DNA of 64,000 nt from Zygnema cylindricum (lineage: Eukaryota > Streptophyta > Zygnematophyceae > Zygnematales > Zygnemataceae), in contig JBBHKE010001395.1 of NCBI GenBank assembly GCA_037447655.1, positions 620,001-684,000 on the forward strand. Direction: 5' to 3'. Under the pieces are notes generated by a model. It did no database searches. It was not told where the DNA came from and was given only the letters and a program-made list of their open reading frames with translations. A program made the position numbers and the translations under genes. The stretch's first letter is position 1. Each line of letters begins with the position of its first letter. Shown in pieces: positions 1 through 64,000 of this stretch.

Positions 1-389
1 TCTCTGTGGAATATATTGGCTTCCGTGGGGTTATCTTTCTCTTGTGTGTGTTTTATCGTTTATGTTTCCGCTTGCATTTGCACTCAGTTTTATTTTATTG
101 TAAAGATCATATCACGAAATGCAACTGTCCAATGCAGTGCCGGACTGGAAAAAGATGGAATTGTGGATTGAACGGTTGTATAGGCCGGAATTTCCTAAGA
201 CATATGATCGGGGTTGATAAAATCGTAGATATAGATTTCCTTAACCGAAGGTATAAGAGAAGGGAAAAGAAAAAACTGAAATGGATTTCCCTTGAGATTA
301 GTAGAGGTGCGAGAGGAAACATGACGTGAAGGTGCAGCCGTATCCCCCCCCCCCCTGCTAGTTGCACGGGGTGATTCTGTGGGTAGGGA

Positions 390-1643
390 TCAGTTGTAAA
401 GCCGAGACCTAAGACAAATGATAAAGATTGTGGATCCATGACCCTACCCAACAAGGTGCAGCGCTGTCTATTTGTAAGGTCGGGGGCCGTAGTAGTGCTT
501 GGAATAAAATGCATAAGATGCTCCCGTTCTGTGGCAGTATGCTCCTTTAACTCCCCAGTGATATTATTTCAAAGCATGTCTGAACCGTTATGAGAGTATG
601 CATGTGAATTAGGATAAGACACTAAAGTAAGAAGGACCTTGAGTGGCTGACCGGGTACATTAATATTGTAATTCGGAGGGTAGTTGGTTTGGACACATGA
701 CTGGACTTGGTGAAAGGGAAGCAAAGCGGTCTAAATGTCAGTAGTGGGAGGTCTTACTAACAAATTAGCCTCACGAAGACGACCAACATCGATTAGGTTG
801 GTACATTTAGAACGAACCCCATGTGCAAGGGACCCATGCCGAGCGGCATCAATAAACAACGAGGGTCTAATTAGGTGTTCTATACGCTTATAGTCAGCCA
901 AAACTGTAGGTCGTGGATCTTTATAAGAGGCGACGTTCTCTAAAATGTATCCGACTAGTCTGGCCATGTTTTGAAGAAAATGTAAGACCCTCAAAAGCTC
1001 AAAAAAAAAAATTGGTACGAAGATCCGCCAAACCAAGATCTTTGCATGCCCGAGACATGCCTTGACACTCCCACCCCCCAAAAACAAGGTCTATCGGTTC
1101 GACGTCTTGTAGATGATGGTTACTAAGGATGCATATATCTTGTGGAAGAGCTGTGTGCATGTATAAAAAGGCTGACTTGGGAAACAACTGTGGATATTGT
1201 GAATGCATGAGATTACAATGGTGCAACTATGCCTTTCTAGCTACCGCATCTATTTCTACCGCATAGTAGTGACGGATGAGGAGATTATTCCGTAAACATG
1301 ACAATAGTGAAGTTCCAATCCCAACGAATAGGTCTAGAATAACGACCCTGTCTGTATGAGGACTTAGTTGTACAGGCTTCCAATTAATAGGAAGGAACCT
1401 CGAAGGATCGGCTGCAACGGAAGGTATAGGAGTGATACGTGTTAATGGTATAGATAATGTGGACTTATAAATATTGTCCATTGTGTGAGAATTGATAAGA
1501 AAACCGCGCTCCGCAAAGAGATCGGGTAAGGGAGAAATATCCGTTATGATTTCTTTGGACGAAAGGGAGTGGAAAATGTCCTCCCCAACGGAGTTCCCCA
1601 AAAATGCAAAGAGAGCCGTAGCCGAATGAGCCATAGTGGGCAA
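390..1643 (-). pseudogene. Retroelement-encoded C5-cytosine DNA methyltransferase (decayed)
   Basis: Reading the minus strand, the canonical cytosine-5 methyltransferase motifs occur in linear order. Motif I is DLFVGIG near 1,335-1,312, followed by an acidic YYAVEID turn. Motif IV is near 1,078-1,050 with ECQ in place of the usual PCQ; the catalytic Cys is kept. Motif VI (ENV) is near 940-932, a motif VIII-like HGVRSKCTNL follows, then a variable target-recognition stretch, and motifs IX/X (EREHLM, later a VMD block) lie near 530-430. The order I to X is not the permuted DRM arrangement. Breaks: TAG at 1,227-1,229, a slip in the A-run near 1,000-1,010, TAG at 731-733 and TGA near 570. It lies downstream of gag and protease on the same strand, so it belongs to a retroelement rather than to a host gene. 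Such enzymes are known from retrotransposons of a charophyte alga and dinoflagellates. Confidence 0.8.
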
Positions 1644-1942
1644 AGGTCGGCGGGTTCAAATGACAGGGAGGCAGATTTTGGGCTCTGGAAAGTGTGTCGG
1701 TCGGTAAGAGAATGATTGGTCGTGCATGTCCACGCCATCGCCAATTTAGAATATAACGTTTTGACCAACCAAACACTCATAGTCGTTACATTTAGTGACC
1801 AATGCTCTGACGGAAATTCAACGGACTCATTTTTGGTTCCTGTTTGAAACCGAAAGATGAGCGGGTCCTTTCTGATTCCGAGGACCGGCTCCGTGGTCCC
1901 GACCGAAGTAAGAAGGCGGGTAGCTGTCGTCTGAAGCTTCTC

Positions 1943-2641
1943 TCATGTCAGACCAAGCTTGAGCGCAAATCCGGATACGAGGATCACGGGTTTGGCCCCG
2001 GTGTCCATGAGAGGAAGAGTGGGGTGAACACCGTTCACTGAGAATGATCCCCGAGAGTTATCAAGGAAACCGATATGGGGATCGAGATTACGACGCTCTT
2101 TCGTAGTAACCGACTGGACCACTGAAAAACTGCGGTTAAGTTGCAGAGCCCTCAAAGCGGCTGCAGGTGCAACCTCATCAACGAGGGGAAGGGCTTTCGG
2201 TACATCCTCCAACATCGCTGAAAGAATACTTAATCGCTCCTTCACCCGATGAGCCTCATGAATAGTGTTATCCAATAAATTTAGTGCCTCTGCCGCGATG
2301 GGAGGGGCGGTTTCCGGTAGGTAAGGCAGAGGCTCCTTTGCAAATAAGAGTGGGACACGAATGGTCAGTGCCTCTGCCGCGATGGTAGAAGCCGTTTCCG
2401 GTAGGGGAGGCAGAGGCTCTTTTGCAAATGAGAGTGGGACACGCGAATTTGGTAATTTGCCCACTCGGTTATGGTCTCTTGAGCCCTTTTCAAATGTAGC
2501 AACCCGTTGTTGGACGGTGGAATCCCAAAGGGTTTGCCAGGCCAACGACGGCATGTGGACAACGGTCCTAGCCATCCTAGTAAATTGGGGTTTCATTTCC
2601 GCCATCAAAGCTGCAAATTGCTCTTTCATCATGGTCGCCAT
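1943..2641 (-). pseudogene. Gag tail and retropepsin-like aspartic protease start
   Basis: An open stretch of about 230 residues. The N-terminal half is charged and repetitive: a block containing FAKEPLP..LPETA..IAAEAL occurs twice, a tandem duplication. The C-terminal end carries MDTGAKPVIL, the D-T-G-A active-site signature of retroviral-type aspartic proteases, followed by a GFALKLGLT stretch as in Ty3-type proteases. The frame closes right after this, so the rest of the protease is degraded. It sits between gag with zinc knuckles (upstream on the minus strand) and the methyltransferase (downstream), giving the order gag-PR-DNMT. Confidence 0.65.
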
Positions 2642-2769
2642 TGTGGCTTGAAGCTCGGCTTTCTCTATCTCTCTACGAAAGATCTTAGGAGGAGTTTTCT
2701 CCTTCTCGATCTCCTTAGGCGGAGTGACTGGTTTCGCGGAACGGGCAGGAATTCCGCCGCTCTTTATCT

Positions 2770-3551
2770 GATTTTGATAAGTGAAATAAGGGTCTTTGAT
2801 GTGGCACCGATAGACATAATGTCCCTTTTAATGGCAATGACTGCAAGTGGCCGCCTTGTCAAGACACATGCGGGCATCGTGCCCGGTTTTTCCGCATCGG
2901 AAACACATTCAATTTTTCGGGACTAACAGGTCGAGTTCCCATGGCTCGCGTCTTCTGGGCCTATTGGGAGGCAATGGGTTTTTAGGTGGAGGAGGAGATA
3001 GATTAGCCGGCTCCCGTGAGGAGATTTGGACCGCTCATGAGCGTCCCACCAAGATGTCTGCATCTCATACTCTATCGCATATTGAGCCGCTTGCTCAAAG
3101 GTGAATTTCAGTCCATACATCTGGCTGAGGTGGTTTTGGATAAACCTCTTTGATGGACCATGAAACTGTCCCACATATTTCTGGAGAGCCTCCGCATCGG
3201 ACTTGATGTCCGGTAATGCCTCTCGCAGAGTTTCCATCCGAGCTCGTAAGGTAGGAGCAGTTCACCTAGCCTACGCTCTAAGTTCATCAACTCTTTGATA
3301 TGATCTGGATTTTGCACCCGGTACTCCTCTTGGAGGATGTCAAACATGACTGAGAGAGGGTCACGTAAAGGAATGGTTCCCCCCGCTCTACCTGGGACAG
3401 TCGCTCGGGCAGCCACTGTATACTGACGAGGAACCTCGGGGATAGCTGGATACAACTCGTCCCCGTTAGCATCTATTATCGCCAGTCTCGCAGCCTGATA
3501 TGGGATATCCACCTGGCCGAAAACTTCTGGTAACCCCACAAAGGGAGCCAC
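2770..3551 (-). pseudogene. Gag with CCHC zinc knuckles of the methyltransferase element
   Basis: Two overlapping minus-strand frames (3,551-3,108 and 3,237-2,923) form one gag-like protein split by a frameshift near 3,240. The second frame, with YVGQFHGPSKRF and FEQAAQYAIEYEM, looks like a capsid C-terminal region. Near 2,910-2,870 the minus strand encodes CFRCGKTGHDARMC, a perfect C-x2-C-x4-H-x4-C nucleocapsid knuckle, and a second knuckle follows that is interrupted by an in-frame TAA. The protein is broken, so the copy is dead. I assign it to a Ty3-like element from domain order; no reverse transcriptase is visible before the window edge. Confidence 0.6.
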
Positions 3552-3653
3552 GTACTATGTTATTGCAAGGACATCTTTTTACTTGCGAGTGTAGAGAGTG
3601 AGGGTCGAACCACGGAGGTATCGATCGAGAAGGGAGAAGGCTGCAATCTTGTG

Positions 3654-4638
3654 TCCTCCATTGGACCACAAAATTCAGGAAGCCTCTAGATAGTTATTAA
3701 CTAACCCACTTTCAAAGGCAACCACTGCTACCCAAGCAGAAAATCAAACAATCTGACTGCACCCCTATGCAACGTGGACTTTTTTGAGTCTGTAGGAAAA
3801 AGAATCTCTGAAAACGCCCAACCAGGAGATAAGTTATGAGGCAGTAAAAATGCCACTTTGTACAAACTCTCAAAGAGAGAGGTGACTACCTACCAAAAAT
3901 TACTAAGTCCTGATTCCCTCTAATAACTCCTATCTAATAAAGTAGGGACCAATCGGAATACTGTTCCATACCAAAAAGTACTACTGCCATTGTACCTTTT
4001 GTACGGCATATGTACGACAAGGCTATTAAGCGGACACGTGTCCAGTTTTCAATCTTCTGTACGTTCCTCAGAATTCCCGCGACCGAATGTTATCTCTCCA
4101 CGTGGCGCCAGGTCATGCCACGTCACTAAATGCCAAAGTGACCATTGCGGCATCTCGGCGATGACGTGCGCCGTCAGATAGAATTTCGTATTTGATCTCA
4201 ACCGTTGAAACAAATGTCTGATTCATTTGTTTTGTGCGTAATCATATTCGTACGGTATTTAATCCGCTCCATATACTTATGTTTGTATTTCCGTTAATCA
4301 GAATAAATACCATAACACTATTTAACTATTTATCAAACCGTATATACTCTAGCGAACTTCTACGACAGACCGGTGAGAGCTAACGGCTACGCCATGCTCT
4401 GCCGGTCGGGGGTTCGAGTTGTGTCGGACTCAAACTTTTGTTGAGAGTGACTTAGGTCACTCTTTAGTCCTGCACAAGTGGAGCTGAGGCAGCCATGGCT
4501 CCACTACTCTATCTCTCTCTCTCTCCTTTAGTGACTACAACAAGAATGGGGGATAGAGAGAGAGAGGTGGAGACAGACTGCTTGCGCTCTCATCACTTTT
4601 TATCAAATTTTAGACCTAGAAAATACTTATTTTCAACA
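3654..4638 (-). repeat. Diverged LTR, relative of the 27.5/30.7-kb LTRs
   Basis: The right end (GACCTAGAAAATACTTATTTTCAACA on the plus strand) matches the outer end of the LTRs that finish at 28,704 and 31,921. Internal blocks also align: the Ser/Cys-codon-poor 'aaaaagaatc.ctgaaaa' block, a GTACTTTTTGTACGGC block and a CACGTGTC block. The inner end keeps the CCTCCATTGG block that contains the minus-strand gag ATG. It lies just upstream (minus sense) of the gag-PR-DNMT remnant and could be its 5' LTR, or a solo LTR inserted next to it. The inner boundary is approximate. Confidence 0.65.
4345..4440 (+). other. tRNA-like sequence inside LTR (antisense to the element)
   Basis: The plus strand has an A-box-like GAGCTAACGGCTA, a B-box-like GGGTTCGAGTT, short CGACA/TGTCG ends that can pair, and a TTTT run shortly downstream. 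The same block, aligned, recurs in the LTRs at about 28,385 and 31,625. It is not a recognisable functional tRNA: no standard cloverleaf with an anticodon could be drawn. Confidence 0.35.
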
Positions 4639-5107
4639 AAGGCGACACAGAGGTCAAACCTATCTTGATATCTAAAAGCTAGATCCCTCATTTCCGTGTC
4701 GTATAACATCCGGAAATGCGATAAAGACATAGTGTCTTTTAATCCGGAAAAGTACAATTGCATCTTACCCATGGATCCCTCTGAAGAGGAAGCCAGGTCG
4801 TAAAAGGGAGGATGCGCCAGTTGTGCCAAAGCTGGGCTGGCAAGGAACCTACGAGTGTGAGGAGTTGGAAATGTTTCCTTTGGAAAGTCTTTTTCGGTCC
4901 CCTCTAGGTATGACCAAGATGAAACGAGGACAATGATGACGCAGATGTCAGACTAGACCGCATTGACGGTGATCCACGATCCCCAACCGGATCGGATGTG
5001 GTCAACGATTCAGGAAAATTTGACGGATCTAATTGGGGAGGACGATAAAATGTACCACGTCGGGTGGACCCGAATTGATAAGGAAGGTTATCCCAATCCG
5101 TGGGCAT
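4593..5107 (-). pseudogene. Uncharacterised coding-like remnant running into the LTR
   Basis: The minus strand is open from 5,107 to about 4,904 and again from 4,829 to 4,593 in a shifted frame. The protein-like stretches are compositionally normal (Pro/Ser-rich first part, then a mixed helical-looking part with SGLKDTMSLSHFRMLYDTEM). The last fifteen or so residues are encoded by the LTR end. No family is recognised. It may be the 3' part of an older gag-like gene into which the LTR inserted. Confidence 0.3.
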
Positions 5108-7429
5108 AAACCAAAGGGAAAACCGTGACTACAATAGTGAAATGTTTCGAACGAACTAACCGAGATGCAACACGTGTCAAACCAATCCACACACGAACAA
5201 TAAGCTCAAACAGTCACTATCAAGACCTGGTGGTCAGATCTAGCAAAAAGTCGGAATACCAAAAACTCTACCGTGCAAACAAGGAGCAAGACCGAAAGGC
5301 CAAATCTATAAACAAGCAGGCAGCTATCCAAGCACCTTTGGGTGCAGATCTAAAGCAACACAGAGAGAAAAACGCCTATGTAATGCCACCAACGGCCAGA
5401 TCTAGAAAGCAATTCCACACCAGATATTCACAAGAAAAATTCAAGGTCACTTAGGGCTAGATAGCATGCAAGGAAAACAGGAAAAATGCTAATGCTCGAT
5501 CAGAAAGGTTCCAATCAAAACCGATCCACACCGGTCTCCTAAACGTGTGTTTAAACTATAATGGAACGCTCTTGCACCCGCAAGGCATCGGCTACTTACA
5601 AACAATTTTAATACTCTGGTGAGTACTAAAAGTGAACCAGACTAGTTCGAACCCATTTGGATTTTGCAGAGCCCTCGAATGTGATCCGCTTCGAAATCCG
5701 CTCTGAAATCCGCTCCGAGCACCGTCTTCAAAAGTGACCCTCCGCTGGACTCTTGGTAACGTGAAGATGTACACCGTGGAATGTTAGAGGACCAGATGAA
5801 AGGGAAAAAAATGTGTCGATAGAAGAAAAAGAACAAATAAGAAACATAAATACGATAGATAGTAAGAGTGCGTTAGAATAAAGTCAGAGGTTGTTGAAAC
5901 TCCAGATATACAGCCAAACTTGTGACCACAATAATCTAAAGCTAGCAGCAAACCCTAATTCCACTCGAAAAACACTAATTCCAACACCAAACCCTAATTT
6001 CAAACGGCCCGAAACTCCAAATATGCAGCCAAGGAATAGAAGGATACTGACCTAAGGACTAGAATAAAAAGGAATAAGCCCTAAATCTGCTGCAACCCTA
6101 ATTTTGCAGCCCAAACCCTAATTTTGCAGCCGAACCCTAATTTTGCAGATTAACCCTAATTCTGCAGATTAACCTTAAATTTGCTGCAATTATTAGGTTT
6201 AACACTAAAGCCAAGAAATATAGTGGCAGCAGAATAAGAGACAAAGATTGAAAGAAAAAAATAGCAGAAAACAAAAACAAAATGTTTTTTTTTTTTTTTA
6301 TAAAATAAAAATTTATATTTTTAATATATTTTTTTCTTTTGGACAAGAATGTTAAGCCAAGAGATAGCCACTAGGCTATCTGGTCTTTATCACAATCCCT
6401 ACAAGAGTTATCTCGTTATGACAACAAAGCAAGAAATATTCCAACCTAAACAAGGGAAAATCCAAATCCGATCAAAAATACACTCCTTCCAAGCCAACCA
6501 AAATACAAACAAGACACACACACAACAAAACCGTCAGGCTGTACGAGGAACGCACAGCAAGGTCTAGATGTGCTCCCCCACGATCTCCAATTCCACACTT
6601 CCACCAAAAGACCGAGTTTGGAGGGAAACCTTCCGGACGTGGCCTTAGGCCGTGTGAATGAAAAACGTGGGCAAAAATACAAGGGCAAATATTCGTAGCC
6701 TATCTAACCTCTATAGCTAGCTAGCAATAATAAATAGAAAGCATGAGCAATCAGTGAGAGAGAGAGCAAGAGAAAGCTCCGCCGCCAAGAGAAAATTCTT
6801 GTTCAAAAGCTAAATTCTTTAAGTCTGAGAATTAGCCTAAATAGGAGCTACTCTAGGCCTAAGCGAAACTAGCCTACGTCTAGCCTACTTTACATGCATG
6901 AAACTAATTAATATGTTGGCCAATAGGCAGCCAACATCGTCTGCCATACGTCTAACAAAATCCACCGTCCAAGGGTAAAAACCCTCCCTAACTACATGTA
7001 CGCGCGAACCTCGATGGGTTCGCGACTTAAATATATATAATGTATCGAAGCGTCGCCCGAAAATCGCGATTCGTCTCCAAACGATATTCCGCGTCCATAC
7101 TTCGAAATCGCGTGCATACGCACGAAACGAAGCATACCGCACGAAATACTCGAAATCGAAATACCTGCGTACGAAATGAAAAGTATCGCACGAAATAAGT
7201 ACTTTTCAACAAAACGTGCACGCGAATCGCGTACAAGTCACAAATAAGTGAATCGACAATATTGTACTAATGCAACTACGAAACTCAAACGTGCGACTAA
7301 AATCCATATGTGCGTGCGGAAATCGTGCGTGCATGTATAATATGAGACAACATTACTTCACATAGCTCACAACATTTCACAACACACATTATTAAGATAC
7401 ACATTATCAATATTACTGTTAAAATTATA
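5108..7429. other. No gene recognised; AT-rich spacer with short repeats
   Basis: Small open frames here (for example 5,125-5,454) have no recognisable motif. The stretch holds a telomere-like array (see the entry at 5,985) and, at about 7,040-7,210, an irregular cluster of CGCACGAAA / CGAAATAC words. I see no splice-consistent coding exons. Confidence 0.5.
5985..6180 (+). repeat. Degenerate ~17-bp tandem array with CCCTAA core
   Basis: Units of the form AACCCTAATTTTGCAGCC repeat several times between about 6,095 and 6,180, with looser copies upstream from 5,945. The AACCCTAA core resembles plant telomere sequence, but the units are too long and varied for a telomere. Confidence 0.6.
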
Positions 7430-7534
7430 ATGGATCCTGTCATTATCACACACACATTATTACATTCATTATTTATTATCATTACATCATTAACACCATT
7501 ACATTACACACACATTACCACACACACCCACATC

Positions 7535-7712
7535 ATTATGACGACATTATTATGCCACCACCACCACCATCATCATCGTCATCATCATCATCATCATCGT
7601 CATCATCGTCGTCAACATCATAATCATTATCGTCATCATCATCATCTTCATCATTACATCATCATTATCATCATCATTACATCATCACCACCATCATCAT
7701 CATCAGCCCATC
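7535..7712 (+). repeat. (CAT/ATC)n trinucleotide tract
   Basis: About 170 bp of CAT/CAC/CGT triplets. It gives a poly-His open frame (7,430-7,870) on the plus strand, which is best read as a microsatellite artefact. Confidence 0.85.
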
Positions 7713-7870
7713 TTTCACTAGGAGCAGATAATGCTTTAGAAAAATTAGCATTCCAAATACGAAAAACAGTATCAAAAAGTATTCCAATTTGGCGCTTTGA
7801 TATTTTTAATAAATTGCCACGTCATGCCATTCATCTACAAAATTTTAATGAAATCGAGAGTCTATTTTAG

Positions 7871-10373
7871 TAAATGCAACACTTGGGGATCAAATAAGAA
7901 AACATTGTTGTCTTTAAAATATTTATGCACAAGGGAGAGTACACAAAAACAATATGTTTGTTCGTTTTAAACTTGTACTTAATTGCAATACGTCTACAAT
8001 GTCACGTACAAACCTTCTATGTAACAAAAAAAAACAAGACGGGGAATGACAACAAACAAACGCGTACCAAAGACGGGTAATGAGTGTCGATCCAACAATT
8101 GTGCACCCATAAAATATATTTAAACAGACGATTTTTATTATAAAATAAATAACAGTTTGCAGTGTAGTTTTGTCGTCGTCTACAAATTGTCGCAAGTTTT
8201 GTAAACGTCTACAATTGTCGCAAGTTTAAAAAACGTATATAAATATCAGATCATTTATGTAACTAATAATTAAGTAACGCTTTTGTTTTGGTTCATTGGA
8301 TCACTTAAAACAACCAATAAAATCCTCATTAAAATCCAAATATACATTTTAAAGTTCAAGTTACATGAGCACCCAAAGGGTGGGAGATCTTGAGTCTTCG
8401 ACATTTTGCAAGTTTGACAATAGATGGTTGTTGAGGTCATATTATTTTTTTGGCTCTAAAAACCAAGAGGAAATGGCTTTGAGAAGGGTTTCCTTGGTGG
8501 TGGCGAGTTGGTAGTTTTGATTCATAATCTCACCGCTATTGTTGTGGAAAGACCGTCGCATCCATACTTGGAAAATCTTGTCTTAACACTTGTATCATGG
8601 TTTTCTTGTTTCGGTGTCTGTCTCACCAAGTGTCGGTGACCTACGACCTCCTCGAGAGCTCGCTTTGAATCCCCAACTCCAACCATCCTTACGAAGGAAC
8701 ACAAAAAGGTAGATGGTTTATTCCCTTCTATGTCCTCCAATTTTACCTTACCTTTACTCGTGCTAATCGAATGAGGTTTGGGTAGACCAGCCACCAAAGA
8801 AAGTGCTTTTTATTGTAAGTCCTCTTTTGCGACCACGTTGATAAATTAAAAAGAGGAAAAGAGACTTAATTCATTTTTCAATTGCCCGTTTTTTTTCTCA
8901 TTGTTATTTCTCTTGGATGTTAGATGCAAGTAAAGTTAATCCCAGACCATGCATCTCATCCACTACTGAATTCACTTTAGCTTACCTTTTGTTTGTTTCT
9001 GCCAATCATGGCCGAAAAAATTGATCATCAACGTCGTCACAAGACAATTTTTTTGTCATGTGTTAGTTGTTGTATAATGTTTCAAGTCATATAGAAAACT
9101 GTGATTCCAGAAACATTGAGCCTCTGTGTGGTTCATATAACCACAAGCCTCACAAGTAACGACGTTGGTATAATATTCAACTCTCACAATATTCCGGACA
9201 TTGGTTTTATATATGAACGCGACATTACTATTCTTTAGTTATTTTGGCGGTGTTGGTGGCTTGAGGAAATGGATGGTTAAGACTCTCCCATCATTTCTCG
9301 ACCTCATGCTCTTCGCCCTTGCCCCAAATCTAAGAGTTCCCACAATAACGTTTTTCTCTATATTTTTGACGTTGAGCTTCATCTGACACCTCCATCAAGT
9401 GTGAGCGCGTTGTCGGTTGTTCTTCAACAGAAACACGCAGGGCATCCCTTCCAATCTAATTATTCCCATGACCCTTTACATTGCCAACAACTTCATCGAC
9501 CTTGTACTTGCCAAACCATCTTCTTGCCGGTTTGGGAGCACCCTTTATTGGCTAATGTCATCGACAATGGTCTTCTTATATATCATATTGTGAGTTCATT
9601 TCCTAATTTGGGCGCATCAAACAACATCCAAGGTTTTGTCCTCCATGATAAATTTAGATGGCCAATTCTCTATCAGTCGCCAAACCCTTTCATTCACGGG
9701 TTCCCTCAAGGTGACACTTCGTTATCATGGCTTCGCTTTTAGTTTCACCTATCTGATTTTCGAGATATAACCTTTCCAACTGGTTGAATATTGTTTGAAG
9801 ATGTTCATTTTGAAGTTGTGAAAGACCTCGATGGCCTTGTTTGTCCCGTCTGTGTAATTGGGAGTATATGTACGATATAACCCGTGGTTTTTGCTTGCAA
9901 CGTATCCTCGTCTACCATCAAATACTCCTCATATAGCCTTAATTTCTCAATCATTCTAGCGGTAGCGCCAAACGTGGGGGTGAGAGGAGCTTTCTCAATC
10001 TAATCCACAACCTCATTTGCCCTAATTGCTTTGTGTTGTAAAGCCTCGTTGCGATGTGCAATCATTGGATCTGTCAAGAGAAGAGAATGAGACCTTAAAA
10101 CATTTTAACACCCCTCCTCCAAAAAATTCCACCATGTCGAGAAAAAGTATAATTTCTAAGTTTGGTGGAATATCGCTACGCGAAACGGCGCGGTGTCTCT
10201 AGTTTAGTGGAAAAATGCCATAATTTATAGTAAAAAGGAAACCACATTGTGAATAGCTATTAATGTTTGTAAATCTATTATCTGATTCCGTATGTAGAGA
10301 CCCTTAAACCTAAAATCAAATTAATAGTACTTTTTGTTCCCTCTACGTTAATATAGTTTCAGTTTAATCTATA
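7871..10373. other. No intact gene; possible decayed minus-strand coding sequence 8,900-10,080
   Basis: Reading the minus strand from about 10,080 to 8,900 gives a long stop-riddled protein-like stretch with segments such as PTFGATARMIEKLRLYEEYL and a CWQCKG word that could be half of a zinc knuckle. This hints at an old retroelement gag, but the family is unclear. The rest is AT-rich without motifs. Confidence 0.3.
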
Positions 10374-10376
10374 TAA

Positions 10377-11147
10377 AGGTTCGACCCCATGTATTTGTAA
10401 CTTAGCGAACTTACTTTGTTTTTTAGCGCGGATCTGGCGGACCCAGATTTCATGTGTCTTTATGTGTTTACTCGAAATTTTTACTTAACCATATGACAAT
10501 TGTATACATGGACAATGCTCGTGATGGCTGTCAACATTTACAATCTGTTTTGCCGCACCATATTTTTCAAAACTTTTTGAAGCGTCGCAAGACACATTGT
10601 AATTTTTGAAACGATTTGGTTTGTCGCATGTCATTGCGTGACATCGTAGACATACAACCTTGCAGTTGTGGCTTTAAACATGCCATTGCGTAAACCTCTC
10701 TTGTACGGTAGCCATGACTTCGCAGATTTTTCACCATCGCAAATTTTACACCTTTCTGTGAAATGACATTGCACCATTGAGACCTCTTAAAAAAAAATGT
10801 ACAAGGTGCATGCAAACATAACCGAACAGCCTTGTACTTTTTTCCGTCGTCAAAAAAATATGGAAACTTTTCACACGTGAGAATAAGTTTTCTTATTTGT
10901 GAAAACGGTTGTGCTTTAGTTTAAACACATCGCCGATGTGTTTTATGATAAGTTTGAAGATGACATGACAGTGGGTCTAAAAAAGACAAGCTGGCAAATT
11001 GACGTACATCTTAAGTTCGAGATGACGCAAATTGTACTTTACAAATTTGCGATTTCTTCGTACGGTCGCAACTTAGGCAGTACGACGCTAAGGTTTAAAG
11101 GAAACCGACAGAAAAAAACCCGTACTTAGCAACTTTGGGCTGTACCC
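10377..11147. mobile_element. Harbinger-type MITE, copy A (771 bp)
   Basis: The ends are AGGTTCGACCCCATGT and (reverse-complemented) GGGTACAGCCC; the element is flanked by TAA at 10,374-10,376 and TAA at 11,148-11,150. The interior aligns with copy B (25,445 onward, split) and copy C (41,064-41,812), including the words TTTTGAAGCGTCGCAA and GATAAGTTTGAAGATGAC. The TWA target duplication is typical of PIF/Harbinger elements. Confidence 0.75.
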
Positions 11148-11177
11148 TAAGCTACTCAAATTCAAGAGGTATTTAAA

Positions 11178-11746
11178 TACACAATGAATCGTTATTGGCG
11201 TTATATACTCTATATTGGCGCCCCCAAATTTTGACCTCGAAACCTGAAATAGATTTAACATCACTAATTTTTCTTTAACATTAATTACGGTTATTATAAA
11301 TTAGCGTTAACAATTATCATGTACGCATTTCCTGAATTGTGTAGTGTAAGGAAGGTGTTTGTTCGTACATCAATGTACTTCGTTACGGAAAATAGTACGG
11401 AAAATGTAGGTAACTTATGTCGGTTGCATTCATAACTGCGCTTAGAATAAACGGTTTTGTACTCGTACCTATTTTAGTATGTAAGTATGAACAGCTTACT
11501 AATTGTTTACCCGGAAACCCAAATAAGAATTATAGATTAATTATAGTAAAAGAAGGCGACGCTGTACGGATTGTCAGATTTTGTAATTACCTATTTTACC
11601 GTATATATAATAATGGCAGATCCGGTGTACCTAAATCACCGTTATGGATCAATTAGAATTAAACTTTTTTGTTGTAATTTTTCAAAACTCAAATTAAAAT
11701 TAATAACACTATTTAGTTATTAATAGCTAATAACGATTCACGGTGT
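11178..11746. mobile_element. TA-flanked MITE of the TACACNGTGAATCG family
   Basis: The left end TACACAATGAATCGTTATTGGCG and the right end CTAATAACGATTCACGGTGTA are imperfect inverted repeats. Related copies with the same ends lie at 42,254, 42,519, 43,724 and 58,390. TA-bounded ends suggest a Tc1/mariner-like origin. No transposase is inside. Confidence 0.6.
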
Positions 11747-12756
11747 AGTGTAATGTACGCCATTTTATCGTTAAATGTGTAATCTCTCAATCCGTACGAC
11801 AGCTGCTACTGTACTGTACTTATTTTGAAAAAAATACAAAAGAAGTGTCATGTAACAGCGTCAACACTTGAAAGCGACACGCATGGAAGCGCAATTTTGT
11901 TCATAGTTGTTAAAAACAACGAAAAATCGCACGAAACTGTTATCGCATGGTCAATCGTCGACTACTTGAACACGGGCTATAGCGGCCCCACTATAGGAAA
12001 TGTGTGTAGAAATTAGTGTCGTGTGTTAATCATTGCTAATGCTGCATTGGATTTAGATCCCTGTACCCAAAATAGCATTAATAACACTATTTGTTTACGT
12101 GCAGTAAGAGCAATTCACGGTGGTCTTTGATCCACTCTGGTATCCATGTCACCACGTCTAACACAACACATGCCCTAAAAATTGTAACGAGACTTAGGGT
12201 AACATTCCATTAGGCGGTCCCATTAAATGTACGGACAAGTTTACTGGAGCCTTTACTGGAAGTCCGCTCAATTTTGTCGACCCAGTAGCAAACCTTCCTC
12301 AATTATGATTGGCGCCACGTAGATTAGAAGTCCAGATTCTGAAAATCTTACAAAAATCATCAAACGGAAAGTCAAAACGAAATGTTTGTACAAGCATTAT
12401 GTACTTGCACATCCGTACGAGTGTACTCTGCTGTAGTATATGTACATTCACATTATACAACGAAACTTCATGAACATCTGTAAAGAAACCCTTCCCTCCT
12501 CACAAGTGCTGCCATGGCTACTTTTTGAATGCATTCTAAACCTTTACTGTCGTCTGAGGTTACAAATGTCATTTTCTGCCGTGTATCTATCCAAAATGGA
12601 ACTGGTACCTCTTATATTTATCTTTCTTAATATGAGCAATGGTAATCAGACGGAAGATGAATGTGTTCTTTTAATGATCATGATGTTCTTTATCCAAAAC
12701 AACATTATGTCTGCTTCTGAAACCCTCTACATCTGGTTGAGGGTTTCGCAAGATGG

Positions 12757-13880
12757 ATGGACATTCTTAGACGACGTAGGCAGCGCGGAGAATACTATAT
12801 TGTCCCTCGCAGTTTACACTTCTCAATGACACTTGTTGATACTTTTGACGACGAAGGGTATATGGAACTGTTTCGGCTTCCACGGTACCTTGTCTATTAT
12901 TTGGTGGAGAAAATAGGTCATCGAATGGAGACAGCCCCCGCCCCCTGTTTTCTAAACATTCCGAACAAGAAGCTTTCGGTCAAACGGCAAATAGAAATGG
13001 TTCTTTATAGACTGGCCACGGGAAACACAACCAGGTCAGTCGGAGAGCTCTTCGGGGTCAGTAAAACCACGGTGTCAAGGAAACAAGCATTATTCTGCAG
13101 AGCCGTATGGGAAATCCTTACCCCGCGGTTGATATACTAGCCAACCAGAACAAGGTTCAATCAACTTATATGTGCTTTCAAAAACTACAAATTCCAGTTT
13201 CCGAACTGCTGTGGAGCTATCGACGCCACCCATATAAATATAGGGTTAGGGGCTAGAATGAGGGCGTCAAATTGGTATGATAGGGAACGGAACTATAGTA
13301 CGATATTACAGGCGGTAGTAGCTCCTAATACACGCATTCTAGATGCGTGTGTTGGATGGGCCGGTAGTGTCCACGATTCAAGGGTGTTCTAAAATTCTGG
13401 TATAGGGAACGCTATTTTGTTTGGTGTGGGGCTTCAAGGGCCATCTGTTGATGTAGATTGGGAAGAGGTGCCGCCCTTTATTTTAGGTGACGCTGGATAC
13501 CCGTTGAGTAAGCACTTAATCACTCCGTTTCCTGGGTGTGATTTGGGTGTGATTTAGAAGAACCAGAAAAGTCTTTCAACTACTTTCACAGTAGTAGACG
13601 AATGTGTGTAGAGCGATTATTTGGGATTTTAAAAAGACAATGGGGAATCTTAAGCAAAAAAACTGTGTTGCCAAACATGGAGCATTTAGTGGACACAATT
13701 ATAACGGTATGTACACTACACAATTTGTTGTTGGATGAAGACATACGTTACTTAAATGAGGATTCTCCATGTACCACACCTCCAAACGAGGAAAATAATG
13801 TGAACGGAGCAGAGAGGGATGCATACAGCGACGAAGAAGGCAAAGTTATACGTGACTTGCTAGCCGAATATCTTTATTAA
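12757..13880 (+). pseudogene. PIF/Harbinger DDE transposase (broken)
   Basis: The N-terminal helix-turn-helix region (RQIEMVLYRLATGNTTRSVG and the VSKTTVSRK block) is followed by the DDE_Tnp_4 catalytic triad: D in GAIDATHI (about 13,220), D in LGDAGYPL (about 13,490) and E in RMCVERLFGILK (about 13,610). Breaks: TAG at 13,138-13,140, TAA at 13,390-13,392, and a frameshift caused by an exact 11-bp tandem duplication (13,533-13,543 and 13,544-13,554). The C-terminus (13,602-13,880) is open to a normal stop. The first residues near 12,757 follow an uncertain 5' region; an upstream exon is possible. All three catalytic residues are present, but the protein cannot be made intact. Confidence 0.9.
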
Positions 13881-16584
13881 ATGCATGGATAGATGTAGAA
13901 AAAGTTACCTACTCTGGATAGTTTTAGTTGAAGACAATGATTTTGTTGTAAAAGGAGTTATTGTTGTGGGTGGGCTAGTGAAATATACAAAGCAGGAACA
14001 CAAAGGTTAATGCTTATTGAATTTTCGCAAAGAATAACCCTGCGATGATTTTTTTGTTTAAAGGATGAGAAACTTTAATGAAATTCTTGTTAATTTCATA
14101 TTATCCTATATCTTCTATGAGGTTGTTTTAAATTACATAATGCCATACTTTTTCAGCCGCACAAAACTTCCCTGTTGTTAATGTTTAACGAACATGTATT
14201 CTCATCTGTTTTAGGTTTGTGAGGTGTATTGCAAGCAAAGGATATTACTGACAATTTTCTCTTTCAGAGATGATTAGAAAGCAGTGGGGTTGGAGCTACA
14301 ACTGTTCAGAGGAATTGAGGGAAGAAGAATGTAATCGTGGGGTATGATGCTCCATTGAAGGTTAGCATATATTTCATGAGGCTCCAAACGTGGTGAATTT
14401 TTTTTCTCTGTGTTTTCCTTCGTTTTTTTTATTTCTTGTGTTTTTTTTGCTATATAATGTGCAGTCTGTGATTTTGCGGATCTTCTGCACCTCCACTAAT
14501 GCAATAGGACAAAGATATTTCTACGCATGCCTTTAAGTTTATTGTAGGCTTGTAGGTATGTAGCATTTTCTGAAAAGTTAATGGCATTTGTGTAATGCTT
14601 GTTTTAATGGCATGCTTCTTTTGAGACGGCGAAAGTGTTAGTCTCTAGGGTCAGAAAGAAAACAGCACAAACCAGCAGAAAGAACAATCTTACTACTTAA
14701 ATTAGGGCAACCGTAATAGCGTTTGGTGCTTGAATATAATTGATAATTTCGTAGAGCGTTTTTGTATTTTGTTTTTTAAGTATTCAGGCTTGAATTCTGG
14801 TGGAGGTGTTGAATTACTGGCGATGAAGAGCATCATCAGAGATGACAAAGAGGTTTGAAACAGGTTTTTTTATTTTTACATTGAATTAACATTGTCTTGG
14901 TATTTTGATCGAGTATTTTTATACTTTTGTTTCTGTTTTTATGCTTCTACTGTGCTTCACAAGCCCCGTTTTCCTGTCATGGTTCACTTATTTTTCGTTC
15001 CTCAACCTGGGTTACCTCGGTGGCCATAACTCAAGCTTGGGAAACTGGAAGTGTGAAAAACTGCAGTTTTGCTATCGAGAGGTAAAAAACCATAATTCCA
15101 ATTTTTTTTCCTGGGATTTTGCTTTGATTTTGTCTTTTTTCGTTTTTCACAAACTCATTTATTTCAAGCACTAAATCTTAATAAGGCCACACTAAAACTG
15201 AAAAGGTAACTCTACCTCAAAACTTCTCTTCCGTTTCCTCTCTCATTTTTTGAAACTTTTTTTAACTTTTTCTTTCTCTCTATTCTCTCTCTTCTCTTCT
15301 GTTCCTGTCTTGTGATTTTTTTTATCTGTCTTGTGATTTTTTTTATCTTACCTATGGTGTTGAAAAGGTCACAGAAGTCACACAGACGTAAGAGGATTAA
15401 GGAAAAATTGACCCAATGTACGGTAAAATGTGAAAGCTCAATGAAAGACTCACTATAAATGTACCGGTGGAAAAGTGGACAGGGGGAAAATCTCAATGAA
15501 AGACTCGCTATAAATGGAAGACTTGCTATAAATGTACCGGTGGAAAAGTGGACAGGGAGAATTGCTATGTTAAGTTTGCTATGTCGACGATAATAGTTTG
15601 GCACCAGTTTTTTGCAATAGGGTTTAAAATAGGGCAACCCTAATAATGTTTGGTGGTTGAATATAATTCATAATTTGGTAGTGCCTTTTTGCATTTTTTT
15701 TGAAAAGTATTCAGGCTTGAAAATTCTATGGAGGTGTGTAGGTTCTGAATTTCAAACAATGAAAGGCATCATGAGTTGTCGATGAGTGAGAAAACATAGC
15801 CTGTCTTTAGTTGGCTGGAAATGCACAAGGTCATAAGAATTTAGTTCCTAATGTAAAAGTATTTTGATACAAAAAAATTAAAAGTAAGTGTAACTGGTCG
15901 TTTGTCATTTGTTTTTTATTTTTCTTGTGTGTTGTTTGCATTCGCATATTTTATGAAAAAAAAAATCTGCTTTGATATGCAATGGACAAATTTCAGAATT
16001 CAGAACATATAAAAATTGACATTCATATTACAATGGATATTTAGAAAGGGCATGTGACAAATGAATACAACGTACCAATCATCGTCAATAAAATCAAGAT
16101 TGACATTTCACATGAACATTTCTAAAAGACTAGTACGCACATGTCAAATAGAATATGATGAAGACGTGGTAAAACCATTGATGGACAAAATGTGACCATG
16201 TAAGAGATATATTACATGGCAACATATATAAGCTGTAAAATATCCCTAACTTCTTTATGAATGAGGATGGACAAAAATAAAACCAAAGTTACACCATATA
16301 TTCTAGCCTATACCTACAAATTTAAACTATAATAAAATACACTGCGACAACAAACAATGTTCTCCTCCAAGAATAACGTATTTGCAATCCAATAGGATGA
16401 AGACGTTTCGCCTCATGCGAACATTCCTGTTGATTAAAACAAGAGAAAATTCAATCAATAGGGAAAAACAAATTAGAAGAAATCGACTACAACCGAAAAA
16501 CAACTTCTCACATGAAATAAAATCGACAATAAGACTTACTACCTAAGGTAATAATGCGACATATTCACTCATACCTTGGTAATA
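13881..16584. other. Interior of the Harbinger element without a recognised gene; duplicated segments
   Basis: A segment at 14,697-14,830 recurs, diverged, at 15,623-15,780 (shared words GGGCAACC, TTGAATATAATT, AAGTATTCAGGCTTGAA). At 15,430-15,565 a shorter tandem repeat with TATAAATGTACCGGTGGAAAAGTGGACAGGG occurs twice. Otherwise the stretch is AT-rich with no protein motif. Confidence 0.6.
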
Positions 16585-18843
16585 TCATGGTTGATGAGAC
16601 GAGTTGTTGTCCTCAACACCCTTCCTTTCAGCCATCTTACATACGGCGTCGATTAAACGAAGTCTTCCTTCAGCTTCTTCTTGAAAACGACGTTCGTTCC
16701 TCTCCCAATTTGCCTTGAGCAATTCCCCAAATGTGTTTATCGTCTCTTTCGTTTCCTTTACGGACATTTCATGTATTTCTTGTGCTATTTCTCGAAACCC
16801 AGTAAGCTCCAATGATCGTACTGCGCTAGCGTCATACGCATTTCTTTTACGTTTCCCACTAGTATTGTTGTAAATGTTCTGGGATGTTGGTGAGGAAGTT
16901 GGTGTATCATCAAAAAGGTTACTTGTAGAAGCACTACCTTTTCCCTCAGCCATGGTAGTCCCTCCTTGACGAAGTGCAAACGTATCCCTAACGTGAGTTG
17001 GTGTTATGTTTTCATTTCCCCCTATACCTTCATCTATCGCTGAATAAAATCGTTCAGAGAAACTACCTGGCAATTTTTTCTCAGACCTCTCAGGCGTGGG
17101 CATTGACCAGTAATCTAGATTGCCACTAGGGATATTTGATTGGTAGTCTTTAACCTTTTTATAATCCCTAGTGAGATTTTCCCATTTCTGCCAGCAGCGG
17201 AGATATGGTCTAAACACACCTTCTTTTTCCAACTGGAGGCTGATGCGTCTCCATTTTTGTTCAGCAGGTCGATGCGTGGCTTGTAGGCCGTTTGTCTTCT
17301 CTTGTTGCATTTCTTTGGCTTTGGCGGAGATCAGCTTCAACACCTCGTTCTCTGTCCATCGAATGTTAGTTGATGGAGGGGTTGGACTAATTTCAATGCA
17401 GTCCCCCTCTTCTTCCTCATCGTTACCCTTAGTTGGGGCACTTTTTTTTTTGCCCCTTTTCCCCACTCCTTGACTACCGATTTCCGGGGTTTGTTTTTTG
17501 GCCATGCGGGTGTGTTTGGATTTTCCACCCTTGTTCGGCGATTTTTTCTTCTTACGACCACCTACAAGACGAAGATGCGAAACCGAGAAATACATGAAAA
17601 TGATAAAAAAAACCATTAAATAAAAATGTATATATACACAGATATATTTTGAGGAGAGTAGGAAAAGAGGAATAAAAAAATACAGAAGAATAACGGAAAA
17701 AAAATAGACGCAGAATATTAGAAGGATTGTAGACCTGAAGTAGAGGAAAATGTATAGAAGGGGAAGGAGTGGGACAGTAAAATGCTATAACAGAAAAACG
17801 AAAATAGTAACAATTGAAGCAAAACAGAAAAAATCAATTAAACAAAAACAACCATAAAACAAAACACAAACCCTAAAAAAAAAAAAAAACAAACAAACAA
17901 ACATAAACCAAAACACAAACCCTAAAAATAGCACCTGTTGTATTAGGATTTTCGTTGGGGTTGCCTCCTCCTTCAAAAAAAATAGACGATGAAGATTCGA
18001 AAGGAGAGTAAGACGTAAATTAAGAAAATACGCGTAGGAGAAGGGTCGAAAAAGATGAATCGAAGGAAAAGGAAAAAGAGGGGGTGAAAGCAAGAAATAA
18101 GCAGAAGGATAAATAAAAGGATATATAGAAGAACAAAAAGGGGGAGAAGGAGAGGAAATCATAAATGACTGGAAAAAAAAAATATAAACATATAAAGCAA
18201 AACAAAAAAAAAAAAAAAAAAAAACAAACATAAACCGAAAAGAAACCCTACAAATTGCACCAGTTGCATTAGGGTATTTGTTTGTGATGCCTCCTCCTAC
18301 AAAAAGAATACACGATGACGATTAGAAGGTGAGTACACGTAAATTACAGCAGTATGCATAGAAGAAGAGTTGAGAACACGAATTGAAGGAGAAGGAGAAA
18401 GTGATGTTAGAAGAGAAGATGAAAGAGAAGGTGAGACATGAAGAGAAGGAGAAGGAGAATGTGCGGAAAACATTCAAAACACATACCAAAAATGAAAACA
18501 TATAAAGCAAATCAGAATAAAAACAAACTTAAACCAAAAACAAAAATAGAAACAAATAATATAAAAACCTAAAAGAATAAACACAACCACAAACATACAT
18601 AAAAAAAATGTAAACCTAAAATATGGCACCTGTTCCATTGGTGTCTTTGTCGCTGATGCATCCTCCTTCAATGTTTGTAGGGTCCCCCCTGCGACCATTT
18701 TCATTCGCTTCAAAAATGGTATGTTGTCCTTCATGTACTATCCGAACACACAGAGGTATGTTTACAGGAAGAGTAGGTATTATGTTAGGTAGAATGTCTG
18801 GGTAGTAGGCATAAGGGTTATAGCTCCCACCAGGGAAAGCCAT
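16585..18843 (-). CDS. Trihelix/Myb-like DNA-binding partner of the Harbinger transposase
   Basis: I propose two exons on the minus strand: 18,843-18,630 (starts MAFPGGSYNPYAYYP) and 17,561-16,585 (stop at 16,585). The donor (ACAG|GTGCC) and the acceptor (TTGTAG|GT) match in phase and give about 396 residues. The second exon has a basic, nuclear-signal-like start (GGRKKKKS..KGGKSKH), then an acidic run, then a trihelix (Myb_DNA-bind_4 type) domain beginning at IRWTENEVLKLI, with a conserved CWQKWENLTRDYKKVKDY helix, and a coiled C-terminus (REIAQEIHEMSVKETKETIN, RNERRFQEEAEGRLRL). In PIF/Harbinger elements such Myb-like proteins bind the element ends and import the transposase. The frame is open, unlike the transposase. 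The intron spans three repeats that carry similar alternative exon ends. Confidence 0.75.
17925..18700 (-). repeat. Three tandem copies of an exon-end-containing unit
   Basis: Blocks anchored at about 17,961, 18,289 and 18,657 (spacing about 328 and 368 bp) each contain a cctcctcc(t/c) word, a short coding-like segment and a candidate splice donor (AACAG|GTGC or CAACTG|GTGC on the minus strand). They lie in the intron and first exon of the trihelix gene. Confidence 0.65.
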
Positions 18844-19327
18844 CCTAGTATTAAAAAAAAAGATGCAAACAAGTATTTTGAAATATACAGTGGAAATGCA
18901 CCACCTGTTTAGTTCTATAACGTGGTTCATTTTGGTTGCCTTATATAGGTAGAGAGTCTTGGAAACGTAACCTTATCTTTTGTTTTTAAATTTTGAGTTC
19001 GTCAAAATCCTTGCCACGAAATTTGAATTCTGAATTTGGGTTTGAAATTTTGGCACAGAAAAACGAATTTTGATTTTGGGAATGATAATTTGAATAGAAA
19101 AAAAAGGCGCTGCAAATTATGGTCAAACTATGGTCATTGAATATCATGAGGAGAGTACTGTACTTTTGGTGGGACGGAGTGTTGCCGGTCGGTTGTCCGT
19201 TGGTGGCCGGCCGGTTGACCTGCATCCATCCAGCGTGGCAGACGGCACATGGCCTGAACGACGTGCACGCCTGTGATCCCTTGATCAAAGTAGATATGTA
19301 TTTGATTTTTGACGTGTACCAATGGCA

Positions 19328-19383
19328 ATCATCTCGTGGGCCCCAACTCTCCTCGCGAGGAGAGTTGGGGCCCACTAGATGAT
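19328..19383. repeat. 56-bp near-perfect palindrome
   Basis: The centre is at 19,355/19,356. The inner 40 bp (GTGGGCCCCAACTCTCCTCG and its exact complement) are perfect, and the outer ATCATCT/AGATGAT continues with one mismatch. It is GC-rich inside AT-rich surroundings, close to the right end of the Harbinger element. Confidence 0.95.
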
Positions 19384-19591
19384 GTGCCCGATTGCTTCGC
19401 AGATCTATAATAGTGAAACATCCAACGATCATGAATCACTCCTACATCATTGGAGCTTCCCGACAGCTTTCCAGTAGCGGTGTTTCGTCTTACAAAAAAA
19501 AATTGATGGTACGGATATGTACGGTGCTGTACGATTACGTACGGCGTCTAGTAGCAAACCCCACTTTTCCTCTAATGGAAACGTACCCTAA

Positions 19592-20296
19592 AAGCGTTGT
19601 TCCATTAGGCGGTCTTAGTAAACGTCAAAAATTCGTTTACTGAAGCCGTCGTTCCATTGTGTCGGGTCAGTAACCGACATTTTATTTTCATGGCACACTC
19701 TGATTTGTCCACGTAATAGATGGATACGATTTTGGTAATCTTTAAAGAATATTCGACTGCAAATTGTGACCACATATTTGTACCAGCGAAGGTAAAAAGT
19801 GACTCGTACGACGTATTGAATAAAATATGTACGGGCGGACGAAACTTAAGATTTTGTAAAAGCGTACGAAAATGTCAGAATGGTTACTGGATGGCAACAG
19901 AAGCGTGAAACAAATCTTTCGTCAAAGTTTTTCTTGCAGCTTCCGGTGGCCTCGCATCCTTCCTGGCGGAAGGCACATGTCATATGCGACGTGTACCCAC
20001 CTGGTTGCGCGGTCGTCGTGGATATTTGTTAAATTTTCCACGAGGCACGATGCTATTCGTTCAGGCGCTAAAAATTGACCTACTCCGGGTCACTTGTTGC
20101 GAAATGAAAGTGTCAGATGATGGCGTATCCGATTATGCATCCGACGGTACACGTTTACGCCCATAAGCGTGGAGAATCAAATCGCTCATTCAGTAGGCTT
20201 GTTTTTCTGACATTATATATTTTTTGGTACGGCACTGTACGAAAAAGTACGGCTTTCAGTAAACAGTGGCATTTTTCCCCTAATGGAACCTTAACC
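19592..20296. mobile_element. Small Harbinger-type element 2 (705 bp)
   Basis: It lies between TAA at 19,589-19,591 and TAA at 20,297-20,299. The left end has GTTCCATTAGGCGG and the right end, reverse-complemented, has GGTTCCATTAGGGG. It shares the CCATTAG TIR core and a nearby GTTTACTG word with its neighbours. The outermost bases are less similar than in element 3, so the boundary is tentative. Its own small open frames have no known motif. Confidence 0.55.
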
Positions 20297-20299
20297 TAA

Positions 20300-21005
20300 G
20301 GGTGGACTTCCATTAGCGAAAAAGTAGGGTTTTTTACTGACGGTGGTACCGTTTTGTACAGGTTCTTACAGATTTTTTTTTTTTTCCAAGGAAAACAACA
20401 TTACAGAAAAATGTCCAATGTTGTAGGCGTAATTTTGGACCGTCAGATTCTATTACACTTCTTATCCGAGACGCCACGTCACCAACCCTACAGCCTGTTA
20501 AGACCGTGCACAGGGAGGACAGTTCTCGAATACAGGACGTGTAAAAATAGGCCGTGTGGAAAAGGTAAAAAAAATTCACGAGGAGCGCGCTCATATGTGC
20601 GTACACGTCGCAAGGGCCACGTGCGTTCCGCCAGGATGGCTGCGAATCTGCCGAAATTAGCCCGTCACGCTCCCACCATCAAAGTTTGCCGCCGCCTTTT
20701 TGTCGTTGCGTTTTGAAATTTTGGGTAGTGCATTTAATGCCATATGTACGAGTCATTAATTACCTCCGACGGTACAGATATTTCCTCCGCGGGTACAGAT
20801 ATTTCTTCCGATCGTACAGATATTGCGTTCAAACTTTGCATTCTAAGATTCTTTCAAGATTTTATGCATCTAAAATTAACTTACGTGTTAAAACCAGAAT
20901 GAGCCACGCAAATGAAAAGTGGTTTACTGTCGCGACCTAATGGAAGGCACGCCTTTCAGTAAAATTATCCGTACAATTACTGAGACGCCTAATGGAAGTC
21001 CACCC
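20300..21005. mobile_element. Small Harbinger-type MITE 3 (706 bp)
   Basis: The perfect TIR GGGTGGACTTCCATTAG is flanked by identical TAA triplets (20,297-20,299 and 21,006-21,008). The interior has three spaced CGTACAGATATT-type words at about 20,770-20,825. No transposase. Confidence 0.85.
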
Positions 21006-21860
21006 TAATAAATATCCTACATACATCCACGTCATGTTTGCGAATGTTCAAATAACTTTTGCATGTGCGGACAGCTAAGCTAAGAGTAAATGTACGACCA
21101 AAGTATGAAACCGGCCTCTTTGATAAATATCGACATCGCATAATGGGCGGCTTGTGCCAATGGAAAGCCGTCAATTATTGCCTACTTCCTGTCGTGGGAG
21201 CTCGGGATACGCTGAATTGGAAAGCAACAAAAGTCGCGTGTCAAGAAGATTGCATGCAATCTATATTTCGATTGGCAGATTAAATTAAGTACGAACTTCT
21301 TGAAATGATATCGTTTGGCGTGTTTGAGGATGTTATGATACCGTACTGATTCCTTTAAGCAAAGTGTCCCGGTCGGCCCGAGCTGATGTGCCGAGTCAGC
21401 TGAATAATATCGCAGAATGACTCGTATAACGCAATCTGTACGGCTTTGCCGCTTGCTGCTCTACTGGCACCACCATGATTTGCTGACGCAGCAATTTGTA
21501 CTCTGGCTTTAACAGAACACGGTTTATTTACACTGGTTAGATGTATTGAATTTACTGATTTTTACATAGAAACAGTCAATTCACGCTGTTACAATCGCCT
21601 ATAGTACAGAATTTTGTACCATATGTAGCAAGTACCATTTCTGTACCATTCTGTACAATTTTACAGATCTCATGCCTAGAACTCTAGAAGTCACTTGTCT
21701 TAAAGCTTTACAATCTGGTTTCCTTTTGATTGTTTCCTATTCTGTTTTGTCACCGTCACTATCAGCAGCTCCTGCAGAGCTTTCTACTTTCTGTACCCGT
21801 TTTCAGTTTCCTTAGTTTACCTAAAACTTTTTCCTTTTTTAAAACCTTTTTCTTTCCATA
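21006..21860 (+). promoter_or_regulatory. Upstream region of the stress-protein gene
   Basis: No gene or clear element end. A short TTTTAAAACC..TTTTCTTTCC pyrimidine-rich stretch leads directly into the start codon at 21,861. GTAC-rich words characteristic of this genome's repeats occur until about 21,660. No TATA box is convincingly placed. Confidence 0.35.
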
Positions 21861-23935
21861 ATGGCTGAAACTCAGCCTTCAGAAATAGCTGCAAAACCTG
21901 CAGAAAGGAGACACGTGGTAGTTGCTGTGGATGAAAGCAAAGAAAGTTTGAAAGCTTTGGAATGGGCTCTTGCCAATCTTATCAAGGAAAATGACAAAGT
22001 ACATATATTACATGCTCAGCCTTTACCGAAACTTTACGGTGGAGCTGTAGGACCTGGTAAGTATAACTGTCGATATGATGATTTTTTGATAAGATTTTTT
22101 TTTTCCGGTCCACCATCCTTTATTTACTTTTGTTCCTAGTGTGTTTACCAGGATTTGTAAGTTAATTAGTAAGACGGCTATTTCCATTAGTCCTTTTCTC
22201 ATTGGTTTCAGGTTTAGTTTTTGTGAGATGCAGAAATGTAGCCTATGGAACAAGTTAATAATTATTTTTAACAGCTTCAATATGGATTATTTGCAACTCT
22301 TATTTTATATCTTAAGTAGTGATTTTATTTTAAATGCTGGGCTGATTATTTGAAATACTAATTTTAAGTCTTGAGTAGTGAATATTTTGAATATTGATTT
22401 CATATTTTAATTATTGATTATTTGAAATTTGATTTGAAATCTGAAGTAATGATTATTTGCCATATTTTTTACCTATTGATTATTTCAAATATGATTTAAA
22501 TCTGAAGCAATGATGATTTTTTGCAATGCTGAATATGTATCGTAAATAATGCTTTATTTAAATACCGATTTTTTATCTTAAGTAATGGTCATTCTGGGAG
22601 TAAAATAGAACCTTGACTTGAGCTTGGTTTTCTGATTTGAAAGCTCATTACATGGGCGGAGCAGCGATGTTTGTTCCTCCTCCTGAGTTCATGGAGAATA
22701 TGAGGAAGTACGAGGAAGAGAAAAGTAAAGCTCTTCTCAAGGCCGCGAAGGAAAAATGCAGAAGTGTAAAAGTGAGTAACATTTAATATATATATTTTTA
22801 TTTTTGACTTTTTTTTATTTTTTATGTTCTTATTTTCTGAAGCAATTATCCTTACATTTTATGGAATATAAAATATATAAAAACATAAAAATATAAATAT
22901 AAATATATTTGGAATATTGCAGTTCTATATTTGTTTGAGGGTAATTATACATACGCCTGTAATCTTTCGTACAGAAAAAACTATGTTTTCTAAAAAATTG
23001 TATAGTTTATTGTGCAAATACTATGATTACTGCGCAAGTAATGCCAGCTACAAGGCTCGTACAATTCCTCCGTTATAGTGCAATAGGAAAAAAATAGTTA
23101 GAATTACTTTATGTTCTTTTGGGGGACGAAGTTTCACACAATCCAATTACACTTTAATCCATTTCTAAAAGTTAGAGGGAGACGAGGTGCAGGTGGATGC
23201 TGAAGGGGACGTGATAGTTGGAGAACCTCGAGAGGCCATCTGCTCAGCAGTCGAACAACTCAATGCAGACCTTCTAGTGATGGGAAGCCATGGATATGGT
23301 GCCGTCAAGAGGTCAGTCAACGCCTTGCTTTTGCATTTTTTCTCGCATTTTTTCTCGAGTTTCTCAGTACACTTGCCTGCACCGTCTCCTTGCCTTTTTT
23401 GGCCCTCTCCCTTTCCCTCTCCCCCTCCCCCTCCCCCTCCCTCTCTCGTCTTTCTCTCTCTTCTCCCCCCCTCTCTCCCTCTCGCGAGCGCGTTTTCTTA
23501 GTTTATCATAAATGTCTTGACAGTGAATACATCATGTTACTGATCCGCACTTTCTGGTGCTGCCCATTCTTAAAATACCTGAAATTTCAACAATGCAATG
23601 TCTACTGAGCTGGAATTAAAAAAATAAAAAATAAAAGATGAAAATAAATAAACAGATAAAGAAATAAATGAAAATGCCTGTGGACTGCAGTGATGGCTTG
23701 TACACGGTAAATTGTCTCGTGCACTAAATTTCACTCATATCTGATCCAATCCATCCCTTCTTTTTGATGGAGGTTATTTTATTTATACTTTTTTTGATGG
23801 AGGTTATTTCCTTTGGACTTAAAGTCGAACCTGAGTTTCCTGGTTGGGTGTTTCAGAGCTTTGCTTGGGAGTGTGAGTGACTATTGTGTCCACCACGCTA
23901 AATGTCCCGTAGTGGTGGTCAGGACTGGAGCCTAA
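21861..23935 (+). CDS. Universal stress protein, ATP-binding type (4 exons)
   Basis: Exons 21,861-22,056, 22,644-22,771, 23,172-23,311 and 23,857-23,935 have matching GT..AG sites and phases and give about 180 residues. The start is MAETQPSEIAAKPAERR; the first beta strand, HVVVAVDESKESLKALEWAL, is typical of plant USP-A proteins. The nucleotide-binding signature G-2x-G-9x-G-S is complete across the exon 3/4 junction (GSHGYGAVKR then ALLGSVSDY), and the last strand is CPVVVVR. The family are small cytosolic Rossmann-like proteins that bind ATP and respond to stress. All exons are intact, so this is the one clearly functional host gene fully inside the window. Intron 3 holds a CT-rich tract just after the donor. 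Confidence 0.93.
23395..23490 (+). repeat. CT-rich tract in USP intron 3
   Basis: CCCTCTCC-type repeats, about 95 bp, pyrimidine on the coding strand. The overlapping open frames are artefacts. Confidence 0.85.
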
Positions 23936-24811
23936 TTGAGCCGGGCAATAAGAGGGATGTTATAAGAGGGAAAAACTGCTTTGGTGAGCTATGTATAACT
24001 TTAAAGCACAAACATATAGGATGGGATAACTAGGTGTAAAAGTGCTTAAACTGTTTTTTATATTTCACCTTAATCTACCAAGTTTTCGATCCTTTTAGTA
24101 ATAGGTTTGTCAATTGTCCTACAGCCATGGAACCTCGGATTGTGATGTGATAGTATTGAGTCTATGATCCTTTATTCTAGTTAAACATAAAAAAAAAGGA
24201 TCCTTGTATGCCAGTCGCTGTCAAGTTTCTTAAATTGGTTTTCAAGCTTAATTACTGTACATTTTTTTTGATACCTCGGTTTGAGTTACTGTTAATGGTT
24301 ACCGTGAAGTTTCTCCGTCACTTTTCACTTTTATTCACTGCATCTTGTGCTATTTTATTATTATTCTATTTGGAGTCTATGCTGTCTTTTTAGAGCTTTG
24401 TCACCTTATCATCTTTGTGTATATCTGCATGGCCCAAAAAAAACATGCATGTTAAGCATGTTTTCATAGACATGGGTTGGTTTACAACTTAATTTGGAAG
24501 ATTTCCTTGAAAAGGTCAGGTTTTTCCGTGTCTTGTTTTAGTGTAGATTCTGTGGGGTAAAAAGCTATCAAGGATAAAAATGGTGTAGACTACAGTGGTT
24601 TAGTGTACGATTTGTCAGATTTTGTACGGAGACCTATATTAGTGTAAGCATGTTTGCGACCGACATTTTTTTTTTCAAAGATCCAAATTACCATAACCAA
24701 ACAATTAGAATGTATGAATTTTTCCAAATTTTCAAATTCTTAAATAGCGTACACCACGGTAATTATTTTTATACGCTAAAAAAACTTACAAGCTAATAAC
24801 GATTGGCGGTA
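23936..24811. other. 3' flank of the stress-protein gene; no further gene
   Basis: AT-rich. It ends in a fragment of the TA-type MITE family (TACACCACGGTAATTATT ... CTAATAACGATTGGCGGTA at about 24,748-24,811), into which the next element is set. Confidence 0.5.
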
Positions 24812-25246
24812 TAATGTTGGGTATTGAGGGCATGTTGCCGATATTCGATATATATCGAATTTCAGGTACCCGATATTCAATATATCGCTTCATTATATCG
24901 AGAAGCTACATATCGCGATGATTTCGCGATATATGCAATTTTTTTTAATTTTCTCGAAAACAAATTCAACCCCCCCCCCCCCCCCCCCCCAACTGAGCGT
25001 GAGCCACGGGGGGGGGGGGGGGGGGGGGGGGGGGTGTGTTCCATATGATTCTCCGTACGATTTTTCGTACATAGTTCCGTACCCATTTCCGTACTATATC
25101 TGTACGGACAACCACTTTTTTCCCAAATTAATCGCGATAATTTATGTTGGTCTCGATACGATATATCGAGGACTTTCCTCGATCGATATTCGATATATTG
25201 AATATCGAAATTGTCGCGATATGAAATTACCCGATACCCAACACTA
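24812..25246. mobile_element. hAT-like MITE rich in GATATATCG words
   Basis: The ends are TAATGTTGGGTA and TACCCAACACTA (near-perfect inverted repeat). The interior is an imperfect inverted arrangement of CGATATATCG words around a poly-C/poly-G core. Related ends are seen at 37,361 and 43,599 and in the larger element at 57,032. I see no clean 8-bp target duplication here. Confidence 0.55.
24970..25034. repeat. C21 / G27 inverted homopolymer pair
   Basis: C-run 24,970-24,990, a 17-nt spacer, then G-run 25,008-25,034. It could form a hairpin, or a G-quadruplex on one strand and an i-motif on the other. Run lengths may be affected by sequencing error. Confidence 0.9.
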
Positions 25247-25481
25247 CTAGTAACGATACACGGAGTTATACGTACGGAATGGCTGGCTAGTTACGGTGAT
25301 TTCTGTGAGGTACAGTATTGTACACCGTGAACCGCTATTAGTGTTAATGCTTTTTTCGCCACTTAATCAATATTTTCTCCGTACACACTTGTCAGATTGT
25401 GGATCTGACGGTTGCAATGGAAAGGTTAAATTCTCAGCTTCTTAAGGTACATGCCCATGTAGTTATACCTTAGCGAACTTA

Positions 25482-27123
25482 GGGTACTTTCGCATGTGCC
25501 AAAGTTATAGTTGTTTTTCTTTCGTTTTCTCCATAACTTAGAAAAAAAAAAAAATCCGCAGCCATACCAAGAAATATAAATTACCACCATACAAGTTTTT
25601 ATACGTACAATAGTTTGTCGTCTAGCGCGAATAATTTGTCGTCTAGCGCATTTCGACCCACTTTCGCGTCCTTCCAGCACATGTTCAAACTTTACATCAA
25701 ATCACCTAGCGAGGTGATATAAAATAAAGTCCAATAATTTGAGCGAATAGGCAGATGATGTCGCATGTGTTGGAAGTTTTTTACATTTTTTGTACACAAT
25801 GTACCCAAAAAAAAAACACATTGTACGTTTCCAGCCTGTGCGTACTGTATTCCTTGCGCAGATTTTCGTACAGGGGTCGTCTCTCTCAAACACACGTGTC
25901 TTTTGTTGGTCTGAGACAGCTGCTGGCACTGAAGATGAAGAAGATGCAACACTAGTCATTGTAGAACAAATCAAGAGAGGAAGCTTCCACAAAGACCGAT
26001 GGCTGAACAACAACTTTGACAGACTATAACTTTCACTACAAGAACCCAATGGTCCTAAACATTTACCTCAGTGTAGATAACATAAAAAAGAACACACACA
26101 CAAAATTTCATTCAATTTCGCTTACACATCTGTGAGATATTCAGAAATGAAATTACATAAAACTGACTGTACATTTTTCATATCATTTGTTCCTAATGAA
26201 TCAAATTCACTAAGTCCTACTTCTATACACCGAAACTACACTGAGCTGTACGGAGGCATTCCAGCGGTACATCTAACATTCTAGCACAACAAATACTGTG
26301 AGTATACCTGTGTATTGAAGGTATGTCATAAACCACATTCTCAACACTAAACAACAAATTCACTACAGACAAAATTCTGTTCTACCAAATATTTACATCG
26401 AAGTTCAGACAACTTAAAGTGATAGTGATCTAGTCACGCCTCGTCAGTATTTGTTGGCGGCGGCTGTCAGCCGTCCGATTAGAAGATTTGGCACTGTATA
26501 ACTGACTTCACGAAGTCCCGTGGTCTTACCGAATTTTCGTACGTCCACGGAGGACATACTCACGCATTTCTCTCAAGTGACGACGCGTGTCCCAAGTGTG
26601 AATGAACCGTGAACTCCCAACTTCACTGTCACACTAATTTCGGTAAGTACTGAACCGAACTCAACCAAAAATAACGTAAGTCATGAACAGCTCTCTCTCC
26701 CACACGGCTGAGGCATAGAGAGGACTAAAACTTTTTAAAAACAACATCTTCACACGTATGGCGTAGGAAAAACATTGGGTACCTGTCGGCAAGTGGGAAA
26801 ACGAAAAACGAAACCGCATTTGTGTGCGATAGCGAAAGGTAATTTAGGGCTTTGACACGTTGACAAGGTGGCGTACGGACATTTTCAAAGTCACAAAAAT
26901 TTTACAGCGTGCGGAGAGACGCCTCAAATTTAAGCCGAGTGGAAGTTCCGCCTCATTTTGCGTACCACTTCATCTGTCACATTATTTCGAACATCTACAT
27001 ATGCCACTTTTTAAAGTAACAAGATTTTTGCGTTTATATCCGAATGCTTTGAAATTTGTACGGAGAATCTTCGCCAAAAAACATAGTAACAAGACTAAGT
27101 TTCGATTACATGCGAAAGTACCC
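25482..27123. mobile_element. 1.64-kb Harbinger-type element nested in copy B
   Basis: Perfect TIR GGGTACTTTCGCATG with TTA target duplication (25,479-25,481 and 27,124-27,126). The interior holds a GC-normal stretch at about 25,880-26,030 that could be captured exon sequence (encoding EDEEDATLVIVEQIKRG and so on), but no family is recognised. No transposase. Confidence 0.85.
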
Positions 27124-27480
27124 TTACTTTGTATTTTAGCGCAGATTCGGCGGACTCGGATTTCAGGTGTCTCTATGTGTTTACTCGAAATTGTTACTTA
27201 AGTTTGTGACTTTTGTATAAGTCTACAATACCAATGACGGCTATTGCCGTGTACAATCTGTCTTTGCCGCACTGTATTTATTCGAAACTTTTTGAAGCGT
27301 CGCAAGACACGTCGTAATTTTCGAAACGATTTGGTATGGCGCATGTCTTTGCGTGACATGGTAGACGTGCAGCCTTGCAACCGTGGATGTACGACATGCC
27401 TTTGCGTAAACCTCTCATGTCCGTCCCCCATGAATTCGCAAATTTTTCACCTTCGCATATCTTTCAACTTTGCGTGAAAT

Positions 27481-28704
27481 TGAAACTCTGAGACCTCCAT
27501 TGGCCCTCAGAGTATGCAGATCCAAAAGAAGCTAATCTAGATAGTGCCGACTCCAAGTTGATATAAACCCAAATGACTGACCCCTTGACAGTCAAAACCC
27601 CAATATAGATTCACCCCTGTGAAATAACACTTTCTGTGTGCTCAGTTCCACCACAGAATGCAAAGTTAGAATATGAGATTTGGACACATTCACCCACTTT
27701 GACTTTCCCTTAGAAATACAGCCACCCTGGCAGACAAAAACTCTGACCGACTACACCCTTGTGTAGCCTAGACTCCCCTGAGTCCGCAGCAAAAAGAATC
27801 ACTGAAAATGGTCAAGTAAATTGATAGTTATGGCTGATCAAAGTTTGCCATTTATACAAGGTGCTCTCTGGGAGAGACAGCTATCTACCCAAAATTTTCT
27901 AAGTCCTATTCCCCCTCTAAAACTCTATCTACTAAAGTACGGCACCAATCAAATTACTGTGTCGTACAGAAAAGTACAGGTGCCGGTGTACTTTTTGTAC
28001 GGCCATTGTACAACATGGCCAAATTGTCGACACGTGTCATAGCCGGATTTGTTTCCGCAATCTCCGGAGTCGCCGCAATCCAACATTGTCGCGCCACGTG
28101 TCACATTACGTGGCGATGGCTGAAAAACGCCAAAAGTACATGTTCCGTGATCGCGTCACCTATCGTGGCCGTCCGATGAAACTGGATACAATTTTAGTCG
28201 TTGAAAATACGCGCGCGATATCTGTTTCGCGTTCGAAACAAATGCGCGGTATCCGTTTCATAAAATACATTAAATCGTACTCCGTACTATATAAAACTGT
28301 ATCTATGTATTGCGTACCTATTTCCCGTTATACGAACTAGTCTACGTGTACAAATATAAATATTTGTCAAACCTAATATATTCTAGCACTGGCTCTAGTC
28401 ATATTGTTTAAAGCTAAAGGCTGATTAGACGGAAGAAAGGTACCAGGATCGAATCCTGGTTCCGTCAGTTCTTTTAGATGACTCTATCAAGATTGGCCTT
28501 CCTGTCCTCTTTGGACAGCCTAGGCATCCATGGATCCAACTCCTCCTCAGCCTAGGCATCCATGGATCCAACTCCTCCTCAAGTCTTCAGTGACTGCGAC
28601 AAGTGTGGGGACTTGAGTGAAGAGTTAGAGGCAGGCTGTCACTGTCCCCTTTTTGCCTTTTATATTTACAAACTATAGACCTAGAAAATACTTAAATTTC
28701 AACA
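27481..28704 (-). repeat. 3' LTR of the gag-only element (1,224 bp)
   Basis: TG..CA ends on the minus strand (starts TGTTGAAATTTAAG, ends CAGAGTTTCA). It differs from the partner mainly by a 33-bp tandem duplication at about 28,522-28,580 (CCTAGGCATCCATGGATCC block present twice). Confidence 0.88.
28385..28482 (+). other. tRNA-like block in LTR
   Basis: GACGGAA, then CCAGG ATCGAAT CCTGG, then TTCCGTC can fold into an acceptor-like 7-bp stem over a T-arm-like hairpin, and a TTTT run follows. GGATCGAATCC is close to a B box. The copy in the partner LTR (about 31,625-31,722) keeps this with a few changes. No complete tRNA is present. Confidence 0.4.
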
Positions 28705-28718
28705 CTCCCCTTATTTTC
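28705..28718 (-). promoter_or_regulatory. Polypurine tract of the gag-only element
   Basis: The minus-strand AAAATAAGGGGAG directly precedes the LTR start TGTTGA, the expected site for plus-strand DNA priming. Confidence 0.75.
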
Positions 28719-28742
28719 TAGTCTACTTACTTTCAACTCCCA

Positions 28743-28755
28743 TCAAAAACAACAA

Positions 28756-28822
<67 letters not shown>

Positions 28823-29612
28823 TTTTCTTTCTTTCCTTTTTCCTTTTTCCTTCATGAAGCTTCAAGCGAATATTTTTATATTTAAGAAAGTGTATTAGAT
28901 GACCAAAAATAATTTCATCTTGTCGATCATACATTTTATTTAATATCCCATTTTTCATAAATTCGAGCAAAGATTTTATCCACTTCATCACTCTTTTATC
29001 CACACACAAACAGTTTTCCCTCTTGCGATCCAAACAGCCAGCCCCATCTCCAATCTGCAACATACACCCAGATGCTAACCCTTTTACAGGCACATCTTCA
29101 CAAGTGACATCACACCAAGTAGTAATGTCAAATCCATCCACCCCCATATATTCCCAAAAAACACTAGTCCCCACTAAGTTTCTTATAAGATCTACATCTT
29201 TCGTACTCATATTTTTATCCATGATAGTTCCCCCATTTTCTGAACTTCCCTCACTCTCTCCCATGGAATTCTTTCCACTATTACTTTCCCCTAAACCTTT
29301 AACCAAATATTTCTCTTCTCCCCTATCCTTTAAAACATCTTCGAGTTTCACTTCTCCCCTTTCCTCGGAATCCGTTGAAGTCTCCCTTTCCGACCAGTTT
29401 TCTGTTTCCCTATTATCTATAAAGTTATCCTGATTAATTTTATCTTTCCCGTTTTCACTTATGGATCCTAGAACTGACTTTCTCATTTCTAAGTCATACA
29501 CTCTACACTCCTCGACATCCTCAAGTACATCCTCTCTCTTTACTTCCCTTATACCTCCAAAAGCACACTGTTGCCTTCGTGCAATTACTGTGTGCTTTTC
29601 TTTCTTCCCCAT
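28743..29612 (-). CDS. Second open frame of the gag-only element (unknown function)
   Basis: 289 residues from an internal ATG. It is in the same frame as gag and separated from it by a single TAA (29,661-29,663); the 16 codons between are open. The protein is acidic and low-complexity at first (RGEVKLEDVLKDRGEEKYLV), then has a more ordered block with several Cys and Trp (DITTWCDVTCEDV, GCMLQIGDGAGCL, CLCVDKRVMKWIKSLLEF), and ends in an Ile-Tyr tail encoded by a (TA)n microsatellite. It is not protease, integrase or polymerase. I do not recognise the family. Confidence 0.6.
28757..28820. repeat. (TA)n microsatellite
   Basis: About 60 bp of alternating TA inside the 3' end of the second open frame. 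Confidence 0.95.
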
Positions 29613-29660
29613 ACTACTAATCCGGAGAAGCTTTAAAAAATCTTCATCCTCTTTCTCCTC

Positions 29661-30749
29661 TTACTCTTCGTCCTCCTCATCCACATTCCAACTTCTTAGT
29701 TTTTCCAAACAAGGGCATTCCTCCATATAATGACCTGGTTCCCTACAAAAGAAGCAAACCCCTTTTTTCAAAGCTCCCGTGTCTTTTCCTCTCCCTCTTT
29801 TTCCACCAAAGTTCCGATAAGGTTTACCTTTGTCTTTCTTCCTCTCATCACGCTTCCGCTCGTCACCACCGTTCCTCTCATCGCGCTTCCGCTCGTCACC
29901 GCCGTTCCTCTCATCACGCTTCCGCCAATCACCACCAGCTGAAAATGCATTGACCCTCTCCTTTCCCCTACGAAGCTCCAAAGTGCTTCCCCTTACAAGA
30001 ATTATCCCCATGGTAATGCTCCAAGTCCATGAGGAGCCATCCATTGCCTGCATACGATAAATAATGTTTTCGTACTCACTTGGGAGTTTCATAAGTAGTG
30101 TATTAATCTTACTCTCCTCAGATTCTACACATCCCGCACTAGCTAGCTCAACATATAACGCAGCAATATCATTGCAAAACTCTATCACGCTGCCGCCTTT
30201 ATAAACATAGGCATCTATTTCCTGTTTTACTAATTGCTGCCTCTGAATAGTCTCACTCTTATAAATCTGAATTAGTACTTCCCATATCTCTGAAGACTTG
30301 GTTAGACTTAAAAGAGTGATAGCTATCGACTTAGACACATATCTAAGTATGAGATGTTTTGCTATAGTGTTTTTGTATTCCCATATATTTCTGTCATTTT
30401 CTTCAGCTTTAATCCCTACATGTGGTACCATAGCTGAGAGCCTAGCTCCCCTCACCATAGGTGTCCCTTTTTCCTTCTCCCCTATTTCCCCATCCACGGA
30501 AAGATTCTTCCCTTCACCTTTCGTTGCATCTGAGCTCCGGATGATATTCTGGGCAGCCTCAGATGAATCTCCATAGTAAGCTCCTCCAAAGCCAGGTGGC
30601 GGACATCTCACTTGTCCCGAAACAATTCCCCATAAGTGCTTCTCGAAAAGCAATCCCGCCATTGTAAACTCCCAATAAGTGAAGTCTGTTCCATCGAACA
30701 TAGGCACCCTAGATGGTGGGCCCATAACCTGAAACTCTGAGACCTCCAT
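29661..30749 (-). CDS. Copia-type Gag of the gag-only element
   Basis: 362 residues. The UBN2/copia gag fold is recognisable from FDGTDFTYWEFTMAGLL near the start, the WEVLIQIYKSETIQRQQL helix and the INTLLMKLPSEYENI block. A 33-bp coding minisatellite (RKRDERNGGDE units, about 29,840-29,940) precedes one nucleocapsid knuckle, CFFCREPGHYMEEC (C-x2-C-x4-H-x4-C). The ATG (30,747-30,749) lies inside the LTR, and codons 7-10 overlap the primer-binding site. It ends in an acidic run at TAA, beyond which the same frame stays open into the next entry; readthrough or a late nonsense change are both possible. Confidence 0.85.
   Translation of the reverse strand: MEVSEFQVMGPPSRVPMFDGTDFTYWEFTMAGLLFEKHLWGIVSGQVRCPPPGFGGAYYGDSSEAAQNIIRSSDATKGEGKNLSVDGEIGEKEKGTPMVRGARLSAMVPHVGIKAEENDRNIWEYKNTIAKHLILRYVSKSIAITLLSLTKSSEIWEVLIQIYKSETIQRQQLVKQEIDAYVYKGGSVIEFCNDIAALYVELASAGCVESEESKINTLLMKLPSEYENIIYRMQAMDGSSWTWSITMGIILVRGSTLELRRGKERVNAFSAGGDWRKRDERNGGDERKRDERNGGDERKRDERKKDKGKPYRNFGGKRGRGKDTGALKKGVCFFCREPGHYMEECPCLEKLRSWNVDEEDEE
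30719..30729 (-). promoter_or_regulatory. Primer-binding site, half-tRNA type
   Basis: The minus-strand GGTTATGGGCC directly follows the LTR end CAGAGTTTCA. It is complementary to GGCCCATAACC around the anticodon of initiator tRNA-Met, the type of site used by Drosophila copia rather than the usual 3'-end site. Confidence 0.85.
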
Positions 30750-31921
30750 TGGCCCTCAGAGTATGCAGATCCAAAAGAAGCTAATCTAGATAGTGCCGAC
30801 TCCAAGTTGATATAAACCCAAATGACTGACCCTTTGACAGTCAAAACCCCAATATAGATTCACCCCTGTGAAATAACACTTTCTGTGTGCTCAGTTCCAC
30901 CACAGAATGCAAAGTTAGAATATGAGATTTGGACACATTCACCCACTTTGACTTTCCCTTAGAAATACAGCCACCCTGGCAGACAAAAACTTTGACGGAC
31001 TACACCCCTGTGTAGCCTAGACTCCCCTGAGTCCGCAGCAAAAAGAATCACTGAAAATGGTCAAGTAAATTGATAGTTATGGCTGATCAAAGTTTGCCAT
31101 TTATACAAGGTGCTCTCTGGGAGAGACAACTATCTACCCAAAATTTTCTAAGTCCTATTCCCCCTCTAAAACTCTATCTACTGAAGTACGGCACCAATCA
31201 AATTACTGTGTCGTACAGAAAAGTACAGGTGCCGGTGTACTTTCTGTACGGCCATTGTACAACATGGCCAAATTGTCGACACGTGTCATAGCCGGATTTG
31301 TTTCCGCAATCTCCGGAGTCGCCGCAATCCAACATTGTCGCGCCACGTGTCACATTACGTGGCGATGGCTGAAAAACGCCAAAAGTACATGTTCCGTGAT
31401 CGCGGCACCTATCGTGGCCGTCCGATCAAACCGGATACAATTTTAGTCGTTGAAAATACGCGCGCGATATCTGTTTCGCGTTCGAAACAAATGCGCGGTA
31501 TCCGTTTCAAAAAATACATTAAATCGTACTCCGTACTATAAAAAACTGTATCTATGTATTGCGTACCTATTTCCCGTTATACGAACTAGTCTACGTGTAC
31601 AAATATAAATATTTGTCAAACCTAATATATTCTAGCACTGGCTCTTTTCATATTGGTTAAAGCTAAAGGCTGATTAGACGGAAGAAAGGTACCAGGACCG
31701 AATCCTGGTTTCGTCAGTTCTTTTAGATGACTCTATGAAGATTGGCCTTCCTGTCCTCTTTGGACAGCCTAGGCATCCATGGATCCAACTCCTCCTCAAG
31801 TCTTCAGTGACTGCGACAAGTGTGGGGACTTGAGTGAAGAGTTAGAGGCAGGCTGTCACTGTCCCCTTTTTGCCTTTTATATTTACAAACTATAGACCTA
31901 GAAAATACTTAAATTTCAACA
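30730..31921 (-). repeat. 5' LTR of the gag-only element (1,192 bp)
   Basis: Partner of 27,481-28,704. On the minus strand it carries the gag ATG (30,747-30,749) 18 bp from its inner end. Confidence 0.88.
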
Positions 31922-32406
31922 GAATTGACACTGCGGCATCAAGACCCTGCAAAAAAAAGCCGTACAAGGTGCATGCGGACAAAAACGACTAGCCTTGTAC
32001 TTTTTTCAGTTGTCAAATTTTTTTAAAAAATTTCACACGTGGGATTATGCTTTTGTATTTGTGTACATGATTTTACGTCGCTTAAAACACATTGCCGATT
32101 CGGTTTATGATAAGTTTGAAGATGACGTGACAGTGGATCAAAAAACACAAGAGGACAAATTTTCGTATATCCTAAGTTCGAGAATGACGCAAATTGTTTT
32201 CTACATATTTGCGATTTCTTCCCTCGGTCGCAACTTAGGGAGTACGACGCTAAGTTTTAAAGGAAACAACAAAAAAAAACTCGAACTTAGCCACATGGGG
32301 TCGTACCTTTAATGTCGGTTTCAAATTGAAAATCCGAGTGCTGTGTACGGAGAAGACGTTTTAAGTGGCGTAAAAATATTTAACACTAATAGCGATACAC
32401 AATGTA

Positions 32407-33680
32407 GTTCTATAAATAGATGTGATTTTTCCGAATGACAAGCGTAAATGTTCGAATTAGAAAGAGTTGACGTTTTTTAATTGTTGATTGCCTCGGTAGG
32501 TGACGTGGACTCAAGCTGTCCGTGTCCACAATAAATAACATACACACTATTCTATGTAGGCAGGTTAGAAAATATATAAAAAAATAATTTAAAAACATTA
32601 AACTGATTGCTATTGATTGTTTTGGGTTTTAGTAATGGTGCATATCCCACCAGTGCATTAGGATGAGTACACAAAAAGGTGTTGGTTTGGTACAAATAAG
32701 TCTTTAATTATTGATAAAATACAAATTCCACAATTTGAATGATTGTGCTTCTAATAGATTTTGACTGTCGTGTATGAATGAAGTTACTACCATAATAATG
32801 TCAATTCGAGACATCACTTTTTTTTATAACGAGCTTTGTTTTAAAAGTGCGATGATACACAACTTGAGTAGACTTAGAAAATAGAAACGAACACCAAGAC
32901 AAAATTTGAAAGCCCAACCATTGAATGGCGAACGTGCAAAGAAGGGCAAACTTAAAGCACCCGAAAAACATGAATAGACAAAAATCAACCACAAAATAAT
33001 CATTCATAGTGAAAATTACCTAAACGACATCCAACAGAAATAGCGCCTGTTAAAAGCAGCCCTCGAAATTATAACGTTGAGGGAGATATAGAATATGTCG
33101 AGGATTCATAATTGCAACCACACCAAAGATGAATTGAAGCTTACGGAAATAAACTTTAATAGTAAAAAAAGGGAGGGCTCCTAACGCACCCTCACCTCGA
33201 AAGATCGTTGACATAATTAAAAAGAAGTCATTTTAACCGCGTCAAGTACAAGGGTGTTGTGCCAACGAAAGAGTAAATATAGTGAATGTCACTTTTGAAT
33301 AAACAAGTTTTGGAAAGTAATCACAAAAGACAAGGTCATCCAATAAAGCATTCTTAACATACCACTTTACAAAGTAAAAAGTCCTCATGGGGAACCTAAC
33401 TCTCCATTTTTTTTGAAGAGCATAAATACCAAATCCTAAAGAGGGGAGGGGGGGGGTATAAGTTGGTGTGCATGCTTAAACGACACCATGGGGAACATAT
33501 CGTGAATTGTATGAAAGACATATATTGTTGAGTTGTTCAGGAAAGTGATGAAAGGCAAACACAACCTTGTCTTACGATGTATCATCGAAAGTATAGTGGA
33601 ACAAACAACGCATCGTCAACATAATGGAACAAACATATTAGAAAGGAAATTGTTGATTTCCTCAAAGCATGTCAATGAGT
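32407..33680. other. No gene recognised
   Basis: AT-rich sequence with only short open frames and no element ends that I can define. A G-run lies near 33,448-33,456. Confidence 0.45.
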
Positions 33681-33699
33681 TAGAGAAAATAGAGGAGCT

Positions 33700-34030
33700 T
33701 TTAGAGGGCCACCTTGTCGGGTATTAATTGCCACACTTCCAAAATGGTAACCTCTTTTAATGGTCTTTCAAGTGAACAAATTAAGGAGATTGATTCGCTG
33801 TAAAAAGCACAAATAAATGGGGAAATATGGTTCATTGGAGATGAGGGAAGTCGAAACCCGTGAAAGGCAGCTTTACAACCAACAGTGTTTAAAGCATTGG
33901 CAATGTCGATTTTTAAACCAGCCAATCTGTGTGCAAGTCGAGAATCGCCCCTAATATAACGACAACCACCCTATAACTTCTCGCATTAACAAAGCCAAAC
34001 TATTGTGGGGAAAAATGATCATGGAAAGCT
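33700..34030 (-). pseudogene. Fragment of non-LTR reverse transcriptase
   Basis: The minus-strand frame 33,925-33,701 encodes a stretch (LKIDIANALNTV) matching motif A of the longer copy at about 36,350 (FQVDVSNAYNTV), followed by the same downstream spacing to an FICAFYSESISL segment. Heavily decayed. Confidence 0.55.
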
Positions 34031-34426
34031 TATTGAAGTTGTAGACACATCAATATAGTGACAAGTAGGTACATAGATTCCTCCACAACAATAGGACGAA
34101 CACCTCTTACAAGCTTCTAGTTAGTAACAAGTTGTGCTGCTACCAAAGACAGTTTAATAAGCCAATGAAGTATATTACAATCGTATAATATAGTAAATTG
34201 CTTTCATAAAAAAAAAAAAATTAAAAAATATGCAGGATAAATTTAAAAGCACGATGGTAAACCATTTGAGTTTGGGGGTACAAAAGGGAAGGCATGGCCA
34301 AAACTGAAAAGCTACAATAAAAAACAAAAAGAGCGACGAGAACACAAAAGAAAAAGGAAGACACAACAAGGAAAATAAAAACACCCTAACTCAAAATGAA
34401 AAGCACGGCAACTCACTAAACCAAAA

Positions 34427-36889
34427 CTACAACCCCAATCCCAACCCCAACTCAATTAAACATCTACGAAAAACAACCCCGTAAGTCCCCCAATCCCGGA
34501 GGAGCACGTTGAGGGATTTTTGGATCATGGCGACGATCCATAACTGCAACAGACGATCGGAGGAGAATAGAAGCCTGCACCAGTTGTAAAACCACAGAAA
34601 AGCGTTGACGATAAAAATAAGTAAGGACCGAAGGAGGAGGGCTCCCCAGTCCTCGGCGCTCGAAAGCACGTCAAGCACAAGTACAAAGAAAGTCGTCCAG
34701 TGCAACACTAAAAGAACCAAAGATCTCAACCGCCATCTGAATAAAGTCATCCATAGTGTCCTGGTAGGCATAATCACGCTCCTTCGCCATAGCACCATAA
34801 CGAGCTGCCACCCCAACATATCGAGCCGCTTGACCAACAACTGTAGCTGAAGTAGGGTTCGCCAGAACAATATCACCGAAGATGCGACGAGCACCATCAA
34901 GCAAAACAACATCGATTCGACCCGAATGAATAATATGGGAAACCACTCGACGCACAGAAAAACCCCCTTTCGAAGCGATTGTCGCAACAGTGTCGCGAAT
35001 AGTGTCGTGCGCCTGGATCAAATCTCCCCCATGGGAGCAACGAAGCAAATGGACACCATCGAGCCCCAAGACACAACCACATGCACAAACAAAAGAGCCA
35101 AGTAAAGGAGGATGGGGGAGGCCAAGGCGCTATTGGAGGGCGGTGGTGAATTGGGTAGGTGAAAATCGGAGAGTGGACAAAATGGGTGTAGCGAAAAGCC
35201 AAGAACCAAAACCAGGTCCACCACAAGAGAGAAGACGGACACGCGAAGAATCGGAGGGAAGCGCATTGAGAAGGTGAGATTTAATGGCGGCGACAACCCG
35301 ATTAGAAATTGATTCTTGGTCACGCTCAACAGATTTTGTAACAAGGGTGGAGAAAATTGGCACATCCACTAGAGCATGGGGAGGAAGAGAACATGACGCG
35401 TCCAATAGAGTTCCCTGAAAACGAACACACCGCTAGAAACCCGAGGAATAACAGTAGCTAGAACGGGGTTGGGCCCAACCAAGAAACGGAAAACAAAAAT
35501 ATAGGCAATAAGACACCAACTTCCCAAATAGGCAGCGGGAGCAACGTGAGTGGTCGATAATAAACCCAACTCCTAAGTAGAGACAGGAAGGGATGCCTGA
35601 ATGCGTGTCGATGCCCAAGACTCGCGATCAAATGCCCCACAACCTAACATAGTGTGGAGGACGTCCATGAGGCGATCGTCAAATGCCGAGAGAGAGGAGA
35701 CAAATGTCGAGGTGGGAGGCGAAGTACGTGTAAAGTAAGAAAGGCGGTGGGGAAAATACCTGGTTATCACATCAAACGCAACTTGGGGATCGGGAAGGTG
35801 AGGAAGGTTATCCACTTAGGCTAGATCTGTGTGTAAAGCATCCTGAAGGAATTGGGTCACAAAAGTATCCGAAGTAAGGGGGCAACTAAGAACACGGATG
35901 CCTTTGGAGGGAGAAGGGGTTTGAAAACCAAGAGGGGGAGTGAACCAAAGTGGAATATCTTGAGGAGACCAAATAACACACTTCGACGGCTGGAATGAAA
36001 GGTTGAGTTCAGATAAACGTTCCTTGAAAAAACCATATGCCAACACGACTTGTTCTTTGGGCTTAATAATGTGCGTATCATTTGCGACCGAAGGGAAATG
36101 GCAAGAAAGGAAGGCGACTGCGAAGGCACGAAGGGCTCGGTAATGGGCGAGGGAGAACAAAGGTCCGCAGAGAGGGTCACCTTGGCGAGTGCCTGTAGCA
36201 GAGGAGAGTAATGAGTTCACCATCAGCCGAAAAGGAAAGGGTGATTGTCAAAGAATAGAAAGCCCTCACAAAGGGGAATAATTGGACAATCGGAGATGGA
36301 GCCGCCATAAGCTCTGAAAAAATCACCTTCCGATCCACCGTATTATAGGCATTGGAAACGTCGACCTGAAAGACCAACCAAACTGGATGTACATCCAACA
36401 AAGCCCGAATCTCGTGGACCACGACCTCACAACCCCCTCTCGTGGCCACTCCAAACTGATGAGGAGAGAAATAATCATGGAAAGCCGGTTGGAGCTGGAG
36501 ACATATCGCACGAGCCACCAATCTATATAAAACCTCTCCCACCACAATAGGGCGTATCCCACCATTAGGTTTGGCGATTGCCACTAGGCGGGACGCCGTG
36601 AGAAGATCACAAATCCGAGGAGGAACATCGTCACTAGCAATATGGGAACATAATCGGAAAAAAACATCGAACCCCCGGGCTCGCGAAACAACTCATACAC
36701 TGTGCTCGAGGGGCCCCCCGCTGAAAGGTGAGGAGACGAGCTAAGAGTCTTAATGAAAACCTCTCGATCCAAAGTAAAACTCTCAAAAGGCTCAAAGGCG
36801 TGGATAGAAGGGGGTAAAGGGGAAAGGGCAGGGGACACTTTTAGTAAGTGTAACCAACATTCTTTAGTGCTATAGCCTTTAAGGAGCAA
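34427..36889 (-). pseudogene. Non-LTR reverse transcriptase with CCHC and nuclease-like C-terminus (decayed)
   Basis: Minus-strand frames in order: an N-terminal RT block with IAKPNGGIRPIVVGEVLYRL; motif A (FQVDVSNAYNTV); a frameshift near 36,220; motif B (GTRQGDPLCGPLF); and a motif C altered to VANDTHII (normally x-A-D-D). Further on are thumb-like segments and, near 35,075-35,030, a C-x-C-x7-H-x3-C finger (CGCVLGLDGVHLLRC). At 34,960-34,680 comes RIDVVLLDGARRI..GDIVLANP with a later AKERDY and AVEIFG, which has the spacing of a PD-(D/E)XK nuclease. RT, then CCHC, then such a nuclease is the R2-group plan. Several frameshifts show it is dead. Confidence 0.75.
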
Positions 36890-37360
36890 TCGTTACATAT
36901 GATCTATATTGCAAACCCCAAAGATCAATCTTTCAAACTCCACCTTTACACAATTGTCACGTCTGCACTTGCCATTGTCCTATTTAAAGATACTTAGCAT
37001 GTTATGAAAGAGCTCAATATTTTGCGATGCGATATAAGTCAGCCGCGTAGCGTTTTTCCGACACTATAAGTAGCGCGATACGCTACACCTTTTATCGTTA
37101 TTACTAGAAGTTTTTTTAGCGTTTATGAATAATTACCGTTATTAACGCTAATTGGGAATTTGGAATTTTTTATAGAAAATGTTTACTCTAATTAGAAATT
37201 ATGGTTTTTTTTTCAAATAATATGGATAATTCAATTTAAGAATTTGAAAAAAAAAAGGGTACCCGAATTAGCGTTCAATACGCTAATTATGATTCACGGT
37301 GTACTATACCTTATGTTATGTATACTGCAAAAGGGCACTTCCAAAATAAACAAATTACTA
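36890..37360. other. No gene; old TA-type MITE at about 37,073-37,312
   Basis: The ends CTACACCTTTTATCG and ATTATGATTCACGGTGTA, with internal TTAGCGTTTA/TTACCGTTATTAACGC words, place it in the TACACNG family. Confidence 0.45.
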
Positions 37361-37525
37361 GTGTTCGGTAACGAGGACAAGTTTTTGATATTCGATATAT
37401 ATCGAATTTCAAGTACTCGATAATCGATATATCGCTTCGATATATCGAAAATTAAAAGTCGTGATATATCGCCAATATGTCACCGATATATCGATTCGCC
37501 AATATATCGAAGCATTAAACAAAAA
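37361..37525. repeat. hAT-like GATATATCG end fragment
   Basis: TAGTGTTCGGTAACGAGG followed by dense CGATATATCG words, matching the left part of 24,812-25,246. The matching right end is seen only at 43,490-43,600. Confidence 0.5.
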
Positions 37526-38260
37526 ATTGAAAAATTTCACAGGTCTCCAAAGTCACGTGCCTTCGGACAAGGTGACCGTAAAATCTTTGCCGAAAAGAAA
37601 TACCGTTTTTCTTGAAAGTCAACAGAGTGAATTGCTACATTCACACTAGAAATGAATGATGAATGAGATGAGGAAACGAGTGTCTTTTGGTTTTGTTTGG
37701 ACGTGAAACGCCTTTGACGTCATCTCACGTCAACTAAAATGTCGCGATGTTATTCATACTGTCGTACGATTAAAGTCCCAATGACTCAAATCCGACCTTA
37801 CTTAGCCATCATTTTTGACCCGTACAACAACATATAATTTTTCCAATGTGACAGAGACCCCCAACCAAAAAAGGACGCTTAAAAAAAAAAAAAAAAGCAA
37901 ACCTCACCTGAAAAGAAAAGAAGCGACAAAAACAAGCAATTGTTTAAACCATGCTTTACTTTCCATTTGCCTTTTTAGCTTTTCGATTTTCGCCTTCTTT
38001 CAAACCTAAAAGTTCAACATACCTTTCTTTAACCTTTATTTCCCCATTCTTTCACCTTCTTCTTATTCTAAAAATTTTACTTACCTTTCTTTTACTACAT
38101 TTTTCTCCCCTCAGTCGCCATTTTTCACCTTAAAAGTAAACAACCGTTGTTTTACTTTCTTTTCTTTTACTTTTTTATCTTTTCTTTTCTTTCGCCTCCT
38201 TTTAAACTTAAAAATTATACTCGTAACTCAAAAAAAAAACAAAAAAAAACCATTATCAAT
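37526..38260. other. No gene recognised
   Basis: TTTTC-rich sequence grading into the CT tract. Open frames are low-complexity Phe/Leu/Ser. Confidence 0.5.
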
Positions 38261-38261
38261 C

Positions 38262-38851
38262 TTCCTCCCTCCCTCCCTCACTCCCTCCTTCTTTCTTTCC
38301 CTCCCTCTCTCCCTCCCAGCCTCTCTCCCTCCCTCCTTCCCAATCTGCCCTATCTCTCTCCATCCTTCCCTCTCCCACTCTCACCCACCCTCTCCTATCT
38401 CAACCTCCCTCCCTCGCTGCCCTCTTTTTTTCCCAATCTGTCCTCCCTACCCCCCTCCCAATTTCCACTCCCTCCCTCTTAATCTGCCCTCCCTCCCTCC
38501 CTCTCTCCTTACCTCCCCCCTCTCTCCCTCCCTTCCAATATGCCTTCCCTCCCTCCTAGTCTGCCTTCCCTCCATCTCAATCTACCCTCTCTTCCAATCT
38601 GCCCTCCCTCCCTCCCTTCCTCCCTCCCTCCCTATCTCTCACCCTCTCTTTTCTCTCTCACCCTCCCTCCCAATTTCCCCTCCCTCCCTACCAATATACC
38701 CTCGCTCCCTCTCTCCCTCCCTCCCAGTTTAACCCTCCCTCCCTCCCGTTTAACCCTCCCTCTGCTCCATCTAATCTTCCCTCCCTCTCTCCCTCCCTCC
38801 CTCCCTCTCTCCCTCGCTCCCATATAACCATCCCTCCCTCCCCTTTAACCC
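38262..38851 (+). repeat. 590-bp (CCCT)n-like tract ending at a scaffold gap
   Basis: Almost pure CCCT/CCCTCT sequence with interspersed AATCTGCC words. It explains long Ser/Pro/Leu open frames that are not genes. Confidence 0.95.
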
Positions 38852-38861
38852 NNNNNNNNNN
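38852..38861. other. Scaffold gap (10 N)
   Basis: Ten N; the true gap size is unknown. Confidence 1.
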
Positions 38862-39165
38862 CAGTAGATAGAGTCTGTGAGAGAGATAGGACTTAGAAAA
38901 ATTAGAAGATAGGACCCTCTCTCCCAGAGAGCTTCTGTACAAAAGGTCAACTTTGACCCTCCATAACTTACTGCTCAGGGGAGCAAATTCAGAGATTCTT
39001 TTTGCTATCGACTCAGGGGAGTCTTGTCTTCACAGGGGTGAAGTTGGTCAGCGTTTTTGTCTGCCAGGGTGGCAGTTATTTTTGCTTAAACACAAAGGGG
39101 TCAGGATTATCCTAGAGGCTTCTTGGAAGCTGTCCACTCTGAGGACTTATGGAGGTCTCAGAGTT
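38862..39165 (+). repeat. LTR 3' fragment, plus orientation
   Basis: Shares, in reverse orientation, the blocks of the 27.5-kb LTR family (GACTCAGGGGAGTCT, TTTTTGTCTGCCAGGGTGGC, and the end TTATGGAGGTCTCAGAGTT with the ATG preserved). Truncated by the gap; no primer-binding site follows. Confidence 0.75.
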
Positions 39166-40190
39166 ACACTAATAGTTTGTGAAGGTCGTCTCTATGGGAA
39201 ATGTCTTTTAACAGCGCATCAACAACAACGTGGTTTACAAAAAAAACGGCACGAATAGGGCAACTTAATGCCTTTATGTCGTCATTGATGGAAGCAAGAG
39301 GAAAACGTGTGGGGAAGAGGCGATCCGACGGCAAACCACGTGGGCACCTAGCCACACATTTAGATGGTTTAATTTAGAGTACGATCAAATGAAAGTGGTC
39401 TGAGAAATGGGAGAAAGCAAAAATCTTGATCCCTCGAACCTCGAATATGTGTATATTTCGCTATTCACAAAAAATATACAACCAATAAAGGATGTTGTTG
39501 TTAATGCTCGTATTGCTTTAAGGTGGGCTAAAGCAAAAATATGTGCCCCTAAACGATCACTTTGGCGAGTATCACTTGTAGACTCAAATGTGGCAACGTC
39601 GCCTAAAGAACTCTTACGAGGAAAGAATGGCAAGATAGGTCGAGAATATAAAGCCCGAACAACAGGAAAGAGTTCGTTTAGATTGTGAAGGTACTTGTCG
39701 TACTTTTTGTAGGATAACATTACGATCGACTATACTGACGGCGTTCGCTACATCAACTGTGAAGACCACCTTATCGGGACAAAGATCTTAAATATCCGGC
39801 AAGCCATAGACAACCACCTCACAACCTCTTTTCGTAGAAACATTAAATTGATGTTACAAAAGACGGTCGTGAAACGCTTCCTTGGAGTTGGATACTAATA
39901 GTGCAAGCCAACAATCAGTAGAATACTTCACCAATAATTATTAGACAGATTCCCCCAACAAGCGTAAAAACAACCATATGTTGAGCAACAAAAAATAGCG
40001 GGACTACACTATAGAGATTGTGCCAACGAGCCACCTTGGACATTACCTTAAAGAAGAGGTCAAAAAAATCTTAGGGATGGGGTATCACGAGGAAAGACAT
40101 CGCAAAGTAACTCATAAACCACTCGAGGGAGACCGCTCGAGGAAAGTCAAGGGGACTTAACGATGGCCTTGGTAAAGGCTTCACGATTTT
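39166..40190 (-). pseudogene. Third decayed copy of the non-LTR reverse transcriptase
   Basis: The minus-strand frame 39,720-39,385 includes TRQSDRLGAHIFALAHLKAIRAL, the counterpart of motif B in the copy at 36,180. Upstream parts to about 40,190 read as RT only in short pieces between stops. Confidence 0.6.
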
Positions 40191-40194
40191 TATA

Positions 40195-40600
40195 CTTGTT
40201 TGACCCTACTTGACCTAGTGTGATTGCATTAACCCCGTTTTAGAATGTTTGACTTTATTTAACCCAGTTGACTCTATTTCACTCTGTTGGACCCCGTTTA
40301 ACCTTCATTGATTAGAGTTAATTCTCTTTGACCCCGTTTTAGTTTACTTTACTTTGCTTCACCGTGTTTCACCATGTTTGACCACGTTTGACCACGTTTG
40401 ACTTTTTGTATGCTTTATTGACTTTGTTTCACTCATTTTTTTTCACTTTATTATATAATATTTGACCTTGTTTGACCACGTTTCACCCAGTTTGACTTTC
40501 TTTGACGCCTTGTTAAAGCTATTTAATTTCGTTTATCTTCGCTTGGCTCCATTTATATCTGTTTGACCCTGTTTGACACTATTTGACCTTGTTCAAAGGG
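40195..40600 (+). repeat. Minisatellite of ~10-bp TTTGACCNNG units
   Basis: Words such as TTTGACCACG, TTTGACCCTG and TTTCACTCTG follow each other at roughly 10-12 bp spacing for about 400 bp. Confidence 0.75.
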
Positions 40601-41060
40601 AGGGATGATTATTTTTCCTTATATCGGTTTTGGGAATTGATGTATATCGCAGCTCATCGGGTTATAATAAACATCATAGTGTATCGCCACGCTAATGCGC
40701 GGACATCGGTAGGTGTCATCTTAGTTTTTCATCCAGGTTTACAATTCCTCTAACATCTTTATCCGCAATAGCGATAGGCAATGCTTGACGATACGGAACT
40801 CTACAGTACTGTACAGTGTGTATTAGAGGTCGCAAACGGTTACGCGAAACCGTAACCAACTATTACCAGACAGCTCGTGTCGGATCCAGAACGGATTCGG
40901 GTGCCAAATTTGGGGGGCCGGGGGGATTTAAGTGGGTGATTCACGGAAAAAAAAACTTGGTTACTGTCAGGAAAGCAAAAACAAAAAAAAATTAAAGGTT
41001 TTGTATTGTCTATACTACTTAACATTATTGTATTTTGTACTCTTGGTATCGTGGAATGTA
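40601..41060. other. No gene recognised
   Basis: AT-rich, with GTACTGTAC words; nothing coding. Confidence 0.45.
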
Positions 41061-41063
41061 TAA

Positions 41064-41812
41064 AGGTACGCCCCCATGTACTTGAAACTTAGTGAACTTA
41101 CTTTGTAATTTAGCGCGGATCTAGCGGACCCGAATTTCATGTGTTTTTATGTGTTTACTCAAAATCGTTACTTAAGTTTATGACGATTGTATACTTCGAC
41201 AATACCCGTGTCGGTTGTCACTGTGTACAATTTGTCTTTGCCGCACCGTATTTTTTCAAAACTTTTTGAAGCGTCGCAATACAAATTGCAATTTTTGAAA
41301 CGATTGAGTATGTCATGTCATCGTAGACGTAAAGCCTTGAAGTCGTGGTTGTACGACATGCCTTTGCTTAAACGTCTCTTGTTCGGTCGCCGCCATGACT
41401 TCGCATTTTTTTCTACTTTGCTTGAAATGACACTATAGCCTCGAGACCCCTGCCAAAAAAAAAACCGTACAAGGTGCATGCGGACAAAAACGAACAGCCC
41501 TGTATTTTTTTTCAGTCGTCAAAAACTTTTGAAAACTTTTCACACGTGGGAATATGTTTTCTATTTGTGTAAAAGGTTATACTTTGCTTAAAACACATTG
41601 TCGATGTGGTTTATGATAAGTTTAAAGATGACGTGACAGTGGGTCGAAAAAACACAAGACGACAAATTTTAGTATTTCCTAGGTTGTAGAATGACGCAAA
41701 TTGTACTCTACAAAATTGCGATTTTTTCGTACGGTTTCAACATAAGCAGTACGACGCTAAGTTTGAAAGGAAAACGACAGAAAAAACCCGAAAGCCACAT
41801 GGGGCCATACCC
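41064..41812. mobile_element. Harbinger-type MITE, copy C (749 bp)
   Basis: AGGTACGCCCCCATGT ... ACATGGGGCCATACCC with TAA on both sides (41,061-41,063 and 41,813-41,815). Uninterrupted, so it serves as the reference for copy B. Confidence 0.85.
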
Positions 41813-42033
41813 TAAGGGAGATTTACCACTAATTTTGTACTTATTTGGGTACGGGCGGATACGGGTGACCGCGGGAAATCAAGTTTCGGTTAACTTTTAT
41901 TTTCGTAAACGGGTATCGGGTAACGGGTAACATATTAGGAGCGTGACATAACCCAGTAGGGCGTCGGGTACTCAGATTTTGATTTTTTTTTGTCGGTTTC
42001 GGTTAATCTAAAATTCTGACTTTTGCGACCTCT

Positions 42034-42252
42034 GCCGTGTATCGCTATTAGTGTTAATGCTTTTTTGCCACTTGAAACATATTTTCTCCTTACATATTTC
42101 TCGGATTACAGATCTGACGGTTGCGATTGAAAGATAACAATTTCAGTTTCCGATTGGCGGTTTTAAATTGAAAATCTGACAATTGTGTACGGAGAAAAGA
42201 TGTTTTGAGTGCCGAAAAAACATCAACACTAATAGTGGTTGTACGGTGTACT
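42034..42252. mobile_element. TA-type MITE, intact relative of the split outer element
   Basis: ATCGCTATTAGTGTTAATGC ... ACATCAACACTAATAGTGG. It aligns with 25,321-25,444 plus 32,309-32,406. Confidence 0.65.
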
Positions 42253-42253
42253 C

Positions 42254-42473
42254 TACACCGTGAATCGGTATTGGCGTAATGGACGCTATTTAAGGTACCT
42301 TTTTTTTTTTGCAAATTCTCAAATAGAATTATCCACACTATTTAAAATAACCCTAATTCCTAATTAGAATAAACGATTTCGTTGAAAGTTTCCAAATTCT
42401 CAATTAGCGTAAATAACGGTAATTGTTCCTGCACGCTAAAGAAACCTTTACGCGAATAACGATTCACGGTGTA
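42254..42473. mobile_element. TA-type MITE (220 bp)
   Basis: TACACCGTGAATCGGTATTGGCG ... GAATAACGATTCACGGTGTA, with the internal CAAATAGAATTATCCACACTATTT block shared with the next two copies. Confidence 0.8.
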
Positions 42474-42518
42474 CTGTACTGTAATGAACCTTGCAATTTT
42501 TCGCACGCGCACGCACTG

Positions 42519-42738
42519 TACACCGCCAATCGCTATTAGCGTTGTGTACGCTAATCCCGTCCCGCTTTTTTTTGTTTTTATTCTCAAATAGAATTATCCA
42601 CACTATTTAAAAAAGCCCTAATTTCTAATTAGAGTAATCGATTTCTTCCAAAATTTCCAAATTCCCAATTAGCGTACACCACGCTAAATAGTAGTATGCG
42701 CTAATCAAACCTACACGCTAATAGCGATTGGCGGTGTA
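42519..42738. mobile_element. TA-type MITE (220 bp), young pair member 1
   Basis: The perfect ~24-bp terminal inverted repeat TACACCGCCAATCGCTATTAGCG is nearly identical in sequence to 43,724-43,942, suggesting recent activity. A duplicated GGCGATTGGCGGTGTACA follows the right end. Confidence 0.88.
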
Positions 42739-42820
42739 CAGGCGATTGGCGGTGTACAGTACAATACAGTACAGTACAGTAAAGTACAATACAGTACAGT
42801 ACATCGGTGTCTCGGTGCAG

Positions 42821-43170
42821 CTAAATTGTACCCTTCGAACAAAATTGTATCAAGCGCCAAACCAAAGCCTGTGAAATGCTTATCCATCGTACGCTGCCTT
42901 GCTCGCTTGTTGCTGCCTATGGAGACTTTTCACGTGGCTCTGCCAGCTGGCAGTCAGGAACATGCTGACGTGGAGAATTCCGCACACGAGGAGGCCATTC
43001 TTCGGCGTTTGCTGACTGACAGTGAGCGGCCCTCTGATTGCCCCACTGACCGCCCCCTGCCAGATGAGCGCCACGTGGACGGTCAGCAGCCACAGGAGAA
43101 CACGGACACGCCAGAATCCGTCTCGAACGACAATTTGGAGAGTCTGGATTATGAAGTGAATGAGGTGTGA
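42821..43170 (+). CDS. Possible terminal exon of an uncharacterised gene
   Basis: An open stretch of about 115 codons with an acceptor-like CTCGGTGCAG at 42,820 and a TGA at 43,168-43,170. AATAAA lies about 55 bp downstream. The base composition is clearly richer in GC than the surroundings. The protein is hydrophilic and acidic (EEAILRRLLTDSERP, ESVSNDNLESLDYEVNEV). No family is recognised, and no upstream exon was found because the 5' side is MITEs. Confidence 0.4.
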
Positions 43171-43364
43171 TGTTCTTCCGTACATCATTTTCCGTACATC
43201 ATTCAGTCCAGTCAACAAGTACAATAAAATTCTCGACGAACCTTAGCCGATTCTCGGCTGAGATTGTTTCACAAGTTTTATGTGAATGTTTCTAATATGT
43301 GTATATGCACATATATGTTTTTATGCTGAATTCTGCTAAAATTTATAAGCCCCAGCATTGGCTA

Positions 43365-43440
43365 GACAAGCCCTAGAAAACCCTAGAAAACCGTAGAAAA
43401 GCCCTAGAAAACCCTAAAAAAACCCTTAAAAACCCTAGAA
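43365..43440 (+). repeat. Telomere-like CCCTAGAAAA array
   Basis: Seven or so units CCCTAGAAAA/CCCTAAAAA in tandem. Confidence 0.75.
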
Positions 43441-43489
43441 AATTTATAAAATAAAATAATAATAAAATATTAAATTTAAAAAAATATCG

Positions 43490-43600
43490 CGAAAATTTAT
43501 GTTGGTCTCGGTACGATATATCGAGGATTCTGCTTAATCGATATTCAATATATAGAATATCGAAATCATAGCGATATGAATTTACCCGATACTCAACACT
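43490..43600. repeat. hAT-like right-end fragment
   Basis: GATATATCGAGGATT ... CCGATACTCAACACTA matches the right half of 24,812-25,246. Confidence 0.55.
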
Positions 43601-43723
43601 AATAAAATAGTGTTGAAAACTCGAATGAGCTTCATAGTTATAGAGCCACGTGGCAAAGCGTAGTCACGTGATATACAGCTAATAATTCACTACGCAGCGT
43701 CTCCTTGTTAGCATCAATGACAC

Positions 43724-43942
43724 TACACCGCCAATCGCTATTAGCGTTGTGTACGCTAATCCCGTCCCGCTTTTTTTTGTTTTTATTCTCAAATAGAATT
43801 ATCCACACTATTTAAAAAACCCCTATTCCTAATTAGAGTAATCGATTTCTTCCAAAATTTCCAAATTCTCAATTAGCGTACACCACGCTAAATAATAGTA
43901 TACGCTAATCAAACCTACACGCTAATAGCGATTGGCGGTGTA
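43724..43942. mobile_element. TA-type MITE (219 bp), young pair member 2
   Basis: Near-identical to 42,519-42,738. It ends about 120 bp upstream of the C53 start codon, so it probably lies in that promoter. Confidence 0.88.
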
Positions 43943-44062
43943 CTGTTAACTGACCTCTATTTTGACTACTCGGCGATGCTTTGTTGTACCCGCCTTCTTT
44001 TTTCTGGAAATGAATCATATTATAATTTCCCTTTTTCAAGTTTTCCGTGCGACTTCGCTGAA

Positions 44063-47000
44063 ATGGAGACCACTGAGGAGGGCGCTCAGTTTGAGGAGTG
44101 CCAGCTGGCACTTGACATTCAGTACTCGAAGCTCGGAGGTACGGCGGTTGACGAATCTGTGGATGATTGTACCTTTTAGGGTTAGGATTTTGTCATTGTT
44201 TTTTCTACTCGGCGAAGTTGTGTATTGTTGTACTTTTTTAGGTTAGGGTTTCCTCATGTTTTTGCTTATGGCTCGAGTTTCGAGACTGATTTCGAGGCTA
44301 CTTTAATTGAAAAATTAGGGTTTTCACTTTTTTTTTGGTTTAGTTTGAGAATTTTTTGGTGAAGAAAAGGAAAAAATCGTTTTTCAAAATTCGTTTTCCA
44401 AGCTTGAATTTGTGGCAATCAGTAATTGCTTCTAATTAGAATTTAGTTAATGATAAAATAATGAATGCTGTTCGGAAAGCTTGAAATCTTTATCTTATTT
44501 GTTTTGTATGTTGTGCAAGAAGTACTGTAGTTTGGCATCAAAACGTTTCGATTTGATAGGTCCTTGAAAACCTAATATTTTACACCAAATTTTATTATTA
44601 TTTCGTACTTTAAAATGTTTTTGTGATTGAAAACGATGAATTTATCAATTGATTATTAATTAATTTCGTTCTACCCTATCGGGCTTAGACAAAGATATGT
44701 AAAGAAAAAAGTAATAATTGATTAAATAATTAATAGTATAGTATAATATAGTATAGTATAGCTTAATATAGTATAGTATGATATGAAATGATATGATATG
44801 ATATGATATGATACAATACGATACGATATGATATGATATGATATGATATGATATAATATGACATGATATAATATAATTGATAACCATATACTTCGTCTTG
44901 ATCAATTTTCAATATCATAGAATATCTTTTTAGAAGGCGTGTTATAATTGTTGTGGGTAATACTGTATACAATTTTTTTAAACATTCTATGGCCTCTCCC
45001 TTTTCCGTTTCTTTCTTTATCACAACATAAAGGTTCCTATTATTTTCTTCCCCACCACCTTTTTTTTCTCTTTTTTTTATTTTCTTTGTTGCTTCTTTTG
45101 TAAGACTATTTTAAGATAATTTTGTCTAGTTGAGTCTGAGCCATAGAGATTAGTCACGCGTCTTTCACCATACCGAATCCGGTTTAGGAAAGTTCTCTCC
45201 CTCTCCTCCACTTGCCATTCTCTTATTGTTAAACTTCTTATGTTAAAAATCTTTTGTTAAACTCAATTGTTTCCAAATTCTTTTTTGAGGCTGATGTGTC
45301 TTTGTTTCGCCCATCAGAGTGGCTGGTAGACCGCAAAAAAACTCCTTCTGATTGGAGGAAACGCTTGGCTCCAATCCACGCTCGAATCGTGAAGGAGCTC
45401 CAAACTTTGCCTCGAGAGCGAGACTCTTGGCTACTTACTCTCTCAACCGAAAGTAAGACTCCGTTTCTCTCTTTTTCTCTCACTCTTTTGCTGGTTCTAT
45501 GCTTCATTTCCTTTTCTCTCTTTCTCTCATTTAAGTCCTCATGTCCCTTTCTTTCCCTTCCCCTGGTTGAAGGGCTCCATTTCCTGTTTCGCACGTTTTT
45601 CTATACAAAGAATATTCCTGAGTTCAGCCTCCAGTATGCTATACCGTTGATTTATTTAGTTGAACTTGAAGAAAAACTTATACTCGACCTAAAATTTTAA
45701 ACTCTCGAATTCATTTGTCTCTTGACTTAGTCCTCCGACGTTTGATGGCAAGATGACAATGAAAAGGTAATGCTTATTTGCACTGAGATAAACGACTTTT
45801 TAGTACTTGAAAGAAATTTAACTCTAACAGCAACGACTTGTCCATGTTTCTCAACCCCATTAGTTAATGTTCTCAACTTGAATGTTAATGCAAAACTAGA
45901 ATGTCCACTCTACATTATTGGAGCTCATACAAATCATACAAATCCACGATTTTTTATCATCATTTTTGTATTGACTCTTAAAGTTGCCTTTGATCCTTGA
46001 CAATGCGAAAATTAGGACATGAAGTAGTATGGCTACAGGGGAATCTCTATTAGGCTTGGTAACAGGAATTTGGTGCTTTTTTTGGGCCTTTGTCGCTAGA
46101 ATTGAATTAATAACACTAACATTTACGTTCATAATAGGATTATATAAGTGGTGAAAAATTGCCATGTCATTTGCACCAATGTCAGAACCAATAACACTGA
46201 TACTCTCTTCCTACTGAAAATTTATTTTCTCTTTTAGAGATTCACGGTATGGTGTTGCATACACCGTATTTGAGTCCTGACCACTCTTTTCTTGAGCAAA
46301 AGCGATTTAGTGATTTTCTAAGTGAATCAAGAAACCTTGTAAGCCTTGAAATTTCCTTCTCCCTCTCCCTCTCCCTCTTCCTCTCCCTCTCCCTCTCCCT
46401 CTAGCATAATACATGATTTAATCTGGATCGTCAAATGATCAGCATGATCTGAAAACATCCTCAAGGATTTGCCACTGTAATCATACATAAAAACCCTATC
46501 AATAATTGTATCAATAATAAATAGCCCACAGTAATTGTGGTGAGAAGTTGAATATTGCCAATATTTATATTTCAAACAGTTATATGTTTACCGAACTCTT
46601 CATTATGACAAGAATTTGAACTTTTTAACCACCTCTTGAATGTAAAGAAAAAAATATTTGTTTTAGTGTTTCAGTAAACAATTCATGTCGCATTTGATAA
46701 CTTGCAATTATACAGTTTTTAAACCGGTTGTCACTGTATCAAAATGTTAGCTGAAGATTCACATTTTAACTACATTAGTCAGAGAATTCACAAAACCTTC
46801 AATCGAAAATTTTCAGCCTTCAAATAGTAAGAAGTAATAGTTTGTGAGAAGTTTAAATTGTTGCTTGGAAAATAGACTTTAGAGGAACTCAAATATTGTT
46901 GCTCTCCCTCTCCCTGTCCCTCTCCCTCTCCCTCTCCCGCTTTCTCTCACTCTTCCTCTCCCTCTCCCTCTCCCTTCCCCTCTCCCTCCCCCTCCCTCTC

Positions 47001-47358
47001 CTCTCTCCCTGCTCCCTCCCTCTCCTTCCCCCTCTTCCTCTCCCTTTTCCTCTCCCTCCCCCTCTCCCTCCCCTTCCCCTCTCTCCCTCTCTCGCGCCCG
47101 CTCCCCGTCCCCCTCCCCCGATCCCTCCGCTTCCCCTCTCTCCCTCTCCCTCTCCCTCTCCCTCTCCCTCTCCCTCTCCCTCTTCCTCTCCCTCTCCCTC
47201 TCCCCCTCCCTCTCCGTCTCCTTCTCTCACTAATTGGCTCTTGGGATCTGGTGGGTGTGACAGATGTCGCATATTTGGAGGCTCTGCGAGTTCGAGATAT
47301 TTTGGCAAAAGCCAATCCGGAGGCTCGAACTCTCTTCGGAGGGTTGTCGGGAGTCGCG
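44063..47358 (+). CDS. C53: C53 (CDK5RAP3-like), first three exons only
   Basis: Exons 44,063-44,138, 45,318-45,452 and 47,264-47,358 have matching GT..AG sites and phases and encode 102 residues. The first exon has LALDIQYSKLG, the second EWLVDRKKTPSDWRKR, the third AYLEALRVRDILAKANPEAR and LFGGLSG, all hallmarks of the conserved N-terminus of C53/CDK5RAP3. C53 works at the ER with UFL1 and DDRGK1 in UFMylation and acts as an ATG8-binding ER-phagy receptor for stalled ribosomes. Family members are roughly 500-570 residues, so about four fifths is missing: no exon for the following W-E-A-I region is found between 47,359 and 53,484. A copia element begins 491 bp after exon 3. Truncation or misassembly; see findings. 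Confidence 0.85.
44720..44880. repeat. Pentanucleotide (ATATG/TATAG)n array in C53 intron 1
   Basis: GTATAGTATAG grading into GATATGATATG, about 150 bp. Confidence 0.9.
46899..47230 (+). repeat. 330-bp (CTCCCT)n tract before C53 exon 3
   Basis: Pure pyrimidine on the coding strand; it ends about 34 bp upstream of the exon 3 acceptor. A smaller tract of the same unit lies at 46,350-46,402. Confidence 0.95.
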
Positions 47359-47849
47359 GTAAGGTGCCACCTGTACCTCTTTCATCTTATTCTTGTCTTA
47401 TTTTTTGTCTCATTCTTCTCTTACTTCTTGTTTTTTTTTTTCCAGGCTTGGTTTTGTTTTGGTTTTTGTCTTTTTTTCGTTTTCGCTTTTGTTTCATTTT
47501 TGTCTTGTTTTTTCTCAGTTCTCTCTTATTTGTTTTTAATTTTTTTGTTTTTGTCTCTTTCTTGTCTCCTTCACGTCTCATTCTTGTCCTATTTTTGCTT
47601 GTTTGTTTTGCCGCATTTTTGTTTTTTTCGGCATCTCGTTCATGTATCCGCTTTTGTCTCTGGTTAGTCTCATTTCTGTTCCCACTTTGTTTCCTTTTTG
47701 TCTCATTTGCGGTTTTTATCGTCTCATGTGTCTCAATTTTGTTCCTTTTTCATCTTTAATAATGTCAAAACTGGATGAGAATAAAAAATCAACTTGGCTG
47801 AGAGAGTGAGGGATGAAGAGAGGGAAGGAAGGGAGGGAAGGGAGGACCG

Positions 47850-48350
47850 TGTTAGAATTATTCTTGTGTTAGAATCTTCAGGCTAGCTCTTCATTGTTAA
47901 TAACGCAAACTAGCATTTCAGATTGCGTTATTTAGCTAGTAAGTAGTATTCCAGTTTGCGTTATCTAGCTAGTTATAGGATTAGAAGTTATGATTCCTAC
48001 CTAGCTCAGTTTTTCTTCAGTTTTAGTTTTTCTATCTCTTACATTCTGTGATAAGCTCCTGGCGCTTCTTAGAAGCGCACACTGTTGCTTCTGACACTTG
48101 ATCTTTTCTTTTGTTCTCTGACACCTAAGAATCTTTTGCCGCTTTCGGCAAAAGAGCCAAGTGACCTTTCAAAGGTCACATCAGCCAACTAGATCTCGAA
48201 AGGTCACACTCGTGACTTTCTCATGTCTACTTAATGACTGTCTTGTATTGTTCTATCACTATCAAGAAATACAATTTGTCCTTCTTTGCCCTTGTCTTTC
48301 TCTACCACTTTCATCCTACTTTGTCTGCTGCCATGTCATCAATTCCTATA
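47850..48350 (+). repeat. 5' LTR of copia element
   Basis: Starts TGTTAGAATTATTC and ends TTCCTATA, so the inner end lacks the usual CA. It contains two direct repeats of TGCGTTAT(T/C)TAGCTAG (about 47,920-47,975) and four hairpins at 48,062-48,216. Confidence 0.9.
48062..48216 (+). promoter_or_regulatory. Array of four short hairpins in the LTR
   Basis: GCGCTTC/GAAGCGC (48,062-48,078), CTTTTGCCG/CGGCAAAAG (48,133-48,154), GTGACCTTT/AAAGGTCAC (48,161-48,179) and GTCAC/GTGAC (48,203-48,216). All are kept in the 3' LTR. Confidence 0.7.
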
Positions 48351-51300
48351 GGTTATGGGCCTGTTCACACCAATTCAAACACCGTTGCAAAATTCAACGG
48401 CACGGACTTTTACGGATGGAAGTTTCAGATTGAGCATCTTTTGCGGCGGGAGAAACTGTGGTCCGTTATCAGCGGAAGTGAGAAAGAACCTTCGGATGTT
48501 GCCGCCAAACCTGTTTGGATACTTCGCAATGAGGAGGCACTTTCACGATTGGTTCTGGCTCTTGAGCCTTCCCAACTTGGACTCATCCGTGACGCTAGCT
48601 CCGCTCACGAAGCTTGGACACTTCTGACAAATGCCTACGAAAACAAATCTTGGTCAAACAAACTTCTCCTTCGTCGTCAACTAATATCTTCTCAGAAACT
48701 TCCCTCCGAGAGTATGTAAGACTACATCCAAAATATCAAATCTTTGGCTGGACGTCTGAAAAGCATCAGCTCCACCGTCACTGATGAAGATATTATTACG
48801 GCGATCTTAGGAGGCCTGCCGTCCTCTTACGCCGCCTTTATTTCATCTATCGATAATTCTGCTGTCACTATAACCATTCCATCTCTCACCACCGGTCAAT
48901 TACATGAGGAGACCAAACAGAATCTGCCACCGCCACCTGGTGTCGCTTTGGCAGCCTATCATCCGTCCGCTCGACCGCCCAGGATCTCCTCCTGTCGCTA
49001 TTGCCGGGAACCTGACCACGTCATCGATAATTGTCTTGCACTTAAACGTAAGCAGGACCGACAAGGACACCCTGGTCGTACGGCTGGACGTGGACGCCAT
49101 CCTGGTCGTGGCCTTTATCAAGGTCAAGCCTCTACGGCTGAAGCCATTTCACCGGCCATCCCTGATTATCATGCACCAACAAATCCTTTCAATTATTCTC
49201 CTTCGCGTGGATTCGTTAATGCTCCACTTGGCGATAATAATCACACGACGCCTGTCGCCCAACCGTACACCTATTTTTCATACGGTTACACTCCACCTGT
49301 CGTCGGCCAATTATCGACTGCCCCTTATACTTCACCGCCGCGAGAATACGGGTTTGCCCTCGTTACATCCGCAGCACCAGATTCCTTTAAGCCACACGAT
49401 TCTTGGATCGTGGACTCTGGAGCGTCGCATCATTTATCATCACGTTACAATTGGTTTCGAACTGTATCGCCGCTTCAGTATCCAGTGACAATTTTACTTG
49501 GAAATAACGCAGCCTTATCGGCCACGCACATTGGCCAAATCTCAACTATGGGCAGTCCAGCCAACACATCACAAATCATTCTATCTGACGTCTTATTCGT
49601 TCATGGACTGAAAAAAAATCTTTTTTCGGTTGGCGCAGCTCTTAATCAAGGCGCCACTGCTGTCTTTTCCACCTCCACTGTCACCTTTCTTTCATCCACT
49701 AATACGCAAGTAGGCCTTGGCATTAAGTCAGGATCTATCTACATCCTATCGCATTTCAAATCCGTTGGATCTGCCAACTCTGCTATATCCTTGTCCCCTG
49801 ACTCATTCTCACGGTGGCATCTAAGATACGGCCACCTTTCCGCCTCCGGTCTCCAAACCCTAAGTAAGGGTCTTGTCAACGGCCTAGATTCATTTCCGGC
49901 CAAAAATCTCCCATTTTGTTCCGGATGCGTCCAAGGCAAATTACCTCGTCCGGCTTTTCCATCTTCGACTTCCAAATCTGACATTCCTCTTACATTGGTC
50001 CACTCAGATCTTTGTGGTCCCATGTCTGTACCGAACCACACCGGCGCACTATATTTTGTAACGTTCATTGATGACGCCACGCGCTATTGTCATCTTTTCC
50101 TTCTCCAACGAAAATCAGACACGTTCACATAATTTCAAGAATACAAATCGCTCGTCGAAAACTCCCTCAACTGTCGCATAAAATGCCTGCGAACCGATAA
50201 TGGGGGAGAGTACTTCTCTACCGCATTTTCTCAATTCCTTACTATTCACGGCATCATCCACCAATCAACGGTGGCACATATGCCGCAGCAAAACGGAGTT
50301 TCCGAAAGATACAATCGTACGGTTATAAACATGGCAAGATCCATGTTACACTTCGCTGATCTGCCGAAAATTTTCTGGGCAGAATCTGTCACGACTGCAA
50401 ATTACCTACGCAATCTTTCTCCAACCTCTGCAATTATTAGACGAACCCCTTATGAAGCTTGGACGGGAATTAAACCCGACGTTTCTCATCTTCGAATATT
50501 CGGATGTACCGCGTGGGTGAAAAATCTCACTCCGGCCGGCAAATGGGATAGCCGTGCCAAATCGGGCGTCCTAATCGGGTTTGCTACCGAATCAAAGGCA
50601 TACCAGATTTGGCTCTCCAACGAACATCGAGCTGTCCTCAGCCGTGACGTCAGCTTCAACGAAACTCCTCTTCTCCTGAAACTTTTACACTCATCTTCCC
50701 CTCCTCTTACTTCTCCTCCTTCGCCTCCCCTTCTTCCGTCTGCTCCCAAAAACCCTTCCTCATCAACCCTATCAGTTATTTTCCCCGAAATTTCTCCAAA
50801 TCCACACAACCTTTCTCCCCTTCTTCTATCCCCCTCAACTCTTACACGAACATCATCAGAGGCACGTCTCCAAACCGAGTATTCTCCTCTAAAACTTTCT
50901 CGAACAGTTTCAGATCCCTACTCTATCTCCCCAGTCAATCCTTATGACCCCCCATACGTCATTCCACCGGCGAATGCTGTTCCTACTCCTCCACCTATCA
51001 GAAAAAGTCAAAGACTCCATGCTCTGCAGCTCCGTGAAACCAATGGCATGGCAAACATTGCCACGGTTGATGTTCCTCCTTCCTTTTCAGCCGCCATGAA
51101 AGGACCAAATGCTGCCTCCTGGAAAATAGCCACTGACGCCGAATTTGCTTCCTTGCAAAAAAATGGCACGTGGGAACTCACCTCCCTTCCTCCCGGTCGA
51201 AAGGTCATCGGATCCAAATGGGTCTTCCGGATCAAAACCAAGGCGGATGGATCCCTTGATCGCTACAAAGCCCGTTTCGTCGCGAAGGGCTTTTTACAAA

Positions 51301-52616
51301 AAGAAGTAGATTTCCATGAGACATACGCTCCTGTCGCCAAATTTACCTCCATTCGCATCCTCCTCTCTCTTGCTGCTGCCCGTGACTGGCACATCCATCA
51401 CATGGATGTCCAAACGGCTTTCCTTTACGGTACACTCAACGAAGAAATCTTCATTCGACAGCCCGAAGGATATGTCGCGCCCGGAACCGAGAACCTCGTC
51501 TGCCGCCTTCTCAGATCTCTCTACGGCTTGAAGCAAGCGCCTCGTGTTTGGAACAAACACTTGGAGGCGATTCTTCTCAAGCAAGGGTTCCACAAGCTTG
51601 ATGCGGACTTTGGCCTTTTTCTGCGAGGTACTGCTGAGTATCTTGTCATCTTAGTGATTTATGTTGATGATCTGCTCTTAGCCAGTCCCTCCCTTCCACT
51701 CATTCATCTTGTTAAAACCATGCTTAACATTCACTTCTCCATGACTGATTTAGGAGAGGTTGAATACTGCCTGGGTATTTTTGTCGGGAGAGACCGACCT
51801 TCAAAAACATTATACCTCTCTCAAGAAAAATATATCACTGAGGTCCTCAGCAGATTTTCCATGACAGATTGCAGTCCAGTGTCTACTCCTCTGGACCCAA
51901 ATGTAAAACTTATTAAAAACTCCGGTGGGCCTGTCCCCGGAGCAACCCATGAGCTGTATCGTTCTATAGTCGGTAGCCTTATGTATGCCATAACAGGAAC
52001 ACGTCCGGACATTGCAGTAGCAGTAGGACAGCTCAGCCAATTTGTCTCTAACCCCTCCTCAGACCACCTCCTTGCTGCCAAACGAGTTCTGCGTTACCTT
52101 CAAGGGACAAAAACCCTCAAACTCACCTTCACTGGTTCCTTTTCCCCTGAGTTGACTGGTTTCTGCGATGCGGACTGGGGGGGAGACTTGGATTCCCGAC
52201 GATCAACCACTGGTGTGTGTTTTTCCCTTCATGGCGCTCTCATCTCCTGGGCTTCAAAGAAGCAACCCACAGTTGCCCTTTCTTCAACCGAATCAGAATA
52301 TATGGCTGCTACCCATGCCACAAAGGAAGCCATCTGGCTTCGCTTTCTCCTCGCAAATCTTCAGTCCCCTCAGCCTTGCGCCACTGTCATCTTCAGCGAC
52401 TCCCAAGGTGCACTTGCCCTCATGGGAAACCCAGTGCATCATCGAAGGACGAAGCACATAGATATTCAGTTCCACTTCACCCGTGATGCCATTGCTGCTG
52501 GCACTGTGAAGTTCTCCTACTGTCCCACTTCCAAACAGCTGGCTGACTTCCTCACTAAGGCCCTTGCACGTCCTCAGTTCGAACTTCATCTTTCATCTTC
52601 CGGCCTTCGATTCTAA
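48333..52616 (+). pseudogene. Copia polyprotein Gag-PR-IN-RT-RNaseH with two in-frame stops
   Basis: A single frame of 1,427 codons before the stop, interrupted only by TAA at 48,717-48,719 and 50,130-50,132. Order: UBN2 gag; CCHC knuckle CRYCREPDHVIDNC (about 48,993-49,034); aspartic protease VDSGASHH (about 49,410); integrase with an HH-CC head and the catalytic D (HSDLCGP), D (TDNGGEY) and E (NGVSERYN); reverse transcriptase with YVDD at 51,659-51,670; RNase H with CDADWGG, SSTESEY and SDSQGA. The domain order is that of Ty1/copia. No frameshift is seen, so the copy is young. The start ATG is within the LTR. Confidence 0.93.
48351..48361 (+). promoter_or_regulatory. Primer-binding site, half-tRNA type
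   Basis: GGTTATGGGCC immediately follows the LTR, the same 11 bases as in the gag-only element at 30,719-30,729. It is complementary to the anticodon region of initiator tRNA-Met. It is translated as part of gag. Confidence 0.85.
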
Positions 52617-52629
52617 CCAAGAGGGGGGG
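52617..52629 (+). promoter_or_regulatory. Polypurine tract of copia element
   Basis: AAGAGGGGGGG directly precedes the 3' LTR; it begins right after the polyprotein stop. Confidence 0.85.
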
Positions 52630-53135
52630 TGTTAGAATTATTCTTGTGTTAGAATCTTCAGGCTAGCTCTTCATTGTTAATAACGCAAACTAGCATTTCA
52701 GTTTGCGTTATTTAGCTAGTAAGTAGTATTCCAGCTTGCGTTATCTAGCTAGTTATAGGATTAGAAGTTATGATTCCTACCTAGCTCAGATTTTGCTTCA
52801 GTTTTAGTTTTCTTCTTCTATCTCTTAAATTCTGTGATGAGCTCCTGGCGCTTCTTAGAAGCGCACACTGTTGCTTCTGACACTTGATCTTTTCTTTAGT
52901 TCTCTGACACCTAAGAATCTTTTGCCGCTTTCGGCAAAAGAGCCAAGTGACCTTTCAAAGGTCACATCAGCCAACTAGATCTCGAAAGGTCACACTCGTG
53001 ACTTTCTCATTCTACTTAATGACTGTCTTGTATTTTTTAATCACTATCAAGAAATACAATTTGTCTTTCTTTGCCCTTGTCTTTCTCTACCACTTTCATC
53101 CTACTTTGTCTGCTGCCATGTCATCAATTCCTATA
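52630..53135 (+). repeat. 3' LTR of copia element
   Basis: Copy of 47,850-48,350 with the hairpins and the ATG preserved; the sequence diverges after CCTATA. Confidence 0.9.
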
Positions 53136-53484
53136 AATACTTCAGATGAAAACCTTCGGCAAAGGAAGACGAAAGGGTAAGGATGAAAATGATTTAAGGA
53201 GGAAGAGAAAAAGAGGGAAACGGGGCAAGAAACATGGGAAAATAACAAAGAAACAAAGGTGCCAATTAGCAAAAAAAAACAGGAAAAACAGGCAATAGTA
53301 GGGGAAAATGAAAAAGAAAATAGGAGTAAACTTTAGCTTGATAGAAGTGTTGGAGGATAACCCGCAGATGAAGATACTAACAGATAGGCCAAGTTGAGGT
53401 GTTTATTAAAAGATTCAAGTAATGTTGTTATATTCTTTAATTTTTTTGTTTTCTTTTTATTGTTTTTCTTCTATTTTTTGGCAG

Positions 53485-56279
53485 ATTGCCATAAATGCGG
53501 CTCTAGGATTTGACACTTATCTTGTGATGCGACACGGAGCTGGTCCACATTTAGATTTTCAAGAAAAAGAAACTCAAAAAAGTGAAAAAGAAACTATAGA
53601 AAGCGAAAAAGAAACTTCAAAAAGCGAAAAAGAAACCGATGGAGTGAATTTTTCTTCATCTGATGGAAAGTCAAAGGACGAGGAATTTGACTCGGATAAT
53701 TTCGGAAACCCGAGGAAGGAAACAGAAAAAATGACGGAAGAAAGTCGATTAGGATGTTATTTTTGCAGCGATGTTGTGGCACCTTTGGATGTGAGTTACC
53801 TTTTTTTTTTTTTTTTTCAATTAGGCAGATAAGAAAAAATGTTATATCTCTCATGAAAAGTCAGGGATATTTTGTTTGAAATCTATAACCTTTCTTTCTT
53901 ATTTTAAAAAGGATCGTCTTTTTTTTTCTTTTTCTTTTGTTTGCTTCGTACTTACTTTTCAATGTTTTCTGGTTTTCAATGTTTATTGTTTTGTTTTCAT
54001 TTGTTCTTTTGTTTTTTCTCTCTCTCTTTCTCCCTATCTCAAGAACTTGTTTATGTTGTATAGATTAGTAAGTAAAACAAATAATCTGCAAACTCTATGG
54101 AAATGGAAAAAAGCATGAAATGTGTAGTTCAAAAACTTGTAGAGAGGACTAAATTAACTTTAAAGACATTCTAAGGATACGATAACCAACTATTATTACC
54201 GTCCTTAAATTTTTAACCATATTCATCATATTTTTCAATCTTATTCTTGCACCTGTTCAAAATTATGTCATTTCTAAAATTTAGGGGGACCTTTCCCCTC
54301 CCCCCCAAAAAAGCTGCTTATTGGGCCTTAGTGAGCCACTGAAATTACTCGATCTTAAATATATTCAACCACAAATCATTTGTTTTTTTTTTTCACAATG
54401 TTTGCCCTTTTTTATTGTTTCTTTGTCCTTTTTCCTACATTCTATCTGCCCGTCGTCAGCATCGTCTGTCAGTTTTCTATGCTCTTTTTCGTCATTACCT
54501 ATCGACGTTTTCTTTCCCTCGTCATTTACCTTTTATCCTTTTTTACTTTTTCTTTTCTTTCCAGTCTACAACAAATCGTACATTGGACCAACAATGTACC
54601 GTCACAAGACCGGGATTGGCCCCCATAGCCGCCTCTCTCGCAGTAGAACTTGCGATAAGTCTTTTGCATCATCCAAAAGGGTAAATTTTCTTAAATTTCC
54701 TTCAAATTAAATCAATTCCTCCAAATTCAAATCAATTCCTTCAAATTCAAATTAATTCCTTCAAATTTTGAAGAGTTAATTGGTTAAATAAAGAAGAGTT
54801 AATTTAGTTTTCGAGGTTTTTGGGAACTTTGTTTGCGATGTGTTGGTAAAGTTTCCTTATGCTAGTGTGAATTTGTTGGAATTTTTTGTGTTTTTTTAAT
54901 AGTGTTTTAGCTGGTTTCTCTAAGTTTTTCTTGATTTTCTGGTTTTTTTGGTCTTTTTTTAAGAAATTTCTGAGTCATAAGGCCGATTTGATGGTGAGAA
55001 GAGACGGTGAAAAATTAAAAAATCATATTCAATTAGGTTAAATATTAGTTAGAAAAAAATTATACTGTGAGGTTTCAATATTTGAAATGTGAAATCAGAA
55101 AATTTGACCCGGGAATTCCAAAACATATAAGCCATTTTTTTTTCCTTTTTCTTTACTTTGAACCTCTTTATGTTTTAAGAACGGATTTGAGAGAGAAAAA
55201 CGAACCAACATTTCAAAAATTGTGGAAATTGAAACAGTTTAAAAAATGTGGAAATTTACACATTTTAATATTTGTGGAAATTGAAACATTCTAAACAATC
55301 GTGAAAATTGAAATTTCAGAATTCGAGCTCCTCCTGATTCTGCGATGGACGTTGCCGAAAACCCGGACCTCCCACTTGGTATCGTACCCCATCAACTCCG
55401 AGGTTTTCTTTCACATTTTTCACAATTAGTGATTACCGGAACTGCTTTCGACAAATGTACAGCTTGTTCTCCCAAGGTTTATTCTCTCTCTCGCCCCTTT
55501 TTTCTTTTTTTGTTTTCTTTCTCTCCGATCTCTGTACGACAGTCAATGTTAAGATTTTGTTAAGATTTGTTAAGATTTTTGTTTGTTCTCTTTTTGAAAG
55601 ATATTTATTTTTGTTTTTTGTAATTGTGTTTTTTCTTAAGGTGTAATTATGTCTTCTTTAGATTATGTTTTTTTTTTAATTCAAGGTTATCTGTTCAATG
55701 AATGAACTTGTTATATTTGAATATATAACCGATTTNNNNNNNNNNCTCCCTCTCCCTCTCCCGCTCCCTCCCTATCCCCCTCCCCCTAACTTATTAAGTC
55801 ATTTTCTTCCTTCCTCAATAAATCTCCATTCGACCCTCCGACCGATTTGATTGTATTTCTCATTTTCACGAAAACAAAAAAATATAAGATGTCAAAACGA
55901 TGACATGATGATAATTGCCATTTTCTTTTTGTTTAATTTTATTTATTTATTTATTTGTTATCATTGTCATTTTCATTTATTTATTTATCTATTTACTTTT
56001 GTCATTTTCTTTGTCATTATCTATTTATTATTATTATTTTTTTTTTTCTTCACCTATTTATTTTTTTGTTTTTTGTTTTTTTTTTTGCTGAACTTGCAGA
56101 TAGTTTCCGAATTCCGGTCTCGAGGGTACGATTTTCTCCTTCGAGCTTTTAACGAGCCGAGGTTTCTTGAAGACGTCACCGGACTAACGGAATTGATGCG
56201 ATCAACAAACGATGTCATGGTAGGATGGGACGACGATGACGGGGGAAATGGAGAAAACGATGACGGTTTTATAATGTAA
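53485..56279 (+). CDS. ATG7: ATG7 (E1-like autophagy enzyme), last four exons only
   Basis: Exons 53,485-53,790, 54,565-54,680, 55,320-55,476 and 56,100-56,279 are in phase. They encode [16 protein letters not shown] (end of the adenylation fold), CYFC and CTAC (zinc-binding pairs), the active-site loop [16 protein letters not shown] with the catalytic Cys, [13 protein letters not shown], and the tail [17 protein letters not shown] ending in TAA. ATG7 activates ATG8 and ATG12 by adenylation and thioester formation and hands them to ATG3 and ATG10. The N-terminal domain and the nucleotide-binding half, about two thirds of the usual ~700 residues, are absent upstream. A lysine/glutamate-rich 7-residue repeat (SEKET units) is inserted between the adenylation part and the CYFC. 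A scaffold gap lies in the last intron. Confidence 0.93.
53560..53645 (+). repeat. 21-bp coding minisatellite in ATG7
   Basis: Units GAAACT...AGYGAAAAA repeat about three and a half times and encode (K/E)SEKET blocks. Confidence 0.85.
55736..55745. other. Scaffold gap (10 N) in the last ATG7 intron
   Basis: Ten N followed by CTCCCT repeats. Confidence 1.
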
Positions 56280-57031
56280 AAAAGGAAAAATCGGGTGGGG
56301 AGTTTGTTGTACATAAAATAAATGAATAAATGAGAAGAAAAAACGGACCGAAAAGGTATGAGTTTCTATGTGATGGAAGGAATTCGGTGGAAATACTCTA
56401 GCGATTCGTAGAAAATTGCCTTATGAAAGTACCGCTCTTATCGGTGGTTTCATCTCAAGAATGTGAACATATTTTGAGGACTAAAATATAAGATTTTTTA
56501 TCCCTTTCCTTGTAAAAATCAAATGGAAAAGCACATTTATATGAAGTTGTATTGTTACACGATGTTCATGTTGTTCTCTTTCTATAAGTATGGTTTTGGA
56601 TTTAAACAAAAAAAAAGGGAGTAACTTTATCAAAGTAAAAACAAAAATGTCAATCTATTAAAATAATCTCCGGTAAGAGGTGTACCCATTTGTTTTTCGT
56701 AATTCAATTTTAGGGTTTTTTAGGGTTAAACAAAAAAACTAGAAATTTCTCAACTTTCACACATTCCATACGTACGGAAAAGACAGATAAAAGCCGCTAT
56801 GGTACGATACGATACGCTTGCCCTAAAAAACGATTGAAGTTATTTCGTGCGCTCATTCCATTCTGCCGGTACTGAAAATGTGCCCAAAAAAAAATTAGTC
56901 TCATGAAATCAGTGTTATGTATCTCTTAGATTTTCTTTCGTGATAATTTCGATAACCGGTTATGTTGAATATCGGTCGGCGAGGAGTCCCGATACATTGT
57001 TTTTGGACCAACAAAACTTTATCGCAAATAT
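56280..57031. other. 3' flank of ATG7; no gene
   Basis: AT-rich. AATAAATGAATAAATG shortly after the stop (about 56,318-56,333) may be the polyadenylation region. Confidence 0.5.
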
Positions 57032-58318
57032 TAGTGTTGTGTATTGGTAAAAAAATTATCGCGATAACACCGATACCGATAGTTATCGGTTATCGAACGG
57101 TCAGAGGTCCCGATATATCGGTCCGAGACCAACAAATTCCATATCGGCGATAACTTTAAAAATATATAGTACGGATACTATAGTACTTTATTATATACTG
57201 TATTATACTATTTACATTATATAGCGTGGCATGCCACATAAAAGAATTTGTTCCGTAACTATTTAACTGAAATTATTACGGACAGCGCAGCACATAAAAC
57301 GTAGACAAATTTAAAATAATATACTACCGAAACGAAAAAAAATAAAATATATTGAAAAATTGTGAATCAATTTTTTTTCGGAAAAAAGACGAACAGACGT
57401 ATAGACGAACACATCTGTCAGACAGCCGCCATTTACAGCCACCATATTTTTGAACCTACTATAACCAGGCAGCACTTATTTGAGGAAAAACTAGTTTTTT
57501 ATAAAATAGTAAAAAACTAAAAGTATATATTTATTCATTCTAATGGATTATCAGGAAATTGTAGGAGGAGAGGAGGATGGGACACTGATTTTTGATGAGG
57601 AGGTAGAAGAGATTCAAAATGTCAAAGAATTAGAGAGTTACAAAAAAATTCAGATTTTGAATTGGGTGATTTTGGAATTTTAAAACATTGACAATGTGGT
57701 AATTGGATTTTGAGAAATCTGACATTGAAGATTTCTGGAGATTGATAATTGATAGGTTAAGAATTTTATAATTTTCAGATTTTGAATTTTGAATAGCTCA
57801 TAATCGTCCAAATTTCAACTTATGTATTTATTTTGCCCAGCGTTATTGCGGATCGTTTCTAAAATGGACTGAAAATGCATTAAAAAAAAAAAACCAATGT
57901 AGACAAACAATGGAAGTGATATGAGGGAGTAACTAACCTTGCAAAAAACAAATAACAGTCAAAAGGACATTCTGGACGGGTATGGGAGGGTGTAAAACCA
58001 AGTAAACCCCCCTTAAATTAGAAATAATGAAAGAAATATAGCGATTTTTTACCGAAATCGGGGGGAAAGGGGTCTGCGACCGTCCGGGGAATAACACGTA
58101 CAGATGAGTGTACTGGCCGTACATTTATCTGTACGGTCCGTACAGATATCGCCGATAGTTATCGATATCGGTGTTATCGCCGATAATAACCGATAAATAT
58201 CGGTTATTTATCGGCGATAACACTGATAGCGATATATCGTACCAATATATCAATTATCGGCTACCCGAAAAAATGCCCATATCGATTATCGGCAAATCCT
58301 TACAGATACACAACACTA
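57032..58318. mobile_element. hAT-like nonautonomous element (1,287 bp)
   Basis: TAGTGTTGTGTATTGG ... ATACACAACACTA with an exact 8-bp target duplication GCAAATAT (57,024-57,031 and 58,319-58,326), the length typical of hAT. Sub-terminal CGATAACACCGATA and ATCGGTTAT words are arranged as inverted repeats near both ends. No transposase. Confidence 0.88.
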
Positions 58319-58389
58319 GCAAATATATTGGAGCTGGGCGTTTCACTACAGTATTCAGTCCGTATGTTGTAGATCGAAAATACAGAAAC

Positions 58390-59264
58390 TACACCGCGAA
58401 TTGTAATTAGAGTAAATTACTCTAATTCGGTCGCTCGAAATTTCAACTCTATCACATGAAATAGAGTAAATGATTCTAATTTTTTCATTATTCTATTTAA
58501 GGTAAAGTTTAATTAGCGTTTTTAATTCTAATATAGGTTCGTTTTAAATAGTGTGGAGTACGGACGACCTCCGACCTCGACCGTGCAAAATTTTACTTTA
58601 TTAAGTAAAAAAGTACAAATAATGATTTAATATAGGCCGTTATCATGTAACTGCGTTTTAACAAACCGCGTAGTGCAAACGCCATAGTGACGATAAAATG
58701 TACGTTTTGCCAAATTCTGTACGAATACCTTATTTACAATAGAGGATATTAGCGTGCCAATTAGAGTACTTAAATTAAGGGAATTGATCATGTCAATGAC
58801 TGTTTTGGTTGCGCACAGTCACTTACGTCACTTTGTCAAAAATTGTACGTTTGAAGTACATATTGGTACAAATAAAGTACCGTTGAGTAAAATTTTGTTG
58901 GTCAATCGGTTGGACAACTTTGACTTTCAATGAAGGTCGACGTCCGCAAGCGCGGCAAAATTTTAAGCGGTTGAAACAATATATTGAAAGTCAAAGTTGT
59001 CCAACCGATTGACCGTCAAAATTTTACTCAACGGTACTTTATTTGTACCAATATGTACTTCAAACGTACAATTTTTGACAAAGTGACGTAAGTGACTGTC
59101 CGCAACCAAAACAGTCACTGTCATGATCAATTCCCTAAATAAATTAGAGTAAACTTCATAGTTGAAACAGCTCTATCACACAAATTAACGTTCAATACTC
59201 TAATTTATTTTTTTAGTTTTTGTGCTCTAATTTTTTCATTACTCTAATTACGATTCGCTGTGTA
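58390..59264. mobile_element. TA-type MITE containing a fold-back (875 bp)
   Basis: TACACCGCGAATTGTAATTAGAGTAA ... TTACTCTAATTACGATTCGCTGTGTA. The right end of another copy is present as a fragment at about 61,857-61,893. Confidence 0.75.
58778..59136. repeat. Long inverted repeat, ~154-bp arms, 51-nt loop
   Basis: Arms 58,778-58,931 and 58,983-59,136 are complementary with only a few mismatches (begin AGGGAATTGATCATG, end ATTGAAAGTC). The loop is GC-richer (AAGGTCGACGTCCGCAAGCGCGG). Confidence 0.95.
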
Positions 59265-59600
59265 GTTTACAGAAATCCGCGATTATCCGTACCAAACTGT
59301 ACTGCTTATTTTGTTTCTATACTCGAAACAACATTATAGAGAATCTTGCCAATGCTCTCCGATGGTCTGGGAGGTAACACTGACCGTCGGATATTCATCC
59401 GCGTGGCGTTCGTTTAATTTATTACTAATATTGAATTTATCGCCGGTAGTGTATTATCCTACACACAAAAGTACGAAGAACAACCTTCTATCGTTAAGCA
59501 CAATACGACCGCTTTATCATAAAGCCGACAATGTCGAAAAACGACAAACTCACGAAAACGACAAACTTTTCCAAAAACGGTGAGAAGTTAGTACAGGTGA
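59265..59600. repeat. Repeat shared with 62,553-62,750
   Basis: Both contain TTTACANAAATCCGCGA, CCGTACCAAA, ACAACATTANAGAGAATCTTGCC and GGCCGTCGGATGTTCAT-like words in the same order. A member of an undefined repeat family upstream of the carboxylesterase start. Confidence 0.7.
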
Positions 59601-59827
59601 CGCGTGTCTGCATGGAGCCGTAAATAGTGGGGAAGTCGTTTCGTACTTCACGACTCTCTCCCTTCAAAATCGAAACCTTTTCCTTTCTTGTTCTCCTATC
59701 TTCCTTTCCATCTCTCTCCCTCTCCCCCCCCCCTCCCCCGCGCTCTTCCTCTCACTCTCTCTCCCTCGTCTATCTCTCACTTTCCTCCTCCACTCCAAAG
59801 TTAAATTTTCCCACAATCCCTTTCAAA

Positions 59828-61058
59828 ATGTTCCCTCTTTCCCTCACCTCCCTCTCCCTCTCCCTCTCCCTCTTCCTCTTCTTTCTCCCTTCCACCTCCG
59901 CCAGAGATTCTCTCTACGGCGCCTCCCTCTCTACCACCTCTCTCTCCCCCCACACCCGCCTCCTCCCTCTCGGCCTCATCAACGGCTCCGCCTGCCCCAA
60001 ATATCCAAAAGTTTCCCAATTTCTCGGAATCCCATTCGCCAAACCTCCTGTGGGCCCTCTCCGCTATCGTCCAGCGGAGTTGTACGACACTCCGTACACT
60101 CGTCCAGCTCTCCAGGCGACCACTGTCCCGCCGCCATGTGGCAGCATCTGCACGCTCAACTTCATCCCAGGAAACGACGACGGGCAAACGGAGGACATCA
60201 GTAGTGAGGTGAGGGGAGAGGGAGGAGGGGGAGGAATGTAACGAGAGGAGGGGGATTGGAAATTTGGAGAAAGAGGAGGAGGATAGGGAAGGAGGAAGAG
60301 AGAGAAGGAGAGGATTGGGAATAGAGAAGTGGAGGACGTCCGAAGTGAAATGGGAGCAGAGGGAAGAGTGTGAAATAAAATTGGGGGAAAGGGAAGAAAA
60401 TTAAGAGATGGGATGGGAGAGCGAGGACGGGGAAGAGGTAGAGTAGTGGGAGAGGAGAGGATAGATCATGAAGGAAGAAATTACAGAAGCAAATTATAGG
60501 AGAAAAAAAGTATGTGAAAAGAGGCAAGAGATGAGGGAGAGAGAATAGAGGAAATATGTAGAGGCGAACGAATCTCTTTTTCTCCCTTTCCACCCCTGTC
60601 CCTTTTCCCAACCCAACATATTTCACACTATTTTTGTCATCCCTTTTCTTTTTCTAATTTCTTGTCTGTTTCTGGCATTTTATCTGTTTGCAGGACTGTC
60701 TGTACATGAACATCTGGGCTCCTGTACGGCCCAGCTATGCCCGGGCCTCCCTCCCCGTGAGAGTTTTCATCCATGGGGGAGCGGTGAACATGTGTTCCGC
60801 TTCAGACATACATTTGAACGGATGCGCCGCAGTGGGAAAAACGGACATGATTCAGGTTAATATTCAGGTGAGAAACACAGATCTTGAGCAAGAACGAGAA
60901 AGGGAGAGTGGGTATAGGGTCAGAAGGCGTGGGGATCAGGAGGGAGTGGTTTTGGAGGAGAGTGAAGGAGGGAAGGAGGGGAGAAGAGGAGGAATGTTTT
61001 TGTCAGATGGTGTGTGGGTGGGTGGATTCTCTCCCTCACCCTCTCTCGCACGCACTCT

Positions 61059-61106
<48 letters not shown>

Positions 61107-61506
61107 CTCTCTCTCTCTCTCTCTCTGCAATACTCTTCAAGTTCAATATTTGTTTTTTCTCCTCATCCTTTCCCTTTGCCTCTCCCATGTGCTCTTCTCT
61201 CACGGTCGTCTTTCTCTCTTTTTCATTTCTTCTCTCCCGTATATATGTCCCTGGTACTGTCGGCATTTTTTGTTTTGCGTTAAACAACAGGCGATCTATT
61301 ATATATACAACTTGATGCGTAGTGTTTGTGTATCTTAGAAGGTATTGCATTTTTGCAACTATTCAGTTCTGCGCTGATTTGGTTAGTACACTTCTAATTG
61401 CTTTTTGTGATGATGTTTCTTGTGATGTTTCAGTTTCGTAAAGGCCCATTTGGATATTTTGCCCATCCGTCCACATTCCACGAATCAAACTCGACCGGAA
61501 ATTGGG
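59828..61506 (+). CDS. Type-B carboxylesterase, secreted, first three exons only
   Basis: Exons 59,828-60,208, 60,694-60,867 and 61,434-61,506 are in phase (0, 0, then 1). The start at 59,828 gives a hydrophobic signal peptide (MFPLSLTSLSLSLSLFLFFL), encoded by CTCCCT-like DNA. The alpha/beta-hydrolase features are the FLGIPFAKPPVGPLRYRPAE block, EDCLYMNIWAPV (split by intron 1), VRVFIHGGA for the oxyanion hole, and FRKGPFGYFA leading to GNWG, just before the nucleophile region. The catalytic Ser (GxSxG), Glu and His exons do not appear in the next 2.5 kb. The gene either continues beyond the window or is truncated. The substrate is unknown; the family hydrolyses esters outside the cell or in the ER. 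Confidence 0.85.
60930..61433 (+). repeat. Carboxylesterase intron 2 with (CT)n tract
   Basis: Nearly pure CT at 61,056-61,126, pyrimidine on the coding strand. It explains Ser/Leu open frames there. Confidence 0.85.
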
Positions 61507-62516
61507 GTATGAAATGCTACATGTTCAATGCCTTTTTTATTTGCTCTTGTTTCATGTTTTTCTTTCTTAGTATTTTTTTGAAATTGGGATGAAACTGCAA
61601 GAAACAAAAGAACGGTGAAGGGTATTGCTTACATGTGTGTGTATACACAGAAGTAGCTACGTACTCATACAATTAATAAATACATAGACGTTGTTGTTGG
61701 ACTTGTCTTTGCATGGAATATTGAGTGTGGATCATGTTTTTTGGGTGTTTCCAATTTTCATTGGTGAATGTGCTTGTGCTTGTCCAAGCCTATGAGATTA
61801 GAAGCTGATTGACTCTTTCTTTGCTCTTCTTTTTTTTTGTGGGGGGGGGGGGGGGGATTTTTCATTACTCTAATTACGATTCGCGGTGTACTGTAACTCA
61901 GTACGGAGATATTGCGATAGTTTTATATTGGCCTATCTTACTGATATTTCGAACAGGTATATTTAATGTCGGAAGTTGTCAAAAAAATTACATATTGAAT
62001 ATCGGTAAAAAAACTTCCGATACACAACACTTCATGAAATTGAATTTGAAAATTGGCAGTTTTTATGGAAATTCACCGTCGTAATTTTAGTTGACTTTGA
62101 CTTTATTGACTGTTGACTAAAAATGCACACTCCGCAATATTTCCGGATATGGCAACAGTTTGACTTCGACCTGAAATAGGTACTTATTTTTGTCGTGTGC
62201 ATTTAGTCAAAATTTAGAAATATCTTATCTAAGCAGGTTTTCCAGTTAAAATAGTGGATCGCACATGTTTTTCTAGTAAGGTATACACAAACGACGCCAG
62301 GTAATCATAAAAAACGTGTTTGAACACGGATAATTTCCACGTATGCAAATGCAGACAAAAGGGACTTGTACAAGAGGCGTAGGTGTCACCTGTCAAGACA
62401 ACAACGGAGAATGTCAGACTTTAGATTTAGGGGAGCGTCAAGTTTCCCAATTGTCACAAATTAGAGGACACGTGGATAATATCGGATAATGACCAACGAA
62501 ATAAAACGTTGACTGA
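61507..62516. other. No coding exon found after carboxylesterase exon 3
   Basis: G-run at 61,840-61,857, then a TA-type MITE end fragment (TCATTACTCTAATTACGATTCGCGGTGTA, 61,857-61,893), then AT-rich sequence. Confidence 0.5.
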
Positions 62517-62750
62517 GGGTGGCGTTCCATTAGGCGAAAAGTGGCGTAGTTTACAAAAATCCGCGACCCTCCGTACCAAATCGTACCGCCTATTTTGTTT
62601 TTATACGAAAAACAACATTACAGAGAATCTTGCCGATACTCTCCGAAGGTCTTGGAATTAATACTGGCCGTCGGATGTTCATCTGCGAGGAGTTCGAAGG
62701 TCTTGGACTTAATACTGGCCGTCGGATGTTCATGTGCGAGGAGTTCGCTT
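62517..62750. mobile_element. Left end of a Harbinger-type element; 51-bp tandem duplication
   Basis: GGGTGGCGTTCCATTAGGCG matches the TIR of the elements at 12,197 and 20,300. No right end is found in the remaining window. At 62,645-62,695 and 62,696-62,746 a 51-bp unit (GAAGGTCTTGGA...GCGAGGAGTTC) is duplicated with few changes. Confidence 0.6.
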
Positions 62751-64000
62751 CATTTTTTTCTGTAACTAGTAAATCAATGCCCGTGGCAAAGTTTGTGTTG
62801 TGTGTATTTAAGGTTGTATAGAGTTTTTGTACTCTATATGTTTGGGAACAACTTCAGGTTGGTTTTTTTATGAACTATACAAATGTAAATCATATGTGGG
62901 AATAACAACCATAGGGTGTTTTGATTTACAACACAAATATTGACAATTTTAAACCGAGAGAATGTCCCATGTAATTTTGTGCAAACAAACATGTTTTGAA
63001 GTTCATAATCATATTTAGTCTACTTCACAATAGGAATATTGTAGTTGAGATTAAATGGGTTTATAAATGACAGAGTGTCACCTTTGTAATAACGTTCAAT
63101 GGTGTGCAGCTCTATCAATTTCAACTAACTAACTATACTTACCTAACCATTCAACACCTATATCTATGTGTAACTGTCAGAAATCAAATGTTTATTTTTA
63201 GCTACAGATCTCATGTTGGTGTGTTTTGTTACACAATATGTTTTTGTTCACATAAGTCAATCAATGCCCGTTACACGGACATGATTCGTGTCGTGTTTTG
63301 TTATGCTTGTTATATGCGCATGTATTGTGTGTTGTTTTATCACGCTTTGTTGAGCCTTACCAAAGTATTATACAAATATACGTTTATGTGTTCAATAAGC
63401 AATTGTACGACATGCATTATATGTAAAGAGTCTCTCTGCAAATTTTATTGGAACAACAACCATAGAGTGATGGTATAAGCATAGAAAACATACACACTTC
63501 CAAACATCAAGAATATTCCATTGAAGAAGTGTTAGAACATAAGTGTGTCGAAGTATCTATACCTATGCAGTTTACCTTAAAACGTTAACAACCCAATTAG
63601 GATTAAACATAATTTTTGATATTAACTTTTTATAGCTCTAACAATGTTAACGGATAAGTTTCTTTCAAAACTTCTTTATTTCACTATTGTAAAAGAAATG
63701 TCAACTTTCACATTGTATTACCTTCTCCTGTTTATGGAAACATCTAAATACACATGTATTGTTGTTAGTGTTAGACACACTAATTCAACGCCCCTTTCTT
63801 TTTCCTATCTCGCTTGTTTTTTCTCCCCCTTCCCTCTCTCTTGTTGTCTCTCTCCTCTCCCTCTCTCTCTCCCTCTTCGTCTTCTATCTCTCCTCTCTTC
63901 CTCTTTCTTCTTGTCCGTTCATATATTGTTGGTTAACATATTGTTGGTTCATATATTTCCGGTGCATATATTGTCGGTTCGTACTTTGGCGATTCACATC
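62751..64000. other. No gene recognised; CT-rich end
   Basis: AT-rich, then a TCTCTCCCTC-rich block at about 63,790-63,915 and ATATTGTTGGTT/CATATATT repeats to the window edge. Confidence 0.5.

Follow-up and report, generated by a model that had tools for sequence, protein, structure and literature searches.

A probable decayed copy of a Ty3/gypsy-type, methyltransferase-bearing retroelement family in the alga Zygnema cylindricum

The 64,000-nucleotide stretch of the Zygnema cylindricum genome analyzed here (the window) carries on its minus strand, at 110-3554, gag zinc knuckles followed by a DTGA protease and a DNMT3-type C5-methyltransferase (DNMT), as read in six frames. The initial annotation had proposed a CCHC gag, a DTGA protease, and methyltransferase motifs in this order on one strand, and the six-frame reading bore this out; a family profile did so for the methyltransferase. 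Two overlapping frame pieces at 4593..5128 (minus strand) resembled by eye the start of gag in the intact relative P0001, with a blastn piece at 4739-4663 (75%, E 2e-8); about 1 kb of other sequence separates this gag start (near 4593-5128) from the remaining gag. The capsid-like part of gag lies in two frames at 2923..3554 (minus strand; blastn against an intact relative), and positions 3332-2360 aligned with the intact relative at 68% (E 3e-87). Six-frame reading placed two CCHC zinc knuckles, CFRCGKTGHDARMC...CSHCHxKGHYVYRC (x = stop), at about 2804..2905 of the minus strand, the second interrupted by this in-frame stop, and an aspartic protease active-site piece at 1943..2050 of the same strand, with MDTGA at about 2008-1994.

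The methyltransferase is preserved as five minus-strand pieces, in which we take the following to be the named motifs: 1230..1655 with motif I, LDLFVGIGTS (about 1337-1308; family profile E 9.4e-24); 1002..1226 with motif IV, GGWECQGMS (1079-1053; E 3.1e-34); 734..1090, in a different frame, with motifs VI and VIII (E 5.6e-37); 572..730, downstream of motif VIII (E 1.2e-21); and the C-terminal piece at 110..568 with motif IX/X, LLGRVMDPQSLSFVLG (E 4.9e-23). Motif VI reads YILENV at 949-932 (ENV at 940-932), IDAARHGSLAHGVRSK lies at about 853-806 of the minus strand, and the motif IX/X part spans 730-110. This domain is decayed, with three in-frame stops, one frame change, and Gly in place of the first Arg of motif VIII, and the window copy is dead; repeats and a primer site were sought in it, and neither was found. 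The initial annotation had also treated the lack of a polymerase as distinctive. Polymerase seemed to be missing because the window ends there: to the left of the edge, at -147 to -2136, reverse transcriptase (RT), RNase H, and the beginning of an integrase aligned before the copy is interrupted, and we reject the supposed absence as an effect of the window edge.

Of 786 frame segments of at least 40 aa in the window, a profile built from the intact genome relatives matched these five pieces alone, far beyond chance. General profiles were less sensitive: Pfam DNA_methylase reached only E=0.024, under its cut-off, on the motif IV piece (one of seven pieces submitted), and none of the remaining six matched a gag, protease, or methylase model. 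Intact relatives also scored low, with 16.6 bits for PF00098 on the first knuckle of one (cut-off, 20.8) and 16.7 bits for Asp_protease_2 in P0001 (cut-off, 24.3). The proposed check by methyltransferase HMM succeeded with the family profile, to E = 5.6e-37, and was weak with Pfam alone, where DNA_methylase stayed under its cut-off and gag was unmatched.

In the same 353-Mb genome, one relative encodes gag, protease, DNMT, RT, RNase H, integrase, and a PHD finger in a single 2395-aa frame. At least 123 PF00145 places were found, a lower bound that includes host genes, and 12 of these lie within stop-free frames of at least 850 aa. Both P0001 and P0002 carry rve and H2C2 integrase domains (Pfam); the PHD finger scored 38.1 bits in P0001 and 17.5 bits in P0002, over and under the cut-off of 24, respectively, and a Pfam search of the relatives matched no chromodomain after the integrase. 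The closest solved structures were DNMT3A (E 1e-10) and 3B (8e-9) for the methyltransferase, PFV integrase and Ty3 for the integrase, and PHF12, KDM5, WSTF, BAZ2B, and PHF21A for the PHD finger. The Ty3/gypsy order RT-RNase H-DDE integrase is present in the relatives and, by the alignment left of the edge, in the window copy; a Dnmt3-type catalytic domain inside a gypsy-type Pol frame is present in the intact relatives and, as fragments, in the window copy. Very probably, the window feature is the decayed remnant of one member of a Ty3/gypsy-type family in which intact copies encode gag-PR-DNMT3-like methyltransferase-RT-RNase H-DDE integrase-PHD finger.

Motif IV was read at 52 of the 123 PF00145 places and in the window copy, with better matches picked and duplicate fetches counted once. 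The residue before the catalytic Cys was Glu at all 30 places read in the window copy's family (E family), every one of which retained the Cys, and Pro at all 23 read in the sister family (P family); Glu also occurred in 49 of 76 database relatives. The ECQ loop, put forward at the outset as a mark of this particular copy, is rejected as its hallmark, being fixed across its family, and neither does the position right after the protease set the copy apart, as DNMT precedes RT in 13 of 56 proteins having both domains. Among 26 more distant stand-alone enzymes, all 23 readable ones had Pro, so that Glu at motif IV is unusual. A tree of the domains, which left out P0079-P0093, P0042, P0052, P0056, P0074-P0078, five of eight A2 rows (two represented by P0001 and P0002), and 19 of the 26 stand-alone rows, which cutting had left too short (7 kept), required at least four Pro/Glu switches, and both types persist widely over it. 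A viral source sought in IMG/VR was rejected: of 51 stretches that fitted a pattern, one encodes a relative (L080; 31% alike across residues 41-177), which has an ordinary GWPCQG enzyme with neighbors that looked phage-like by eye.

The methyltransferase is under purifying selection, with a median dN/dS of 0.16-0.22. E-family medians were 0.158 (95 pairs) and 0.194 (93 pairs), with 4 pairs above 0.5 in each, and the P-family median was 0.224 (86 pairs; 10 above 0.5), where stop codons and gapped columns were excluded, only pairs with dS 0.05-1.5 were used, and pairs share copies and so are not independent. In a small common set, RT was more constrained (median 0.055, 11 pairs) than DNMT (0.167, 2 pairs). 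The catalytic Cys, the Glu-Asn of motif VI, and the RxR of motif VIII were invariant across 8 aligned domains. As to a footprint of CG methylation, no clear CpG depletion was seen in E-family copies (observed/expected, 0.83-1.07), the P-family copy (0.66), or the window (0.92). Too few of the differences between the A1 and A2 repeats fell in CG context to reveal methylation, except in C449, where 39 of 80 transitions did so versus 0.36 of C/G positions, by a counting that inflates CG.

At six of nine right ends of genome relatives, the DDE-integrase element is framed by DIRS-like split repeats, A-coding-B-GC-A-B; these copies span two families, and one (C1407) is without a left end. Rather than one complete LTR at each end, these elements have A only at the 5' end and B-GC-A-B at the 3' end, with repeats near-identical in young copies. 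Taken together, A+B starts with TGTC and ends with GACA, and the element itself ends TGTC...GACA. The palindrome GACA-GC-TGTC lies at the joint in all six copies and only there within the 313 kb examined; its GC sits at the inner joint and is absent from the outer ends of young copies. A ends at the start of the primer site, and in C1344 and C829 B begins at or next to the G-run after the frame. Each of the three youngest copies, C1344 (TTGG), C829 (AAGG), and C1915 (CCCT), is bracketed as an entire A...B2 unit by an exact 4-bp target duplication, and C449 has a match at 3 of 4 bases; none was found in C1374, one of the five split-repeat copies with both ends, or in the single-B copies C783, C2577, and C544.

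Of 12 copies scanned, 8 have a self-complementary primer site, which matches a stretch inside A over 15-24 nt as its complement; five different sequences are represented. The sites of C2577, C544, and C1112 came from an open scan unanchored on a known A end, and the control, in which 1500 50-mers gave a maximum of 12, covers the anchored search only. The site of C783 was weak (14 nt), and none was found in C2678, C1042:421k (stretch perhaps too short), or the window copy.

Together, the PHD finger, the split repeats with their palindrome, the target duplications, and the self-complementary primer site suggest that reverse transcription is self-primed and that integrase opens a circular DNA at the palindrome. 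As in Tf1, the RNA would fold back to prime its own reverse transcription; the resulting DNA would carry B-GC-A at both ends and be closed into a circle at an A|B joint; and integrase would cut the internal palindrome GACA-GC-TGTC and drop the two GC bases, giving A-coding-B-GC-A-B. Cuts after each CA in the joint duplex GACAGCTGTC would be expected. Integrase cutting of LTR-LTR palindromes has precedent (PMC1180852, PMC1905944), and on balance we lean toward this model as a whole, from self-priming through a circle to the split repeats.

The same layout might have arisen without a circle, if an ordinary element with A+B as its LTR had recombined or undergone nested insertion. A+B does begin with TGTC and end with GACA like a normal LTR, 3.7 kb lie between the two B copies of C1374, and three copies have a single B. 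Such an origin is nevertheless improbable in view of the identical arrangement and matching joints in six copies of two families, the target duplications around the whole A...B2 unit, the same layout in an element of Klebsormidium nitens (PMC5890265), and the fact that A+B stood at both ends in none of the copies examined. As for the enzyme, a host methyltransferase gene or a coincidental resemblance beside gag-like sequence is practically negligible as an explanation: the genome does contain another, exon-like C5-methyltransferase piece (L007, GGPPCQG), but in other copies the DNMT lies in one open frame together with gag, protease, RT, and integrase and is therefore not a host gene. The order gag-PR-DNMT-RT recurs in open frames elsewhere in the genome and in relatives; the genomic frames and the family profile matches refute that reading.

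The methyltransferase could instead be the passive relic of a single capture from a host Dnmt3, carried in Pol with methylation lost and Glu for Pro marking inactivity. The Pro of all 23 readable stand-alone enzymes, beside which Glu is unusual, the lack of clear CpG depletion, and the K. nitens domain, which did not methylate yeast DNA in an assay its authors called inconclusive (PMC5890265), agree with this. We consider it unlikely, against dN/dS medians of 0.16-0.22 in both families, the invariant Cys, Glu-Asn, and RxR, a Glu in 30 of 30 places with Cys always kept, and the long life of both types over a wide tree. An active enzyme, carried with RT and integrase, may methylate new cDNA or the insertion site, with the PHD finger, a histone reader predicted to bind unmodified H3K4, guiding integrase or methyltransferase to chromatin. 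More tentatively, the family could be a green-lineage clade that merges self-priming, an obligatory circle opened by DDE integrase at a built-in palindrome, which would couple DIRS logic to retroviral chemistry, and DNMT3 and PHD domains writing and reading host marks, with a toggle to Glu at the elsewhere nearly invariant Pro of the catalytic loop that perhaps changes the substrate (RNA-DNA hybrid or single-stranded cDNA).

Methyltransferase-bearing elements invert the usual view of hosts methylating transposons. Contrary to the view that prevails, the 2-LTR circles of foamy virus have been put forward as an integration substrate (PMC1180852). The young copies, the recurrent Pro/Glu switch by the catalytic Cys, and the GACA-GC-TGTC joint open two questions to direct testing: do the methyltransferases of retroelements target the cDNA of their own element, and can an element with a DDE integrase normally integrate from a circle?

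PAT-like DIRS elements have split direct repeats in the order A-coding-B-A-B, and the relatives described here share this arrangement; those elements use a tyrosine recombinase, whereas the present family has a DDE integrase (rve and H2C2 in P0001 and P0002) and 4-bp target duplications. Dinoflagellate SymbioDIRS-Dnmt3 and SymbioLINE-Dnmt are likewise retroelements with cytosine methyltransferases, the former combining split repeats with Dnmt3, but they employ a tyrosine recombinase and an endonuclease, respectively, in contrast to the PFV/Ty3-type DDE integrase found here (PMC5890265). Plant chromoviruses and non-chromovirus Ty3/gypsy clades share the RT, RNase H, and integrase, chromoviruses have a chromatin-reading domain after the integrase, and self-priming is predicted for most Tcn1 elements; that domain is a chromodomain, whereas our family has a PHD finger, a DNMT in Pol, and split repeats (PMC6317226). 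The main text of this survey contains neither "methyltransferase" nor "PHD" and reports no non-chromoviruses found in algae.

The closest counterpart is KnitGypsy-Dnmt3 of the alga K. nitens, and this kind of element is already known from it: a Dnmt3-type DNMT before RT in a gypsy-type Pol frame, an rve integrase, a DIRS-style repeat arrangement, and a DNMT dN/dS below 0.2 (PMC5890265). The partial protein KFL_009030040 (P0071), which we take as an example of it, falls inside the tree of the Zygnema family, in agreement with the kinship to a charophyte element first proposed, although its motif IV is GWPCQG, unlike that of the window copy's family. The main text of PMC5890265 is without the word PHD, and the sections covered do not describe a primer site, palindrome, or target duplication. 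Found here are the C-terminal PHD finger, the palindrome joint in DIRS-like split repeats, the 4-bp target duplications, and the self-complementary primer site.

The initial annotation had placed gag, protease and a cytosine methyltransferase in that order on one strand at the left end of the window, and this order held: on the minus strand, positions 110 to 3554 encode gag zinc knuckles, a DTGA protease and C5-methyltransferase motifs I, IV, VI, VIII and IX/X. The best Pfam match of this window copy (E = 0.024) is insufficient alone to settle the methyltransferase (DNMT); a profile of intact relatives settled it in favor of the annotation, matching exactly 5 of 786 window segments, in the right order and with E values of 1.2e-21 to 5.6e-37. 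The suggested extension past the window edge recovered a reverse transcriptase (RT; YIDDL), RNase H, and the first part of an integrase, to position -2136. The window copy is dead, because its DNMT holds three stops and a frame change and its gag is split. About 3.8 to 4.6 kb left of the window, a second copy on the opposite strand (stretch L009:5420-6217, plus strand) has a frame running from protease to the PHD end; it is an internal deletion derivative lacking DNMT, RT, and integrase. Elsewhere in the window we observed by eye a Ty1/copia-type element with gag, protease, integrase, RT, and RNase H in two long frames (48720-52616, plus strand) and a piece of a non-LTR reverse-transcriptase-like frame (36177-36692, minus strand), as well as a long simple repeat (7423-7623, plus strand) whose overlapping frames give poly-His and poly-Ser.

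A PF00145 (DNA_methylase) search of the 353-Mb genome gave at least 123 places, host genes included, of which 12 had stop-free frames of at least 850 amino acids. One exon-like piece (L007:1498-1797) carries an ordinary C5-methyltransferase with GGPPCQG and looks like a host gene, one resembling a plant chromomethylase. The intact relative on contig C1344, which aligns with the window copy in three long blocks of 66 to 68% DNA likeness, encodes a single frame of 2,395 residues (P0001) with Pfam domains DNA_methylase, RVT_1, RNase H, integrase H2C2, and rve. A C-terminal PHD finger scored above the Pfam cut-off (38.1 bits), the zinc knuckle (16.6 bits) and protease (16.7 bits) scored below it, and no Pfam gag match was found in the gag of P0001. 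Among solved structures, the integrase was closest to those of prototype foamy virus and Ty3, and the PHD finger matched, among the 60 of 90 matches listed, PHF12, KDM5 demethylases, WSTF, BAZ2B, PHF21A, and KAT6, several of which read the unmodified H3 N-terminus. The protein of a second, sister family (P0002) has the order DNMT-RT-RNase H-integrase followed by a weaker, below-cut-off PHD match (17.5 bits). Unlike the one-frame C1344 copy, this second family has a stop, TAG CAA TTC CC, between its protease and DNMT-Pol frames; its position was identical in all 7 places where the joint was located (L012:4814-4816, L018:4951-4953, L024:5210-5212, and four more), one of which has a DNMT 58% alike. 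The readthrough context of tobacco mosaic virus is UAG CAR YYA, and judging from sequence, the stop may be a programmed amber readthrough site.

The DNMT was closest among solved structures to DNMT3A (E = 1e-10) and DNMT3B (8e-9), then to bacterial HhaI (0.002). The catalytic Cys, the Glu-Asn of motif VI, and the RxR of motif VIII were invariant in all 8 aligned domains. The residue preceding the catalytic Cys was Glu in 30/30 places of the window's family (full GWECQ in 25, with stops in some of the other 5) and Pro in 23/23 of the second family, each place being counted once. At this residue 76 database relatives, whose named sources were Klebsormidium nitens, Closterium, Marchantia polymorpha, and Haematococcus lacustris, gave Glu 49 times, Pro 22 times, and Asp once (4 unreadable); 15 further fragments gave 12 Glu and 1 Pro (2 unread), and 26 more distant stand-alone enzymes gave 23 Pro (3 unread). 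On an 80-row DNMT tree the Glu label needed 7 changes (bootstrap range, 6 to 8), and at least 4 were forced by well-supported branches; thus, the switch recurred. Domain order also varied: among 56 proteins with both DNMT and RT, P0001 and P0002 included, DNMT preceded RT in 13 and followed RT and RNase H, before integrase, in 43. One clade (100/99) held every row whose DNMT followed RT and every row whose DNMT stood next before integrase with no RT seen; rows with DNMT ahead of RT all fell outside it. A downstream PHD match was present in 51 of 61 proteins with an integrase. Median dN/dS for the DNMT was 0.158 (95 pairs) and 0.194 (93 pairs) in the Glu family, with 4 pairs above 0.5 in each set, and 0.224 (86 pairs, 10 above 0.5) in the Pro family; a smaller set gave 0.055 for RT (11 pairs), 0.278 for integrase (4 pairs), 0.167 for DNMT (2 pairs), and 0.063 for PHD (5 pairs, dS saturated).

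The C1344 copy is bounded by split repeats, in the order A1 (931 bases), frame, G-run, B1 (242 bases), GC, A2, B2, with A2 100% identical to A1 and B2 99.6% identical to B1. The order A1-frame-B1-GC-A2-B2 is shared by C829, C1915, and C449; C1407 retains the right side only, and C1374 has the same order but with 3.7 kb and an extra B inserted after the frame. On C1374 (stretches L033, L012, L034, and L037) the frame is followed by B, by a 3.7-kb stretch of other sequence, and by another B that carries a frame-end piece ahead of GC-A2-B2; this arrangement is a composite or nested insertion. The palindrome GACA-GC-TGTC stood at the inner joint in 6/6 of these copies and nowhere else in the 313 kb examined, and the outer ends were TGTC and GACA without GC, except in C449, where GC is the two bases following the last GACA. 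Exact 4-bp target duplications flanked C1344, C829, and C1915; C449 matched at 3 of 4 bases, and none was found for C1374. Three further copies (C783, C2577, and C544) had a single B, followed in C2577 by GC and then other sequence, and no target duplication was found in these three. A1-A2 identity was 100% in C1344, 99.6% in C829, 99.5% in C1915, and 97.8% in C1374, so some insertions are recent; in C449 it was 89% over 824 bases and lower elsewhere.

Directly after A1 lies a primer-site stretch whose reverse complement occurs about 470 to 580 bases upstream, within A. Complementarity was 15 to 24 nucleotides in eight copies (C1344, C829, C1915, C449, C1374, C2577, C544, and C1112, the last three located by open scan) and 14 in C783, against at most 12 for 1,500 control 50-mers from three copies; scans of C2678, C1042:421k, and the window copy found none. 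The eight copies carry five different primer-site sequences (C1374 and C544 counted as one), and complementarity that is preserved across such sequence differences favors reverse transcription self-primed as in Tf1. Given such a primer, and with plus-strand synthesis starting at the G-run, ordinary reverse transcription would yield DNA bearing B-GC-A at either end. The TG/CA of an integrase substrate would be missing from the outer ends of this DNA and present, as a palindrome, at the inner joint. Joining the two ends would close a circle with an A|B joint; were integrase then to cleave one palindrome after each CA, GC would be lost and A-coding-B-GC-A-B would remain, matching the observed form. 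We infer this chain from primer through circle to integrase opening of the palindrome; LTR-LTR palindromes are cut by foamy virus and HIV-1 integrases, according to PMC1180852 and PMC1905944.

The position of the methyltransferase in Pol would deliver it to the cDNA, as the authors of PMC5890265 proposed for SymbioDIRS of dinoflagellates. In that study's yeast assays, the domains of SymbioDIRS methylated CG; that of K. nitens gave no methylation, a result described as inconclusive. CpG observed/expected was 0.83 to 1.07 in E-family (Glu-family) copies, 0.92 in the window, and 0.66 in a P-family (Pro-family) copy in which GpC was also low (0.78), so a strong mutational footprint at CG is absent. 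For such elements, none of the open-licence titles and abstract beginnings searched mentioned amber readthrough, a palindromic joint, a Pro/Glu switch, or a PHD finger. Methyltransferase-bearing elements as such are known: a 2025 survey (PMC12344493) places some DNMT3 of streptophytes and dinoflagellates in retrotransposons, which it terms LTR Copia and DIRS, and PMC5890265 describes KnitGypsy-Dnmt3 of K. nitens as having its methyltransferase in the Pol frame and DIRS-like repeats. The Zygnema elements share both of these features with KnitGypsy-Dnmt3.
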